Positions 1 through 64,000 of a stretch of DNA of 64,000 nt are shown here, in pieces. The stretch's first letter is position 1; each line of letters begins with the position of its first letter. Made by a program: the position numbers and the translations under genes. The stretch comes from Tersicoccus sp. Bi-70 (GTDB taxonomy: Bacteria > Actinomycetota > Actinomycetes > Actinomycetales > Micrococcaceae): NCBI RefSeq assembly GCF_001968825.1, contig NZ_MIEU01000010.1, positions 496,001 through 560,000 of the forward strand, read 5' to 3'. The notes under the pieces were generated by a model that searched no databases, was not told the DNA's origin, and worked only from the letters and a program-made list of their open reading frames with translations.

Positions 1-1109
1 ACCTGCAGGAGCAGATCACTGCCCTGGCCGAGCTGTCGCGGATGCAGCAGCGCTTCGTCTCCGACGTCTCCCACGAACTGCGGACCCCGCTGACGACGGT
101 GCGGATGGCCTCCCAGGTGCTCTACGACGCCCGCGAGGAGTTCGACCCGATCAACAAGCGCTCCGCCGAACTGCTCTACCACCAGGTGGAACGGTTCCAG
201 AACCTGCTCGCGGACCTGCTGGAGATGTCCCGGTTCGACGCCGGCGCCGCGGTCCTGGACATCGGCGACGCCGACCTGAACCAGGTGGTGCGCAGTGTCC
301 AGGACGGCACGGCGATCCTCGCCGAGAACGTCGGCTCCGCCATCGAGGTGCAGTTCGACGATCCGACCTGCGTCCTCGAGATGGACGCCAAGCGGATCGA
401 ACGGGTGCTGCGGAACCTGCTGGTCAACGCCATCGAGCACGGGGAGGGCCGGCCCATCCAGGTGCACGTCGCCGCGACCGCCGACGTCGTGGCGGTGACG
501 GTGCGCGACCACGGCATCGGCATGACGCCCGAGGACGTCGCCCACGTGTTCGACCGGTTCTGGCGGGCGGACCCGGCCCGTGCCCGCACCACGGGTGGCA
601 GCGGCCTCGGCCTGTCCATCGCGACCGAGGACGTCAACCTGCACCAGGGCCGCCTGCAGGCCTGGGGCATGGCCGGCCACGGCTCGAACTTCCGGGTGCT
701 GCTGCCGCGGCGTCGCGGGGAGGAGCTGGTGGACGAGCCGCTGGCCCTCGAACCCCCGGACGCCCCCGTGCCGGCCGTGGACACCACAACGAGCGCCGTC
801 ATCCTCGACCCCTCCGACCCCGGGGCGTCCATCGTCGTCCGGGGCGACACCGGTGCGGCGGAGACGGTCGACGCCCGTCCCGGGCCGCCCCCGGCCGACC
901 TCGCGGCGATGGCCGCGGGGGAGCGGGGTGTCGACGAGCGCGGTGTCGACGAGCGGGGTGTCGACGAGCGCGGTGTCGACGAGCGTGCTCCCGAGGCCGC
1001 GGCCGACGCTGCCGGCGCTGCCGGCGCGGGGCAGGGGAAGGACGGCCCGGCGGACGCCGAGCGGGCCGGCACGCCGGCCGGCGGAACCGGGCGGGGGGTA
1101 TCGCGATGA
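1..1109 (+). CDS. mtrB: Sensor histidine kinase MtrB, 3' part (5' end outside window)
   Basis: This is the C-terminal part of the membrane kinase of the MtrAB two-component system, which controls cell-wall metabolism and division in actinobacteria. The frame is already open at base 3, so the sensor, membrane and most of the HAMP region lie outside the window. Visible are the HisKA box SDVSHELRTPL with the phospho-acceptor His codon at 72-74, an N-box near 420, the G1 motif DHGIGM near 510 and the G2 motif GSGLGLSI near 600. The tail after about 720 is acidic, low in complexity and contains a tandem ERGVD repeat. Its stop overlaps the lpqB start as ATGA, the conserved mtrB-lpqB coupling. The identification rests on the HK domains plus lpqB directly downstream. 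Confidence 0.92.
   Translation, partial: LQEQITALAELSRMQQRFVSDVSHELRTPLTTVRMASQVLYDAREEFDPINKRSAELLYHQVERFQNLLADLLEMSRFDAGAAVLDIGDADLNQVVRSVQDGTAILAENVGSAIEVQFDDPTCVLEMDAKRIERVLRNLLVNAIEHGEGRPIQVHVAATADVVAVTVRDHGIGMTPEDVAHVFDRFWRADPARARTTGGSGLGLSIATEDVNLHQGRLQAWGMAGHGSNFRVLLPRRRGEELVDEPLALEPPDAPVPAVDTTTSAVILDPSDPGASIVVRGDTGAAETVDARPGPPPADLAAMAAGERGVDERGVDERGVDERGVDERAPEAAADAAGAAGAGQGKDGPADAERAGTPAGGTGRGVSR
921..985 (+). repeat. 15-bp tandem repeat, four units, in the mtrB tail
   Basis: Four contiguous 15-bp units (921-935, 936-950, 951-965, 966-980) followed by a 5-bp partial unit encode ERGVD repeats. Units 1 and 3 are identical, as are units 2 and 4, so a 30-bp pair has itself been duplicated. 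The repeat keeps the frame and lies after the ATPase domain. Confidence 0.95.
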
Positions 1110-2809
1110 GCACGACACCGATCCGCGTCGTCCTGGCCCTCGCGATCGCCGCCGCCCTGGCGCTGACGGGGTGCTCCTCCATCCCGACGAACGGGCCGGT
1201 CGGGCTCAGCGAGGACTCGGGCAACGCCAGCCAGCAGAACCAGCAGGGCCCGGCCCCCGCCGGGCCGCAGGACAACGGGTCCCCGCAGGCGATCGTGCAG
1301 GGCTTCGTGCGCGCCGGCGTCGGCAGCCAGGACGAGTACGCGGTCGCCCGCAGCTTCCTGACGCCCGGGCTCTCCAGCACGTGGAAGCCGGACCAGCGCA
1401 CGCTCGTCCTCTCGTCGACGCCGCGCGTCGTCGCCACCCCGGCCGCGGGCACCGTGCGGATCGTCATGGCCGTGACCGCGACGGTCGACGACCAGGGCAT
1501 CTACCGGAACGCGGCCGACGGTGCCACGGAGTCGCTCGACGTCACCCTGCAGAAGGTCGACGGGCAGTGGCGGATCAACAAGATCCCCGACGGCATCATG
1601 CTGCAGGTCCGCGACTTCGGTCTGCTGTTCGACTCCTACTCGCTCGCCTTCTACGACCCCACCTACACGTACGCGGTGCCGGACGTGCGCTGGTTCGTCC
1701 GGGGCCCCCGCGTCACCACGTCCCTCGTGCGGGTGCTCCTGAACGGGCCCGCGGACTACCTCAAGGGCGCCGTCGTCAGCGCCTTCCCCGAGGGCACCAC
1801 CCTGAACACGCCGTCCGTGCCGATCGTCTCGGGCGCCGCGGAGGTGGACCTGCCGCAGCAGGTGCTCGACTCGTCGGACCAGAAGCAGCGCGAACGGATG
1901 CTCAACCAGCTCTCCGGCACGCTCGTGGGCGTCCTGGACAGCATCAGCTCGGTCCGTCTGCTGATCAACCAGCGCCCCCTCGACATCGACGCCGGGGAGG
2001 CGGCCCGCAGCGCCCCGGTCAAGGAGAAGCAGGTGCCGGCCAGTCAGGTGGCCGTCGTGCGCAACGAGCTGGTGCTCTACCAGGGCGGGGGCTACCGCCC
2101 GATCGACGGCGTCGGCTCGGTCGCTTCGGACAAGCCGATCGATCCGGCGATGAGCTACGACCAGCGCCGCTTCGCCTACCTCAGTTCCGACCGGCGCCGG
2201 CTGATCAGCCGGTCCACCGACGGTACGCGGGGCACCGTCTTCACCGGCTCCGCGCTGACCCGCCCGTCGTTCGACCCGTTCGACTGGCTCTGGACCGCCG
2301 ACGGCTCCGGCGCCGGCCTCGTCTACACCGCCCAGGCCGCCCGGCCCGGCGGCGGCGTCAACGAGGTCAGCGCGCCGTGGCTGCGCGGTCGGACCATCAC
2401 GAGCCTGCGCCTGTCCCGCGACGGGGCCCGCGCGCTCATCGTCACGGTGGATGACGGGAAGTCCTCGATCTGGATCAGTGGCGTGCGCCGCGCCGCGGAC
2501 GGGACGCCGCGCGAACTGACCTCGGCACTGCCGATCCGGTCCGCGCACACGGTCAACACCGGGGTGTGGATCGGGGACACCGAGATCGTCGTGATGGGCG
2601 CCTCGGACAAGGCGAGCGTGACCCCCGAGGTGCTCTCCCTCGACGGGCAGGCCCAGGAACTCGCGCCGGTACGCGGGGCGACGTCGCTGGCCGGCGGCAA
2701 CGGCACCCAGGAGATCTACCTGCAGTTCGGGCAGGAACTGCTGGTCCGGGTGGACACCAGCTGGTCCAACCAGGCGACCGGCGTGCTCGACACCGCCTTC
2801 GCCGGCTGA
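1106..2809 (+). CDS. lpqB: Lipoprotein LpqB, MtrAB accessory protein
   Basis: This 567-residue lipoprotein is made with MtrB and is known in actinobacteria to modulate the MtrAB signal at the membrane surface. A short basic N-terminus and hydrophobic stretch end in the lipobox L-T-G-C, with the lipidated Cys at residue 23. A Gln/Asn/Pro-rich linker follows. The segment around residues 200-295 resembles a GerMN domain, and the C-terminal half looks beta-propeller-like. The length is normal for the family. The start codon overlaps the mtrB stop (ATGA), implying translational coupling. The gene ends 85 bp before the comF-like gene, and I see no terminator between them. Confidence 0.93.
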   Translation: MSTTPIRVVLALAIAAALALTGCSSIPTNGPVGLSEDSGNASQQNQQGPAPAGPQDNGSPQAIVQGFVRAGVGSQDEYAVARSFLTPGLSSTWKPDQRTLVLSSTPRVVATPAAGTVRIVMAVTATVDDQGIYRNAADGATESLDVTLQKVDGQWRINKIPDGIMLQVRDFGLLFDSYSLAFYDPTYTYAVPDVRWFVRGPRVTTSLVRVLLNGPADYLKGAVVSAFPEGTTLNTPSVPIVSGAAEVDLPQQVLDSSDQKQRERMLNQLSGTLVGVLDSISSVRLLINQRPLDIDAGEAARSAPVKEKQVPASQVAVVRNELVLYQGGGYRPIDGVGSVASDKPIDPAMSYDQRRFAYLSSDRRRLISRSTDGTRGTVFTGSALTRPSFDPFDWLWTADGSGAGLVYTAQAARPGGGVNEVSAPWLRGRTITSLRLSRDGARALIVTVDDGKSSIWISGVRRAADGTPRELTSALPIRSAHTVNTGVWIGDTEIVVMGASDKASVTPEVLSLDGQAQELAPVRGATSLAGGNGTQEIYLQFGQELLVRVDTSWSNQATGVLDTAFAG

Positions 2810-2894
2810 CCGCTTCTCCCTCCCCAGGCGCGCGTCGTCCACGGGCGCATTCCCCGACCTGTCCCCGACGGCCCGGGTCGCGCACGCTGGCCGG

Positions 2895-3947
2895 ATGGGC
2901 GACGGCACGAACGATGGCACGAACGATGGCATCGACGACGGCACGCCGGCACGGCACCGTGCTCCCCGTGGCGGCCCCCACGGCCGATTCAGCCATCTGA
3001 GGAAGCTCGCGGACCTGGTCGAGGCCGCGGTGCTCGCGTTCCTGGCTCTGCTCGTGCCGGTCTGGTGTCCGGGCTGCGGACGGATCGACGTCCCGCTCTG
3101 CCGGGGCTGCGCCGCCCGGCTGCGGCGCGCCACGGACCGGCCGTTCGCCGCGGAGGACGGGGCCCTCGGGCTGCCCGTCGACCCTGTCCTTCCCGTCACC
3201 GCGGCCGGGAACTACCGGCGGGGCGGGACCGACGCCGTGCTGCTGGCACTGAAGGACCACGGCCGCACGGACCTCACCGGCCCGGCCGCCGCCGCGCTCG
3301 CCCGCGCGGTCACGGTCGCTGCGGCGCGCGCCCGCACGGGCGGCCCCGGCGCCGCACCCCGGGACGGTCCGCTGCTGCTCGTCCCGGTTCCCAGCTCCCG
3401 CCGGGCCCGGTGGCGGCGCGGCTACCACCCGGTCGGCCTGCTGCTGCGCTCGGCACTGCGGCGGGGTCTTCTGCCCCCGGGCACGGTCCTGGCGCCCTGG
3501 TTGAGCGTGCGGTGGTGGCCCGCCCCGGGCCGCGCCTCCCCGGACCTGCCGGGCCCGCCAAGCCCGGGCGCCCTGCTCGCCCGGTGGCGGCCACGGGTGT
3601 CCGGCGGCGGTGCGCACCGCGGAGCCGGGCGACGCGCCCGGGCGCGACGGCTGACCGGGAGCATGCGGATGCGCTCCGGACCCCGGCCGGGAACGCGGCT
3701 GCCGCCCGGCGGTGTCGTGCTGCTCGTGGACGACGTTCTGACCACCGGGGCCACGCTCGCCGAGGCCCGGCGTGCCCTGGACGCGGGCGGGATCGCCGTG
3801 CACGGGGCGGCCGTCGTCGCCGCCGTGCCGTCCCCGCAGACGAGGCGCGAGCGGGGACCCGACCAGGATCCGGGACGACCGGGCGGACGTGCCGCGACCG
3901 GGCGCGGCCGGGCCCTCCCGGCTGACCGGCAGATGGCCGGCGGATGA
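2895..3947 (+). CDS. ComF-family phosphoribosyltransferase-like protein
   Basis: This 350-residue protein has the ComF layout. Near residues 57-75 two CxxC pairs form a zinc-ribbon-like motif, followed by a VPVPSSRRARWRRGY block. Near residues 275-288 the PRPP-binding loop VVLLVDDVLTTGAT is intact. The QxxLxxxxRxxNxxGxF signature seen in many ComF proteins is only loosely kept (RRARARRLTGSM). ComF proteins are tied to DNA uptake in competent bacteria, but actinobacterial copies are widespread and their role is unclear. ATG 2895 is the only good start before the Cys motif; it has a poor ribosome site and is followed by a DGTN-type repeat, so the extreme N-terminus is uncertain. The arginine-rich C-terminal 40 residues look disordered. 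Confidence 0.82.
   Translation: MGDGTNDGTNDGIDDGTPARHRAPRGGPHGRFSHLRKLADLVEAAVLAFLALLVPVWCPGCGRIDVPLCRGCAARLRRATDRPFAAEDGALGLPVDPVLPVTAAGNYRRGGTDAVLLALKDHGRTDLTGPAAAALARAVTVAAARARTGGPGAAPRDGPLLLVPVPSSRRARWRRGYHPVGLLLRSALRRGLLPPGTVLAPWLSVRWWPAPGRASPDLPGPPSPGALLARWRPRVSGGGAHRGAGRRARARRLTGSMRMRSGPRPGTRLPPGGVVLLVDDVLTTGATLAEARRALDAGGIAVHGAAVVAAVPSPQTRRERGPDQDPGRPGGRAATGRGRALPADRQMAGG
2901..2945 (+). repeat. 12-bp imperfect tandem repeat at the comF 5' end
   Basis: Three full 12-bp units (2901-2912, 2913-2924, 2925-2936) and a 9-bp partial unit encode DGTN-DGTN-DGID-DGT just after the annotated start. It is either a polymorphic N-terminal tail or lies upstream of the true start. Confidence 0.85.
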
Positions 3948-3966
3948 AAATGCGGTGCCGCTCAAC

Positions 3967-3972
3967 TAACGT
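3967..3972 (+). promoter_or_regulatory. Candidate -10 element for hpf
   Basis: TAACGT fits the actinobacterial TANNNT pattern and would place transcription start near 3979, giving an 81-base leader to hpf. No convincing -35 element is seen. Confidence 0.4.
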
Positions 3973-4059
3973 GGGGGCCAGGTGTTGGAAGCAACACTGA
4001 ACGGCATCCGTCGGATCAGCCGGTGCCGTTGTGTCACCGACTACAGAGCGGAGATCACC

Positions 4060-4740
4060 ATGGACTTTTCCATCTACGGTCGCAACGTCACGGTGTCCGA
4101 CCGGTACCGCGAGTACGCGGAGGAGAAGATCGCCAAGATCGAACCGTTGGTCGAGAAGAAGCACCGCCTCGAGGCGAAGGTGACGAAGCAGCCCTCCGAG
4201 GTCATCATCGAACTCACCGTGCTCGGTCTGAAGCCCGTGATCCGGGCCGAGGCTGCGTCCGAGGACAAGTTCGCCGCATTCGATGCCGCCGCCAGAAAGC
4301 TGGCCGAGCGTCTGCGCCGGGCCCGCGACCGCAAGAAGGTCCACCACCAGGGCCACCAGCGCCCCACCGCCGTGCACGAGGCCACCGCCTCCCTGCCGGT
4401 CGTCCGCCCGGACACGCCGCTGTACCTGCAGACCGCGGACGACGTCGACGGCCGTGCCGCCGACACCGTGCCGGACCAGCAGAGCGGCGATTCGCCCGTC
4501 ACCATTCGCCGCAAGGTCTTCCCGGCCGCTCGCCTCACCCTGGACGACGCCGTCGACGCCATGGAGATGGTCGGCCACGACTTCTACCTCTTCATCGACG
4601 AGGAGACGAGTACCCCCTCGGTCGTCTACCGGCGCCGTGGCTGGACGTACGGGGTCATCTCGCTCGACGAGGCGTGCGACGAGAACGCCGACGTGCAGGA
4701 GGAGGAGCTGACCTACCGGTCGGCAGGCACGCCCGCCTGA
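4060..4740 (+). CDS. hpf: Ribosome hibernation promoting factor, long form
   Basis: This 226-residue protein is the long HPF/RaiA type that pairs 70S ribosomes into inactive 100S dimers under stress. The N-terminal RaiA domain (about residues 1-100) starts MDFSIYGRNVTVSDRYREY and is followed by a Lys/Arg-rich stretch. A variable linker leads to the dimerising C-terminal domain (about 160-215), containing FYLFIDEET and VVYRRRGWTYGVISL. ATG 4060 is chosen over upstream in-frame starts because GGAG at 4050-4053 is correctly spaced and the RaiA fold begins there. It sits alone between comF and a ycaQ-like gene and is followed by a strong hairpin. Confidence 0.93.
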   Translation: MDFSIYGRNVTVSDRYREYAEEKIAKIEPLVEKKHRLEAKVTKQPSEVIIELTVLGLKPVIRAEAASEDKFAAFDAAARKLAERLRRARDRKKVHHQGHQRPTAVHEATASLPVVRPDTPLYLQTADDVDGRAADTVPDQQSGDSPVTIRRKVFPAARLTLDDAVDAMEMVGHDFYLFIDEETSTPSVVYRRRGWTYGVISLDEACDENADVQEEELTYRSAGTPA

Positions 4741-4757
4741 TCGGCGTAGCATCGGCG

Positions 4758-4790
4758 AACGGGCCGTGACCCTCCGGGTCGCGGCCCGTT
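4758..4790 (+). terminator. Hairpin terminator after hpf
   Basis: Arms 4758-4772 and 4776-4790 form a 15-bp stem with one G-U pair and a 3-base loop, 17 bases after the hpf stop. There is no U-tract, as is usual in GC-rich actinobacteria. Confidence 0.85.
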
Positions 4791-4811
4791 CCGCTGCCCG
4801 GGAGGATTCCG

Positions 4812-4887
4812 CCCGGGAACCGCTGCCCGGACCCCGTCCGGAACCCTCACCCGGGAACCGCTGCCCGGACCCCGTCCGGAACCCTCA
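4812..4887. repeat. Perfect 38-bp tandem duplication upstream of the ycaQ-like gene
   Basis: Bases 4812-4849 are repeated exactly at 4850-4887. The second copy ends just before the AGGAGG ribosome site at 4890-4895. The identity of the copies suggests a recent duplication within the leader. Confidence 0.95.
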
Positions 4888-4903
4888 CCAGGAGGCGCTG
4901 CTC

Positions 4904-6145
4904 GTGACCGACCGGCTCAGTCTCGCCGCCGCCCGACGCATCGCGATCGCCGCGCAGGCCCTGGAGGTGCCGCACGACGCGCGGCCCTCCGCCGGCCGGG
5001 TCACCACCGCCCACCTCGCCGCCCTGCTGCGGCGCATCCAGCTGCTGCAGATCGACTCGGTCAACGTGCTCAGTCGCAGCCACTTCCTGCCCGTCTTCGC
5101 CCGGCTCGGCCCCTATGACCGGGACCTGCTCGCCCGCCTGAGCGAGCGGCAGCCCCGCCGCATGATGGAGTACTGGGCGCACGAGGCCAGCTTCATCCGG
5201 CCCGAGCACTTCGCGGATCTGCGGGTGTGGCAGCGGCGCCGGTGGGTGGGCCTGTCCGCCCCGGCCGCGCAGGAGCACGAGGTCATCGCCGCCGGGCTCG
5301 TCGACGTGCTCGGCCGGTCCCGGCCGATGACCGCGACCGGCCTGGCCGCCGCGCTGGATCACGATCACGCGGTGGATCGGGTGTCCTGGGGCTGGAACTG
5401 GACGCCGACCAAACGCGTGCTCGAGCACCTCTTCGAGCAGGGCGTGGTCGGCTCGGCCGGCCGGACGCCGCAGTTCGAGCGGCGCTACACGCTCACGGAC
5501 CGGGTGCTGCCGCCCGCGCTGCGGGACGTACCCGAACCCAGCCGGCCGGAGGCGGCCGACCGGCTCACCGAGGCGGCGGCCCGCGCGCTCGGCGTGGCGA
5601 CCGCGCGCTCGGTGGCCGACTACTTCCGGCTGCCGGTCAAGGCCGCCACGGAGTCGCTCGGCCGGCTGGCCGCACAGGGTGTCGTCCGGCCCGTCAGCGT
5701 CGACGGGGTGGACCGCCCGCACTGGCTGCACACCGCCGCCCGGCGACCCCGGCGCGTCGAGGCCCGGGCGCTGCTCAGCCCCTTCGACTCGCTGATCTTC
5801 CACCGGCCACGCGTCGAGGAGCTGTTCGGCTTCCACTACCGGATCGGCATCTACACCCCGCCCGAGCGCCGCGAGCACGGGTACTACGTGCTGCCGTTCC
5901 TGCTGGGGGAGGCGCTGGTGGCCCGCGTCGACCTGAAGGCCGACCGGCATCGCGGTGTCCTGCTCGTCCAGGCCGCCTTCGCCGAGCCGGACGCGTCCGG
6001 GGTCGGCCCGCGCCCGGAAGCGGTCGCGAGGGAACTGGCCGCGGAGCTCGCGACGATGGCGGGCTGGCTCGGCCTCGGCGACGTCGTCGTCGCCCCTCGC
6101 GGCGACCTGGCCGCGAGCCTCGCCCGGGCCGTGAGCGAACGCTGA
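4904..6145 (+). CDS. ycaQ: YcaQ/AlkX-type winged-helix DNA glycosylase
   Basis: This 413-residue protein belongs to the HTH_42 family (YcaQ/AlkX, AlkZ), glycosylases that unhook or remove bulky alkylated and crosslinked bases. The family core is visible: LLQIDSVNVLSRSHFLPVFARLGPYD near residues 45-70 carries a Q-hydrophobic-D motif at the expected catalytic place, and YWAHEASFIRPE follows near 90-100. The middle and C-terminus contain predicted winged-helix repeats and a final RVDLKADR-type beta segment. GTG 4904 is chosen because AGGAGG lies eight bases upstream; the reading frame runs further 5' but only through the tandem repeat. The subfamily assignment to AlkX, not AlkZ, rests on QxD versus QxQ and is an inference from memory. 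Confidence 0.82.
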   Translation: MTDRLSLAAARRIAIAAQALEVPHDARPSAGRVTTAHLAALLRRIQLLQIDSVNVLSRSHFLPVFARLGPYDRDLLARLSERQPRRMMEYWAHEASFIRPEHFADLRVWQRRRWVGLSAPAAQEHEVIAAGLVDVLGRSRPMTATGLAAALDHDHAVDRVSWGWNWTPTKRVLEHLFEQGVVGSAGRTPQFERRYTLTDRVLPPALRDVPEPSRPEAADRLTEAAARALGVATARSVADYFRLPVKAATESLGRLAAQGVVRPVSVDGVDRPHWLHTAARRPRRVEARALLSPFDSLIFHRPRVEELFGFHYRIGIYTPPERREHGYYVLPFLLGEALVARVDLKADRHRGVLLVQAAFAEPDASGVGPRPEAVARELAAELATMAGWLGLGDVVVAPRGDLAASLARAVSER

Positions 6146-6167
6146 GCTTCCGGCCAGCCGCCTCGCG

Positions 6168-6173
6168 TAGACT
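6168..6173 (+). promoter_or_regulatory. Candidate -10 element for secA
   Basis: TAGACT matches TANNNT and predicts a start near 6180, giving a leader of about 63 bases before the secA GTG. No clear -35 was seen. Confidence 0.5.
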
Positions 6174-6242
6174 CGGCGCAGCGCGCGGGCCGTCACGGCC
6201 TGCCGCTGTCCAGACGAGTCGAGCACGCAGGAGCGAACAGCT

Positions 6243-9029
<2,787 letters not shown>

Positions 9030-9042
9030 CGTTCCGCAGACA

Positions 9043-9076
9043 CAGGAGGGCCCGGCCGATCGGCTGGGCCCTCCTG
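9043..9076. terminator. Bidirectional hairpin terminator after secA
   Basis: Perfect 11-bp arms (9043-9053 and 9066-9076) enclose a spacer that is itself a palindrome (9055-9064), giving a long cruciform-like stem. It lies between secA and the convergent Rv3235-like gene and can serve both. Confidence 0.88.
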
Positions 9077-9131
9077 CGTTCTCGCGTCCCGTGGTTCAGC
9101 TGGAGGTGCGGGCCGACGGTCGATCCGGCCG

Positions 9132-9794
9132 TCAGCCCAGTTGCAGGGCGGTCACCCGCCACTGCAGGTGGCGGAGTTCCAGGCGCAGCGCCATCGCGCG
9201 GCAACGTCCGGGCTCGCTGATCACCAGGCTCATCTCGTAGCAGCGTGCCGTCACCCGGCACGCGTGCACCGAGCGGACGGTGGCCTGACGGAACAGCGGT
9301 CGCCGAGGCTCGGTCGTCCCGGTCCGGCCCGGCGCTCCCGCCGGGCCGCGGGCGTGGTCGGATCGCAGCGTGCTGGCCCGCACGAGTTCCGCCCTCAGCA
9401 CGAGGGCCTCGTGCACGGTCGGGTCCATCCAGCGCACCAGCTGACCAGCGGGTCGGGCACCGGCAAGGACCTCGAGGATCGCCTGACCCACCGCGCGGGT
9501 CTGCGCGATCACCCGCCGGGTCGTCTCGTCCTCCAGCGGCAGGACGCGCGCCGGCTCACGGGTCGCAACGTCCCCAACGTCACTCCGGCCGTCGCTCCGG
9601 CCGTCGCTGGCCAGCTCGACCGGGTGGAGCGAGGCGGGGCGATCGGGGCGGAGGCGGACCGGGGGAGCGCCGAGCCGTTGCGCCGGTGCCCACCGCGTGG
9701 TGATCGGCGGCGGTGCCGACCCGGCGGCCGGCTCCTCCTCGACGAGCGGATGGTCGTGCTGCAGCGGCGCCGCGGCGCCCGCCCGGGTCCTCAT
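9132..9794 (-). CDS. Rv3235-family conserved hypothetical protein (DUF6459-like)
   Basis: This 220-residue protein has an Ala/Arg/Pro-rich N-terminal half. A better conserved C-terminal half (from about residue 110) includes RRVIAQTRAVGQAILEVLAG, RWMDPTVHEALVLRAEL and a final segment with VHACRVTARCYEMSLVI. I recognise it as the Rv3235-like family found beside secA in many actinobacteria; its biochemical role is unknown. The start is ATG 9794, because AAGGAG lies upstream and the codon overlaps the stop of the LysM gene as ATGA. A longer upstream frame exists but overlaps that gene. Translational coupling to the LysM membrane protein suggests a shared envelope-related job (inference). Confidence 0.72.
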   Translation of the reverse strand: MRTRAGAAAPLQHDHPLVEEEPAAGSAPPPITTRWAPAQRLGAPPVRLRPDRPASLHPVELASDGRSDGRSDVGDVATREPARVLPLEDETTRRVIAQTRAVGQAILEVLAGARPAGQLVRWMDPTVHEALVLRAELVRASTLRSDHARGPAGAPGRTGTTEPRRPLFRQATVRSVHACRVTARCYEMSLVISEPGRCRAMALRLELRHLQWRVTALQLG

Positions 9795-10705
9795 CGGTCT
9801 GCTCCTTCCGGGCCGCCGGCGACGGCGGGCACCCGGAGCACCTGTCCGGGTCGGATCATGCCCGGGTCCGCTCCGATCAGGTCCCGGTTGAGGGCGTGCC
9901 AGCGCGGCCACAGTCGAGCGATCTGCAGGTCCGTGGCCAGCGGGCCGAGCTGGCGGGCCGCGAGGGTCCAGAGGGTGTCGCCGGCGACGACGGTCGCCGT
10001 GTTCGCTGGGGCGGCATCATCCCGTGAGGGCGGCCGGACCAGCGGCGCGCCGTCCTCGAGCGCCGGTGCCCGCGGCACGAACCAGGGGTCGGCGCCCGGC
10101 GCGGGATCGCTCGCCGGCACGACAGAGGCGGCCCGGGCTGCGGGCGACAGGAACATGGCCGGGACTGCTGAGGCCGGGAAAGGCGAGGCCGACGCGACCG
10201 GCGCCGCCGCGACCACGGGAATCGTCGGGCCGGCGTCCACGGCCGCGCCCGCGGTCCCGGCGGTCCCTGCCATCAGATGAGCGCTGAGCAGGGCGCCCAC
10301 CAGACGGCGCATGAACACCGGCGTCAGCAGGGACGGTGCACCCGACGCGCGGCCGGCCCGGCGGCGGCGGAGCTCGACGCCCGTCGTCACCACCAGGCAG
10401 AGGACCCACCAGCCGGTGATCGCGATGCCGATGGCCGATACCGCGGCGCCGACGGCGATCTCGAGCGGCGCGTTCCCCGACGCGACGGCCTCCAGGACGT
10501 CGGTGCCCGGTCGCGCCCGGTCGATCGGACTCGTCCCGGCCGGTGCGGACTGCAGCCGGTTCAGCAGCAGTCCGCCGATGCCGGCGTTGAGCAGTCCGAG
10601 ACCGAGCACGGCGGCCGCCGTGCCGAGCCCCGGCAGCCCCGATCCCGCCGGCCGTCGTGCCTCCGACCGCGCGGCGGTCCATCGGTCCTCGTGGTGCTGT
10701 CGCAT
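9791..10705 (-). CDS. Membrane protein with C-terminal LysM-type domain
   Basis: This 304-residue protein has a charged N-terminus and two membrane segments (about residues 26-45 and 80-105). An Ala/Pro-rich extracytoplasmic linker with a third hydrophobic stretch follows, then a C-terminal LysM-like module near residues 235-300 (VVAGDTLWTLAARQLG, then WPRWHALNRDLIGADPGMIRPGQVLRVP). LysM binds peptidoglycan glycan strands. ATG 10705 is taken as start; an in-frame GTG nine bases earlier is possible. It is the first gene of a two-gene operon with the Rv3235-like gene and is divergent from the gene at 10805. This arrangement (secA, Rv3235-like, LysM, hypothetical, HTH, SAF, CpaE) recurs in Micrococcales. 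Confidence 0.78.
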   Translation of the reverse strand: MRQHHEDRWTAARSEARRPAGSGLPGLGTAAAVLGLGLLNAGIGGLLLNRLQSAPAGTSPIDRARPGTDVLEAVASGNAPLEIAVGAAVSAIGIAITGWWVLCLVVTTGVELRRRRAGRASGAPSLLTPVFMRRLVGALLSAHLMAGTAGTAGAAVDAGPTIPVVAAAPVASASPFPASAVPAMFLSPAARAASVVPASDPAPGADPWFVPRAPALEDGAPLVRPPSRDDAAPANTATVVAGDTLWTLAARQLGPLATDLQIARLWPRWHALNRDLIGADPGMIRPGQVLRVPAVAGGPEGADR

Positions 10706-10730
10706 CGCTCTCACGACCCGTCCATCGTCT

Positions 10731-10760
10731 CGTTTGATAGCGTTTGACCTCATTTGTAGC
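10731..10760. promoter_or_regulatory. Three 10-bp-phased direct repeats in a divergent promoter region
   Basis: CGTTTGATAG (10731), CGTTTGACCT (10741) and CATTTGTAGC (10751) are head-to-tail copies of a CRTTTG core spaced exactly one helical turn apart. They sit in an AT-rich island between the divergent LysM gene and the gene at 10805. This geometry suits a protein that oligomerises along one face of DNA. The regulator is unknown; the HTH_17 protein at 11373 is a nearby candidate. Confidence 0.5.
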
Positions 10761-10792
10761 ACTCTGGGTGTCTTCGGTAAACGGGTCGGCGC

Positions 10793-10798
10793 TACGGT
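10793..10798 (+). promoter_or_regulatory. -10 element for a leaderless transcript
   Basis: TACGGT ends exactly six bases before ATG 10805, so the expected transcription start coincides with the start codon. No Shine-Dalgarno sequence lies between. Confidence 0.55.
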
Positions 10799-10804
10799 GT
10801 GGAC

Positions 10805-11362
10805 ATGAGATGGGATGCGCTCTTCGAGGATCTGCAGAGTCAGTGGAGCGCGCTGCAGGATCGTGCGCAGGAGAGCGAGATCGCCGAGCGCACCCGTCTC
10901 GACCACGGCAGTGTGACGTTGGCCGGCCGGCTGCGCGCGAGTGTGGGTCAGCGGGTACGGACGGTGCAGGCCGACGGCGAGACGGTGGACGGCACGGTGG
11001 GGTTCACCGGGTCGACCTGGGTGTGCCTGCGTTCGGGCGCGCTCGACGTCATCGTCGTGACGTCGTGGTGCCGATCGTGGGAGGGCCTGCACCGTGCGAC
11101 CGCTCCGGAGGCGTCCTCGGTCGGCGACCGGCTGAGCCTCGCGTCAGCGCTGCGAGGACTGAGCCGGGACCGGGCGCTCGTCACCGCGGCGCTCGCCGTC
11201 GGCCCGGGGTCGACGGCGGTGCACGGCCGGATCGACCGCGTGGGCCGCGACTTCGTCGATCTGACGACGGTCCACCCCGGCGAGCTGCGGCCGGATCGCA
11301 CGGGCGTCACGACCACCCTGGCGACGGCCGGGTGTCTGAGGATCAGCTCGCTCGCCCGGTGA
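10805..11362 (+). CDS. Conserved hypothetical protein with two barrel-like segments
   Basis: This 185-residue soluble protein is of unknown function. An N-terminal helix-forming segment (about residues 1-35, rich in Glu, Gln and Arg) precedes two similar beta-rich stretches. The first, near 40-85, contains VGQRVRTVQADGETVDGTVGF and STWVCLRSGAL. The second, near 135-180, contains STAVHGRIDRVGRDFVDLTTV. The G-x-V/I-x-x-x-G-x-x-F/W-V-x-L pattern in both resembles small SH3/Sm-like beta-barrels, which is only a shape analogy. I recall such a gene at this place in other Micrococcales but know no function. ATG 10805 fits a leaderless transcript; GTG 10799 is an alternative. It converges on the HTH gene, leaving ten bases between stops. 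Confidence 0.7.
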   Translation: MRWDALFEDLQSQWSALQDRAQESEIAERTRLDHGSVTLAGRLRASVGQRVRTVQADGETVDGTVGFTGSTWVCLRSGALDVIVVTSWCRSWEGLHRATAPEASSVGDRLSLASALRGLSRDRALVTAALAVGPGSTAVHGRIDRVGRDFVDLTTVHPGELRPDRTGVTTTLATAGCLRISSLAR

Positions 11363-11372
11363 GCATGCGGGC

Positions 11373-11582
11373 TCAGCGCGTGCGGTCCCTCGCCACCTGC
11401 TGCCGCGTCTGCTCGTACTTGGACTCGATGTAGGCGTCCAGGACGGTCTGCTCCACGCGCCACTGGCCGCGTCCGCCGACCTGGATGGCGGGCAGCTCGC
11501 CGGTGCGGACCAGTGCGTACCCCTGCGCGGACGAGATCTGCAGTTCCTCGCAGACGTCGCTGAGTGTGAGGAAACGGGGCAT
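11373..11582 (-). CDS. Small excisionase-like HTH_17 DNA-binding protein
   Basis: This 69-residue protein is a single MerR-type winged helix of the HTH_17/excisionase family. Helix-turn-helix residues LTLSDVCEELQISSAQGYALVR are followed by the wing AIQVGGRGQWRVEQTVLDAYIE and a basic tail. No recombinase or phage gene is nearby, so it is a chromosomal regulator and not a true excisionase. Start ATG 11582 is supported by TGGAGGT upstream. It is divergent from the SAF/CpaB-like gene, sharing a 166-bp region with it. By size and fold it resembles BldC-type regulators, which bind direct repeats in a head-to-tail array; whether it binds the repeats at 10731 is untested. Confidence 0.85.
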   Translation of the reverse strand: MPRFLTLSDVCEELQISSAQGYALVRTGELPAIQVGGRGQWRVEQTVLDAYIESKYEQTRQQVARDRTR

Positions 11583-11652
11583 CGTCCACCTCCAGTCCGG
11601 CCGTCGTCATCTCCGGGTTCATTCTGGCATCCCCGGCCGGCCGATCCGTGCG

Positions 11653-11661
11653 TTGTCCACA
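11653..11661 (+). promoter_or_regulatory. Exact DnaA-box sequence upstream of the cpaB-like gene
   Basis: TTGTCCACA is the actinobacterial DnaA-box consensus. It lies in the region shared by the HTH gene and the SAF gene, 38 bases upstream of the candidate -10 of the latter. An identical 11-mer (TTGTCCACAGG) precedes cpaF at 49656. Confidence 0.55.
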
Positions 11662-11698
11662 GGTCCGCCGACCCGGTGACTGCGACGCTGCTGCCGTC

Positions 11699-11704
11699 TA
11701 CAGT
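11699..11704 (+). promoter_or_regulatory. Candidate -10 element for the SAF-cpaE operon
   Basis: TACAGT fits TANNNT, with GTGACT at 11677-11682 as a weak -35 candidate. The predicted start near 11711 gives a 38-base leader ending in a GGGGGAG ribosome site. Confidence 0.5.
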
Positions 11705-11748
11705 GAGGACCACGGTGCCCGGGGGATGGGCCCAGCAGGGGGAGAACG

Positions 11749-12399
11749 ATGACCACGGTGACCGCACGTGCCGCGTCCGAGACGCCGCGTCTGAGAAGGC
11801 CGTCCTGGAAGGATCCGCGGCTGCTGCTCGGCGTCCTGCTCGTGATCGCCTCCGTCGCCGGCGTGGTCGCCCTCGTCACCGGGCTGGACCGCAGCACCGA
11901 GGTCTACACGGCCCGCGCCGATCTGACGGTGGGGCAGCCGCTGCGCGTCGAGGACCTGAGCGTCACCCGCGTGCGGCTCGGGGATGCGCAGGCGGCCTAC
12001 CTGGCTCCGGGCAGCCTGCCCGCCGACGGCGCGGTGGTCACGCGGCACGTGCCCCGTGGCGAGTTCGTCGCCCTCTCCGCCGTCGGCCGGCCCGATGCGT
12101 TGAAGCGCAAGCCGGTGGCCATCACCATCACCGAGGCCCTTCCCCGGGAGGCGGTGGCCGGAGCCCGCGTCGACGTGTGGGTCGCCATGCCCGGCTCCAG
12201 TCCCAACAGCTTCCAGAAGCCGGTGCGGCTGCTGCCCGGCGCCGAGATCGCCGAGGTCACCACGACGACCTCCGCCCTGGGCGCGTCCCGGCAGACGATC
12301 CTGCAGGTCCTCGTCGACGACGCGACCATGCCGCAGCTCCTCAACGCCCTGGGTAACCAGGCGAGGATCTCGGTGGTCTGGAACCCGGCCGCCCGATGA
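11749..12399 (+). CDS. SAF-domain protein, CpaB/RcpC-like Flp pilus assembly
   Basis: This 216-residue protein has a cytoplasmic basic N-terminus, one membrane segment near residues 26-45 (LLLGVLLVIASVAGVVALVTG), and an SAF domain near 50-110 (YTARADLTVGQPLRVEDL and VTRHVPRGEFVALSAV). A further beta-domain ends with VLVDDATMPQLLNALGNQARISVVW. CpaB-type proteins sit in the periplasmic or wall part of Tad/Flp pilus systems. The ribosome site is strong (GGGGGAG). The last codons overlap the CpaE-like gene as ATGA. The motor and pilin genes lie 38 kb away at 49785-54526, so this is one half of a split locus. Confidence 0.8.
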   Translation: MTTVTARAASETPRLRRPSWKDPRLLLGVLLVIASVAGVVALVTGLDRSTEVYTARADLTVGQPLRVEDLSVTRVRLGDAQAAYLAPGSLPADGAVVTRHVPRGEFVALSAVGRPDALKRKPVAITITEALPREAVAGARVDVWVAMPGSSPNSFQKPVRLLPGAEIAEVTTTTSALGASRQTILQVLVDDATMPQLLNALGNQARISVVWNPAAR

Positions 12400-13979
12400 G
12401 CGTCCCGCTCGCGATCCTCGGCGACACCCCGGCCGACCACGTCGCCGGGCTCGAACGACTCCGCGGTCCGGTGACGGTGGTGCGGCGATGCGCCGAGCCG
12501 GCCGATCTGCTCGCGGTCTGCGAGAGCGGGCTGGCGGAGGTCGCCCTCATCGCCGACGCGGTCGACGACCTGCCCGGGCATCTGCTCGAGCGGATGACCG
12601 CGTCCGGCATCCCGGTGCTGGCGCTGACCGCGGACCGCGAGCGGGCGGCATGGCTGTCCACCCTCGGCGTGCGCGTCCTTCCGCCGGCGATCACGACCGC
12701 GGATCTGGCCGCCGCCGTCCTCACCGCGGCCGCGAACCCGCCGGAGCGGACGGGACGGTCGACCGCCGGGAGCGGGGCGTCCGAGCCCGTCGACACCTCG
12801 GAGTCGCCGGGGCGGCCGGGGCTCTCCGATGTGCGCACGTCGTCCGACCCGCGTGGACCGTCCGACCCGCACGGTCCGACGGACCTGCACGGACCGGTCG
12901 TGAGCAGTCCGGGACCCGAGGCGGACGCCGAGACCGGCGGGATGTCCGACGCGTCGGACGGTGGGAGCGGGGAAGGGAACGCGGCCGGGCGCTCGGGACA
13001 CGACGGCGTCCGCGGTGCCACCCGCGCCGGAACCACCGGCGGCTCCCGTGACCAGCCCGGTGACGAGATCCGTGATGAAGCCCGTGACGAGCCGGGTGTC
13101 GTGATCGCCGTGTGGGGACCCACCGGCGCCCCGGGCCGCAGCACCATCGCCGTGAATCTGGCCGCCGAACTCGCGTCCGACCTCGGGACCGCGTATCTCG
13201 TCGACGTGGACACGTACGGATCGAGCACCGCGGTCATGCTCGGACTCCTGGACGAGACGGCCCCGGTGGCCCAGGCCTGCCGGCTCGCCGACCAGGGTCT
13301 GCTCGATGTCGCCGGCCTGCACCGGGTGGCCGCGGACGTCGTCGTCGGGGGCGGCCGGCTCCGCGCGCTCACCGGCATCACCCGACCGGACCGCTGGCCC
13401 GAGGTGCGGCCATCGGCGCTGAGCAGCGTGATCGACCTCTGCCGAGCCACGGCGCGGGCGACCGTCATCGACTGCGGCTTCTGCCTGGAGGCGGATGAGG
13501 AACTGAGCTTCGACACCGTGGCCCCCCGGCGCAACGGCGCGACCCTCCGCGCCCTCGAGAAGGCCGACATCGTGATCGCGGTCGGCGGCGCCGACGCCAT
13601 CGGGTTGCCCCGCCTCGTCAAGGGCATCGCCGAGCTGGCCGAGGCGGTGCCCACCGCCACGCCGGTCGTGGCCGTCAACCGGGTGCGCCGGGAGAGCGTC
13701 GGCCGGGGGAGCCGCCAGCAGATCCGGGCCGCGTGGGAGCGGTACGGGCCCGAGCTGCCGATCGCGGCGCTGCTGCCCGCCGATCCCGCCGCCGACGCCG
13801 CCCTGCTCGGCGGCACGGTGCTGCGGGAGTCGGCGCCCGGAAGCGCCCTCCGGGCCGGCATCCGCAGTCTGGTGCCGTCCCTGCTCGGATGCGAGGCTGC
13901 GGAGCGGGTTCGACCGGCATGGTTCCGGCGGTCGCGGACGACGGGAAGAGCGACGGCGCTGGAGCCCGACGGCGTCTGA
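12396..13979 (+). CDS. CpaE/MinD-like ATPase of Tad pilus locus
   Basis: This 527-residue protein begins with a receiver-like domain (about 1-115) as in CpaE. A long acidic/Pro-rich linker (about 120-235) holds three 6-residue repeats, and a MinD/ParA-type ATPase follows (about 238-500). The P-loop region reads WGPTGAPGRST near 239-250, so the usual Lys-Lys/GKT of deviant Walker A motifs is replaced by GRS. Other strand motifs (AYLVDVDTYGSST, VAVNRVRRESVGR) are kept. CpaE proteins position or regulate Tad pilus assembly. The start overlaps the SAF gene (ATGA). Whether ATP is hydrolysed with an Arg in the P-loop is open; the substitution also occurs in a domain of the EccC-like protein at 21593. 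Confidence 0.78.
   Translation: MSVPLAILGDTPADHVAGLERLRGPVTVVRRCAEPADLLAVCESGLAEVALIADAVDDLPGHLLERMTASGIPVLALTADRERAAWLSTLGVRVLPPAITTADLAAAVLTAAANPPERTGRSTAGSGASEPVDTSESPGRPGLSDVRTSSDPRGPSDPHGPTDLHGPVVSSPGPEADAETGGMSDASDGGSGEGNAAGRSGHDGVRGATRAGTTGGSRDQPGDEIRDEARDEPGVVIAVWGPTGAPGRSTIAVNLAAELASDLGTAYLVDVDTYGSSTAVMLGLLDETAPVAQACRLADQGLLDVAGLHRVAADVVVGGGRLRALTGITRPDRWPEVRPSALSSVIDLCRATARATVIDCGFCLEADEELSFDTVAPRRNGATLRALEKADIVIAVGGADAIGLPRLVKGIAELAEAVPTATPVVAVNRVRRESVGRGSRQQIRAAWERYGPELPIAALLPADPAADAALLGGTVLRESAPGSALRAGIRSLVPSLLGCEAAERVRPAWFRRSRTTGRATALEPDGV
12843..12896 (+). repeat. 18-bp imperfect tandem repeat, three units, in the cpaE linker
   Basis: Units 12843-12860, 12861-12878 and 12879-12896 encode SDPRGP, SDPHGP and TDLHGP. 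They lie in the disordered linker between the receiver-like and ATPase domains. Confidence 0.85.
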
Positions 13980-14077
13980 ACGAAGCCGGGCGAATTTGGC
14001 CGAACCGGTCGGGCACCTGCACAAGGACGCGCCATCTGACTGGGCGAGGCGTTCATGACGCCCGTCACGTCCCGGAC

Positions 14078-14083
14078 TAGTGT
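14078..14083 (+). promoter_or_regulatory. Candidate -10 element for gdh
   Basis: TAGTGT fits TANNNT and predicts initiation near 14090, about 54 bases before the gdh start. This 164-bp gap otherwise shows no clear feature. Confidence 0.4.
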
Positions 14084-14143
14084 CGAGGGAGACGTCCGCA
14101 ACGGCGCGGACGCACATCCCGATGCGTACGGAGGCCACCCCCG

Positions 14144-17100
14144 ATGTCTGCCGGAGACCAGTCCGATCGACCCGCCTCGCCGTCCGGAGCCACCACCGTG
14201 GACCCGGCGGGCGATGAGGTGTTCGTGACGAACTACTACCAGCACCTCTCCGCCGAGGACCTCGAGTCCTACGAGAAGGACACGCTGGTCCAGCGCGTCC
14301 ACCGGCACCAGGAGCTGGCGGCCACCCGCCGGCCGGGTGAGGCGCTCGTCCTCGCGGACTCCGAGCCGGACGCCACCGTGCTCTACGTCGTCATCGACGA
14401 CATGCCCTTCCTCGTCGACTCCGTCGTCGCCGAGATCGCCCGTCATCACGCGGCCATCCGGCAGGTCAGCCACCCCACCTTCATCGTCACCCGCGACCGG
14501 ACCACCGGTCGGCTGCGCAGCGTCGAGAAGGTCCCCAGCCACAGCGGCGTCTCCAGCGGGGACACCGCCGCACTGCCGCACGTCTCCGCCCGCGTCGCCG
14601 ACGGCGAGTCCGGGGACACCGTCAGCACCGTCGAGTCCTGGATCGCCGTCGAGGCCGCCCGGGTGGACTCCACCGAGGAGCGCGACGCCCTCGTGGACGG
14701 CGCCCGCCGCGTGCTCGGCGACGTCCGCGCCGTCGTCGACGACTTCACCCCCATGCGGGAGGCGCTGATCGACGCCGCCGAGGGGCTGGAGGCCTTGACC
14801 GACCCCACCATCACCGCGCGCACGAGCGGGGCTCAGCTGCTGCGCTGGCTCGCGGACGACAACTTCACCCTCGTCGGCTACCGCGAGCACGACCTGGTCG
14901 ACCGCGACGGGCACGAGGTCCTCGTCAACCGGCCCGGCACCGCCCTCGGGGTGCTCCGGCACGCCGAGCACGTCCAGCACCAGCTCACCAGCGCCGGTCA
15001 GCGCAAGGCCCGGGAGAAGACCGCGCTCGTCCTGACCAAGGCCAATTCCCGCTCGACCGTGCACCGGCCCGCCTGGCTGGACTACCTCGGGGTCAAGGAC
15101 TTCGACGCCGCCGGCAACGTGATCGGCGAGAAGCTGTTCCTCGGGGTGCTGGCCGCGGGCGCGTTCACCGGCTCCGTCGAGGACATCCCCCTGGTCCGCG
15201 ACAAGGTGCAGGCCGTGCTGCGGCACTGCGGCTTCCCGCCCGACTCCCACTCCGGCAAGGACCTGAAGAACATCCTCGAGACGTACCCGCGCGAGGAGAT
15301 GTTCCAGATCAGCACCCCCGAGCTGATCGAGACGGTCACCGCGATCCTGCACCTGCAGGAGCGTCGCCGGACCCGACTGTTCCTGCGCACCGACGTGTGG
15401 GGACGGTTCGTCTCCGTGCTCGTCTACCTCCCGCGCGACCGGTACACCACGAGCGTGCGGCACCGGATCGAGAACGAGCTGACCACCGCCTTCGGCGCCG
15501 AGTCGATCGACTTCGAGGCGCGGATGAGCGAGTCGGTGCTGGCCCGGCTGTACTTCCGGATCCGCCTGCCCCAGGGCGTGGAGGTGCGCGACGTCGACGT
15601 CGACGACCTCGAGAAGCGCGTCCAGCGGGCGAGCCGTTCCTGGTCCGAGGGCATCGACCAGGTGCTGCGGACCCGCACCGAGCTGACCGAGGTCAGCCGC
15701 CTCGCCGGCCAGTGGGCCGAGTCGTTCCCGGCCGCGTACCGCGCCGACTTCGAGGTCGAGGACGCCCTGGAGGACATCGGCCGCTTCGAGGAGGCCGAGG
15801 CGAGCGGGCACCCCCAGCTCGTGCTCCGCTGCCCCGACGCCACGAACGAGGACGACGACAGCCCCGCCTCGGCCGCCGACGCGCGCCTGAAGATCTACCT
15901 GACCGAGCCGCGCTCGCTGACCGCGCTGCTGCCGGTCTTCCACAACCTCGGCCTGCAGGTGCTCGACGAGCGGCCCTTCCGCATCGAGCGGGCCGACGGT
16001 GCCACGTTCCACCTGTACGACCTCGGCCTGAAGTACCCAGTGGGCATCGACCCGATGGCCGGGGCGATCGACCTGGCCGACGCGTTCCGCGCCGCGATGG
16101 CCGGCGCGATGGAGTCCGACCGGTTCGACCGGCTCATCCTCGCCGAGGGCCTGCACTGGCGGCAGGTGCAGGTGCTGCGCGCCTACGCCAAGTACCTGCG
16201 CCAGCTCGGCAACCCCAGCTCCTACGGGTTCATGGGGGACACCCTGCTCGCCAACCCGGACGTCGCTCGGGCGCTGGTCGCGGTGTTCGAGGCCGCGTTC
16301 GACCCGCAGCTCGGCGCGGCCGACGACGCCGTCCGCGTCGCGCGGCGGGAGCAGGCCGGCGCCGCCCTGGATGCGGCGATCGAGGCCGTGGCCACCCTGG
16401 ACGCCGACCGGCTGCTGCGCGGGTTCGCCGAGGTCATCGGTGCCACGCTGCGCACCAACTTCTACCAGGGCAGCTCGCGCCTGGCCTTCAAGCTGGCCAC
16501 CCGCGAGATCACCGCGGCGCCGGCACCCCGGCCGGCGTTCGAGATCTGGGTGTACTCGCCCGAGGTCGAGGGCGTGCACCTGCGCTTCGGCGCCGTCGCC
16601 CGCGGCGGCCTGCGCTGGTCGGACCGCCAGGAGGACTTCCGCACCGAGATCCTCGGCCTGGTCAAGGCGCAGACCGTGAAGAACGCCGTCATCGTACCCA
16701 CCGGCGCGAAGGGCGGCTTCTACCCCAAGCGACTGCCCGACCCTGCGGTGGACCGCGCCGCCTGGCTCGAGGCCGGGCAGGACGCGTACCGCACCTTCAT
16801 CCGCGCGCTGCTGGACGTGACCGACAACCGCATCACCGCCGAGGACGGCACGGCCAGCGTGGTCGGGCCCGACGACGTCGTCCGGCACGACGAGGACGAT
16901 CCGTACCTCGTGGTCGCCGCGGACAAGGGCACCGCCGCGTTCTCCGACACGGCGAACGCCATCAGCGCCGAGTACGGCTTCTGGCTCGGCGACGCCTTCG
17001 CCTCCGGCGGCTCGGTGGGCTACGACCACAAGGCCATGGGCATCACCGCCCGCGGCGCCTGGGAGTCCGTCAAGGCGCACTTCAAGGAACTGGGCACCGA

Positions 17101-19027
17101 CACGCAGGCGGACGACTTCACCGTCGTCGGCATCGGCGACATGAGCGGCGACGTGTTCGGCAACGGGATGCTGCTCTCCGAGCACATCCGCCTCGTGGCC
17201 GCCTTCGACCACCGGCACGTCTTCCTCGACCCCGACCCGGAGCCGGCCGCCTCGTTCGCCGAGCGACGCCGGCTGTTCGACCTGCCCCGCTCCTCCTGGG
17301 CCGACTACGACGCGAGCCTGATCAGCGCCGGCGGGGGCATCTACCCGCGCACGGCCAAGTCCATCCCGGTCTCCGCGCAGGTCCGCGCGGTGCTCGGGCT
17401 GCCCGAGGGCGTGCAGCAGCTCAGCCCACCCGAGCTGCTCAAGCTCATCCTCACCGCCCCGGTCGACTTGCTCTACAACGGCGGCATCGGCACCTACATC
17501 AAGGCGAGCACCGAGACCAACGCCTCGGTGGGGGACAAGGCCAACGATGCGATCCGCATCGACGGCGCCGATGTGCGTGCCCGCGTGATCGGCGAGGGCG
17601 GCAACCTCGGCATGACCCAGCGCGGCCGGATCGAGGCCGCCCTGGCCGGCGTCGTGCTCAACACCGACGCGATCGACAACTCCGCCGGCGTGGACTGCTC
17701 CGACCACGAGGTCAACATCAAGATCCTGGTCGACTCCGCCGTCCGCGCGGGCCGGCTCGACGCAGCGGAACGCGCCACGTTCCTGCACTCCATGACCGAC
17801 GAGGTCGCCGAGCTCGTGCTCGCGGACAACGTCGACCAGAACCTGCTGCTGCTCAACGACAAGCAGCACGGGCCCGAGTGGGCGCCGAGCTTCGAACGGC
17901 ACATGGACTGGCTCGAGGAGCACGCCGACCTGGACCGGGCCCTCGAGTTCCTGCCGACCACCGAGCAGGTCGAGGAGCGGATCGCCGACGGCCGGGGCCT
18001 GACCTCGCCGGAACTGTCGGTGCTCGCGGCATACGCGAAGATCCAGCTCACCGGTGCGCTGCTGCGCAGCGACGTGCCCGACGACCCGTGGTTCGAGGAC
18101 GTGCTGCTGGCGTACTTCCCGCGCCCGATCCGGGAGCGGTTCCGCGACGAGGTGCTGGCGCACCCGCTGCGCCGGGAGATCATCGCGACCGCCGTCGCCA
18201 ACGACATGGTCAACATCGGCGGCATCACCTTCGCGTTCCGGGCCATGGAGGAGACCGGTGTCGACGAGGCGTCGATCGCCCGGGCGTTCACCTCCCTGCG
18301 CCGGATCTACGCGCTCGACGACGTCGTGCGGAAGCTGACCGAGGTGCCGGCCGGGGTGCCCACGGAGACGTGGTGCCTGATCTACTCCGATCTGCGCCGG
18401 CTGCTGGACCGCGCGGTGCGCTGGTTCGTGACGCACGGCTACGCCGACGAGCGGATCGGCCGGTCGGTCGAGCTGTTCGAGCCGGTGATCGACCCGCTGC
18501 GCAAGGGCATCGGCCGCTTCCTGCGCGGCACCGACCTGGAGCGGGAGCGGCAGTGGTACCAGCGGGCGGTCGACGGCGGGGTCCCGGACGGCCTCGCGGC
18601 GCGGTGGGCCGGACTGTTCGAGAGCTACGCGCTGCTCGACGTCGCCGAACTGGCGCGGCAGAACGGGCAGCCGATCGAGCTGGTGCTGAACACGTACTTC
18701 GCCATCTACGACCGGTTCGAGGTGGACGACCTGCTCGAGCGGATCACCCGGCTGCCCCGGCTGGACCGGTGGCAGGCCCTCGCCCGTGGCGCCCTGCGGG
18801 AGGACCTCTACTCGACCGTCGCGGACCTGACGACCACGGTGATCGAGTCCACCGAGGACACCCCCGAGGCGGACGGGCCCGAGCGGCTCGAGCGGTGGCA
18901 GCAGCTCAACAGTGAGCGACTGGACCGGGTGCGCAGTATGTTCAATGAGGCGACCACCCGCCAGACCGACGACATGGCGTCGCTGTCGGTGGCGCTGCGA
19001 CTGCTCCGCTCCATCGTCCGGAGGTGA
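14144..19027 (+). CDS. gdh: NAD-specific glutamate dehydrogenase, 180-kDa class
   Basis: This 1627-residue enzyme belongs to the large (L-180) class that oxidatively deaminates glutamate to 2-oxoglutarate and ammonium with NAD. The N-terminal ~700 residues hold the ACT-like regulatory modules typical of the class. The catalytic core is clear: GGLRWSDRQEDFRTEILGL followed by KAQTVKNAVIVPTGAKGGF at about residues 820-860, then GDMSGDVFGNGML near 1002 and a nucleotide-binding region around 1130-1190 (RVIGEGGNLGMTQRGR). The length is normal. GGAGG at about 14131 supports ATG 14144. The kinase gene begins one base after the stop, so the two are probably cotranscribed. Confidence 0.96.
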   Translation: MSAGDQSDRPASPSGATTVDPAGDEVFVTNYYQHLSAEDLESYEKDTLVQRVHRHQELAATRRPGEALVLADSEPDATVLYVVIDDMPFLVDSVVAEIARHHAAIRQVSHPTFIVTRDRTTGRLRSVEKVPSHSGVSSGDTAALPHVSARVADGESGDTVSTVESWIAVEAARVDSTEERDALVDGARRVLGDVRAVVDDFTPMREALIDAAEGLEALTDPTITARTSGAQLLRWLADDNFTLVGYREHDLVDRDGHEVLVNRPGTALGVLRHAEHVQHQLTSAGQRKAREKTALVLTKANSRSTVHRPAWLDYLGVKDFDAAGNVIGEKLFLGVLAAGAFTGSVEDIPLVRDKVQAVLRHCGFPPDSHSGKDLKNILETYPREEMFQISTPELIETVTAILHLQERRRTRLFLRTDVWGRFVSVLVYLPRDRYTTSVRHRIENELTTAFGAESIDFEARMSESVLARLYFRIRLPQGVEVRDVDVDDLEKRVQRASRSWSEGIDQVLRTRTELTEVSRLAGQWAESFPAAYRADFEVEDALEDIGRFEEAEASGHPQLVLRCPDATNEDDDSPASAADARLKIYLTEPRSLTALLPVFHNLGLQVLDERPFRIERADGATFHLYDLGLKYPVGIDPMAGAIDLADAFRAAMAGAMESDRFDRLILAEGLHWRQVQVLRAYAKYLRQLGNPSSYGFMGDTLLANPDVARALVAVFEAAFDPQLGAADDAVRVARREQAGAALDAAIEAVATLDADRLLRGFAEVIGATLRTNFYQGSSRLAFKLATREITAAPAPRPAFEIWVYSPEVEGVHLRFGAVARGGLRWSDRQEDFRTEILGLVKAQTVKNAVIVPTGAKGGFYPKRLPDPAVDRAAWLEAGQDAYRTFIRALLDVTDNRITAEDGTASVVGPDDVVRHDEDDPYLVVAADKGTAAFSDTANAISAEYGFWLGDAFASGGSVGYDHKAMGITARGAWESVKAHFKELGTDTQADDFTVVGIGDMSGDVFGNGMLLSEHIRLVAAFDHRHVFLDPDPEPAASFAERRRLFDLPRSSWADYDASLISAGGGIYPRTAKSIPVSAQVRAVLGLPEGVQQLSPPELLKLILTAPVDLLYNGGIGTYIKASTETNASVGDKANDAIRIDGADVRARVIGEGGNLGMTQRGRIEAALAGVVLNTDAIDNSAGVDCSDHEVNIKILVDSAVRAGRLDAAERATFLHSMTDEVAELVLADNVDQNLLLLNDKQHGPEWAPSFERHMDWLEEHADLDRALEFLPTTEQVEERIADGRGLTSPELSVLAAYAKIQLTGALLRSDVPDDPWFEDVLLAYFPRPIRERFRDEVLAHPLRREIIATAVANDMVNIGGITFAFRAMEETGVDEASIARAFTSLRRIYALDDVVRKLTEVPAGVPTETWCLIYSDLRRLLDRAVRWFVTHGYADERIGRSVELFEPVIDPLRKGIGRFLRGTDLERERQWYQRAVDGGVPDGLAARWAGLFESYALLDVAELARQNGQPIELVLNTYFAIYDRFEVDDLLERITRLPRLDRWQALARGALREDLYSTVADLTTTVIESTEDTPEADGPERLERWQQLNSERLDRVRSMFNEATTRQTDDMASLSVALRLLRSIVRR

Positions 19028-19028
19028 C

Positions 19029-20540
19029 ATGGCCATCTTCACCGACCCCATGACCAGACGCGCGGACTTCGGTCCGGGCGACGCCGAATGGCTGCACCTG
19101 CTGGTGGGGGACTGGCAGCTCGTCGCGGACCTCGCGTTCGCGGACCTGGTGCTCTGGTTCACCGATGGGGACGGTGGGTACACGGCCGTCGCGCACGTGC
19201 GTCCGTCGACGTCGCACACGGTGTTCCACACCGACCCCGTCGGCGACCGGATCCCCGACGACCTGGCGCCGCTGGTGGCCCGGGCGGAGGTGAGCCGGCA
19301 GATCGAGCGCAGTTCGGCGACGGACTGGGCCGACGAGCACGGCACGCAGGTCGAGGCGGTGCCGATGGTGCGCAACGGCCGGACCCTGGCCGTCATCACC
19401 AGCCACCTGGACCTGTCCAACGCGCGCCTGCCGTCCCGCCTGGAGATGACCTACCGGCAGTGCGCGTTCGACCTGCTCCGGATGTGCACGCTCGGCCTGT
19501 GGCCGGACTTCGCGACGCCCACGAGCACGCGCCGAGGCGCCCCGCGGGTGGGGGACGGGCTGATCCGGCTCGACGTCGAGGGCACCGTGCAGTACGCGAG
19601 CCCGAACGCGGTGTCGGCGTTCCGGAGGCTCGGCGAGGTCGACTCCCTGGAGGGCCAGTCGCTGGCCCGGGTGACGACGTCGCTGCTGCGCGACCAGCGC
19701 CTCGTCGACGAGACCCTGCCACTGGTGCTGACCGGGCGCATGCCGTGGCGGACCGAGGTCGAGAGCCGGGGCGTGAGCCTGACGCTGCGCGCCATCCCGC
19801 TGCGGGACAGCGACGACAGGTTCGGGGCCCTGGTGCTGTGCCGGGACGTGTCCGAACTGCGGCGCCGTGACATGGAGCTGGTGTCCAAGGACGCGACCAT
19901 CCGGGAGATCCACCACCGGGTGAAGAACAACCTGCAGACCGTGGCCGCGCTGCTGCGGATGCAGTCCCGGCGGATGAAGTCGGAGGAGGGGCGGCAGGGC
20001 CTGGAGCAGGCGATGCGCCGGGTGGCCACGATCGCCCTCGTGCACGAGACGCTCTCGCAGGGCCTGGCCCAGAACGTCGACTTCGACGAGCTGATCGGCC
20101 GGCAGATCAGGCTGGCCGCGGAGGTGGCGTCCCCCGGCCAGGAGGTGCGCACGGCCCTGGTCGGCCGGTTCGGGGAACTGCGCAGCGATCTGGCGACGCC
20201 GCTGGCGCTCGTCATCAACGAGCTCGTGACCAACGCCGTGGAGCACGGGTTGCGGGACAGCTCCGGCACCGTGACGGTCTCCGCCTGCCGCACGCCCGAC
20301 GACGAGCCGCACCAGGCGCTCACCCTGACCGTCGAGGACGACGGGGTGGGGCTGACGGAACGACCGGCGGCTCCGGGCGGCAGCCCGGTGTACGCGCCGG
20401 AGCACGAGGGCCTCGGCATGCAGATCGTGCGCACCCTTGTGGGCAGCGAGCTGGCGGGCACGATCGGCTGGGAGCCGCGGCCGGCCGGCGGGACGCTGGT
20501 CCGCGTCACGATCCCGATGCGCAACGCCGACGACGACTGA
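19029..20540 (+). CDS. pdtaS: PdtaS-like sensor histidine kinase
   Basis: This 503-residue cytosolic kinase has an N-terminal GAF-like 'histidine_kinase_N' domain (about 1-150), a PAS domain (about 175-285) and a HisKA_2 box. IREIHHRVKNNLQTVAALL places the phospho-acceptor His near residue 295. A HATPase_c domain follows with the N-box INELVTNAVEHG near 395, the G1 motif VEDDGVGL near 436 and the G2 motif EGLGMQIV near 460. PdtaS kinases act with ANTAR RNA-binding regulators (PdtaR) that control antitermination; no PdtaR gene is in the window. The start is ATG 19029, with GGAGGT overlapping the gdh stop. Co-expression with catabolic glutamate dehydrogenase is suggested by the one-base gap. 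Confidence 0.9.
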   Translation: MAIFTDPMTRRADFGPGDAEWLHLLVGDWQLVADLAFADLVLWFTDGDGGYTAVAHVRPSTSHTVFHTDPVGDRIPDDLAPLVARAEVSRQIERSSATDWADEHGTQVEAVPMVRNGRTLAVITSHLDLSNARLPSRLEMTYRQCAFDLLRMCTLGLWPDFATPTSTRRGAPRVGDGLIRLDVEGTVQYASPNAVSAFRRLGEVDSLEGQSLARVTTSLLRDQRLVDETLPLVLTGRMPWRTEVESRGVSLTLRAIPLRDSDDRFGALVLCRDVSELRRRDMELVSKDATIREIHHRVKNNLQTVAALLRMQSRRMKSEEGRQGLEQAMRRVATIALVHETLSQGLAQNVDFDELIGRQIRLAAEVASPGQEVRTALVGRFGELRSDLATPLALVINELVTNAVEHGLRDSSGTVTVSACRTPDDEPHQALTLTVEDDGVGLTERPAAPGGSPVYAPEHEGLGMQIVRTLVGSELAGTIGWEPRPAGGTLVRVTIPMRNADDD

Positions 20541-20567
20541 GCTCAGGTGTCCTGTCCCCCCGGAGAT

Positions 20568-20607
20568 GACTGATGGCCCGCACCCCGAGGGGTGCGGGCC
20601 ATCAGTC
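20568..20607. terminator. Strong bidirectional terminator between pdtaS and whiB1
   Basis: Perfect 19-bp arms (20568-20586 and 20589-20607) form one of the longest uninterrupted hairpins in the window. It lies 27 bases after the pdtaS stop and 14 bases beyond the whiB1 stop on the other strand. Confidence 0.92.
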
Positions 20608-20621
20608 GAAGAAGAGGAAGG

Positions 20622-20870
20622 TCAGCTGGCGCGGCGGGCGCGGGCGGCACGGCGCTTCATGGCGCGACGCTCGTCCTCGCTCATGCCACCCCAGACACCG
20701 GCGTCCTGGCCGGTCTCGATGGCCCACTGCAGGCAGGTGTCCATCACGGGGCAGCGACGGCAGACGCTCTTCGCTTCCTCGATCTGGAGCAGAGCGGGGC
20801 CGGTGTTGCCGACGGGGAAGAACAGCTCGGGGTCGCGTTCGAGACACGCGGCACGACTACGCCAATCCAT
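20622..20870 (-). CDS. whiB1: WhiB1-type iron-sulfur transcription factor
   Basis: This 82-residue Wbl protein has all four cluster ligands, Cys9, Cys37, Cys40 and Cys46, and the GVWGG turn at residues 58-62, followed by a very basic C-terminus (RRAMKRRAARARRAS). The Cys spacing matches mycobacterial WhiB1, which binds a 4Fe-4S cluster that reacts with nitric oxide and associates with the primary sigma factor. Start ATG 20870 is set by GGAG eight bases upstream; the frame extends 22 codons further without support. The long upstream region carries a candidate promoter, a CRP-type palindrome and a leader hairpin. Confidence 0.95.
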   Translation of the reverse strand: MDWRSRAACLERDPELFFPVGNTGPALLQIEEAKSVCRRCPVMDTCLQWAIETGQDAGVWGGMSEDERRAMKRRAARARRAS

Positions 20871-20889
20871 GGGAACAACTCCTTCGTAC

Positions 20890-20924
20890 GGTGACCGGAA
20901 TCGACCAGAGGGCTCACGGTCACC
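20890..20924 (-). promoter_or_regulatory. Inverted repeat in the whiB1 leader
   Basis: GGTGACCG (20890-20897) and CGGTCACC (20917-20924) are perfect 8-bp arms with a 19-base spacer. The hairpin ends about seven bases before the whiB1 ribosome site, so it could affect translation or act as an operator. Confidence 0.45.
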
Positions 20925-20983
20925 AAGAGACATCAATCTGTCGAACGGACCCGGGGTCGGGGTCGACGTTCACGGCTTGTTCC

Positions 20984-21012
20984 AGCCTGACATGCAACGT
21001 TTTGGCAAACAA
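20984..21012 (-). promoter_or_regulatory. Candidate whiB1 promoter
   Basis: On the minus strand TTGTTT (21012-21007) and CAGGCT (20989-20984) are separated by 17 bp. Initiation near 20977 would give a leader of about 107 bases. Confidence 0.4.
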
Positions 21013-21043
21013 GAGGTCATGTGCTGGACATTCGCCACAGCCC

Positions 21044-21059
21044 TGAGAAAAAGATCACA
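21044..21059. promoter_or_regulatory. CRP/GlxR-type palindrome upstream of whiB1
   Basis: TGAGAAAAAGATCACA matches the TGTGA-N6-TCACA consensus at nine of ten positions. It is centred about 74 bp upstream of the proposed whiB1 start of transcription. In mycobacteria whiB1 is known to be controlled by the cAMP receptor protein. Confidence 0.5.
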
Positions 21060-21119
21060 GGGCCTGCCCTTGCCTGCGGACGCTCCCGTGTGAGCCGGTT
21101 CGGCGATGCTCACCCCGAC

Positions 21120-21125
21120 TAGGCT
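21120..21125 (+). promoter_or_regulatory. Candidate -10 element for the small membrane protein gene
   Basis: TAGGCT predicts initiation exactly at GTG 21132, which opens a seven-codon frame ending in TGA 21153-21155, overlapping the main ATG at 21148. Either the leader is 16 bases, or a leaderless mini-ORF precedes the gene. Confidence 0.4.
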
Positions 21126-21147
21126 GCCGGGGTGAGGATGCAGCCCC

Positions 21148-21592
21148 ATGACTGAGAAGCAACCGGCCGACGACTCCGGCGTCCCGCGGTCCACGTCCGC
21201 CGACAGCACGGAACAACGCCGCGGTGAAGCCGCGCATTCCCGCCCCGCGGCCGTGCTGGTGCTGGTCGGCGTGGTGCTGCTCGAGGTGCTCGGCATGCTG
21301 GTCGTCGGGTTCTGGTACGGCGCCGCCCTGGTCTCGTCCCCGGCCGCCTCGGTCGGCGGTGCGGTGTTCACGCTCACCCTGATCCTGCTGGTCGCCGCGT
21401 GGCAGGCGGTCAGTGCGGTGGCGCTCACCCGCGGCCGCCGGTGGGCGCGGGCAGCCGTCCTGGTCTGGCAGTTCTTCCTGTTCGCCATCGCGGCGGCCTC
21501 GCTCACCGGAGCGTCGTGGGGATGGGCGCTGTTGCTGGGCCTGCCGGCACTCGCGGTCATCTACCTCCTCTTCCGGCGCGACGTCATCGCCT

Positions 21593-21621
<29 letters not shown>
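21148..21621 (+). CDS. Small four-helix membrane protein of unknown function
   Basis: This 157-residue protein has a hydrophilic N-terminus of about 35 residues and four hydrophobic segments near 37-57, 67-90, 97-122 and 127-142. It ends with a short tail RRDVIAFTTPAPAAG. No catalytic motif is visible and I do not recognise a family. GAGG at 21134-21137 is a weak ribosome site ten bases before ATG. It is preceded by the divergent whiB1 promoter region, and its 3' end overlaps the convergent FtsK/EccC-like gene by 29 bp. Confidence 0.65.
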
Positions 21622-29979
<8,358 letters not shown>

Positions 29980-29983
<4 letters not shown>

Positions 29984-30837
29984 CCGCGGTGCAGCCGCTG
30001 GTCCGGCCGGGGCAGGGGCGCGGCCTGGCCGACGTCTTCCGCCACGGCTACCTGTTGCGCCTGCTGGTCAACAAGGAGATCCAGGTCCGCTACCGCGGCT
30101 CGGTGCTGGGCCTGGTGTGGTCCTACATCAAGCCGGGCGTGCAGTTCCTCGTGTTCTACCTGGCCCTGGGCGTGTTCCTCGGCCTGAACAAGGGCATGGC
30201 GAACTACCCCGTGTACCTGTTCTCGGGCATCGTGCTGATCAACTTCTTCGGCGAGGCGTTCGGCAACGGCGCCCGGGCCATGGTGGCCAACGGGGCGCTG
30301 ATCAAGAAGATCTACCTGCCGCGCGAACTGTTCTCCGTCTCGACGGTGTGGGTGGCGCTGATCCACTTCCTGCCGCAGCTGCTCATCCTGCTGATCGCGT
30401 GCTTCGCGGTGGGCTGGCACCCGGGCCTGCTGCAGATCGGCTCCATCATCGTGGCGATGGTCATCATGGTGCTGCTCTCCTCGGGCCTCGGCCTGCTGTT
30501 CGGCGTGGCCAACGTCTTCTTCCGGGACTCGGAGAACATCGTCGACCTGATCACGATGGTCGCCACCTGGCTCTCGCCGGTGCTGTACGTGTGGACGATG
30601 GTGCAGAAGGAACTGCCCGCCTGGGTGTTCCCGATCTACATGTCCAACCCCATCACCGTGGCCGTCGAGCTCTTCCACTACGCGTTCTGGCTGCCGACCA
30701 CCGACGGGACCGCGGACATTCCGCCGCACCTGCTCACGCAGTGGACGCCGATCGCGCTGGTCGTCAGCGTACTCGTCCTCGTCGTCGGAGACCTCGCCTT
30801 CCGGAAGCTGGAAGGTCACTTTGCCCAGGAGCTGTGA
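29980..30837 (+). CDS. wzm: ABC-2 type polysaccharide exporter permease Wzm
   Basis: This 285-residue integral membrane protein is the permease of an ABC glycan exporter. The ABC2_membrane pattern is clear: the amphipathic LLVNKEIQVRYRGSVLGLVWSYIKP near residues 27-51, six hydrophobic segments, and a GLLFGVANVFFRDSENIVDL block near 168-187. It would pass lipid-linked galactofuranan or a related glycan across the membrane. It overlaps glfT2 (ATGA), and its stop directly precedes the ATPase start without a gap, so permease and ATPase are made together. Confidence 0.92.
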
Positions 30838-31638
30838 ATGAAGAGCCAGAACCGCACCGCGACACCGTCGGGGGCCTCGGCCGCGTCACCGGGCTCGGAC
30901 TCGGGCGACGACGTCGTCATCGTCGCGAGGAACGTGACCAAGAAGTTCGTCCTGCGGCACACCCGCTCGATGAAGGAGGCCTTCGTCTGGCTGGTCAAGG
31001 GCCGCCGCGGTGACCTGTCGGAGCGGTTCAAGGCGCTCGACGACGTCAGCTTCGACGTCCGCCAGGGCGAGTCGGTCGCGCTGCTGGGGCTCAACGGGTC
31101 CGGCAAGTCGACCCTGCTCAAGCTGATCTCCGGCGTCATGCGGCCGGACGACGGCGACATCGCCACGCGCGGCCGGGTGGCCGGCCTGATCGAGGTCGGC
31201 GCCGGCTTCCACCCGGATCTGACCGGCCGGGACAACGTGTACCTGAACGGCGCGATCCTCGGAATGACGCAGCAGGAGATCGAGGACAAGTTCGACGACA
31301 TCGTCGCGTTCTCCGAGATCGAGCAGTTCATCGACACCGAGGTGAAGTTCTACTCCTCGGGCATGTACCTGCGGCTCGCGTTCGCCGTGGCGATCCACAC
31401 GACGCCGGACGTCTTCCTCGTGGACGAGATCCTCGCCGTCGGGGACGAGCCGTTCCAGAAGAAGTGCATGGAGCGGATCTCCGAGATGGTCGCGCAGGGC
31501 CGCACCCTGGTCGTCGTCAGCCACGAACTCGACAAGGTCGCGCAGCTGTGCGACCGCGGCATCCTCCTCGAGCACGGCCGCAAGGTCCTCGACGGTCCCG
31601 TCGAGAACGCCATCAAACGTCTCCGCGGCGAGGACTGA
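30838..31638 (+). CDS. wzt: ABC polysaccharide exporter ATPase Wzt
   Basis: This 266-residue ATPase energises Wzm. Walker A LLGLNGSGKSTLLKLISG is at about residues 82-99, the signature region is YSSGMYLRLAFAVA near 172-185, and Walker B VFLVDEILAVGDE is near 192-204. The N-terminal LRHTRSMKEAFVWLVKGRRG segment is typical of TagH/Wzt-type ATPases. The protein ends soon after the nucleotide-binding domain, so it lacks the C-terminal carbohydrate-binding domain that recognises chain-terminating sugars in some Wzt proteins; export is probably not length-gated that way (inference). GGAG inside the end of wzm serves as ribosome site. Confidence 0.93.
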   Translation: MKSQNRTATPSGASAASPGSDSGDDVVIVARNVTKKFVLRHTRSMKEAFVWLVKGRRGDLSERFKALDDVSFDVRQGESVALLGLNGSGKSTLLKLISGVMRPDDGDIATRGRVAGLIEVGAGFHPDLTGRDNVYLNGAILGMTQQEIEDKFDDIVAFSEIEQFIDTEVKFYSSGMYLRLAFAVAIHTTPDVFLVDEILAVGDEPFQKKCMERISEMVAQGRTLVVVSHELDKVAQLCDRGILLEHGRKVLDGPVENAIKRLRGED

Positions 31639-31733
31639 CACCACGCCGGCAGCGGCCGGCAGCAGCACCCGTCCCCCGCACCGGTGGGGCGGTCACCCCC
31701 GCGTCGCGGACGGCGCACCCGGGCCCTGGCGGC

Positions 31734-31739
31734 TACCAT
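31734..31739 (+). promoter_or_regulatory. Candidate -10 element for the wbp operon
   Basis: TACCAT fits TANNNT, with predicted initiation near 31746 and a leader of 64 bases before the GTG at 31810. Confidence 0.45.
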
Positions 31740-31809
31740 TGACCGGGGCTCTCCGCGGATGCCGCGGGCGCCAGGAACCGATGAACGCGGGAGACAGGTA
31801 GGCCGTTAC

Positions 31810-33105
31810 GTGAAGATTGCAGTGATCGCTCTGGGGAAGATCGGCCTTCCGCTGGCCGTCCAGTTCGCCTCGAAGGGTCACGACGTCGTCGGCGTCGACG
31901 TGAACCCGACGGTCGTGGACCTGGTCAACGCGGGGCAGGAGCCGTTCCCGGGGGAGGCACATCTTCAGGAGAAGCTCGGCGAGCTCGTCCCCGCCGGCCG
32001 GCTGACCGCCACCACCGACTACGCCGAGGCCGTGCCCGGCGCCGACGCGGTTGTGCTCGTCGTGCCGCTGTTCGTCGACGCGGAGGCCCGCCCCGACTTC
32101 GGCTGGATGGACGCCGCGACCCGTTCGCTGGCCGAGCACCTCACCCCGGGCACCCTGGTCTCCTACGAGACCACGCTGCCGGTCGGCACCACCCGCACCC
32201 GGTGGAAGCCCATGCTGGAGGAGATCTCCGGGCTGACCGAGGGCACCGACTTCCACCTCGTCTTCTCCCCGGAGCGTGTGCTCACGGGCCGCGTCTTCGA
32301 GGACCTGCGCAAGTACCCCAAGCTGATCGGTGGCCTGAGCGAGGCCGGCGCGGCGAAGGCGACGGAGTTCTACGAGGCGGTGCTCGACTTCGACGAGCGC
32401 GCCGACCTGCCGCGGCCCAACGGCGTGTGGGACCTCGGGTCCGCGGAGGCCTCCGAGCTGGCGAAGCTCGCCGAGACCACCTACCGGGACGTCAACATCG
32501 GGCTGGCCAACCAGTTCGCCCGTTACGCCGGCAGCAACGGCATCGACGTCTACAACGTCATCGAGGCCTCGAACTCGCAGCCCTACAGCCACATCCACCA
32601 GCCCGGCATCGCCGTCGGCGGTCACTGCATCCCGGTCTACCCGCGCCTGTACCTGTGGAACGACCCGGACGCGACCGTGGTGCGTGCGGCCCGCGACGCC
32701 AACGCCGGCATGCCGGACTTCACCATCGGCCTGCTCGAGGGCGCGCACGGCGACCTCGCCGGCCAGCGCGTCGTCGTCCTCGGCGCCGCCTACCGCGGCG
32801 GGGTCAAGGAGACGGCGTTCTCCGGGGTGTTCGACGCCGTCACCTCGATCACCGAGCGGGGCGCCACCGCCCTGGTGCACGACCCGATGTACACCGACGA
32901 GGAGCTGGGCAAGCTCGGTTTCACGCCGTACCACCTGGGCGAGCCGGTCGACGCCGCCGTCGTGCAGGCCGACCACGCCGAGTACCGGTCCCTGACGCCG
33001 GCGGACCTGCCGGGCATCCGCACCTTCATCGACGGGCGTCGCGTGTCCTCGCCCGAGGCGTGGCCGTCCGTGACCTACCGGGTGATCGGGCGCCCGGCCG
33101 CCTGA
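31810..33105 (+). CDS. wbpA: UDP-N-acetylhexosamine 6-dehydrogenase (WbpA/WecC type)
   Basis: This 431-residue NAD-dependent dehydrogenase oxidises C6 of a UDP-N-acetylated hexosamine to the uronic acid. The N-terminal Rossmann segment is VIALGKIGLPLA (residues 5-16), with Ala where the first glycine of GxGxxG is usual. The catalytic Cys sits in GIAVGGHCIPVYP near residue 273, and a C-terminal UDP-binding domain follows. As the first gene before wbpD-wbpE-wbpB-type genes, it most likely acts on UDP-GlcNAc to start a diacetamido uronic acid pathway; a ManNAc dehydrogenase role is possible. Start GTG 31810 directly begins the conserved VKIAVIALG strand. Confidence 0.9.
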   Translation: MKIAVIALGKIGLPLAVQFASKGHDVVGVDVNPTVVDLVNAGQEPFPGEAHLQEKLGELVPAGRLTATTDYAEAVPGADAVVLVVPLFVDAEARPDFGWMDAATRSLAEHLTPGTLVSYETTLPVGTTRTRWKPMLEEISGLTEGTDFHLVFSPERVLTGRVFEDLRKYPKLIGGLSEAGAAKATEFYEAVLDFDERADLPRPNGVWDLGSAEASELAKLAETTYRDVNIGLANQFARYAGSNGIDVYNVIEASNSQPYSHIHQPGIAVGGHCIPVYPRLYLWNDPDATVVRAARDANAGMPDFTIGLLEGAHGDLAGQRVVVLGAAYRGGVKETAFSGVFDAVTSITERGATALVHDPMYTDEELGKLGFTPYHLGEPVDAAVVQADHAEYRSLTPADLPGIRTFIDGRRVSSPEAWPSVTYRVIGRPAA

Positions 33106-33145
33106 GCCGGCCCCGACACACCACCACGCAAGGGAGAAGAGGGAC

Positions 33146-33742
33146 ATGGCGGACGTCGTCGACAGCGCCGATGTCTCCGAGCGGGCCACGCTCGGGGACG
33201 GGACGAAGATCTGGCACCTGGCCCAGGTGCGCGAGGACGCGGTCCTCGGGGCGAACTGCATCGTGGGCCGCGGCGCCTACGTCGGCACTGGAGTGACCAT
33301 CGGGGAGAACACCAAGATCCAGAACTACGCGCTGGTGTACGAGCCGGCGCAGCTGGGCCGGGGCGTCTTCATCGGGCCCGCGGTGGTGCTGACCAACGAC
33401 ACCTACCCGCGTTCGATCAGCCCGGACGGCTCGCTCAAGAGCGCCCACGACTGGACGCCCGTCGGTGTCACCATCCACGACGGCGCCTCGATCGGGGCGC
33501 GCAGCGTGTGCGTGGCCCCGGTGACGATCGGCCGGTGGGCGACGATCGCCGCCGGCGCCGTGGTGGTCAAGGACGTGCCCGCGTTCGGGCTGATGGCCGG
33601 GGTCCCGGCCCGCCGGATCGGCTGGGTGGGCAAGGCCGGCCACCCGCTGCGGGAGCAGGACGGTCTCTGGGTGTGCCCCGAGACCGGGGAAACGTACGTG
33701 CAGAACGGTGAGGAGCTCACCGAGTCGGAGGAGAACGCATGA
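33146..33742 (+). CDS. wbpD: Hexapeptide-repeat N-acetyltransferase, WbpD type
   Basis: This 198-residue left-handed beta-helix protein carries repeated [LIV]-G-x(4) hexapeptides (for example ATLGDG, AVLGAN, VTIGEN, VFIGPA, ASIGAR, VTIGRW). A FGLMAGVPARRIGWVG segment near residues 149-164 is typical of WbpD/WlbB-type UDP-sugar 3-amino N-acetyltransferases. In the Wbp pathway it acetylates the 3-amino group formed by the aminotransferase. GGGAG upstream supports ATG 33146. The stop overlaps the aminotransferase start (ATGA). The tail after residue 170 (WVCPETGETY) is common in this family. Confidence 0.9.
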   Translation: MADVVDSADVSERATLGDGTKIWHLAQVREDAVLGANCIVGRGAYVGTGVTIGENTKIQNYALVYEPAQLGRGVFIGPAVVLTNDTYPRSISPDGSLKSAHDWTPVGVTIHDGASIGARSVCVAPVTIGRWATIAAGAVVVKDVPAFGLMAGVPARRIGWVGKAGHPLREQDGLWVCPETGETYVQNGEELTESEENA

Positions 33743-34830
33743 GCAAGGACTTCATTCCCGCCGCCAGGCCCATCGTGGGCGAGGAGGAGCGCCGCGCCGT
33801 CGACGCCGTCCTCGTCAGCGGCATGCTGGCCCAGGGCGCGGAGGTCGCTTCGTTCGAGCAGGAGTTCAGCGACGTCCTCCTGGACGGCCGCGCGTCCGTC
33901 GCCGTGAACTCCGGCACCTCGGGCCTGCACCTGGGCCTGCTCGCCGCCGGCATCGGCGCCGGCGACGAGGTCATCGTGCCGTCCTTCACCTTCGCCGCCA
34001 CCGGCAACTCGGTCGCCCTGACCGGCGCCACCCCCGTCTTCGCGGACATCGAGCTGGACCACTACGGCCTCGACGTCGACCACGTGGCCTCGCTCATCAC
34101 GGAGAAGACGAAGGGCATCATGCCCGTGCACCTGTACGGTCACCCGTTCGCGGCGGACAAGCTCAAGGCCCTCGCCGACGAGCGCGGCATCGCTCTGTTC
34201 GAGGACGCCGCCCAGGCGCACGGCGCGAGCCTGCACGGGCAGAAGGTCGGCACCTTCGGCACCTTCGGCGTGTTCAGCCTCTACCCGACGAAGAACATGA
34301 CGTCCGGTGAGGGCGGCATGGTCTCCACCGCGGACCCGGAGGTCGAGCGCCGGCTGCGCCTGCTGCGCAACCAGGGCATGGAGAAGCAGTACGAGAACGA
34401 GCTCGTCGGCTTCAACGCCCGCATGACCAACCTGCACGCCGCCATCGGCCGCGTGCAGCTGACCAAGGTCGAGGGCTGGACAAAGACGCGGCAGTCCAAC
34501 GCCGCGTACTTGACCGAGAACCTGCAGAACGTGGCGACGCCCGCCGTCGCCGACGGCGCCGTGCACGTCTACCACCAGTACACGATCCGCGTGCCCGAGG
34601 ACCGGGACGGCTTCGCCCGCGCCCTGCGCGAGCAGTACGACATCGGTTCGGGCGTCTACTACCCGGTGCCGAACCACCGGCTGCCGTCCTTCAACCGGAC
34701 CGAGGACCTGCCGAACACGGAGATCGCGGCGGCCCAGGTGCTGTCCCTGCCGGTGCACCCGTCACTGGACGCGGAGGACCTGGACCGCATCGTCACGGCC
34801 GTCAACGCCGTCGCGGCGGCGGGCGCCTGA
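33739..34830 (+). CDS. wbpE: PLP-dependent UDP-3-keto-sugar aminotransferase, WbpE type
   Basis: This 363-residue DegT/DnrJ/EryC1-family enzyme places an amino group at C3 of the 3-keto UDP-GlcNAc uronic acid. Visible family features are AVNSGTSGLHLGLLAAGIGAG near residue 54, VPSFTFAATGN near 80, and FEDAAQAHGA near 154. The PLP-binding Lys lies in SLYPTKNMTSGEGG near residue 184. Length is normal. It overlaps wbpD by ATGA and wbpB by TGATG, so all three are translationally coupled. WbpE-type enzymes are known to work as a pair with WbpB, which supplies the keto substrate. Confidence 0.93.
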   Translation: MSKDFIPAARPIVGEEERRAVDAVLVSGMLAQGAEVASFEQEFSDVLLDGRASVAVNSGTSGLHLGLLAAGIGAGDEVIVPSFTFAATGNSVALTGATPVFADIELDHYGLDVDHVASLITEKTKGIMPVHLYGHPFAADKLKALADERGIALFEDAAQAHGASLHGQKVGTFGTFGVFSLYPTKNMTSGEGGMVSTADPEVERRLRLLRNQGMEKQYENELVGFNARMTNLHAAIGRVQLTKVEGWTKTRQSNAAYLTENLQNVATPAVADGAVHVYHQYTIRVPEDRDGFARALREQYDIGSGVYYPVPNHRLPSFNRTEDLPNTEIAAAQVLSLPVHPSLDAEDLDRIVTAVNAVAAAGA

Positions 34831-35840
34831 TGGCGGCGAACCTGCGCGCGGGTCTCATCGGGCTCGGCATGATGGGCCGCAACCACGCCCGGGTGCTGCG
34901 TGAGCTGGACGGCGTCGACCTGGTCGCCGTCGCCGACGCCTTCGGTGACCCGCACGGCGTCGCCGGCTCGCTGCCCGTCCTCAGCGGTGTGGACGAGTTG
35001 ATCGCCGCCGGTATCGACATGGCCGTCGTCGCGGTGCCCACGGGCCTGCACGAGGAGGTCGGGCTCGCCCTGGCCGAGGCCGGCGTGCACGTCATGGTCG
35101 AGAAGCCCATCGCCTCCTCCGTGCCCGCGGGCGAGCGCCTCGTCGAGGCCTTCGACTCGCGCGGCCTGGTCGGCGCCGTCGGCCACATCGAGCGGTTCAA
35201 CCCGGCCCTGCAGTCCCTGCGCGCCCGGATCGAGTCCGACGAGCTGGGGCAGGTCTACCAGATCGCCACCCGCCGGCAGGGGCCGTTCCCGGCCCGCATC
35301 GCCGACGTCGGCGTCGTCAAGGACCTCGGCACGCACGACATCGACCTGACGGCCTGGCTCGCCCAGTCCCCGTTCGTCTCGGTCAGCGCCCGCACGACGA
35401 CGCAGTCCGGCCGGCAGTACGAGGACATGGTCGCCGCCGTCGGCACCCTCGAGAACGGCATCATGACGAGCCACCTCGTCAACTGGCTGTCCCCGATGAA
35501 GGAGCGCGTGACGGTCGTCACGGGGGAGCGGGGCGCCTTCGTCGCCGACACCCTCACCGCGGACCTGACGTACTACGAGAACGGGTCCGTCAAGACCGAG
35601 TGGGACGCGGTCTCCAACTTCCGGGGCGTCTCCGAGGGGAACGTGACCCGCCTGGCCATCGCCAAGCGCGAGCCGCTGCGGGTCGAGCACGAGGCGTTCC
35701 GCGACGCGATCCGGGGCACCACGCACGGCTCCGTCCAGGACATCGTCACGATGCGCGAGGGGCTGAACACGCTGCGCGTGGCCGAGGCGATGATCGCGTC
35801 GGCGGCCTCCGGGCAGACGGAGGAGCTGACCCTCTCGTGA
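34830..35840 (+). CDS. wbpB: Gfo/Idh/MocA-family UDP-sugar 3-dehydrogenase, WbpB type
   Basis: This 336-residue oxidoreductase begins with the NAD-binding strand LRAGLIGLGMMGRNHARVL (residues 5-23). EKPIASS near residue 91 carries the conserved catalytic-type Lys. The C-terminal alpha/beta domain includes GHIERFNPA and DLGTHDIDL. In the Wbp pathway it oxidises C3 of UDP-GlcNAc uronic acid for the aminotransferase encoded just upstream. Start ATG 34830 shares one base with the wbpE stop, and the following glycosyltransferase overlaps it as GTGA. Confidence 0.92.
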   Translation: MAANLRAGLIGLGMMGRNHARVLRELDGVDLVAVADAFGDPHGVAGSLPVLSGVDELIAAGIDMAVVAVPTGLHEEVGLALAEAGVHVMVEKPIASSVPAGERLVEAFDSRGLVGAVGHIERFNPALQSLRARIESDELGQVYQIATRRQGPFPARIADVGVVKDLGTHDIDLTAWLAQSPFVSVSARTTTQSGRQYEDMVAAVGTLENGIMTSHLVNWLSPMKERVTVVTGERGAFVADTLTADLTYYENGSVKTEWDAVSNFRGVSEGNVTRLAIAKREPLRVEHEAFRDAIRGTTHGSVQDIVTMREGLNTLRVAEAMIASAASGQTEELTLS

Positions 35841-37000
35841 AGCCGACCACGGCCCGTCGCGTCGTGGTCGCCAGCCGGGTGTTCGTCCCGGACGTCGCCG
35901 CTGCCGCCTTCCGGCTCCGGGCACTCGTGAACGGGCTGGACAGCCGCGGCGCGGACGTGCAGGTGCTCACCACGACGCCGCCGCGCGGGCTGGTCGCGCC
36001 GGCCGTCCCGGCGCGGGTACGTCGCTGGCCGGTGCTGCGGGACGCCGGCGGCAACGTGCGCGGCTACGTGCAGTACCTCAGCTACGACATCCCGGCGTTC
36101 TTCCGGCTCCTGCTCACGGACGCCGACGTCGTCGTCTCCGAGCCGCCGCCCACGACGGGGGCGGTCGTCGCCCTCACCTCGTGGCTGCGGCGCCGGCCGT
36201 ACGTCTACTACGCGGCGGACGTGTGGTCCGAGGCCCTGGCCGCCATGACCGTCCCGACGCCGGTGATCTCGGCGATGCGGGCGGTCGAGGGCCGGGTGCT
36301 GCGGCACGCCGCGGCGGTCATCGCCGTCTCGGACACCGTCGGCGAGCAGGTGCAGGGCTTCGGCGTGCCCGCCGAGCGGATCACCGTGGTGGGCAACGGG
36401 GTCGACACGGACGTCTTCGCCCCGACCGATGCGCCCGCCGACGCCGGGGGGAACCCCTACGTCGTCTACACCGGCACCATGTCCGAGTGGCAGGGAGCGG
36501 ACGTCTTCGTCGAGGCGATGGCGATCGTCGCCCGCCGGCACCCCGACGCCCGGCTGCGGTTCTTCGGGCAGGGCTCCGACGAGGCGCACCTGCGGCAGCT
36601 CGCCGGTCGCCTGTGCCCCGAGAACGTCGTCTTCGGCGGGGTGGTCCCGCCGGCCGAGGCGGCCGCGTGGATCAGCGGGGCGAGCGCCGCGCTGGTGAGC
36701 ATCAAGCCGGACCAGGGCTACGACTTCGCCAAGCCCACCAAGATCTACGCCGCGGCCGCCTGCGGCACGCCGGTGATCTTCGCCGGTAAGGGTGCGGGGG
36801 CTGCCGTGGTCGCGGACAACGAGCTCGGCGACGCCGTCGAGCACACGCCCGAGGCCGTCGCCGCCGCGATCGAGGAGCGGCTCACCGCGGACTCCACCGC
36901 CGTCGAGCGGGAGCACCGGATGGCCTGGGTGCGGGACAACGCGTCCCTCGCCGCGTCCGGTGAGCTCGCTGCCGACACCGTGCTCGCCGTCCTGCGCTGA
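35837..37000 (+). CDS. GT4-family glycosyltransferase
   Basis: This 387-residue GT-B enzyme has an N-terminal acceptor domain (FRLRALVNGLDSRGADVQVLT, PYVYYAADVWSEAL near residue 117). Its C-terminal donor domain opens with VYTGTMSEWQGADVFVEAM near residue 213, includes FFGQGSDEAHLRQL, and ends with VSIKPDQGYDFAKPTKIYAAAACGTPVIF near 284-315. The Lys-Ile-Tyr/Ala-Ala-Ala-Cys-Gly-Thr-Pro region resembles WbuB-like transferases. It is the last gene of the wbp operon, coupled by GTGA, and probably adds the uronic acid or a neighbouring sugar. Donor and acceptor are unknown. Confidence 0.88.
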   Translation: MKPTTARRVVVASRVFVPDVAAAAFRLRALVNGLDSRGADVQVLTTTPPRGLVAPAVPARVRRWPVLRDAGGNVRGYVQYLSYDIPAFFRLLLTDADVVVSEPPPTTGAVVALTSWLRRRPYVYYAADVWSEALAAMTVPTPVISAMRAVEGRVLRHAAAVIAVSDTVGEQVQGFGVPAERITVVGNGVDTDVFAPTDAPADAGGNPYVVYTGTMSEWQGADVFVEAMAIVARRHPDARLRFFGQGSDEAHLRQLAGRLCPENVVFGGVVPPAEAAAWISGASAALVSIKPDQGYDFAKPTKIYAAAACGTPVIFAGKGAGAAVVADNELGDAVEHTPEAVAAAIEERLTADSTAVEREHRMAWVRDNASLAASGELAADTVLAVLR

Positions 37001-37064
37001 CACACGGGTCCCGCGTGCGCCGAGCTCCGGTCGACGCAGCGATCCACACCGAGACCCCGAACGA

Positions 37065-37103
37065 ACGACAGGCCGCCGTCCCTCCCGGGCGGCGGCCTGT
37101 CGT
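37065..37103. terminator. Bidirectional hairpin terminator between the wbp operon and wecB
   Basis: Perfect 14-bp arms (37065-37078 and 37090-37103) with an 11-base loop lie between two convergent genes, 64 bases after one stop and 25 bases beyond the other. Confidence 0.88.
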
Positions 37104-37128
37104 GGTGTCAGGGGTGGTGGCAGCGCCG

Positions 37129-38193
37129 TCAGCGGCTGCCGTGCGCCAGCAGCGCGTCGACGGTGCGCTCGGCGGCGTGGCCGTCGCCGTAGGGCGCGGC
37201 GTCGGTCGGCGCGGGCGCCGGCCGCTCGACGGTCTGCGCGAGAACGTTCAGGTCCGCGCTGACCAGGGCGTTCCAGCCGAGCTCGACCGTCTCGACCCAC
37301 TCGGTCTCCGGGCGGATCGTCGTGCAGGGCACCCGCAGCAGGAAGGCCTCCTTCTGCAGGCCGCCCGAGTCGGTCACCACGCCCGCACTGCGGCGGACGG
37401 CGTCCACGAGGTCCGGGTAGGCCAGCGGCGTCGTTGCGGTGATCGACCCGGCCGAGAGGTCGATGCAGTGCTGGTCGGCCAGCTTCCGCAGCCGGGGGTG
37501 CGCGAGCAGCAGCACCGGCCGACTCAGGCTCGCCAGGTTGTCGACGATCGCGCGGAGCCGGGCGGGGTCGTCCGTGTTGTCCGGGCGGTGGATGGTCGCC
37601 ACGTGGTACTCGCCCTCGACGAGCCCCTCGGGCAGCGGCCGCGGGTCGGCGTCGAGGCGGTCCCGGACGGCGAACAGCACGTCCGTCATCACGTCCCCGA
37701 CGAGCACCGTGCGCTCACCGAGCCCCTCGGAGGTGAGGTGGTCCACCGCGACCTGGGTCGGCGCGAGCAGCAGGTCCGCCGCGTGATCGGTGAGCACCCG
37801 GTTGTGCTCCTCGGGCATCCGCCGGTTGAAGGACCGCAGGCCGGCCTCGAGGTGGGCCACCGGGATGTGGATCTTGACGGCGGCGACAGCAGCGGCGAGC
37901 GTCGAGTTGGTGTCCCCGTAGACGAGCACGATGTCGGGCTGGTGCTTCTCGAACAGGGCCTCGAGGCCGCCGAGCATGGCCCCGGTCTGGGCGCCGTGCT
38001 TGCCGGAGCCGACGGCGAGGTTCTCGTCCGGCTCGGGGATGCCGAGATCCCGGAAGAAGACGTCGCTCATCAGCTCGTCGTAGTGCTGGCCGGTGTGCAC
38101 GATGACGTGCTCGGCCCGGCCCTCCATGGCGCGGGCGATGGGGGCGAGCTTGACGAACTGGGGCCGAGCGCCGACGACGCTGAGGATCTTCAT
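37129..38193 (-). CDS. wecB: UDP-N-acetylhexosamine 2-epimerase (WecB/WbpI type)
   Basis: This 354-residue non-hydrolysing epimerase begins MKILSVVGARPQFVKLAPI, with HTGQHYDELMSDVFF near residue 32, VYGDTNSTLAA near 90 and HLEAGLRSFNRRMPEEHNR near 110. The C-terminal VTDSGGLQKEAF motif is near 275. Such enzymes invert C2 of UDP-GlcNAc; the paralogue WbpI does so on UDP-GlcNAc(3NAc)A. Beside wbpA, wbpD, wbpE and wbpB the WbpI role is attractive, but sequence alone does not separate it from WecB. ATG 38193 with GGAAGGA upstream is preferred over GTG 38211. It is downstream of and co-oriented with the glycosyltransferase gene at 38236. Confidence 0.92.
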   Translation of the reverse strand: MKILSVVGARPQFVKLAPIARAMEGRAEHVIVHTGQHYDELMSDVFFRDLGIPEPDENLAVGSGKHGAQTGAMLGGLEALFEKHQPDIVLVYGDTNSTLAAAVAAVKIHIPVAHLEAGLRSFNRRMPEEHNRVLTDHAADLLLAPTQVAVDHLTSEGLGERTVLVGDVMTDVLFAVRDRLDADPRPLPEGLVEGEYHVATIHRPDNTDDPARLRAIVDNLASLSRPVLLLAHPRLRKLADQHCIDLSAGSITATTPLAYPDLVDAVRRSAGVVTDSGGLQKEAFLLRVPCTTIRPETEWVETVELGWNALVSADLNVLAQTVERPAPAPTDAAPYGDGHAAERTVDALLAHGSR

Positions 38194-38206
38194 GGTTCCT
38201 TCCGGT

Positions 38207-38244
38207 TTCACGCCTGGTACTTCACGCCTGGTACGTCACGCCTG
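38207..38244. repeat. 14-bp tandem repeat carrying duplicated stop codons
   Basis: TTCACGCCTGGTAC occurs at 38207-38220 and 38221-38234, followed by a variant GTCACGCCTG at 38235-38244. The last copy contains the 3' end and TGA of the minus-strand glycosyltransferase, so its final codons and stop have been copied twice into the 42-bp gap before wecB. Confidence 0.9.
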
Positions 38245-39417
38245 CGAGCGGTCGGACGACGCGGGCAGCAGGCGGCGCAGGATGGTCCGCTCCACCCCTT
38301 CCTCACGCTCCGAGGACAGCTCGCGCGCGGCGTCGTCGGCGTGCTGCTTGCACGCCTGGATCTGCTCGCGGGAGAGGCTCTGGACGGCGCGGACGAGACT
38401 CTCCGTGGAGAAGTCCTCGGCCACCGCACCGAGACCGTGCTGCTCGATCAGCTCCGTCGTGACGGGGGAGGGGCCGAACACCACCGCGAGCCGCGCCTGG
38501 ACGAAGTCGAAGAACTTGTTGGGCAGCATGAACCGGTGGTTGACCGTACGGGGCGGCAGGCTGAAGATCCCGACGTCGTACCGGTTCAGGGTACGGGCCA
38601 GGTCCGCGGGGGCGACGGCGTCGTGGAAGGTGATGCGGTCCGAGGCGGAGGCCCGCTCCTTCAGGTCGGTCCAGTACTTCCCGCCGTCGCGCGCCTTCAC
38701 GAGGTAGAGGTCGAGCGTGTACCCCTCGCCGAGAGCGATCGCGGCGTCGATGGCACCCTCGAGGTTGCGTCCCGGGACAGCCCCGCCGCTGTGCACGAGC
38801 CGGATGTCCTGCGCGGGCGCGGACGGGGTGAGCTGCTGGAAGGGGGCGGCGTTGCGCACCACGTCGCACGCGATGCCGAACCGCTCGCGGTACAGCTGGG
38901 CGATCGGCTCGTTGACGGCGGTGACGGCGTCGAGCCGCGGCAGGTACCGGCGGCACACGTCGGTCATGAACGGCTTGATCAGCAGGCGCCACGAGAGGAC
39001 GTGGACGCGTTCCTCGGGGGCCCACTCGTGCAGATCGCCCCACACGGGCACGCTCCCGCGACCGGTGGACGCCTCCAGCTCGGCCGACAGGCGCAGCGCG
39101 AGCGGGACGGCGCGGGCCTCGTTGGCGACGATCAGGTCGAACCGCTTGCCCCGGGCGAGGCGGTAGGCGGCGTCGACGGCCGGGGCGGCCAGTTCGAGGG
39201 AGGCGTAGCGGCGCAGTGCGAGCCGCAGCACGCCGCTCGGGGTCTGCGGCAGGGACGGCAGCGACTCGTCGATCTGCAGGTGCTCGGCCGCCGGGTCCGG
39301 GCGGTCGCCGTAACAGAGGGTGGTCACCTCGCCGAACGCCGCGAGCACTCCCACCTGCCGCAGCACCCGCGAATCGGAGCGGATGTCGGAGAAGGAGAGG
39401 CACAGGATGCGGGGCAT
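38236..39417 (-). CDS. GT-B fold glycosyltransferase
   Basis: This 393-residue protein begins MPRILCLSFSDIRSDSRVLRQV, a pattern seen in GT4-like transferases that act at the membrane surface. The acceptor domain includes FDLIVANEARAVPLALRL near 94-111 and WGDLHEWAPEERV near 124. The donor half has VHSGGAVPGRNLEGAIDAA near 217, YDVGIFSLPP near 290 and NHRFMLPNKFFDFVQARLAVVFGP near 300-325. The C-terminus is charged. It heads a minus-strand pair with wecB and is divergent from another transferase gene at 39501. The only ribosome site candidate (AAGG) is 13 bases from ATG. Sugar specificity is unknown. Confidence 0.82.
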   Translation of the reverse strand: MPRILCLSFSDIRSDSRVLRQVGVLAAFGEVTTLCYGDRPDPAAEHLQIDESLPSLPQTPSGVLRLALRRYASLELAAPAVDAAYRLARGKRFDLIVANEARAVPLALRLSAELEASTGRGSVPVWGDLHEWAPEERVHVLSWRLLIKPFMTDVCRRYLPRLDAVTAVNEPIAQLYRERFGIACDVVRNAAPFQQLTPSAPAQDIRLVHSGGAVPGRNLEGAIDAAIALGEGYTLDLYLVKARDGGKYWTDLKERASASDRITFHDAVAPADLARTLNRYDVGIFSLPPRTVNHRFMLPNKFFDFVQARLAVVFGPSPVTTELIEQHGLGAVAEDFSTESLVRAVQSLSREQIQACKQHADDAARELSSEREEGVERTILRRLLPASSDRSQA

Positions 39418-39465
39418 GGGCCGGGAGGGCCTTTCGCGTCGACGGAGGGGAGGCGGAGCACGCCA

Positions 39466-39471
39466 AGTGTA
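39466..39471 (-). promoter_or_regulatory. Candidate -10 element for the glycosyltransferase-wecB operon
   Basis: TACACT reads on the minus strand from 39471 to 39466 and predicts initiation near 39459, about 42 bases upstream of ATG 39417. Confidence 0.45.
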
Positions 39472-39486
39472 CCCAGCGGGGGCCGG

Positions 39487-39492
39487 TAGGCT
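39487..39492 (+). promoter_or_regulatory. -10 element giving a near-leaderless transcript
   Basis: TAGGCT ends eight bases before ATG 39501, and no ribosome site is present between. Initiation is expected within two bases of the start codon. Confidence 0.5.
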
Positions 39493-39500
39493 CGTCTCCC

Positions 39501-40667
39501 ATGCGGATCGCCCTGACCAAGAGCACGCTGCTGGTGCCCCCGACGTACTTCGCCGTGGCGCACGCCGAGCGGATGCGCGACGCGTACGACTGGCGGATGT
39601 TCACCCTCGCCGCCGAGGTCACCGATCCGGGCATGCACGTGCCCGTCACGGAGCTCGTCCCCTTCCACGATCGCCCATTCGCCCAGCGGGAGCGGCTGAT
39701 CCCGCTGTTCATGCCGGCCATGGTGCGCGCGGTCGTCGCGTGGCAGCCCGACGTCGTGCACCAGCACTTCGCCACGTGGTCGGCTCCCGCGGTGCGCGCG
39801 GCCCGCCGGCTCGACGTCCCGCTCGTCACCACCCTGCACGGCGCCGACGTGTTCGCCCGGCTCGGCACCGCGACGAGCGCGATGGCGCGGTGGCACGACC
39901 GCAACGTCGACCTCGTGGCCCGCGCCGGCACGCGGACGCTCGCGGTCAGCCGGTACCTCGCCGACAACGCGGTGCGCGCCGGCTTCGACCCGGCACGGCT
40001 GCAGATCCACTACCAGGGCGTGGACACCGACCTCTTCACCCCGGCACCGGACCGGGCCGAGAACGAGCGCCCGATCGTTCTCTTCACGGGGGCACTGAAC
40101 GAGCAGAAGGGCATCCGCGACGCGGTGGCCGCGTCCATCCGGGTGGCGCGGGACCACGCGCACGACTTCGTCGTCGTCGGGCAGGGACCCCTGCGGGCCG
40201 AGCTGGAGCGGGTCGCGGCCGAGCACCCGCACATCCGGCTGACCGGCCCGACCGACCGCGCCGGGGTGCGGGCATGGATGCAGCGCGCCGACGTGCAGGT
40301 GGTACCGAGCCGGACCATCGACGGGCGCGGCGAGTCCGCCGGGCTGGTCGGGCTCGAGGCGCAGGCGTGCGGCACGCCGGTGGTAGCGACCCGGTGCGGC
40401 GGTGTTCCCGAGATGGTCGATCCGCAGGGCGGTCAGCTGGTGGACGAGGGCGCCGTGGACCAGATCGCGGACGCGATCACCCGGGTCCTGATCGACCCGG
40501 CGGGCGACCGGGACGAGCGGCGCCGCAGCGCCGTCGACTTCGTCCGCCGCGAGCGAAGCCTCGCCCACAGCTGCGAGGAACTGGGGCAGATCTACCGGGA
40601 GGTCACGGCTGCGCCGGCGTGGAGTCCGGCACGGGGGTCCCGGCCCGCGCCGACCGCAGGCGCTTGA
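39501..40667 (+). CDS. GT4-family glycosyltransferase
   Basis: This 388-residue GT-B enzyme contains HQHFATWSAPAVRAAR near residue 90, TLHGADVFARLG near 113, and the donor-side VLFTGALNEQKGIRDAVAA near 193. The UDP-sugar-binding E-x7-E region reads GESAGLVGLEAQACGTPVVAT near 277-297. Upstream in-frame codons exist, but ATG 39501 lies directly after a -10 element and begins the first beta strand MRIALTKSTLL, so a leaderless start is preferred. Its last 65 bp overlap the convergent Wzx-like gene. It probably adds one sugar of the repeating unit; donor unknown. Confidence 0.87.
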   Translation: MRIALTKSTLLVPPTYFAVAHAERMRDAYDWRMFTLAAEVTDPGMHVPVTELVPFHDRPFAQRERLIPLFMPAMVRAVVAWQPDVVHQHFATWSAPAVRAARRLDVPLVTTLHGADVFARLGTATSAMARWHDRNVDLVARAGTRTLAVSRYLADNAVRAGFDPARLQIHYQGVDTDLFTPAPDRAENERPIVLFTGALNEQKGIRDAVAASIRVARDHAHDFVVVGQGPLRAELERVAAEHPHIRLTGPTDRAGVRAWMQRADVQVVPSRTIDGRGESAGLVGLEAQACGTPVVATRCGGVPEMVDPQGGQLVDEGAVDQIADAITRVLIDPAGDRDERRRSAVDFVRRERSLAHSCEELGQIYREVTAAPAWSPARGSRPAPTAGA

Positions 40668-42081
40668 TGTCCCGGACGTTGATCAGCGCCCACACGAGGA
40701 CGAAGACCACAGCCAGCACGACTCCGGTCCACAGCGGCGGCCGGATGGCGGTCGACCAGAGGACGCCGCCGACGATGAGGGCGACGCCCGCCACGAGGCG
40801 GAGCATCATCCCCGCCCACCGCTGACGGTCCTGCCGCCAGCTGACCACGAGGGGGCCGATGGAGGTGAGCGTGGACGCGGTCAGGTAGCCGACCGCCACC
40901 CCGATGACGCCGAGCCCGGGGCCGAGCACCACCCAGAGGATGATCGCGAGCACGAGCCCGCCGGCGGCGACGAAGGAGATGAAGCGGACACCCCGGACAC
41001 CGGTGGCGTTGAGCCGGTTCACGGCGCCCACGGGCAGGGTCGTGAACATGACGGCCAGCAGCAGGACGGGCAGGATGTCCTCGGCGCCGGCGAAGCGCTC
41101 GCCGTAGAGCACGTGCACGACGAGGGGACTGGCCAGGGCAAGGGCCCCGAAGACCGCGAGCATCGACACTGAGAGGCCGCGCGTGACGAGGTCGGTCTGG
41201 CGGCGCAGGGACGCGGTGTCCTGGCGGCCGCCCGCTTCCGCCATCGACGGGAAGAGCACCTGGCTACCGGTGCGCGCCAGCATGGTCGCGGGGGTGGCGA
41301 GGCTCAGGGCGGCGGCGTAGAGTCCCGCATCCTGGGGAGAGCCTGCCAGCTGGGCGCTCACCATGGACAGCTGCAGCAGACCCGTGCTGGAGAGCGTGCC
41401 GAGTACGCCGTACCCGACGAAGCGGCGCATCGACGGAAGCAGGGCGGGATCGACCGGGGTGCTCGACGGCGCCGGCCAGCAGATCACGGCGTAGGCACCG
41501 TAGCCGAGCGCCAGCGGCAGCAACAGGATCGGCTCGGCGTGGAGCAGCAGCACGACGGCGAGCATGACGAGGGCGGCGACGGAGCCGGCGACGTCCCAGA
41601 CGGCGGCCCGCGCGATCTGGCCGGCCCCGTACTGCACGCCGCGGGCGAAGGACCAGCCCGCGTACCCGAGCAACAGGATGCCGGCGCAGATCGCCGTGCT
41701 CAGGTCCAGGTGGAGCACGACGACGGCGCCGAGCACCGTGGCCACGGCGAGCAGCAGCGACGTCGCGATCATGCGCCGGCCCAGGTGGTTGGCCACGGCC
41801 TGGGCCTGGTCGAGGCGACCTTCGCCGCGCAACTGGGCCACGAACCGGGTGGCGGCCTGGCCGGCCGACGTCGGCCACAGCAGGCTCAGGAACAGGGCGA
41901 GCGAGAGGGCCGAGTTGACGCTCGCGAGCGTGGCCGCGCCGAGCACACGACCGATCAGCACGCTGTAGAGGAACCGGGTCAGACCCTGGGAGAGGCTGCC
42001 CATCAGCCCGAACGCCCAGCGCGACGCCATGCTGCGGGCGCTGGACTGGGACACGTCGGTACGACGGAACAGCGAGGGCAT
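40603..42081 (-). CDS. Wzx-like polysaccharide flippase (MOP superfamily)
   Basis: This 492-residue membrane protein has an N-terminal SMASRWAFGLMGSLSQGLTR helix and roughly 12-14 hydrophobic segments, in the pattern of the polysaccharide_synt family. A cytoplasmic loop RTGSQVLFPSMAEAGGRQD near residue 270 and LYGERFAGAEDILPVLLLAVMF near 325 are typical of Wzx/O-antigen flippases. It would move undecaprenyl-linked repeat units across the membrane. ATG 42081 lies six bases after a TACGAT -10 element with no ribosome site, so a leaderless message is likely. It coexists with the ABC exporter at 29980-31638, so two export routes are encoded. Confidence 0.85.
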   Translation of the reverse strand: MPSLFRRTDVSQSSARSMASRWAFGLMGSLSQGLTRFLYSVLIGRVLGAATLASVNSALSLALFLSLLWPTSAGQAATRFVAQLRGEGRLDQAQAVANHLGRRMIATSLLLAVATVLGAVVVLHLDLSTAICAGILLLGYAGWSFARGVQYGAGQIARAAVWDVAGSVAALVMLAVVLLLHAEPILLLPLALGYGAYAVICWPAPSSTPVDPALLPSMRRFVGYGVLGTLSSTGLLQLSMVSAQLAGSPQDAGLYAAALSLATPATMLARTGSQVLFPSMAEAGGRQDTASLRRQTDLVTRGLSVSMLAVFGALALASPLVVHVLYGERFAGAEDILPVLLLAVMFTTLPVGAVNRLNATGVRGVRFISFVAAGGLVLAIILWVVLGPGLGVIGVAVGYLTASTLTSIGPLVVSWRQDRQRWAGMMLRLVAGVALIVGGVLWSTAIRPPLWTGVVLAVVFVLVWALINVRDIKRLRSARAGTPVPDSTPAQP

Positions 42082-42087
42082 CCGCTC

Positions 42088-42093
42088 ATCGTA
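42088..42093 (-). promoter_or_regulatory. -10 element for a leaderless wzx-like transcript
   Basis: TACGAT on the minus strand (42093-42088) is followed by six bases and then ATG 42081, placing +1 on the A of the start codon. Confidence 0.6.
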
Positions 42094-42102
42094 CTGCGGT
42101 CG

Positions 42103-42108
42103 TAGAAT
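42103..42108 (+). promoter_or_regulatory. -10 element for a leaderless GT2 transcript
   Basis: TAGAAT is followed by six bases and then GTG 42115, placing +1 on the G of the start codon. It lies back-to-back with the wzx -10; their inner edges are nine bases apart. Confidence 0.6.
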
Positions 42109-42114
42109 GCGCAG

Positions 42115-43263
42115 GTGCCATTCGAGCGTCACTCCGACACCGGCCGGTGCGCCGAGAAGTCTGCTGAGGACGCTGCCGACGATGCGGCCTCGACGCCCCT
42201 GGTCGACGTCGTCATCGCGGTCCACGACGTCAATCGGCCCGTCGCCCGGGCCATCGCCTCGTGCGCCTCGACCCTGGTGCCCGGGGCGGTGCGCGTCACG
42301 GTCGTGTGTCACGACATCAGTGCCCGTGAGGTGGAGGCGGCCACGGGTATGAGCCCGTCCCCGGCACTGCGCTTCCTCGAGTACCGGGACGGCGTGCGCT
42401 CGCCTGCGGGCCCGAAGAACCATGGCCTGGACGCCGTCGAGGCCACCTTCACGGCGGTGCTCGACTCGGACGACTACCTCGAGCCGGGGGCCATCGACCA
42501 CTGGTACCGGCTGCTGACCGAGCGCTCCGCGGACGTCGTCGTCGCTCCCGTACGGCACCAGAACGGCGGCCTGCTGCCGACGCCGTGGTCCCGGTTCGGC
42601 CGTCGTCACGGCCTGGATCCGGTCAAGGACGGGCTCGCCTACGCGACCGCGCCGCGCGGGATGTGGCGCACCGCGACGGCGCGCGCCGCCGGGTTCCGGT
42701 ACACCGAGGGCCTGCGGACGGGGGAGGACCTCGAACCGGGCCTGCGCCTCGCGTTCTCCGGCGCGAGCACCGAGTTCCCCGCCCGGGGCCCGAAGTACGT
42801 CCTGTGCGACGACGCGGAGGTCCGCGTCACCCACGACGTCATGCCCCTGGCCGAGGAGTTCCTCGCCCCCGAACGGCTGGACCCGGCGTGGCTGGCGTCG
42901 ATCGGGGAACCGGCGCGCCGGGCGATCGCGACGAAACTCACGCGCACCAATCTGCTCGGCGCGATCCGGCGGCGGGGTCCGTCGGGGGCCTGGCCCGACG
43001 AGGACCTGGACGCGGTGCAGACCTTCGCCCGCCGGCTGCACGAGGTGCACCCCTCCGTCGAGCACGGCCTTCCCGCGGCTGATCAGGCGCTCTTCGTCGC
43101 CGCGTGCTCCGCGTCCACGGACCGGGACGCCTTCCTGGCGGCCGTGGCGGCGCGCCACGGGGCCGGTCCGGTCGGCCGTCACCTCACGGCCAACCCCCTG
43201 CGCAGTCTCGGCCGGGAGAGCGCCCTGCGGCACGGCGTGCGGCTCGTCCTCGACCGTCGCTGA
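42115..43263 (+). CDS. GT2-family glycosyltransferase
   Basis: This 382-residue protein has an acidic N-terminal tail of about 28 residues and then a GT-A domain. VDVVIAVHDVNRPVARAIASC opens the first strand near residue 30, NHGLDAVEATFTAVLDSDDYLEPGA near 102-126 contains the SDD metal-binding motif, and GLRTGEDLEPGLRL near 200 holds the acidic catalytic-base region. The C-terminal 140 residues are helical. The start is GTG 42115, which coincides with the expected transcription start and has no ribosome site. Its donor sugar is unknown; position beside the Wzx gene links it to repeat-unit assembly. Confidence 0.82.
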   Translation: MPFERHSDTGRCAEKSAEDAADDAASTPLVDVVIAVHDVNRPVARAIASCASTLVPGAVRVTVVCHDISAREVEAATGMSPSPALRFLEYRDGVRSPAGPKNHGLDAVEATFTAVLDSDDYLEPGAIDHWYRLLTERSADVVVAPVRHQNGGLLPTPWSRFGRRHGLDPVKDGLAYATAPRGMWRTATARAAGFRYTEGLRTGEDLEPGLRLAFSGASTEFPARGPKYVLCDDAEVRVTHDVMPLAEEFLAPERLDPAWLASIGEPARRAIATKLTRTNLLGAIRRRGPSGAWPDEDLDAVQTFARRLHEVHPSVEHGLPAADQALFVAACSASTDRDAFLAAVAARHGAGPVGRHLTANPLRSLGRESALRHGVRLVLDRR

Positions 43264-43275
43264 CCTCCCCTGTGG

Positions 43276-43281
43276 GATACT
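43276..43281 (+). promoter_or_regulatory. -10-like element before the DPM-type gene
   Basis: GATACT ends six bases before GTG 43288, so +1 would be the start codon. No ribosome site is present in the 24-bp gap after the preceding gene. Confidence 0.45.
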
Positions 43282-43287
43282 TGGGCC

Positions 43288-43953
43288 GTGAGCCGGACCT
43301 GGATCGTCATCCCCATGTACAACGAGGAATCGGTGGTCGGCAGGGTCATCGAGGGACTGCACGAGCAGTTCCCGTACGTCGTCTGCGTCGACGACGGCAG
43401 TTCTGACGACTCGGTGCGCGTGGCCCGCACGGCCGGCGCCGTCGTCGTCAAGCACCCGGTCAACCTCGGCCAGGGCGCCGCCCTGCAGACCGGCATCACC
43501 TACGCCACCCAGGACCCCGAGCTGGACTGCGTGATCACGTTCGACGCCGACGGCCAGCACCGCGTGCAGGACGCCCTGCGGATGGCCGAGCGGATCCACA
43601 GCGGCGAGGTCGACGTCGTCCTCGGCTCGCGCTTCCTCGACAAGCGCACCAAGCTCTCCACGGCCAAGCGGATCGTGCTGCGCACCGCCGCGATCCAGTC
43701 GCGGATGAGCACGGGCATGGACCTGACCGACGCCCACAACGGGCTGCGGGCGTTCGGCCCGGCAGCGGCCCGCCGGCTCGACCTGCAGCAGAACCGGATG
43801 GCGCACGCCTCCGAGCTCATCCACCAGGTGGCCGCCATGAACGTGCGCTGGGAGGAGCAGCCGGTGGAGATCGTCTACACCGACTACTCCAAGGCCAAGG
43901 GGCAGTCCCTGCTCAACTCGGTCAACATCCTGGCCGACCTCTTCTTCCGCTGA
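43288..43953 (+). CDS. Dolichol-phosphate-mannose-synthase-like GT2 glycosyltransferase
   Basis: This 221-residue GT2 enzyme contains IVIPMYNEESVVGRVI near residue 5, VCVDDGSSDDSVRVA near 33, the DxD-type metal site ITFDADGQHR near 82-91, and VLGSRFLDKRT near 110. The size and motifs are those of polyprenyl-phosphate hexose synthases or related inner-leaflet transferases without membrane helices. It begins with GTG directly at a predicted transcription start. The small DUF2304 membrane protein follows after 25 bp; such pairs are common, the small protein probably anchoring or supporting the transferase (inference). Confidence 0.87.
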   Translation: MSRTWIVIPMYNEESVVGRVIEGLHEQFPYVVCVDDGSSDDSVRVARTAGAVVVKHPVNLGQGAALQTGITYATQDPELDCVITFDADGQHRVQDALRMAERIHSGEVDVVLGSRFLDKRTKLSTAKRIVLRTAAIQSRMSTGMDLTDAHNGLRAFGPAAARRLDLQQNRMAHASELIHQVAAMNVRWEEQPVEIVYTDYSKAKGQSLLNSVNILADLFFR

Positions 43954-43978
43954 CCGGCGACTTCATCTAGGTGACAAC

Positions 43979-44353
43979 ATGCAGATCTTCGTTCAGATAG
44001 CTCTCGTCCTCGCGGTGATCGGGATGTCCGTGGCGCTCATGCGCGGCGGCATCAACGCCCGCCACCTCGCCATCCGGCGCATCCTGCTGCTGGTGTTCGC
44101 GCTCGTGGCGGCGTTCTCCGTGGTGTTCCCGGAACTGCTGACCCGGCTGGCGCGCCTGCTCGGCATCGGCCGCGGCACCGACCTGGTGCTCTACGCGCTG
44201 ATCGTCAGCTTCCTCGTGTACATGGCCACGAGCTTCCAGCGCTTCCGGCACATGGAGTCGACCGTCACGCAGCTCGCGCGCCGGATCGCGATCGACGAGG
44301 TCGTGACCCCGGAGGAGTTCGCCGAGCGGCGGACTACTGGTCGCAAGCGCTGA
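43979..44353 (+). CDS. DUF2304 small membrane protein
   Basis: This 124-residue protein has an N-terminal membrane helix (residues 1-20), a second near 34-52 and a third near 66-84. A cytoplasmic helix follows (FQRFRHMESTVTQLARRIAIDE) of the kind seen in DUF2304 proteins. These are regularly encoded next to DPM-like GT2 genes, as here. AGGTGA precedes ATG by four bases. Its final 20 bp overlap the convergent DUF6541 gene. No enzymatic motif is visible. Confidence 0.82.
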   Translation: MQIFVQIALVLAVIGMSVALMRGGINARHLAIRRILLLVFALVAAFSVVFPELLTRLARLLGIGRGTDLVLYALIVSFLVYMATSFQRFRHMESTVTQLARRIAIDEVVTPEEFAERRTTGRKR

Positions 44354-46334
44354 GGCGGTACAGCTTCGCCTGACCCTCGGAGTCCACGAGCGTGAGCCCG
44401 GAGTTCTGCGCGAGGTTCGCGAAGCCGGGGTAGGTGTGGACCATCTTGTTGATCTCCTGGGTGCCGAAGTCCAGCACGTGGGTCACCTTCAGCTCGCGCG
44501 CCGCACCGCACACCTCGGGGTCCGTGGTGATCTTCCCGAGCCGGGTGTACAGCACGGATTCGACGCCCGACGGGGTGGCCGAGGCGGTCATCAGCAGGCT
44601 CGTCCGGTCGCCCAGGGCGTACGCCAGCGCGCTGCCGTTGCCGGGCACCCCGGCCACCACGGCGTCGGCAGGGGTCTTGGCGGGCAGCCGCTTCAGCAGG
44701 GCCGCCTCGTCGGTGGTGAGCAGCTGGGACTGATCGGTGAGCCGGTAGGTGTCCGTCGCGTGGTTCTGCTCGTCGGTGACGGAGGCGTCCGACGTGCCGA
44801 GGAACAGGGCGAGGGTCAGGACGGCGGAGCCGGCCAGCGCGGTGACCGTGGTCCGCTGCGGTGATCCGGTGGGGATCCGCCCGGCGAGCCAGGACCAGAG
44901 GGCCCCGGCGAGCCACGCCGCCCCGCACGCGGCGACCGGCAGGGTCATGATCGCCAGCTGGGCGCCGGTGCGGTAGGAGTCGTTGTACCAGACCCGGGTG
45001 ATCGCGTCGCGCACGTCGTCCTTGGCGAACCCGGCGGAGACGACGTAGAACCACATGGTGATGGCCGTCGCCGCCAGCAGGCAGTAGCCCGGCAGGCTGC
45101 GCCAGCGCACGATGGCGGCCACACCGAGCACCGTGAGCACGGCGATCAGCAGGGGGACCGGCCGGCCGAGCGGCGAGCTGGTGACGGCCTCGCCCCACGC
45201 CTGACCGACGCTGCCCAGCGGCGGCCAGAACGAGGCGGCCTTCGACGGCCGGAAGCTGTTCCACGCGGTAGCGAGGGCCAGGAGATACACCGCGGGCGCC
45301 ACCAGACCCGCGAGCAACCGCAGGGGCCGCACGGCGAGGGGCAGCCGCCAGGTGAGCCGGAGCGACCAGACCAGCACGAACGGGAGGGCGACCGCGAGCA
45401 GGGTCAGCCCGACGCTCGGGTGGGCCAGCATGAGGGCCGTCAGGCCCGACGCCGCGAGCACCAGGTCCCGCACGGGTCGCCGCGTCAGGTTGGTGCTCAG
45501 CCGCAGCAGGTGGGCGATGACGGCGAGCACCGCGGGCAGTAGCACGAGGCCGAGGAAGTTCGGGTAGAGCACCCCGAAGTCGACCAGCAGGTACGGGAAG
45601 ATGCCGAAGCCGGTGGACAGGACGCCGGTGGCGATGAGCAGCAGCGGCCGGAAACCGAAGAGCGTGCGGGTGAGCAGCACGGAGGTGGCCGGCCACACGA
45701 GGGCGCCGATGACGAGGTTGCCGAGGTTGGTGGCGACGATGCCGTTGACCGGCAGCGCGCTGTTGATCACGGCGATGATGTCGTGCCAGGCTGCCGGATA
45801 GAAGGAGATCGCGTTCGAGGACGCGTCGAGGGTGCCGAGCGTGAGCGAGGAACCCCGCCCGGTCTGGTCGATGAACTGGAGCGCGTTCTGGTGGAAGACG
45901 TTGTCGTACGTCTGCGAGATGCCGTCGGGGTGGCCGAAGATCTGGGCGAAGCGGACACCGATCACCACGAGCGGGACGCCGAGGGCCGCGAGCACCGTCG
46001 CGAGCGAGGTCCAGTGGTAGGCGGGCCGGGTCAGGGCCGTCGCGCCCGTGGTGGGGCGGAGGGTGCGCCGGCGGGCCAGGGTCCACAGGAGGCGGAGGAC
46101 GAAGCTGACCAGCAGGACGGCGACGGTGACACCCACGTAGGTCAGGGCATTCCAGCGCACGTGGGCCAGCTGGGTGGCGACGGCGCCGGCGGAGGCGATG
46201 GCGATGGAGACGACGGGGGCCGTGCCCCACAGCGTGAGCCCGCGCGCCCCCCACAGCCAGGCGACGAGCCCGCCCGGGAGCACGATGAGGGCCGCCGCGG
46301 CAGCCAGGAGAGGGACCGTCGACATCCAACTCAT
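44334..46334 (-). CDS. DUF6541-like polytopic membrane protein
   Basis: This 666-residue protein has at least 12 hydrophobic segments. A first extracytoplasmic loop (about 130-195) contains HPDGISQTYDNVFHQNALQFI and ISFYPAAWHDI, and a C-terminal soluble domain (about 545-666) contains VVAGVPGNGSALAYALGDR and VLDFGTQEINKM. This layout is that of DUF6541 proteins, which resemble GT-C-fold glycosyltransferases or polymerases using lipid-linked donors, with acidic residues in the first loop. In this locus it could be the Wzy-like polymerase or a side-branch GT-C enzyme that uses the polyprenyl sugar made by the gene at 43288. Both ideas are inferences. Second-codon ATG 46325 is an alternative start. 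Confidence 0.68.
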   Translation of the reverse strand: MSWMSTVPLLAAAAALIVLPGGLVAWLWGARGLTLWGTAPVVSIAIASAGAVATQLAHVRWNALTYVGVTVAVLLVSFVLRLLWTLARRRTLRPTTGATALTRPAYHWTSLATVLAALGVPLVVIGVRFAQIFGHPDGISQTYDNVFHQNALQFIDQTGRGSSLTLGTLDASSNAISFYPAAWHDIIAVINSALPVNGIVATNLGNLVIGALVWPATSVLLTRTLFGFRPLLLIATGVLSTGFGIFPYLLVDFGVLYPNFLGLVLLPAVLAVIAHLLRLSTNLTRRPVRDLVLAASGLTALMLAHPSVGLTLLAVALPFVLVWSLRLTWRLPLAVRPLRLLAGLVAPAVYLLALATAWNSFRPSKAASFWPPLGSVGQAWGEAVTSSPLGRPVPLLIAVLTVLGVAAIVRWRSLPGYCLLAATAITMWFYVVSAGFAKDDVRDAITRVWYNDSYRTGAQLAIMTLPVAACGAAWLAGALWSWLAGRIPTGSPQRTTVTALAGSAVLTLALFLGTSDASVTDEQNHATDTYRLTDQSQLLTTDEAALLKRLPAKTPADAVVAGVPGNGSALAYALGDRTSLLMTASATPSGVESVLYTRLGKITTDPEVCGAARELKVTHVLDFGTQEINKMVHTYPGFANLAQNSGLTLVDSEGQAKLYRLSACDQ

Positions 46335-46391
46335 GCAGTTCGTACTTCTCTCTCGGTCGGGGCAACGGTCAGTCCACCCTACTGGACGGCT

Positions 46392-46428
46392 GTGGCCGCG
46401 ATGCCCCCCCAGAGGGCATCGCGGCCAC
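46392..46428 (-). terminator. Hairpin terminator after the GH25 gene
   Basis: Perfect 15-bp arms (46392-46406 and 46414-46428) with a seven-base loop lie 23 bases downstream of the GH25 stop and before the DUF6541 start, separating the two minus-strand genes. Confidence 0.88.
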
Positions 46429-46450
46429 GGTCGTTCGCGTGGAGCCAGGG

Positions 46451-48448
46451 TCAGCGCGCCCGGAGGTTCTCCCCTCCGGCGATCAGCAGGGAGTTCCAGC
46501 CCCCGTTGCCGATCTGCGTGCGGGTGCCCCAGCCACCGGTCCCCGTCATCGGGTAGTGCTGCAGCGTGCCGTCGGTGCGGCGGGCGTTGATGCCGGTGCT
46601 GGTCGCGGTGGTGAAGCCGCTGGTGATCGTCATCGAGCTGAAGGACCCCCAGCCGCGGCCGACGACGCGCCGGGTCTCGTTGACGAAGGTGCCCTTGCCC
46701 TTGCTGCGGTACAGCGCGAGGTCGCCGTTGCCACGACGGGCCAGCAGGTCCTGGTAGCCGTCACCGTCGAAGTCGGCCATCGTCAGGTCCAGACCGGCCC
46801 ACCCGGAGCCGATGCGCCCCGAGAACTCCAGGCCGCCGGTGCTGGTCGGGCTGTACAGGTCGAGCGTGCCGTTGCCGTTACGGGCGAGCACCTGCGGCAG
46901 GGCGCTGGCGGCGATCCAGTAGCCGACCGTCAGCTGCGATCCGGCGAGACCGGAGGGCAGCAGGGTGCGGGAGGCGTTGAAGCCGCCGGTCGCCCGGCCG
47001 GTGTAGAGGGTGAGGGCGCCGGTCTTCCACTGGCCGAGCAGGTCGAAGTACCCGTCGTTGTTCCAGTCGATCACCGTGACGGACCGCGTGCCGCCCCAGC
47101 CCGAGCCGACCCGGTAGCGGGCCCCGAGGGCGCCCTTGCCGTTGACGGCGGGGTAGTTCCACAGCACGCCGGCGGAGTCGACCGCGACGACGTCCGCAGC
47201 GGACTTGATGGACGGACCGCTCACCACGGGCGCGGGTGCCGGGGCCGGTGCAGCGGGCACCGGGGCCGTCACGACGGGCGTGGCCGGTGCGGCGACGGCG
47301 CCGCGGGCGAACGTCTGCAGCTGGGCGTAGGTGCCGTTCCACTGGTTGGAATCACCCGCGAACGGGCCGTCCGAGGAGAACTGCCAGATGCTGAAGGTGG
47401 ACCAGCTGGCCGGCATGTTGCCGACCCAGGTGGAGTAGGCGGCGATGTGCAGCGGGTTGTCGCTGAAGGCGGTGCTGTTGCCGGTGCACTTGATCCACCA
47501 GTCGGTGGTCGTGTAGATGGCCGGCACGCGCCCGGTCCGGGCCTTCACGGTGTTCGAGAAGTCCTTGATCCAGGACACCATCTGCGCCGGGGTGAGGTTG
47601 TAGCAGGCGTTGCCGAGGGAGGCGTAGCCGTTGTACTCGATGTCCAGCAGCGGCGGCAGGGTCTTGCCGTCGCCGGACCAGCCACCGCCGCTGGCCACGA
47701 AGGTGGCGGCCTGCGCTGCGCCGGAGGAGACGCCGGGGAGCGCGAAGTGATACGCGCCGCGGATCATGCCGATCGAGGAGGCCCCGTTGTACTGCTGGGC
47801 GAAGTAGTCGTTGATCTGGTAGTTGCCCTCGGATGCCTTCACGTAGGCGAACCGGGAGCCCAGGCTCCAGGCGGAGCTCCAGTTGACGTTGCCCTGCCAG
47901 CCGCTGACGTCCATGCCGAGCACGCCGCCGTCCGGTACCCAGTGGTTGGCCACGGTGCCGGCGGTGGTCGTGGTGGACGGTGCGGTCTGGTTCAGGCTGC
48001 GGGGCTGTGTGCCGGTGGTGGTCTGCCGGGCCTTGACGCTCTTGCCCAGGTAGCCGCCGTTGGCGCCCTGCTCCTTCTTCAGTGCGGCCAGGTCGATGCC
48101 GGTGCGCACCGTGGCGGCGCGCTGCGCCTCGGTCAGGGGGGTGCTCGCCTGGGGGAGGCTCGTGCCCGGTGCGGTGCTGCGTGCCGGTGCGGCCGGGGTG
48201 GCCGTCGCGACGGGAGCGGTGGGTACGGACTGCGCCGGGGCACTCCAGGGCTGACCGGCGGACGGGGTGCCGTCCGGTGCGGTCGGGGAGAGCGGGGACG
48301 CCAGGGCGACACCGGCACCGGGGCCGGCGACGAGCGCGAGCGCGAGCCCGGCGGTGAGTAGACGGGTGAGAGCCCGGGCGGGGCGCGGCGTGGTCGAGTC
48401 GAGGTGTCCGCCTGCTGAGACCAGGGGACCGGGGCAGTGAGGTGTCAT
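46451..48448 (-). CDS. Secreted GH25 lysozyme with C-terminal FG-GAP/VCBS-like repeats
   Basis: The 665-residue precursor has a Sec signal peptide (hydrophobic core near residues 30-50) and a Thr/Ala/Pro-rich linker. The GH25 muramidase domain (about 160-370) contains [42 protein letters not shown] and the catalytic [10 protein letters not shown] acidic pair. After a Pro/Ala hinge, about six blade-like repeats follow with metal-binding loops such as [12 protein letters not shown] and [13 protein letters not shown]. The enzyme should cleave peptidoglycan; the repeats probably bind wall or surface glycans. Start ATG 48448 is supported by GGAG nearby. The long leader has two related inverted repeats and a candidate promoter. 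It is followed by a strong terminator. Confidence 0.9.
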
Positions 48449-48520
48449 GGTTGTTCTCCGCGATGTCGCCCGCGGGGCCGGGCGCGATTGGCACACCGGA
48501 GGTCCGGTGAGGGCTGATCC

Positions 48521-48649
48521 GCCGTGAACACCCCCCGATGTTCACGGCGTGTCGCCTCGGCGCGGGCGGCAGGCAGCCGCCCGGTCGAGATCACGACGGG
48601 GTTTCGGGTGGGGCCGGTGCGGCTGCCGTGATGACGGATCGATCACGGC
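48521..48649 (-). promoter_or_regulatory. Two related inverted repeats in the GH25 leader
   Basis: IR1 has 9-bp arms 48521-48529 and 48540-48548; IR2 has 8-bp arms 48625-48632 and 48642-48649. All four arms share GCCGTGA/TCACGGC. The 5' arm of one can therefore pair with the 3' arm of the other, which allows alternative RNA folds, or they may be paired operators. Confidence 0.5.
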
Positions 48650-48671
48650 GGTCGCTCCGGTCCCGCCTGCG

Positions 48672-48699
48672 ACTATCGGCCCCCGGTATGCCCGTGTAA
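48672..48699 (-). promoter_or_regulatory. Candidate promoter of the GH25 gene
   Basis: On the minus strand TTACAC (48699-48694) and GATAGT (48677-48672) are separated by 16 bp. Initiation near 48665 gives a leader of about 217 bases containing both inverted repeats. Confidence 0.45.
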
Positions 48700-48733
48700 G
48701 CGCCGGATGCTGTGAAAGGCGGGCCTCGGCGTG

Positions 48734-49498
48734 TCAGTGCCGGGCGTGTCGCACGAGCATCGCCAGCGAGGTGAGCGCGATCAGGCACATCACGAGAAGC
48801 TCACCGCCGCTCTCGATCAGGGCGAGCCAGTTCAGGGCCCCGTGCCCCGTGACGACCTTCGCGAGCAGCTCGGCGCCCATGTCCACGCCCACGGCGAAGA
48901 CGGCGAGGGCGAGGAGCAGGCCCACCAGCCGGCGGTTGTCCTGACGTCCCAGAGCGTCGGCCCGGCGGACGGCCAGCACGACGAGGGTCGCGAGGATGAG
49001 GCCGCCGACCGCCCAGACGCCGAGCTCGCCCGCGTCCTGGGGGCGGAGCCCGGCGACGGACGGCAGGCTGACGTGCTGCAGGATCAGCTTGGCGCCGCGC
49101 TCGTGCAGGGCGTAGGAGTCGTCGGCCGTCATCACCGCGAGCACCAGGGCCCAGGCGCCGTAGATCGCCTGGCGGCGTCGCAGTGCGAGGAGCAGCATCG
49201 CCAGCGCGGCGGTGGCCATGGCCGCGTAGCCGCCGAACTCGGGCCAGGACCGGTCGTTGTCCCCGTTGAAGCGCGAGCTGTTGAACAGGGCGAGCGCGCC
49301 GTCGTGCGGCCCGGTGTAGTAGAGGACGTTGCCGGCCATCAGGGCCAGCCACCCGAGCGCCGCGACGATGCCGGCGGCCACCACGAGCGGGTGGCGCCAG
49401 CGCGGGGCACCGCCGACGACGGGCGTGTGGCGGCGAGCGCGCCGCCGTGGCGCACGACGGACGTCCTTGCTGGAGTCGCGACTGACCGTACGGCTCAT
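48734..49498 (-). CDS. Multi-pass membrane protein of unknown function
   Basis: This 254-residue protein has a basic, Arg-rich cytoplasmic N-terminus of about 40 residues and six hydrophobic segments near 42-65, 93-110, 114-135, 160-180, 195-215 and 230-250. Loops contain YYTGPHDGALALFNSSRFNGDND and DDSYALHERGAKLILQ. I do not recognise a family. A GGGGGA ribosome site precedes ATG 49498; longer upstream frames lack support. It lies between the GH25 gene and the divergent Tad operon, each about 285 bp away, so it is probably transcribed alone. Confidence 0.72.
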   Translation of the reverse strand: MSRTVSRDSSKDVRRAPRRRARRHTPVVGGAPRWRHPLVVAAGIVAALGWLALMAGNVLYYTGPHDGALALFNSSRFNGDNDRSWPEFGGYAAMATAALAMLLLALRRRQAIYGAWALVLAVMTADDSYALHERGAKLILQHVSLPSVAGLRPQDAGELGVWAVGGLILATLVVLAVRRADALGRQDNRRLVGLLLALAVFAVGVDMGAELLAKVVTGHGALNWLALIESGGELLVMCLIALTSLAMLVRHARH

Positions 49499-49655
49499 GG
49501 TGTCCCCCAACCCGTTCGACGTCCTCCCTGCCCCCAGGGAGAACCACCGGTGCGTCGCCCCCCGGCCACGCGGTGTTCGCCCAGTGTTCACCATGGCAAC
49601 CGCTCTGACCAGTCCCTTGGGGTCGGATGTTCTTCCACTGCCCGGCGGCGGCGGG

Positions 49656-49664
49656 TTGTCCACA
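49656..49664 (+). promoter_or_regulatory. Exact DnaA-box sequence upstream of cpaF
   Basis: TTGTCCACA, extended by GG, matches the sequence at 11653 upstream of the other Tad block. It lies 39 bases before a candidate -10 and 120 bases before the cpaF start codon. Confidence 0.55.
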
Positions 49665-49703
49665 GGGCGCCGTCCCCTCTGGCGGGTGGCACCGACGTGG
49701 GCT

Positions 49704-49709
49704 TACGCT
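49704..49709 (+). promoter_or_regulatory. Candidate -10 element for the cpaF-tad operon
   Basis: TACGCT fits TANNNT, predicting initiation near 49716 and a 69-base leader. It is embedded in an 11-mer, ACGCTGCTGCC, that also occurs at 11685-11695 upstream of the SAF-cpaE operon. Confidence 0.45.
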
Positions 49710-49784
49710 GCTGCCACGGTCCGGTGACGACGGGCCGTCGCGGAAGCCTGTGGGGGACTCCGCGCGAATACGGGGGGTCCTTCA

Positions 49785-51005
49785 GTGGACGCTGTTCAGA
49801 TCGTCGAGGGGGAGGTCCGCGAGCTCATCCGGCTGCGCGGACTGGACCCGGCCCGGCAGGGTCCCGAGGTGCGCCTGCTCGTCGACGCCGCGGTCAACGA
49901 CTACTCGGAGCGCGCCCTCGTCACCTCGCTGCCGCCGCTCGGCGCGCTGTCCGCAGCGACCCGGCAGGTGTTCGACGCCGTCGCGGGCTTCGGCCCGCTG
50001 CAACCGCTGCTGGACGATCCGGACATCGAGGAGATCTGGATCAACTCGCCCCGCGAGGTGTACGTGGCCCGCGGCGGGGAGTCGGAGCTGACGTCCCTGT
50101 CGCTGACCGACCAGCAGGTGCGGGACCTGGTGGAGCGGATGCTGGCGTCCTCGGGGAGGCGCCTGGACCTGTCCAGCCCCTTCGTCGACGCGGCCCTGCC
50201 GAACGGCTCCCGCCTGCACGTGGTGATCCCGGACGTGACGAAGCGGCACTGGTCGGTGAACATCCGGAAGTTCGTGGTGCGGGCCCGGCGGCTCGAGCAG
50301 CTCGTGGAGCTGGGATCGCTCTCGCCGGCGGCGGCGCGATTCCTGGCCGCGGCGGTGGCGGCCGGACTGAACATCCTCGTGTCGGGGGCCACGCAGGCCG
50401 GCAAGACCACGCTGCTGAACTGTCTGGGCGCGTCGATCGGATCCCGTGAACGGGTGATCACGGTCGAGGAGATCTTCGAACTGCACCTGCCGCTCCGGGA
50501 CGTGGTCGGCATGCAGTGCCGGCAGCAGAACCTCGAGGGGACCGGGGAGATCCCGCTGCGACGGCTGGTCAAGGAGGCGCTGCGGATGCGCCCGGACCGG
50601 CTGATCGTCGGCGAGGTGCGCGAGGCCGAGGCGCTCGACATGCTCATCGCCCTCAACAGTGGCCTCCCCGGCATGGCCAGCGTCCACGCCAACTCCGCGC
50701 ACGATGCGCTCGCGAAGATCTGCACCCTGCCCCTGCTCGCCGGGGAGAACATCAGTGCCGCCTTCGTGGTCCCGACCGTCGCCTCGTGTCTCGATCTCGT
50801 CGTCCACGCGGAGCGGCTCGCCTCGGGTCACCGACAGGTGGCGCAAGTGCTGGCGGTCGGCCGGCGCGTGGAGAACGGGGTGATCGAGAGCGCGGTCCTG
50901 TTCGACCGGCGCGACGGCGACCTGGCACCCACCGGCAGTGGGATGCCGGTCGAGGACAAGTTCGTCCGTGCCGGCCATCGCGTCGCCGATCTGCTGGGGG
51001 TGTGA
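49785..51005 (+). CDS. cpaF: Tad/Flp pilus secretion ATPase CpaF/TadA
   Basis: This 406-residue VirB11-like ATPase powers pilus assembly. Walker A SGATQAGKTTLLN is near residue 198, followed by the Asp/Glu box VITVEEIFELHL near 225, the His-type segment MRPDRLIVGEVREAEALDM near 268, and SVHANSAHDAL near 300. The N-terminal domain carries the typical DDPDIEEIWINSP segment near 77. The start is GTG 49785, eight bases after a G-run ribosome site. It heads a seven-gene block (cpaF to tadG-like) with overlaps or short gaps; the CpaB- and CpaE-like partners are at 11749-13979. Confidence 0.94.
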   Translation: MDAVQIVEGEVRELIRLRGLDPARQGPEVRLLVDAAVNDYSERALVTSLPPLGALSAATRQVFDAVAGFGPLQPLLDDPDIEEIWINSPREVYVARGGESELTSLSLTDQQVRDLVERMLASSGRRLDLSSPFVDAALPNGSRLHVVIPDVTKRHWSVNIRKFVVRARRLEQLVELGSLSPAAARFLAAAVAAGLNILVSGATQAGKTTLLNCLGASIGSRERVITVEEIFELHLPLRDVVGMQCRQQNLEGTGEIPLRRLVKEALRMRPDRLIVGEVREAEALDMLIALNSGLPGMASVHANSAHDALAKICTLPLLAGENISAAFVVPTVASCLDLVVHAERLASGHRQVAQVLAVGRRVENGVIESAVLFDRRDGDLAPTGSGMPVEDKFVRAGHRVADLLGV

Positions 51006-51007
51006 CC

Positions 51008-51865
51008 ATGTCCGCCGTCCTCGGTGTGCTCCTCGGCGTCGGTCTGCTGCTCATCTGGTGGTCCTGCTGGTCGCGTCCCGCGGCGCGCACCGCGAACCGC
51101 CGCTCCGGGCGGCTGCGCGCGCTCCTCCTGGCGGCCGGCGTCGAGAACGTCAGTCCGGCGTCGCTGGTGGCCACGTGTATCGGCGCCGGCGTGCTCGTCT
51201 TCGTCGCCGTCTTCGTGATCAGTTCCGGGGCGACGCCGATCGCGGCGTGCTTCGGTCTGTTCGGCGGCTGGCTCCCGCTCGCCGTCGTCCGCTGGCGGGC
51301 GCACCGGCGCGCGGCCTCCCTGCGCGAACTGTGGCCGGACGTCGTCGACCACCTCAGGTCCGCGATCCGAGCGGGGCTCTCGCTCGCCGAGGCGCTCACC
51401 CAGCTCGGCGAGCGCGGACCGGAGGAACTGCGCCGGTTCTTCCGGGACTTCGGTGCCGACCACCGGTCCGGCGGCCAGTTCGAGGTGGCACTGGACCGGC
51501 TCAAGGAACGGCTCGCCGACCCGGTTGCCGACCGGATCATCGAGGCGCTGCGCATGACGCGTGACGTCGGCGGCTCCGACCTGGGCCGACTGCTCGGCAC
51601 CCTCTCGGACTTCCTGCGGGAGAACTCACGGACCCGCAGCGAGCTGGAGGCTCGGCAGTCGTGGACGGTGAACGCCGCCCGTCTGGCCGTGGCGGCACCC
51701 TGGATCGTGCTGCTGCTGATGGCCACCCGGCCCGAGGCCGTGGCCGCGTACAACTCGGCGGCGGGCGCAGCCGTGCTGATCGGCGGCCTGGCCGTCTCGG
51801 TCGTCTGCTACCGCTTGATGCTGCGGATCGGTTCCCTTCCGCCGGACGAGCGGGTGCTGCGATGA
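51008..51865 (+). CDS. tadB: Tad secretion inner-membrane platform protein TadB
   Basis: This 285-residue protein has two N-terminal membrane segments (about 1-20 and 50-85), a cytoplasmic T2SF domain (about 100-225) and two C-terminal segments (about 228-270). The domain includes ELWPDVVDHLRSAIRAGLSLAEAL near 99-122 and RMTRDVGGSDLGRLLGTLSDFLRE near 180-203, typical TadB features. It starts two bases after the cpaF stop and overlaps tadC by ATGA. It forms the membrane platform with TadC. Confidence 0.92.
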   Translation: MSAVLGVLLGVGLLLIWWSCWSRPAARTANRRSGRLRALLLAAGVENVSPASLVATCIGAGVLVFVAVFVISSGATPIAACFGLFGGWLPLAVVRWRAHRRAASLRELWPDVVDHLRSAIRAGLSLAEALTQLGERGPEELRRFFRDFGADHRSGGQFEVALDRLKERLADPVADRIIEALRMTRDVGGSDLGRLLGTLSDFLRENSRTRSELEARQSWTVNAARLAVAAPWIVLLLMATRPEAVAAYNSAAGAAVLIGGLAVSVVCYRLMLRIGSLPPDERVLR

Positions 51866-52803
51866 CCGCCGAGCAGCTGGGCTGGGCCGTGCTGCTCGGC
51901 GCGGGTGTCGGTCTCGGTCTGTGGCTCGCGGTCGTCCGGCTCCCCGTCCTGCGTGCCCCCACGTTCGCCGACAGGATCGCACCCCAGCTGAGGGGAGCAG
52001 CGACACGATCGCGGCTGCTCGACGGGGCCGGCCCGGCGACGCCCTTCGGCTCGGTCGAGCGCATCTTCCGGCCCGTGGTGGTGGACGTCGCCCGCTGGTT
52101 CTCGCGCTTCACGATCGGCAGCGCAGCGACCGCCCGCCGGCTGCAGCAGGCCGGCCGCGACGAGTCGGTCCTCGACTACCGCGTGCAGCAGACCGTGTGG
52201 TGCGGCCTCGGGCTGCTCGCCGGGACCGCGACGGGGGCGGCGGGTGTCCTGACCGGACGCGTGTCCACCGTCGCCGGCCTGCTGCTCGTGCTGGCCGGGG
52301 CCATCGGCGGTTTCGTCCTGCGCGACGCGCTGCTGGGTGCCCAGATCCGACGACGTGAGGCACGCATGCTCGCGGAGTTCCCGAGCCTGGCCGAGCTGAT
52401 GGCCCTGGCGGTCAGTGCCGGGGAGAGCGCCGGCGGCGCCCTCGAACGCGTCGTCCGCACGTCGCACGGGGAGCTGGCCGGGGAGTTCGCGCGCGTGCTG
52501 GCGCAGAACCGCGCCGGTACTCCGTTGCGGGCCGCGCTGGGCGACCTGTCGCATCGCACCCAGCTCGCTCCGCTGTCTCGATTCGTGGACGGGTTGAACA
52601 TCGCCATCGAACGCGGCACCCCTCTGGCCGATGTCCTGCACGCGCAGGCCGCCGACGTCAGGGACATGACCAAGCGCCAGCTGATGGAGGCTGCGGGGCG
52701 CAAGGAGATCGGCATGATGGTGCCGCTCGTCTTCGGCGTCCTGCCGCTCACCGTCGTCTTCGCGGTCTTCCCCGGCATCGCGCTGCTGAATCTCGGCTGG
52801 TGA
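51862..52803 (+). CDS. tadC: Tad secretion inner-membrane platform protein TadC
   Basis: This 313-residue protein has an N-terminal membrane segment, two middle segments near 112-155 and a C-terminal one near 288-310. The T2SF domain contains FPSLAELMALAVSAGESAGGALERVV near 173-198 and HAQAADVRDMTKRQLMEAAGRKEIGM near 260-285. It is translationally coupled to tadB (ATGA). A 68-bp gap with a good ribosome site follows before the pilin-like gene. Confidence 0.92.
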   Translation: MTAEQLGWAVLLGAGVGLGLWLAVVRLPVLRAPTFADRIAPQLRGAATRSRLLDGAGPATPFGSVERIFRPVVVDVARWFSRFTIGSAATARRLQQAGRDESVLDYRVQQTVWCGLGLLAGTATGAAGVLTGRVSTVAGLLLVLAGAIGGFVLRDALLGAQIRRREARMLAEFPSLAELMALAVSAGESAGGALERVVRTSHGELAGEFARVLAQNRAGTPLRAALGDLSHRTQLAPLSRFVDGLNIAIERGTPLADVLHAQAADVRDMTKRQLMEAAGRKEIGMMVPLVFGVLPLTVVFAVFPGIALLNLGW

Positions 52804-52871
52804 CACACGTGACCCTCTCGATTCCTCTCATCCCGCCGGTTCGCCGGCACGACACCGCACAGGAGAGCACC

Positions 52872-53162
52872 ATGACCCACCACGTCCCCGCCACCGCATC
52901 CGTTCCGCCGCGGACACGCCCGTCGCATCCCGGCGTGCCCGGGTCTGCGGCCGCCGTTCTCATCGCCCTGCTGGTCGTCATTCCCCGGTTCGTCCTCGCG
53001 CGGGTCCGGTCGGTCGACGACCGCGAGCGTGGCGACGTCCCCGGCTGGGTGATGATCACGCTCATGTCGGCCGTGCTCGTCGCGGCGCTACTGGCGATCG
53101 CCGCTCCCGCGCTGCAGGGACTCTTCGAGCAGGCCATCCAGCAGGTGCAGCCCCGCCGATGA
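52872..53162 (+). CDS. Single-helix pilin-like protein of the Tad locus
   Basis: This 96-residue protein sits where an Flp pilin or pilin accessory is expected, between tadC and tadE. Two hydrophobic stretches are present, near residues 30-46 and 64-83, the second preceded by DDRERGDVPGWVMI. The canonical Flp processing site (Gly followed by a Glu-Tyr at +5/+6) is not kept; the residues after the Gly are D-V-P-G-W. AGGAG six bases upstream fixes ATG 52872. It overlaps the next gene as ATGA. I recall similar short proteins in Micrococcales Tad loci, but the role as major pilin is inference. Confidence 0.68.
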   Translation: MTHHVPATASVPPRTRPSHPGVPGSAAAVLIALLVVIPRFVLARVRSVDDRERGDVPGWVMITLMSAVLVAALLAIAAPALQGLFEQAIQQVQPRR

Positions 53163-53578
53163 GACTGCCGGCGCTCGCGGGCGAGGACACCGGAGGGTCC
53201 GGCCTGAGGGACGGCGAGCGGGGCTCCGCGGTCGTCGACTTCGTGCTCGTCGGTGCGGTCCTCACCCTGCTCGCCATGTCGATCGTCCAGCTGGCCGTCA
53301 TCGTCCACGTCCGGAACACACTGCTCGACGCCGCGAGTTCGGGAGCACGCTACGGCTCGCTCGCCGACCGCACCGCGACCGAGGGGCAGGAGCGCGCGCG
53401 CGACCTGGTGCTCTCCTCGCTCGGCCCGGACTACGCCGGCTCGGTGCAGGCCGACGAGAGCCGTGACGGAGGGCGCCGTACGCTGCGAGTCGTCATCACC
53501 GCGCCGATGCCGGTGCTCGGCCTGATCGGCCCGTCGGGACTGCTCGAGGTGCAGGGCCATGCCAGTGCCGGGCCCTGA
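53159..53578 (+). CDS. TadE-like pseudopilin
   Basis: This 139-residue protein has a basic N-terminus, the processing-type sequence ERGSAVVDFVLVGAVLTLLAMS near residues 20-41 and a C-terminal soluble domain. The TadE motif normally has Glu at the fifth position after the Gly; here it is Asp. TadE proteins are minor, processed pseudopilins. It overlaps the previous gene as ATGA and the next by 20 bp. Confidence 0.82.
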   Translation: MRLPALAGEDTGGSGLRDGERGSAVVDFVLVGAVLTLLAMSIVQLAVIVHVRNTLLDAASSGARYGSLADRTATEGQERARDLVLSSLGPDYAGSVQADESRDGGRRTLRVVITAPMPVLGLIGPSGLLEVQGHASAGP

Positions 53579-54065
53579 CGCCGCCGCGGTCGGATCGCCC
53601 CGCCTGCGAGCAACGATCGGGGCGCTCCGACGGCGCATCACCGGCGCCCCGGGCGACGGGGACGCCGGCAGCGCGGTGATCGAGTTCGTCGTGCTCGGCA
53701 CGCTGCTCCTGGTCCCGGTCGTCTATCTCATCCTCAGCCTCGGCGCCGTGCAGGCCGGGTCGTTCGCCGTCGTCGGCGCCGCCGACCAGGCGGCCAAGAT
53801 GATCGCCCTGAGCGAGGAGCAGCTCGACGCCGGAGCAGCGGACGCCGCGGCAGCGACCACGATGGCGGACTTCGGCTTCGACCGCGGGGCCTGGACGGTC
53901 GACGTGGCCTGTTCCGAACCGCGGTGCAGCGAACCGGGATCACGCGTCACCGTGACCGTCCGCCTGACCGTGCCGCTGCCGATGGCGCCGTCGATCGGCG
54001 GGTCGGTGCTCAGTGCGGCCACGGTCCAGTCCAGCGCCACCGAGATCCTCGGCCGGTTCCGGTGA
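53559..54065 (+). CDS. Second TadE/TadF-like pseudopilin
   Basis: This 168-residue protein has a basic N-terminal arm, the motif GDAGSAVIEFVVLGTLLLVPVVY near residues 34-56 with the conserved Glu, and a soluble C-terminal domain. The domain contains a Cys pair (VACSEPRCSEP) that may form a disulfide. It starts within the last 20 bp of the upstream gene and overlaps the TadG-like gene as GTGA. Together with its neighbour it forms the tandem TadE-type pair common in actinobacterial Tad operons. Confidence 0.82.
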   Translation: MPVPGPDAAAVGSPRLRATIGALRRRITGAPGDGDAGSAVIEFVVLGTLLLVPVVYLILSLGAVQAGSFAVVGAADQAAKMIALSEEQLDAGAADAAAATTMADFGFDRGAWTVDVACSEPRCSEPGSRVTVTVRLTVPLPMAPSIGGSVLSAATVQSSATEILGRFR

Positions 54066-54526
54066 GGCGGTTCATCCGGCGGAGGCTCCGGGCAGGGGAC
54101 CGCGAGGCCGGTCAGACGACGGTGCTGATCATCGGCTTCGTCCTGTTGACGCTGCTCGTCACGAGTGTCGCCGCCGACATCACCGCCGTCTACATCGAGC
54201 ACAAGAAGCTGCTCGCGGTGGCCGACTCCGCGGCTCTGGCCGCAGCGGACACCTTCGACCTCGCCGGTGACGGAGCGACAACCGCGCCGGTTCCCGTGCT
54301 GCACTCGGACCGCGTGGGCGGCGCCGTGCGGGCCTACCTCGGCGGCCTGGGGCCGGATGCGGGCGTCGACGGGCTGGCGATCGGCGCCGGGACAGGCACC
54401 ACGGACGGCCGCACCGCCCAGGTCGAGCTGCACGGCGTCGCGCGTCCCCCGCTGATCAGCATCCTCGTCCCGGACGGCATCCCGATCACCGCGGTCGCCC
54501 AGGCCCGCGCCGAACTGCGCCAGTGA
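54062..54526 (+). CDS. TadG-like pilus-associated membrane protein
   Basis: This 154-residue protein begins with an Arg-rich segment and EAGQTTVLIIGFVLLTLLVTSVA, then KKLLAVADSAALAAADTFDLA near residues 48-68. This is the hallmark of Rv3657/TadG-like proteins ('TadE-like helicase-associated' types in actinobacteria). It has one membrane anchor and a short extracytoplasmic domain, much shorter than proteobacterial TadG. GTG 54062 overlaps the previous stop. It ends the Tad block; glgC converges from the other side 179 bp later. Confidence 0.78.
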   Translation: MRRFIRRRLRAGDREAGQTTVLIIGFVLLTLLVTSVAADITAVYIEHKKLLAVADSAALAAADTFDLAGDGATTAPVPVLHSDRVGGAVRAYLGGLGPDAGVDGLAIGAGTGTTDGRTAQVELHGVARPPLISILVPDGIPITAVAQARAELRQ

Positions 54527-54705
54527 CGGATCGGGAACCCTGTTGGGAGGCGGCCGTGGGACGAAGACCGATAGCAGGGAACACCGGTGCGTCTCCGCGC
54601 CTGCCGTTCCGAAGGCGACCGAGCGGCCGAGCGGAAGTTGAACCGCGACTTCGTGACGTCGGCTGGTCTCAAGGAAGCTCCAGGAGGAGCAGAACGGAGG
54701 ACCGG

Positions 54706-55917
54706 TCAGTCGGTAGCCGGGACCTGTGCGCCGGCCGGGACACGCTCGCCGTCCGCCACCCGGTGTCCCGAGCCGAGCACGGTGATGCCGGCGTCGCCGT
54801 CCCCGTCGGAGTCCAGGGACCGGTCCGGGTCGTCCGCACCCACCTGAGCCCCGGCGCCGATCCGCACCCGCAGATCCACCAGCGCCGTCGCCACGGTCGC
54901 GTCCCGGGCCACCACCACGTCGTCCATCACCACCGAGCCGCGGACGGTCGCCCCGGCCTCGACCACCACACGCGGCCCGATCACCGAGTCGATCACGGTG
55001 CCGTGGATCTCCGCCCCCGGGCTGACCAGGCTGTTCCGCACGGTGGCGTCCCCGGCGATGAACGCCGGCCGGGTCTGCGGCTGCGCCGTGTACATCGGCC
55101 AGGCGGCGTCGGCCACGTCGAACCCGGTGCCGCGCAGCAGCTCCTGGTGTGCCTCCCAGTAGCTCTCGATCGTGCCGACGTCCCGCCAGTACCCCTCCAG
55201 CCGGTGCTCGACCACGCTGCCGTGCTCCACCAGGTGGGGCACCAGCGCGTCGCCGTAGTCCTCGAGCTTCCCGTCCCGCTCCAGCAGCATGCCGAGCGTG
55301 TCCAGCAGCACGTCCGTGTCGTAGAGGAACACCTCGGTGCCCACGAGCGAACCCGTCGGCTTCTCCGGTTTGTAGGCGAAGTCGGTCACCCGACCGTCCT
55401 CGGCCTGCACCACGGAGAACCGGGACACGTCGCCGTCGACCTCGGTGGTCACCATGGTCAGGTCCGCGCCGGCCGCCAGGTGCGTGTCGATCACGTCGCG
55501 GTAGTCCAACCGGTAGAGGTGGTCAGCGCTGAGGGTGAGCACGAGATCCGGGTCGAACTCGCGGATCAGCTCCGCCTGCCGGTACAGCGCGTCCGCGTTG
55601 CCCTGTGCGAAGCCCTCGCCGTCGTCCCCCTGGAAGGGCGGCAGCAGCCGCAGCCCGCCGTGTGTGCGGTCCAGGTCCCACGGCCGGCCGTTGGCCACGT
55701 GCTCGTTGAGGTAGTGCGGCTGGAACTGCTCGATCACCCACACATCGGTGAGATTGCTGTGCACCAGGTTCGAGAGCGGGACGTCCACCAGGTGGTAGGA
55801 GCCGGCGAACGGCAGCGCGGGCTTGGCCTTGTCCTGGGTCAGCGGGCCCAGCCGGCTGCCGGCGCCGCCGGCCAGCAGCACAGCCAGGACGGAGGGGCGG
55901 GAGCGGCCGGCACTCAT
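54706..55917 (-). CDS. glgC: Glucose-1-phosphate adenylyltransferase
   Basis: This 403-residue enzyme makes ADP-glucose from ATP and glucose-1-phosphate for glycogen. The signature LAGGAGSRLGPLTQDKAKPALPFAG lies at residues 15-39, FQGDDGEGFAQGNADALYR near 98-116, the catalytic-region SADHLYRLDYRDV near 132, and KPEKP near 185. A C-terminal left-handed beta-helix (AGDATVRNSLVSPG and following) is normal for GlgC. Start ATG 55917 has GGAG five bases upstream. No other glycogen gene is in the window. The C-terminal 30 residues contain an Asp-rich repeat (DPDRSLDSDGDGDAG). Confidence 0.93.
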   Translation of the reverse strand: MSAGRSRPSVLAVLLAGGAGSRLGPLTQDKAKPALPFAGSYHLVDVPLSNLVHSNLTDVWVIEQFQPHYLNEHVANGRPWDLDRTHGGLRLLPPFQGDDGEGFAQGNADALYRQAELIREFDPDLVLTLSADHLYRLDYRDVIDTHLAAGADLTMVTTEVDGDVSRFSVVQAEDGRVTDFAYKPEKPTGSLVGTEVFLYDTDVLLDTLGMLLERDGKLEDYGDALVPHLVEHGSVVEHRLEGYWRDVGTIESYWEAHQELLRGTGFDVADAAWPMYTAQPQTRPAFIAGDATVRNSLVSPGAEIHGTVIDSVIGPRVVVEAGATVRGSVVMDDVVVARDATVATALVDLRVRIGAGAQVGADDPDRSLDSDGDGDAGITVLGSGHRVADGERVPAGAQVPATD

Positions 55918-56141
55918 GGAACTCCAGACGGCAGGGGGTGAGGTCGGTCGAGCGTAGCAGCGGCAACCGGGGGCAACCCGAGGGAGGCAGCATCGACGAC
56001 GCGCCACTGACCTGCGCCGACGCGCGCGTGGTGCTTGACAGTGCAGGTGCGCGCCGGGACAGTGGTGCCACTGTGCGCGCGACGGGGGTCGCGGCGCGAC
56101 CGGGGGAGACAGGGGCGCGGGACGCCTCGAGGGGGAGACAC

Positions 56142-57488
56142 ATGACGGGGGAGCGGGCAGCGCTGCGGCCGGACACGTCCACGAACACCAGCAGGCCGGA
56201 GGGCGGCGCGGACGACCTCGCATTACCCCCGCGACTCGGCGTCCGCTGGTCCCTCGCCTTCACCGGGGTGTGGCTCGTCGTCTGGATGGCGCAGCTGACC
56301 CCCACCCAGCTGCTGTTGCCGCAACAGGTGCGGACCGGCACCGAGGGAAGCGACTGGACCGGCGGCGTCATCGTCTTCGGCCTCATCTTCTCCGCCGTGG
56401 GCCTGCTGGCTCTGGTCGCGGCCCCGGTGATCGGCCGCCTCTCGGACCGCCTGCCCGGCCGCCGTCGCCGTCCCTTCCTCGTCGGCGGCGTCGTGCTCGC
56501 CAGCGCGGGCCTCGCGATCCTCGGCGTGCAGACGACGACGGCGGGCGTCCTGGCCGGGTGGCTCGCGGTGTCCCTCGGCCTCGTCTCGGCCAGTACCGCC
56601 GCGACCGCGGTGGTCGCCGACCAGGTGCCCGCCGCCCACCGCGGCGTCGCCTCCGGCGTCATCGGGGCGACCCAGGCCGTCGGGCTCATCCTCGGCGTGG
56701 CCCTGTGCGTGCTGCTCGCGTTGACGGTGCCGGGCGGCTACGGACTGCTCGCCGCCCTGCTGCTGGTGGTCGGCCTCACCGGCGTGCTGCTGCTGCCGGA
56801 CCCGCCGGCGTCCTCCGTCACCGGCATCCCGCTCACGAGGACGGCCGGTGGCACCGCGCGTCGCGGCCTTCTCACGGCCGTGGCCCGCGCCGGCCGGGAC
56901 ATCGTCACCCGGCTGCGGGACCAGCGGCCCCTCCGCCTCGCGCTGACCTGGACCGTGCTGGTCAACACCGGCAACGCCCTCGCCACCGGCCTGCTGCTGT
57001 TCTTCCTGATCAACGGTCTGGGCCTCGACGCGGCCGCCGCCGACGATCAGTTGCTCACCGTCATCGCGATCTACACCGTGTTCATGGTCATCGCCTCCTT
57101 CGCCGGCGGCTGGGTGTCGGACCGCTGGGGACGACGACGCCCGCTGGTCGCCGCCGCGGCCGCCCTGCAGGTGGTGGCCGCCGCGCTCATCATCGTGACG
57201 CCGTCGATCGGCGGCCTCGACGTCGCCGGCGCGCTGCTCGGCCTCTCCTACGGGGCGTTCTGCTCGGTCAACCTCGCCCTCGTGGTCGACGCGCTGCCGG
57301 ACCGGACGACCGTCGCCCGCGACATGAGCCTGCTGCAGATCGCCCAGAACGGCCCGCAGACGCTCGCGCCGGTGCTCGGCGCGCTCGTCGTCGCCGTGAC
57401 CGGCGGCTTCACGGCGCTGTTCGCCGTGGCCGGCGTGATCTCCGTCCTCGCGGTGCTCGTCGTCGCCCGGCTGCGGCAGGTGCGCTGA
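56142..57488 (+). CDS. MFS-family transporter
   Basis: This 448-residue protein has a hydrophilic N-terminus of about 30 residues and twelve predicted membrane helices. The MFS loop motif between helices 2 and 3 (APVIGRLSDRLPGRRRRPF) lies near 85-105 and its repeat in the second half (GGWVSDRWGRRRPL) near 322-336. The substrate is not evident; the sequence recalls sugar or drug MFS carriers. GGGGGAG five bases before ATG 56142 sets the start. Its stop overlaps the following oxidase start (TGATG), so transporter and oxidase are coupled and may handle the same sugar lactone or polyol (inference). Confidence 0.87.
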   Translation: MTGERAALRPDTSTNTSRPEGGADDLALPPRLGVRWSLAFTGVWLVVWMAQLTPTQLLLPQQVRTGTEGSDWTGGVIVFGLIFSAVGLLALVAAPVIGRLSDRLPGRRRRPFLVGGVVLASAGLAILGVQTTTAGVLAGWLAVSLGLVSASTAATAVVADQVPAAHRGVASGVIGATQAVGLILGVALCVLLALTVPGGYGLLAALLLVVGLTGVLLLPDPPASSVTGIPLTRTAGGTARRGLLTAVARAGRDIVTRLRDQRPLRLALTWTVLVNTGNALATGLLLFFLINGLGLDAAAADDQLLTVIAIYTVFMVIASFAGGWVSDRWGRRRPLVAAAAALQVVAAALIIVTPSIGGLDVAGALLGLSYGAFCSVNLALVVDALPDRTTVARDMSLLQIAQNGPQTLAPVLGALVVAVTGGFTALFAVAGVISVLAVLVVARLRQVR

Positions 57489-58873
57489 TGACGCACCCGC
57501 CCGGACCCGGCCCGGCCACCGGTCCCACGACCGTCCCGACCCCGGCCATCGCCGGGACACCGACCACGACGTGGCGGAACTGGGGCCGCACCGAGCGGGC
57601 CGAGGGCATCACCGTGGTCCGGCCCCGGGACCTCGAGGAGCTGGCCGCCCTGCTCGGGGACGGCACGGGCCGGCCTGTCCGGCCGCTCGCGTCCGGCCAC
57701 TCCTTCTCCGGCATCGGGACGCCCGAGGACATCGCCCTCGACCTCACCGCCTTCAGCGGGCTGAGCGGGCCGGACGACGTCGCCGTCGACGCGTCGCGCG
57801 GCCGGGTCCGCCTCGGCGCGGCCACCCCGCTCTGGCAGATCCCGCGGCTGCTCGCCCCGTTCGGCCTGGCCATGCGCAATCTCGGCGACATCGACCGGCA
57901 GACGATCGCCGGCGCCCTCGCCACCGGCACTCACGGCACCGGCGCCGCCTTCGGGGGCCTGCCGACGCAACTGGTCGGCGCGACCCTGGTGAGCGGCGAC
58001 GGGCAGGTCCTCACCGTCGACGAGGACACCGAGCCGGAGCTGCTGCCGTTCATCCGCGTTGGCCTGGGCGCACTCGGGGTGCTCACCGAGGTCACCCTGC
58101 AGTGCGTGCCCGCCTTCGTGCTGCGGGCCGAGGAGGCCATGCGGAGCCTCGCAGACGTCGACGCCGGCTGGGACGCCCTCTTCGACGAGCCCGACCACGC
58201 CGAGTTCCACTGGTTCCCGGGCAGCGGCCGCGTGGTGACGAAGACGAACACGCGGCTGCCCGGGGACAGCCTGCTCGTGCCGCGCTCGCGGCTGGGCCGG
58301 TGGGTGGGGGAGGAGCTGCTGGCCAACACCGTGTTCGGCGGCCTGTGCGAGGTGAGCCGCCACGTCCCGTGGACCGTGCCGACGATCAACCGGATCGCCA
58401 CCGCCGCGATGGGCCGGGGCACCTTCACCGAGCCGTCCGCCCGGGTGTTCGCGGCCCCTCGGCGCGTGCGGTTCCGGGAGATGGAGTACGCCGTCCCACG
58501 CGCGGCCATGCAGGAGGCCTTCGGGCGCATCCGCCGGCTCGCGGACGCCTGGCCCGAGCCCATCGAGTTCCCGGTGGAGGTGCGGGTCGCGGCCGCCGAC
58601 GACGTCGCCCTCTCGCCCGGGTCCGGGCAGGACATCGGGTACATCGCCGTCCACCGGCACGTGCGCCGGCCGCACGAGCGCTACTTCGCGGCCGCCGAGC
58701 GGATCTTCGCCGACTACGGCGGCCGTCCCCACTGGGGCAAGGTGCACGGCCTCGACGCGGATCGCCTGGGCGCCCTCTACCCGCGCTTCGGGGAGGCGCT
58801 CGCCGTCCGGGACCGGCTCGACCCCGAGCGACGGTTCGCCAACCCGTACCTGCGACGCGTGCTCGGACCCTGA
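57488..58873 (+). CDS. FAD-linked sugar-1,4-lactone/alditol oxidase family protein
   Basis: This 461-residue VAO-type flavoprotein has a PCMH FAD-binding domain: RPLASGHSFSGIG near residues 68-80 and LATGTHGTGAAFGG near 142-155. A C-terminal ALO domain (D-arabinono-1,4-lactone oxidase) ends with the HWGK motif near 420 and RFANPYLRRVL. Related enzymes oxidise L-gulono-lactone, D-arabinono-lactone or alditols with oxygen. The covalent-FAD His cannot be assigned with certainty by eye. Start ATG 57488 shares one base with the MFS stop. Confidence 0.87.
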   Translation: MTHPPGPGPATGPTTVPTPAIAGTPTTTWRNWGRTERAEGITVVRPRDLEELAALLGDGTGRPVRPLASGHSFSGIGTPEDIALDLTAFSGLSGPDDVAVDASRGRVRLGAATPLWQIPRLLAPFGLAMRNLGDIDRQTIAGALATGTHGTGAAFGGLPTQLVGATLVSGDGQVLTVDEDTEPELLPFIRVGLGALGVLTEVTLQCVPAFVLRAEEAMRSLADVDAGWDALFDEPDHAEFHWFPGSGRVVTKTNTRLPGDSLLVPRSRLGRWVGEELLANTVFGGLCEVSRHVPWTVPTINRIATAAMGRGTFTEPSARVFAAPRRVRFREMEYAVPRAAMQEAFGRIRRLADAWPEPIEFPVEVRVAAADDVALSPGSGQDIGYIAVHRHVRRPHERYFAAAERIFADYGGRPHWGKVHGLDADRLGALYPRFGEALAVRDRLDPERRFANPYLRRVLGP

Positions 58874-58989
58874 GTCTCGAACCGTGAGTCCCGAACCCTG
58901 CCGACGGCGCCACGACGGCGGCCGCCCGCCGGGCGACCACGGTGCCGGCCGCGATCCGCCCGGGCGCGGTGCCGTACGCTGGAGGAACC

Positions 58990-60105
58990 ATGGCAACCAC
59001 TGATTTTCCCGCCGAGATCGCCCAGCTCCGCTCCACCTTCGCCAGCATCGAGAACGTCGTCGACGTCGAGAAGGTCCGCGCCGAGATCGCCGAGCTGAGC
59101 GAGCAGGCCGGCGCGCCGGACCTCTGGGACGACCCCGACTCCGCCCAGCAGGTCACCAGCAAGCTCTCCCACCGGCAGTCCGACCTGGAGCGCGTCGAGC
59201 GGCTCGGTTCGCGCATCGACGACCTCGAGGTGCTGGTCCAGCTGGCCGGCGAGGAGGACGACGAGGACACCCGCGCCGAGGCCGAGCGGGAACTGACCTC
59301 GATCAAGAAGTCCCTCAGCGAGCTCGAGGTCGTGACCCTGCTCTCGGGCGAGTACGACGAGCGCGAGGCCGTGGTCACCATCCGCTCCGGCGCCGGCGGC
59401 GTCGACGCCGCGGACTTCGCCGAGATGCTCATGCGCATGTACCTGCGCTGGGCCGAGCGGCACGGCTACCCGACGTCGGTGCTCGACACCTCGTACGCGG
59501 AGGAGGCCGGCCTGAAGTCGGCGACCTTCGAGGTCAAGGCCCCGTACGCGTTCGGCACCCTCTCGGTCGAGGCCGGCACCCACCGCCTCGTGCGGATCAG
59601 CCCGTTCGACAACCAGGGCCGCCGCCAGACGTCCTTCGCCGCCGTCGAGGTCATCCCGCTGATCGAGCAGACCGACAGCATCGACATCCCCGAGTCGGAT
59701 CTGAAGATCGACGTGTTCCGCTCCTCGGGCCCCGGGGGCCAGTCCGTCAACACGACCGACTCCGCGGTGCGCATGACCCACCTGCCCACGGGCACCGTCG
59801 TCTCCATGCAGAACGAGAAGTCCCAGATCCAGAACCGGGCCGCCGCCCTGCGCGTCATGCAGTCCCGCCTGCTGCTGCTGAAGAAGGAGCAGGAGGACGC
59901 CGAGAAGAAGGCGCTCGCCGGCGACGTCAAGGCCTCGTGGGGCGACCAGATGCGCTCCTACGTGCTCAACCCGTACCAGATGGTCAAGGATCTGCGCACC
60001 GAGCACGAGGTCGGCAACACCGCCGCCGTGCTCGACGGCGAGATCGACGACTTCGTCGACGCCGGCATCCGCTGGCGCGCCGCGGGGCGCAGCGCCGCCG
60101 AGTAG
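58990..60105 (+). CDS. prfB: Peptide chain release factor 2
   Basis: This 371-residue factor terminates translation at UAA and UGA. The stop-codon recognition motif SPF is present in [12 protein letters not shown] near residues 204-215, and the catalytic GGQ in [16 protein letters not shown] near 245-260. The frame is continuous from ATG 58990: the programmed +1 frameshift site around codon 25 found in many bacterial prfB genes is absent, so this feedback control does not operate here. GGAGG lies four bases before ATG. A TACGCT -10-like string overlaps this area but would exclude the ribosome site from the transcript. Confidence 0.96.
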
Positions 60106-60123
60106 TCGCTCCCTCGCCCGTCC

Positions 60124-60153
60124 CGTCGCGGACGGAGCCGTCGCGGACGGAGC
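60124..60153. repeat. 15-bp perfect tandem duplication downstream of prfB
   Basis: CGTCGCGGACGGAGC occurs at 60124-60138 and again at 60139-60153 within the 255-bp gap between prfB and the hydrolase gene. The gap otherwise holds a weak CATGAT -10-like string at 60208. Confidence 0.85.
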
Positions 60154-60360
60154 GGTCGCGTTCACCCAGCCGGACGGCGGCCCGGTTCCGTCGTGTGGCA
60201 GTGATGGCATGATGAGGGCGTGAGCCGTCGGGGGGCCGGCGCTCACGCACCGCCCGGCGTGGCCGCGGCGGTCTGTGCCGGGGTCGAGGCGCATGGACGG
60301 CGTTGCCGCAGGTCGGGCCGCCGACGGCGCGCGAGCCTGCCTGCCGGAAAGCAGAGGACC

Positions 60361-61377
60361 ATGGAGCCGTTCCTGACACGGTCGTACCGCCGGGACCGGA
60401 TCGCCGTGCGCGGAGGCGATCTGACCGTCGGCGTGTGGGATGCCGTCCCCGAGCCGGACGAGGACCCCACGACGCCCGCCCCGGCCGCCGTGGCACCGGA
60501 GCCGCCGATCACCCCGGCGACGGGGTACACCGCCGTCGAACCCCCGGCCTCCGCCGCGAACGCGACGCCCACCCGCCCCCGCACCGTCCTGCTGCTGCAC
60601 GGACTGACCGGGCACCACCAGACCTTCCGTGCCGTCGCCGACCGGCTCGACGCCTACCGGGTCATCGCCCCCGACCTGCGCGGCCGCGGGGAGAGCTACG
60701 CGCTGCTCGGCCCCTACGGGATGTCCGCCCACGCGGACGACCTCGCCTTGACCCTGGAGGCGGAGGACGCCGACGACGTCATCGTCGTGGGCTACTCGAT
60801 GGGCGGTCTGGCCGCCCTGGTGCTCGCGCACCGTCACCCCGAGCGGATCAGCGCGCTGCTGCTGGTGGACATGTGGCTGCCGCGGCTCGCCTCCCCGGGC
60901 GAGGACCGCGACGCGACGATCTCGACGATCTTCGCGCCGTTGTTCGACACGATCGAGCGCACCTACCCGTCCACAGACGAGTACCACCGGTTCTGGGAGC
61001 AGTCCGGCCGCTTCGACGTCCCGCTCTCCGACGATGTCCGGGCGGCCCTCGACTACGCCCTGCTCGGCCGCGAGCCCGAGCTCGGGATCCGTGTGCAGGG
61101 CCGCGCGGCGTGGGAGGACGCGACGGAGGTGGTGGGAGCGGAGGACGTGCTCGCCGCCCTGAACGGGCTGACGCATCCGGCTCGGCTGATCTGGCGCCGC
61201 GCCGGTCACGCCGAGGACGCCGCGGCCTGGGACATCGAGGGCAGCGCCGAGTCCTGGGCGTCCCTGCTGCCCACGCTCACCGCCAGCGAGTACCCCTCGA
61301 CCGGGAGGATCCCGCTCTTCACCGAGGACGGCGTCGCCCGCATCCGCGCTGCCGTCGACGACCTCGCCGCCGGCTGA
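60361..61377 (+). CDS. Alpha/beta-hydrolase fold protein
   Basis: This 338-residue protein contains the oxyanion-hole segment LLLHGLTGHHQTF near residues 78-90, VIAPDLRGRGES near 101-112 and the nucleophile elbow VVGYSMGGLAAL with Ser near residue 144. A Pro/Ala-rich insertion (about 35-72) precedes the fold. The catalytic His expected near the C-terminus in a GH-type motif is not obvious; the matching place reads GRIPLFTEDGVARI. The substrate is unknown. ATG 60361 is chosen for the adjacent AGAGG; a longer form from GTG 60220 is possible, because that GTG lies six bases after CATGAT, but its first 47 residues are Arg-rich and look non-coding. Confidence 0.78.
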   Translation: MEPFLTRSYRRDRIAVRGGDLTVGVWDAVPEPDEDPTTPAPAAVAPEPPITPATGYTAVEPPASAANATPTRPRTVLLLHGLTGHHQTFRAVADRLDAYRVIAPDLRGRGESYALLGPYGMSAHADDLALTLEAEDADDVIVVGYSMGGLAALVLAHRHPERISALLLVDMWLPRLASPGEDRDATISTIFAPLFDTIERTYPSTDEYHRFWEQSGRFDVPLSDDVRAALDYALLGREPELGIRVQGRAAWEDATEVVGAEDVLAALNGLTHPARLIWRRAGHAEDAAAWDIEGSAESWASLLPTLTASEYPSTGRIPLFTEDGVARIRAAVDDLAAG

Positions 61378-61472
61378 CGGAGGGGCACCCTCACCAGCTG
61401 ACGACACCGGCACCCACCGACACGCCGCACGACACACCCGCCCGGCTGACGGGGCGAGAAGCAACGCCGCCC

Positions 61473-61478
61473 TACACT
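61473..61478 (+). promoter_or_regulatory. Candidate -10 element for ftsE-ftsX
   Basis: TACACT matches TANNNT and predicts initiation near 61485, giving a 72-base leader before ftsE. Confidence 0.5.
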
Positions 61479-61556
61479 CGAACCGCCGAGGCCCCCTGTT
61501 CCCAGGTACGGTCCCGCCTCGGTGCCTGTGGGGCGGGCCGGGAGCAGCACGCGCGC

Positions 61557-62246
61557 ATGATCCGATTCGACAGTGTCACCAAGGTCTACGACGACACGTC
61601 GCGCCCGGCCCTGGACGGCATCAGCACCGAGATCGACCGCGGCCAGTTCACCTTCCTCGTCGGCGCCTCCGGTTCCGGCAAGTCCACGTTCATCCGCCTC
61701 GTCCTCAAGGAGGAGGCGCCGTCCCGCGGCTCCGTCTACGTCGCCGGCCAGAACGTCTCCGTCATCGCGCCCTGGCGCGTGCCCCGCTTCCGCCGGGGCA
61801 TCGGCGTCGTGTTCCAGGACTTCCGGCTGCTGCCGAACAAGACCGTGTTCGGCAACGTCGCCTTCGCGATGCAGGTGCTCGGCCGGAGCCGCACCGTGAT
61901 CAAGCAGACCGTGCCCACCGTGCTGCAGACCGTGGGGCTCGAGGGCAAGGACGGCCGGTTCCCGCACGAGCTCTCCGGCGGTGAGCAGCAGCGCGTCGCC
62001 ATCGCCCGCGCCATCGTCAACCGGCCCGCGATCCTGCTCGCCGACGAACCGACCGGCAACCTGGACCCCGCCACCTCGATGGGCATCATGAAGGTCCTCG
62101 ACCGCGTCAACCAGAACGGGACCACCGTGGTGATGGCCACCCACGACGGGATGATCGTCAACGAGATGCGCCGCCGCGTGATCGAGCTCGACCACGGCGC
62201 CATCGTCCGCGACGACGCCGAAGGCATCTACGAGGGCGCCCGATGA
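61557..62246 (+). CDS. ftsE: Cell-division ABC ATPase FtsE
   Basis: This 229-residue ATPase works with FtsX to transmit cell-division signals to peptidoglycan hydrolases outside the membrane. Walker A VGASGSGKSTFIRLVL is at residues 35-50, the Q-loop VVFQDFRLLPNKTV near 86-99, the signature ELSGGEQQRVAIARA near 139-153, and Walker B ILLADEPTGNLDP near 159-171. ATG 61557 begins the conserved MIRFDSVTKVY; the ribosome site (GGGAG) is rather distant. Its stop overlaps ftsX (ATGA). Confidence 0.96.
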   Translation: MIRFDSVTKVYDDTSRPALDGISTEIDRGQFTFLVGASGSGKSTFIRLVLKEEAPSRGSVYVAGQNVSVIAPWRVPRFRRGIGVVFQDFRLLPNKTVFGNVAFAMQVLGRSRTVIKQTVPTVLQTVGLEGKDGRFPHELSGGEQQRVAIARAIVNRPAILLADEPTGNLDPATSMGIMKVLDRVNQNGTTVVMATHDGMIVNEMRRRVIELDHGAIVRDDAEGIYEGAR

Positions 62247-63157
62247 GGGCCGCCTTCATCCTCGGGGAGATCGGCCACGGGCTGCGCCGCAACCTCACCA
62301 TGGTCATCTCCATCGTCCTGGTCACCTTCGTCTCCCTCACCTTCGTGGGCGCCGCCGCCCTGCTGCAGATGCAGATCAACCAGATGAAGGGCTACTGGTA
62401 CGACAAGGTCGAGATCTCCCTCTTCCTGTGCCAGCAGGGCTCCGTGTCCCCGAGCTGCGCGTCCGGAGCGGTGACCGAGCAGCAGCGAGAGGCGATCGCC
62501 GCCCAGCTGCGGTCGCCGACGTTCGCCCCGTACGTCGCGTCCGCCCACTTCGAGTCCTCGGCGGAGGCGTTCACCCACTTCAAGGAGCAGTTCAAGAACT
62601 CCCCGATCGTGGACACCGTCACCGCGGACCAGCTGCCCTCCTCGTTCCGGATCCAGTTGAAGGACCCGACGACGTTCGACGTCATCCGGGAGGGCTTCTC
62701 CTCGACCGCGGGCGTCGACACCGTCAACGACCAGCGGGAACTGCTCGAACCCCTCTTCTCCAAGCTGAACCAGGCGTCGGTGTTCGCGCTGGTGACGGCC
62801 GGGATCATGATCATCTGCGCGGTGCTGCTGATCGCGACCACCATCCGGCTCTCCGCGTTCAGCCGGCGCCGGGAGACCGGCATCATGCGGCTCGTCGGCG
62901 CGTCCAAGTCCGTGATCCAGCTGCCGTTCGTGCTCGAGGGCATCATCGCGGCGACCATCGGATCGGTGCTCGCCTCCGCGGCGCTGTGGGCGTTCACCCG
63001 GTTCTACGTCGAGGACTACCTCAGCCGGGAGAGCCAGGACCTGGCCTTCATCTCGTCGGGGGACGCCCTGCTCGTGGCGCCCGCCCTGATCCTGCTCGGC
63101 ATCGTCCTGTCCGGGGGCTCCTCCGTGCTCACGCTCCGCCGCTACCTGAAGGTGTGA
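62243..63157 (+). CDS. ftsX: Cell-division membrane protein FtsX
   Basis: This 304-residue protein has an N-terminal membrane segment (residues 20-45) and an extracytoplasmic loop of about 130 residues with two Cys (FLCQQGSVSPSCASG, near 63-75). Three C-terminal membrane segments follow, with the FtsX motif FSRRRETGIMRLVGAS near 209-224. The loop is the known contact for extracellular hydrolase partners. It is coupled to ftsE by ATGA and followed within a few bases by an M23-type gene, its probable partner. Confidence 0.95.
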   Translation: MRAAFILGEIGHGLRRNLTMVISIVLVTFVSLTFVGAAALLQMQINQMKGYWYDKVEISLFLCQQGSVSPSCASGAVTEQQREAIAAQLRSPTFAPYVASAHFESSAEAFTHFKEQFKNSPIVDTVTADQLPSSFRIQLKDPTTFDVIREGFSSTAGVDTVNDQRELLEPLFSKLNQASVFALVTAGIMIICAVLLIATTIRLSAFSRRRETGIMRLVGASKSVIQLPFVLEGIIAATIGSVLASAALWAFTRFYVEDYLSRESQDLAFISSGDALLVAPALILLGIVLSGGSSVLTLRRYLKV

Positions 63158-63159
63158 GG

Positions 63160-64000
63160 GTGAGTCCCGAGACGACGACGGCGTCCTGCCCGTCCCGGCG
63201 CACGGCCCGCTGGGCGTCGGCCACGGCCGCCGCCGTGCTCGCAGCCGGGCTGGTCGCGGTGGCCCCGGCCACCGCCGACGACCTCGACGACCGGCAGTCC
63301 GCCCTCGAACAGGAGGCCCGTGACGTCGGCGAGGCCATGGAGAGCCTGGACGCCGGCATCACCCGCTCCATCGCCCAGCTGCGCGTCTACCAGAAGCAGT
63401 TGCCCGGTGCGCGGGCGGCACTGGCCGACGCTCAGGCGAAGGTCGCCGCCGCCACCCGCGAGGTGGAATCCCAGTCCGCACGGCTGACGCTCGCCGAGCA
63501 GTCCAAGGCGGATCTGGACGCCCAGCTGCGCCGGGACCGGCAGGCGGCCGACCGCACCCGCCGGGCCATCGGCGCCATCGCCGCCCAGGCGTACAAGAAC
63601 GGCGGACTCTCCAGCAACGTCTCCCTCATGCTCGGGTCCGGCGACGGCCGGGACCTGACGGACAGCTTCCGCCTCGCGGACGCCGCCCTGCGCAGCCAGA
63701 GCACCGTGCTCAGCACCTGGACGCAGCAGCAGGCGACCGACCAGAACGCCGCGGCCCGCCTGCACGCGGTCGAGGACGAGATCCGGCAGCTCAAGGCGCG
63801 CGCCGAGGCGGCCCTCGCGGCCGAGCAGGCCGCCCGGGACGCCGCCGCCGCCCGGAAGTCCGCCGTGGACCGGCTGGTCGGCAACAGCGCGACGCTGACC
63901 GCCCAGCTCAAGGCCAGGCGGCCGCAGATCAGCCGGCAGCTCGCCCGCGTCGAGGCGGACCAGGCGCAGGTGCGCAACCAGATCGCCGAACGGCAGCGGC
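63160..64000 (+). CDS. Secreted coiled-coil protein, 5' part of M23-type hydrolase/activator
   Basis: The gene runs off the window. The visible 280 residues have a signal peptide (hydrophobic core near 19-38, ending PATA), then long Ala/Gln/Arg/Glu-rich coiled coils (about 42-115 and 190-280). A QAYKNGGLSSNVSLMLGSGD segment lies near 147-166, which is typical of EnvC/PcsB/RipC-like proteins. Such proteins are regulated by FtsEX and carry a C-terminal peptidase (M23 or NlpC/P60) domain, here beyond 64000, so the family end is inferred. GTG 63160 is preferred (GAAGG upstream); GTG 63154 would overlap the ftsX stop. Confidence 0.85.
   Translation, partial: MSPETTTASCPSRRTARWASATAAAVLAAGLVAVAPATADDLDDRQSALEQEARDVGEAMESLDAGITRSIAQLRVYQKQLPGARAALADAQAKVAAATREVESQSARLTLAEQSKADLDAQLRRDRQAADRTRRAIGAIAAQAYKNGGLSSNVSLMLGSGDGRDLTDSFRLADAALRSQSTVLSTWTQQQATDQNAAARLHAVEDEIRQLKARAEAALAAEQAARDAAAARKSAVDRLVGNSATLTAQLKARRPQISRQLARVEADQAQVRNQIAERQR

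Follow-up and report, generated by a model that had tools for sequence, protein, structure and literature searches.

In Actinobacteria, the signal for leaderless transcription has been described as a TANNNT element placed some 12 bp ahead of the start codon (PMC3160421). A quarter of the genes of Mycobacterium tuberculosis are reported to be expressed as leaderless mRNAs, from promoters described as possessing no conserved -35 motif and with similar use of ATG and GTG in leaderless and leadered transcripts (PMC3898074), while for Streptomyces lividans leaderless ORFs are put at about 20% of the total, their mRNAs showing a preference for AUG (PMC6742748). Closely juxtaposed divergent promoters are presented as a common feature of the M. 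tuberculosis genome, and in the divergent adjacent pair prpD / Rv1129c both mapped start sites are placed at the start codons (PMC3898074). Divergent transcription out of very short DNA is also reported for the bidirectional promoters of Escherichia coli, which are described as sharing one pseudo-symmetrical -10 element, with start sites mostly 18, also 10 or 23 bp apart (PMC12825309). Among the matches listed in our literature survey of leaderless and divergent promoters, there was no start-site map for Micrococcaceae, Arthrobacter or Tersicoccus.

The window considered here is a stretch of 64,000 nucleotides from Tersicoccus sp. Bi-70 (Micrococcaceae; contig NZ_MIEU01000010.1). A preliminary description had located a 33-bp divergent promoter between a flippase and a glycosyltransferase gene, and the letters, spacers, nine-base gap and 33-bp distance that it gave proved exact on direct reading of the sequence (Table 1). 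On each strand a TANNNT hexamer is followed by six bases and a start codon (TACGAT-N6-ATG 42081 on the minus strand, TAGAAT-N6-GTG 42115 on the plus strand), with the nine bases CTGCGGTCG between the two hexamers; 24 of the 33 bp are taken up by the two elements and their spacers, and the predicted +1 sites lie 34 bp from each other. The arrangement resembles the leaderless promoters described for M. tuberculosis and Streptomyces in the position of TANNNT about 12 bases before the start, in ATG or GTG as the 5' end and in the lack of a Shine-Dalgarno sequence, whereas the Tersicoccus sites are known here as sequence predictions. As in prpD / Rv1129c, two adjacent genes diverge; there, however, one gene is a regulator and the start sites were measured (PMC3898074), while neither gene of the Tersicoccus pair is a regulator and its sites are predicted. 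The likeness to the E. coli bidirectional promoters ends with the short DNA, since two separate -10 elements nine bases apart replace the shared one and the predicted start sites are more widely spaced; under the definition given in that study (PMC12825309), the Tersicoccus stretch is therefore not a bidirectional promoter.

Table 1. Features of the divergent promoter region and of the genes around it (window coordinates).
Feature	Position	Strand	Basis
492-aa polysaccharide flippase-like protein	40603..42081	-	Pfam PF13440 over residues 208-331
Flippase start codon ATG (CAT on the forward strand), whose A at 42081 would be +1 of a leaderless mRNA	42079..42081	-	sequence; relatives' matches
Six-base spacer, flippase side (CCGCTC on the forward strand)	42082..42087	-	
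TACGAT (ATCGTA on the forward strand), predicted flippase -10 element spanning -12 to -7	42088..42093	-	sequence; T. phoenicis TACACT-N6-GTG
Nine bases separating the two -10 elements	42094..42102	.	sequence
TAGAAT, predicted transferase -10 element spanning -12 to -7; the TAG within it doubles as in-frame upstream stop	42103..42108	+	
Six-base spacer, transferase side (GCGCAG)	42109..42114	+	
Transferase start codon GTG, whose G at 42115 would be +1	42115..42117	+	sequence
382-aa GT2-family glycosyltransferase	42115..43263	+	Pfam PF00535, 23.5 bits vs cut-off 23.3
GATACT, separated by six bases from the start of the next GT2 gene (GTG 43288)	43276..43281	+	same in T. phoenicis

The surrounding genes include a further GT2 gene, a DUF2304 gene and a GT4-type gene, as well as an ORF (37129-38211) that we take to encode UDP-GlcNAc 2-epimerase. 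For the next GT2 gene, the hexamer, the spacer length and the start codon are identical in the window and in T. phoenicis (loci L032 and L064), and GATACT, which departs from TANNNT at its first base, probably marks a third leaderless promoter. A TAGGCT hexamer (39487-39503 region) is separated by eight bases from ATG 39501, where a glycosyltransferase-like gene starts; in T. phoenicis the distance is seven bases, and judging from this spacing the gene is probably leaderless or carries a leader of one or two bases. The 3' ends of the flippase gene and of this converging glycosyltransferase-like ORF overlap by 65 bp (40603-40667); the corresponding converging pair in T. phoenicis (L032) overlaps as well, by 25 bp.

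The frequency of TANNNT before start codons was determined in 464 kb of contig C10, out of the 3.48-Mb genome, where our codon-usage script called 405 genes, 404 starts of which were counted; starts were picked by coding score, a gene was dropped if its overlap with a better one exceeded 60 bp, and the glycosyltransferase-like gene at 39501 (65-bp overlap with the flippase) is missing from these calls. The first base of TANNNT falls at -12 in 37 of the 404 starts and at -13 in a further 13 (50/404 at either position), against a background of 1.1 per position, or 0.275% for any one given position (P ~2e-43 for -12). The false fraction for a TANNNT site at -12 is accordingly estimated at 3%, such that about 97% of these sites should be real leaderless signals. 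Of the 53 starts that have the motif between -11 and -14, 31 are ATG and 22 are GTG, and no -35 element was apparent by eye in the base frequencies of the 50 aligned TANNNT starts. A Shine-Dalgarno peak, mostly at -9 to -13, is present in the same sample, and the genome seems to use both modes of initiation. Two further family genomes, each sampled over 400 kb, show the -12 peak as well, with TANNNT there in 19 of 308 called genes (background 1.8) and in 23 of 345 (background 1.4). Judged by these counts, leaderless TANNNT promoters would be frequent in the Tersicoccus genome and would also occur in both of the other family members sampled.

Within the locus itself, a search of both strands for TANNNT with its left end in 41700-42500 returned only the two sites described above, each at -12 of its start, and a scan for sigma-70 -35/-10 pairs over 41500-42600 returned no promoter-like pair and no terminator. 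The lack of further TANNNT sites nearby, together with the -12 peak and for the flippase also with its counterpart in T. phoenicis, lends good support to the earlier prediction of leaderless transcription for both genes, and very probably the two sugar-polymer genes start transcription exactly at their start codons. We consider it highly likely that the stretch comprises two independent actinobacterial leaderless promoters set back to back in 33 bp. Each of them, read by a presumed sigma factor, would consist of a -10 element, TANNNT, occupying -12 to -7, with no evident -35 element; the first transcribed base would be the start codon's purine (A 42081 on the minus strand, G 42115 on the plus strand), and the ribosome would initiate on the 5'-terminal AUG or GUG without a Shine-Dalgarno sequence. 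One polymerase at a time would occupy the region, which at the ordinary promoter strength that we presume would hardly matter. Counted against this explanation are the AUG preference in S. lividans (PMC6742748), as opposed to the GTG start of the transferase, the empty sigma-70 scan, the non-coding score of the first transferase codons and the six flippase orthologs from outside the genus in which the element is missing (both described below).

At the flippase start, the mean codon score rises from -0.18 over the 80 codons upstream of the start to 0.44 over the 80 downstream. Whole-genome matches begin at query residue 1 in T. phoenicis and in G029 and at residue 4 in G011, and the flippases of all three have a GTG at, or at most one residue from, the position of ATG 42081; since the ortholog alignment used starts that we had chosen, the shared first residue is not independent evidence, whereas the match ranges are. 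In the transferase frame, GTG 42115 is the only ATG, GTG or TTG between the TAG at 42103 and the GT2 domain; ahead of the domain, CTG 42199 alone could serve as another start. The first 28 codons score as non-coding (-0.04 per codon, vs 0.43 for the next 100), so that the assignment of the start to GTG 42115 follows from the lack of alternatives. The preliminary description had also stated that neither side carries a Shine-Dalgarno sequence, and pairing of the 20 bases before the start with the anti-Shine-Dalgarno sequence is indeed weak, at -3.1 kcal/mol for GTG 42115 and -2.3 for ATG 42081, compared with a median of -5.8 for the 354 starts without TANNNT at -12 or -13 (-3.95 for the 50 starts with it); this measure separates the two groups only partly, values of -5 or below being reached by 42% of the 50 starts with the motif and by 62% of the 354.

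These observations bear on a reading in which the flippase alone is leaderless, TAGAAT occurs by accident and the transferase has a different start, such as CTG 42199, or a different promoter. The non-coding score of the first 28 codons would fit such a reading, as would the matches in the 14 transferase homolog loci (L002-L015), which begin at query residues 10-29, and the lack of a transferase match in either of the other Tersicoccus genomes. It is nevertheless unlikely, given the in-frame TAG at 42103 with no other ATG, GTG or TTG ahead of the domain, and the position of TAGAAT exactly at -12 in a stretch otherwise devoid of TANNNT.

In T. phoenicis (G002; L064) the flippase is preceded by TACACT-N6-GTG, and there the gene faces the next GT2 gene across 128 bp, with no transferase in between; no match to the flippase was obtained in the other congener (G001). 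The upstream comparison covered the seven close flippase orthologs (59-69% identity; the 22 further matches in the family are more distant, at 33-40% identity), and among these seven the exact element occurs in one, that of T. phoenicis. TANNNT at -12 of the candidate starts is missing in all six close orthologs from outside the genus, and the flippase of one of them, G307, is preceded by GAGAGT-N6-GTG, in which only the A and T of the element are kept. For the 14 transferase homolog loci, a heuristic gave candidate starts in six and none in eight, with TANNNT at -12 in one (L015). Conservation of the divergent unit as a whole was rejected, as neither of the two other Tersicoccus genomes has a transferase match and the sequences upstream of the six close flippase orthologs beyond the genus are different. 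Transferase homologs in three other genomes (L006, L007 and L008, from G025, G052 and G020) lie together in tight divergent pairs, with 16-84 bp between the matches.

The spacing of the two promoters raises the question of mutual interference. A distance of 34 bp between the predicted +1 sites would fall well inside the footprint of one polymerase. It is sterically plausible, judging from general footprint sizes, that two polymerases should not fit at once and would exclude each other. The preliminary description had derived from this exclusion a coupling of flippase and transferase expression. Such a coupling does not follow, since exclusion would set the two genes in competition, and nothing in the data shows that the pair links their expression: the transferase is absent from the syntenic locus of T. 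phoenicis, so that the only congener with a flippase does not share the link, and pairs in which both genes carry the motif are about as numerous as independent sides would give (3 of the 66 divergent pairs of the 464-kb sample, vs 3.2 expected). An excess of double-leaderless pairs was likewise not seen in the two other family genomes, where none of 52 and none of 58 divergent pairs had the motif on both sides. In E. coli, all five bidirectional promoters examined are described as too weakly active at the basal level for polymerases to compete, although strong activation in one direction can repress the other, and the authors state that separate divergent promoters are unaffected by direct polymerase clashes (PMC12825309).

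These results also weigh on the possibility of a regulatory switch, in which the two genes would be made interdependent by polymerases excluding one another or by a factor that covers the 33 bp between them. The close packing of the predicted +1 sites and of the -10 elements speaks for it, as does the gap itself, the smallest among the 66 divergent pairs of the sample. The gap is not unique, though: in the two other family genomes sampled, divergent gaps of 17 and 27 bp (G003) and of 32 bp (G032) occur, none of them with the motif on both sides. A switch appears improbable, as T. phoenicis retains the flippase promoter without the transferase, double-leaderless pairs do not exceed the independence rate, and little competition is reported at basal activity for the five E. 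coli promoters (PMC12825309). An operator over the shared stretch was also considered and rejected, because no inverted or direct repeat of at least eight bases was found in 42000-42200. Elsewhere on contig C10 (~240231; near 4231 of locus L076), a perfect 26-bp palindrome centred on TGTACGATCGTACA lies in the 44-bp gap between two divergent called genes, and from its sequence looks like the operator of a regulator.

We regard as decidedly unlikely the more specific proposal that the stretch is a near-minimal double-leaderless promoter at which polymerase occupancy would toggle between flippase and glycosyltransferase without any regulator. Finally, mere chance, with TANNNT falling twice at -12 without function, is very improbable: the motif is loose, but with the two sides taken as independent the expected frequency is 7.6e-6 for this named pair and 5e-4 for any of the 66 divergent pairs, and the false fraction per -12 site is as low as estimated above.

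Two independent leaderless promoters placed back to back thus remain the preferred reading. Double-leaderless divergent pairs are already known from M. tuberculosis (PMC3898074), and the Tersicoccus pair is ordinary in kind and notable for its tightness; by itself it does not point to new biology. Two predicted leaderless promoters within 33 bp would nonetheless offer a compact test piece for polymerase interference, with back-to-back -10 elements and a 34-bp start spacing. If the toggle were true, one step of surface-polymer synthesis would be made at the expense of the other.
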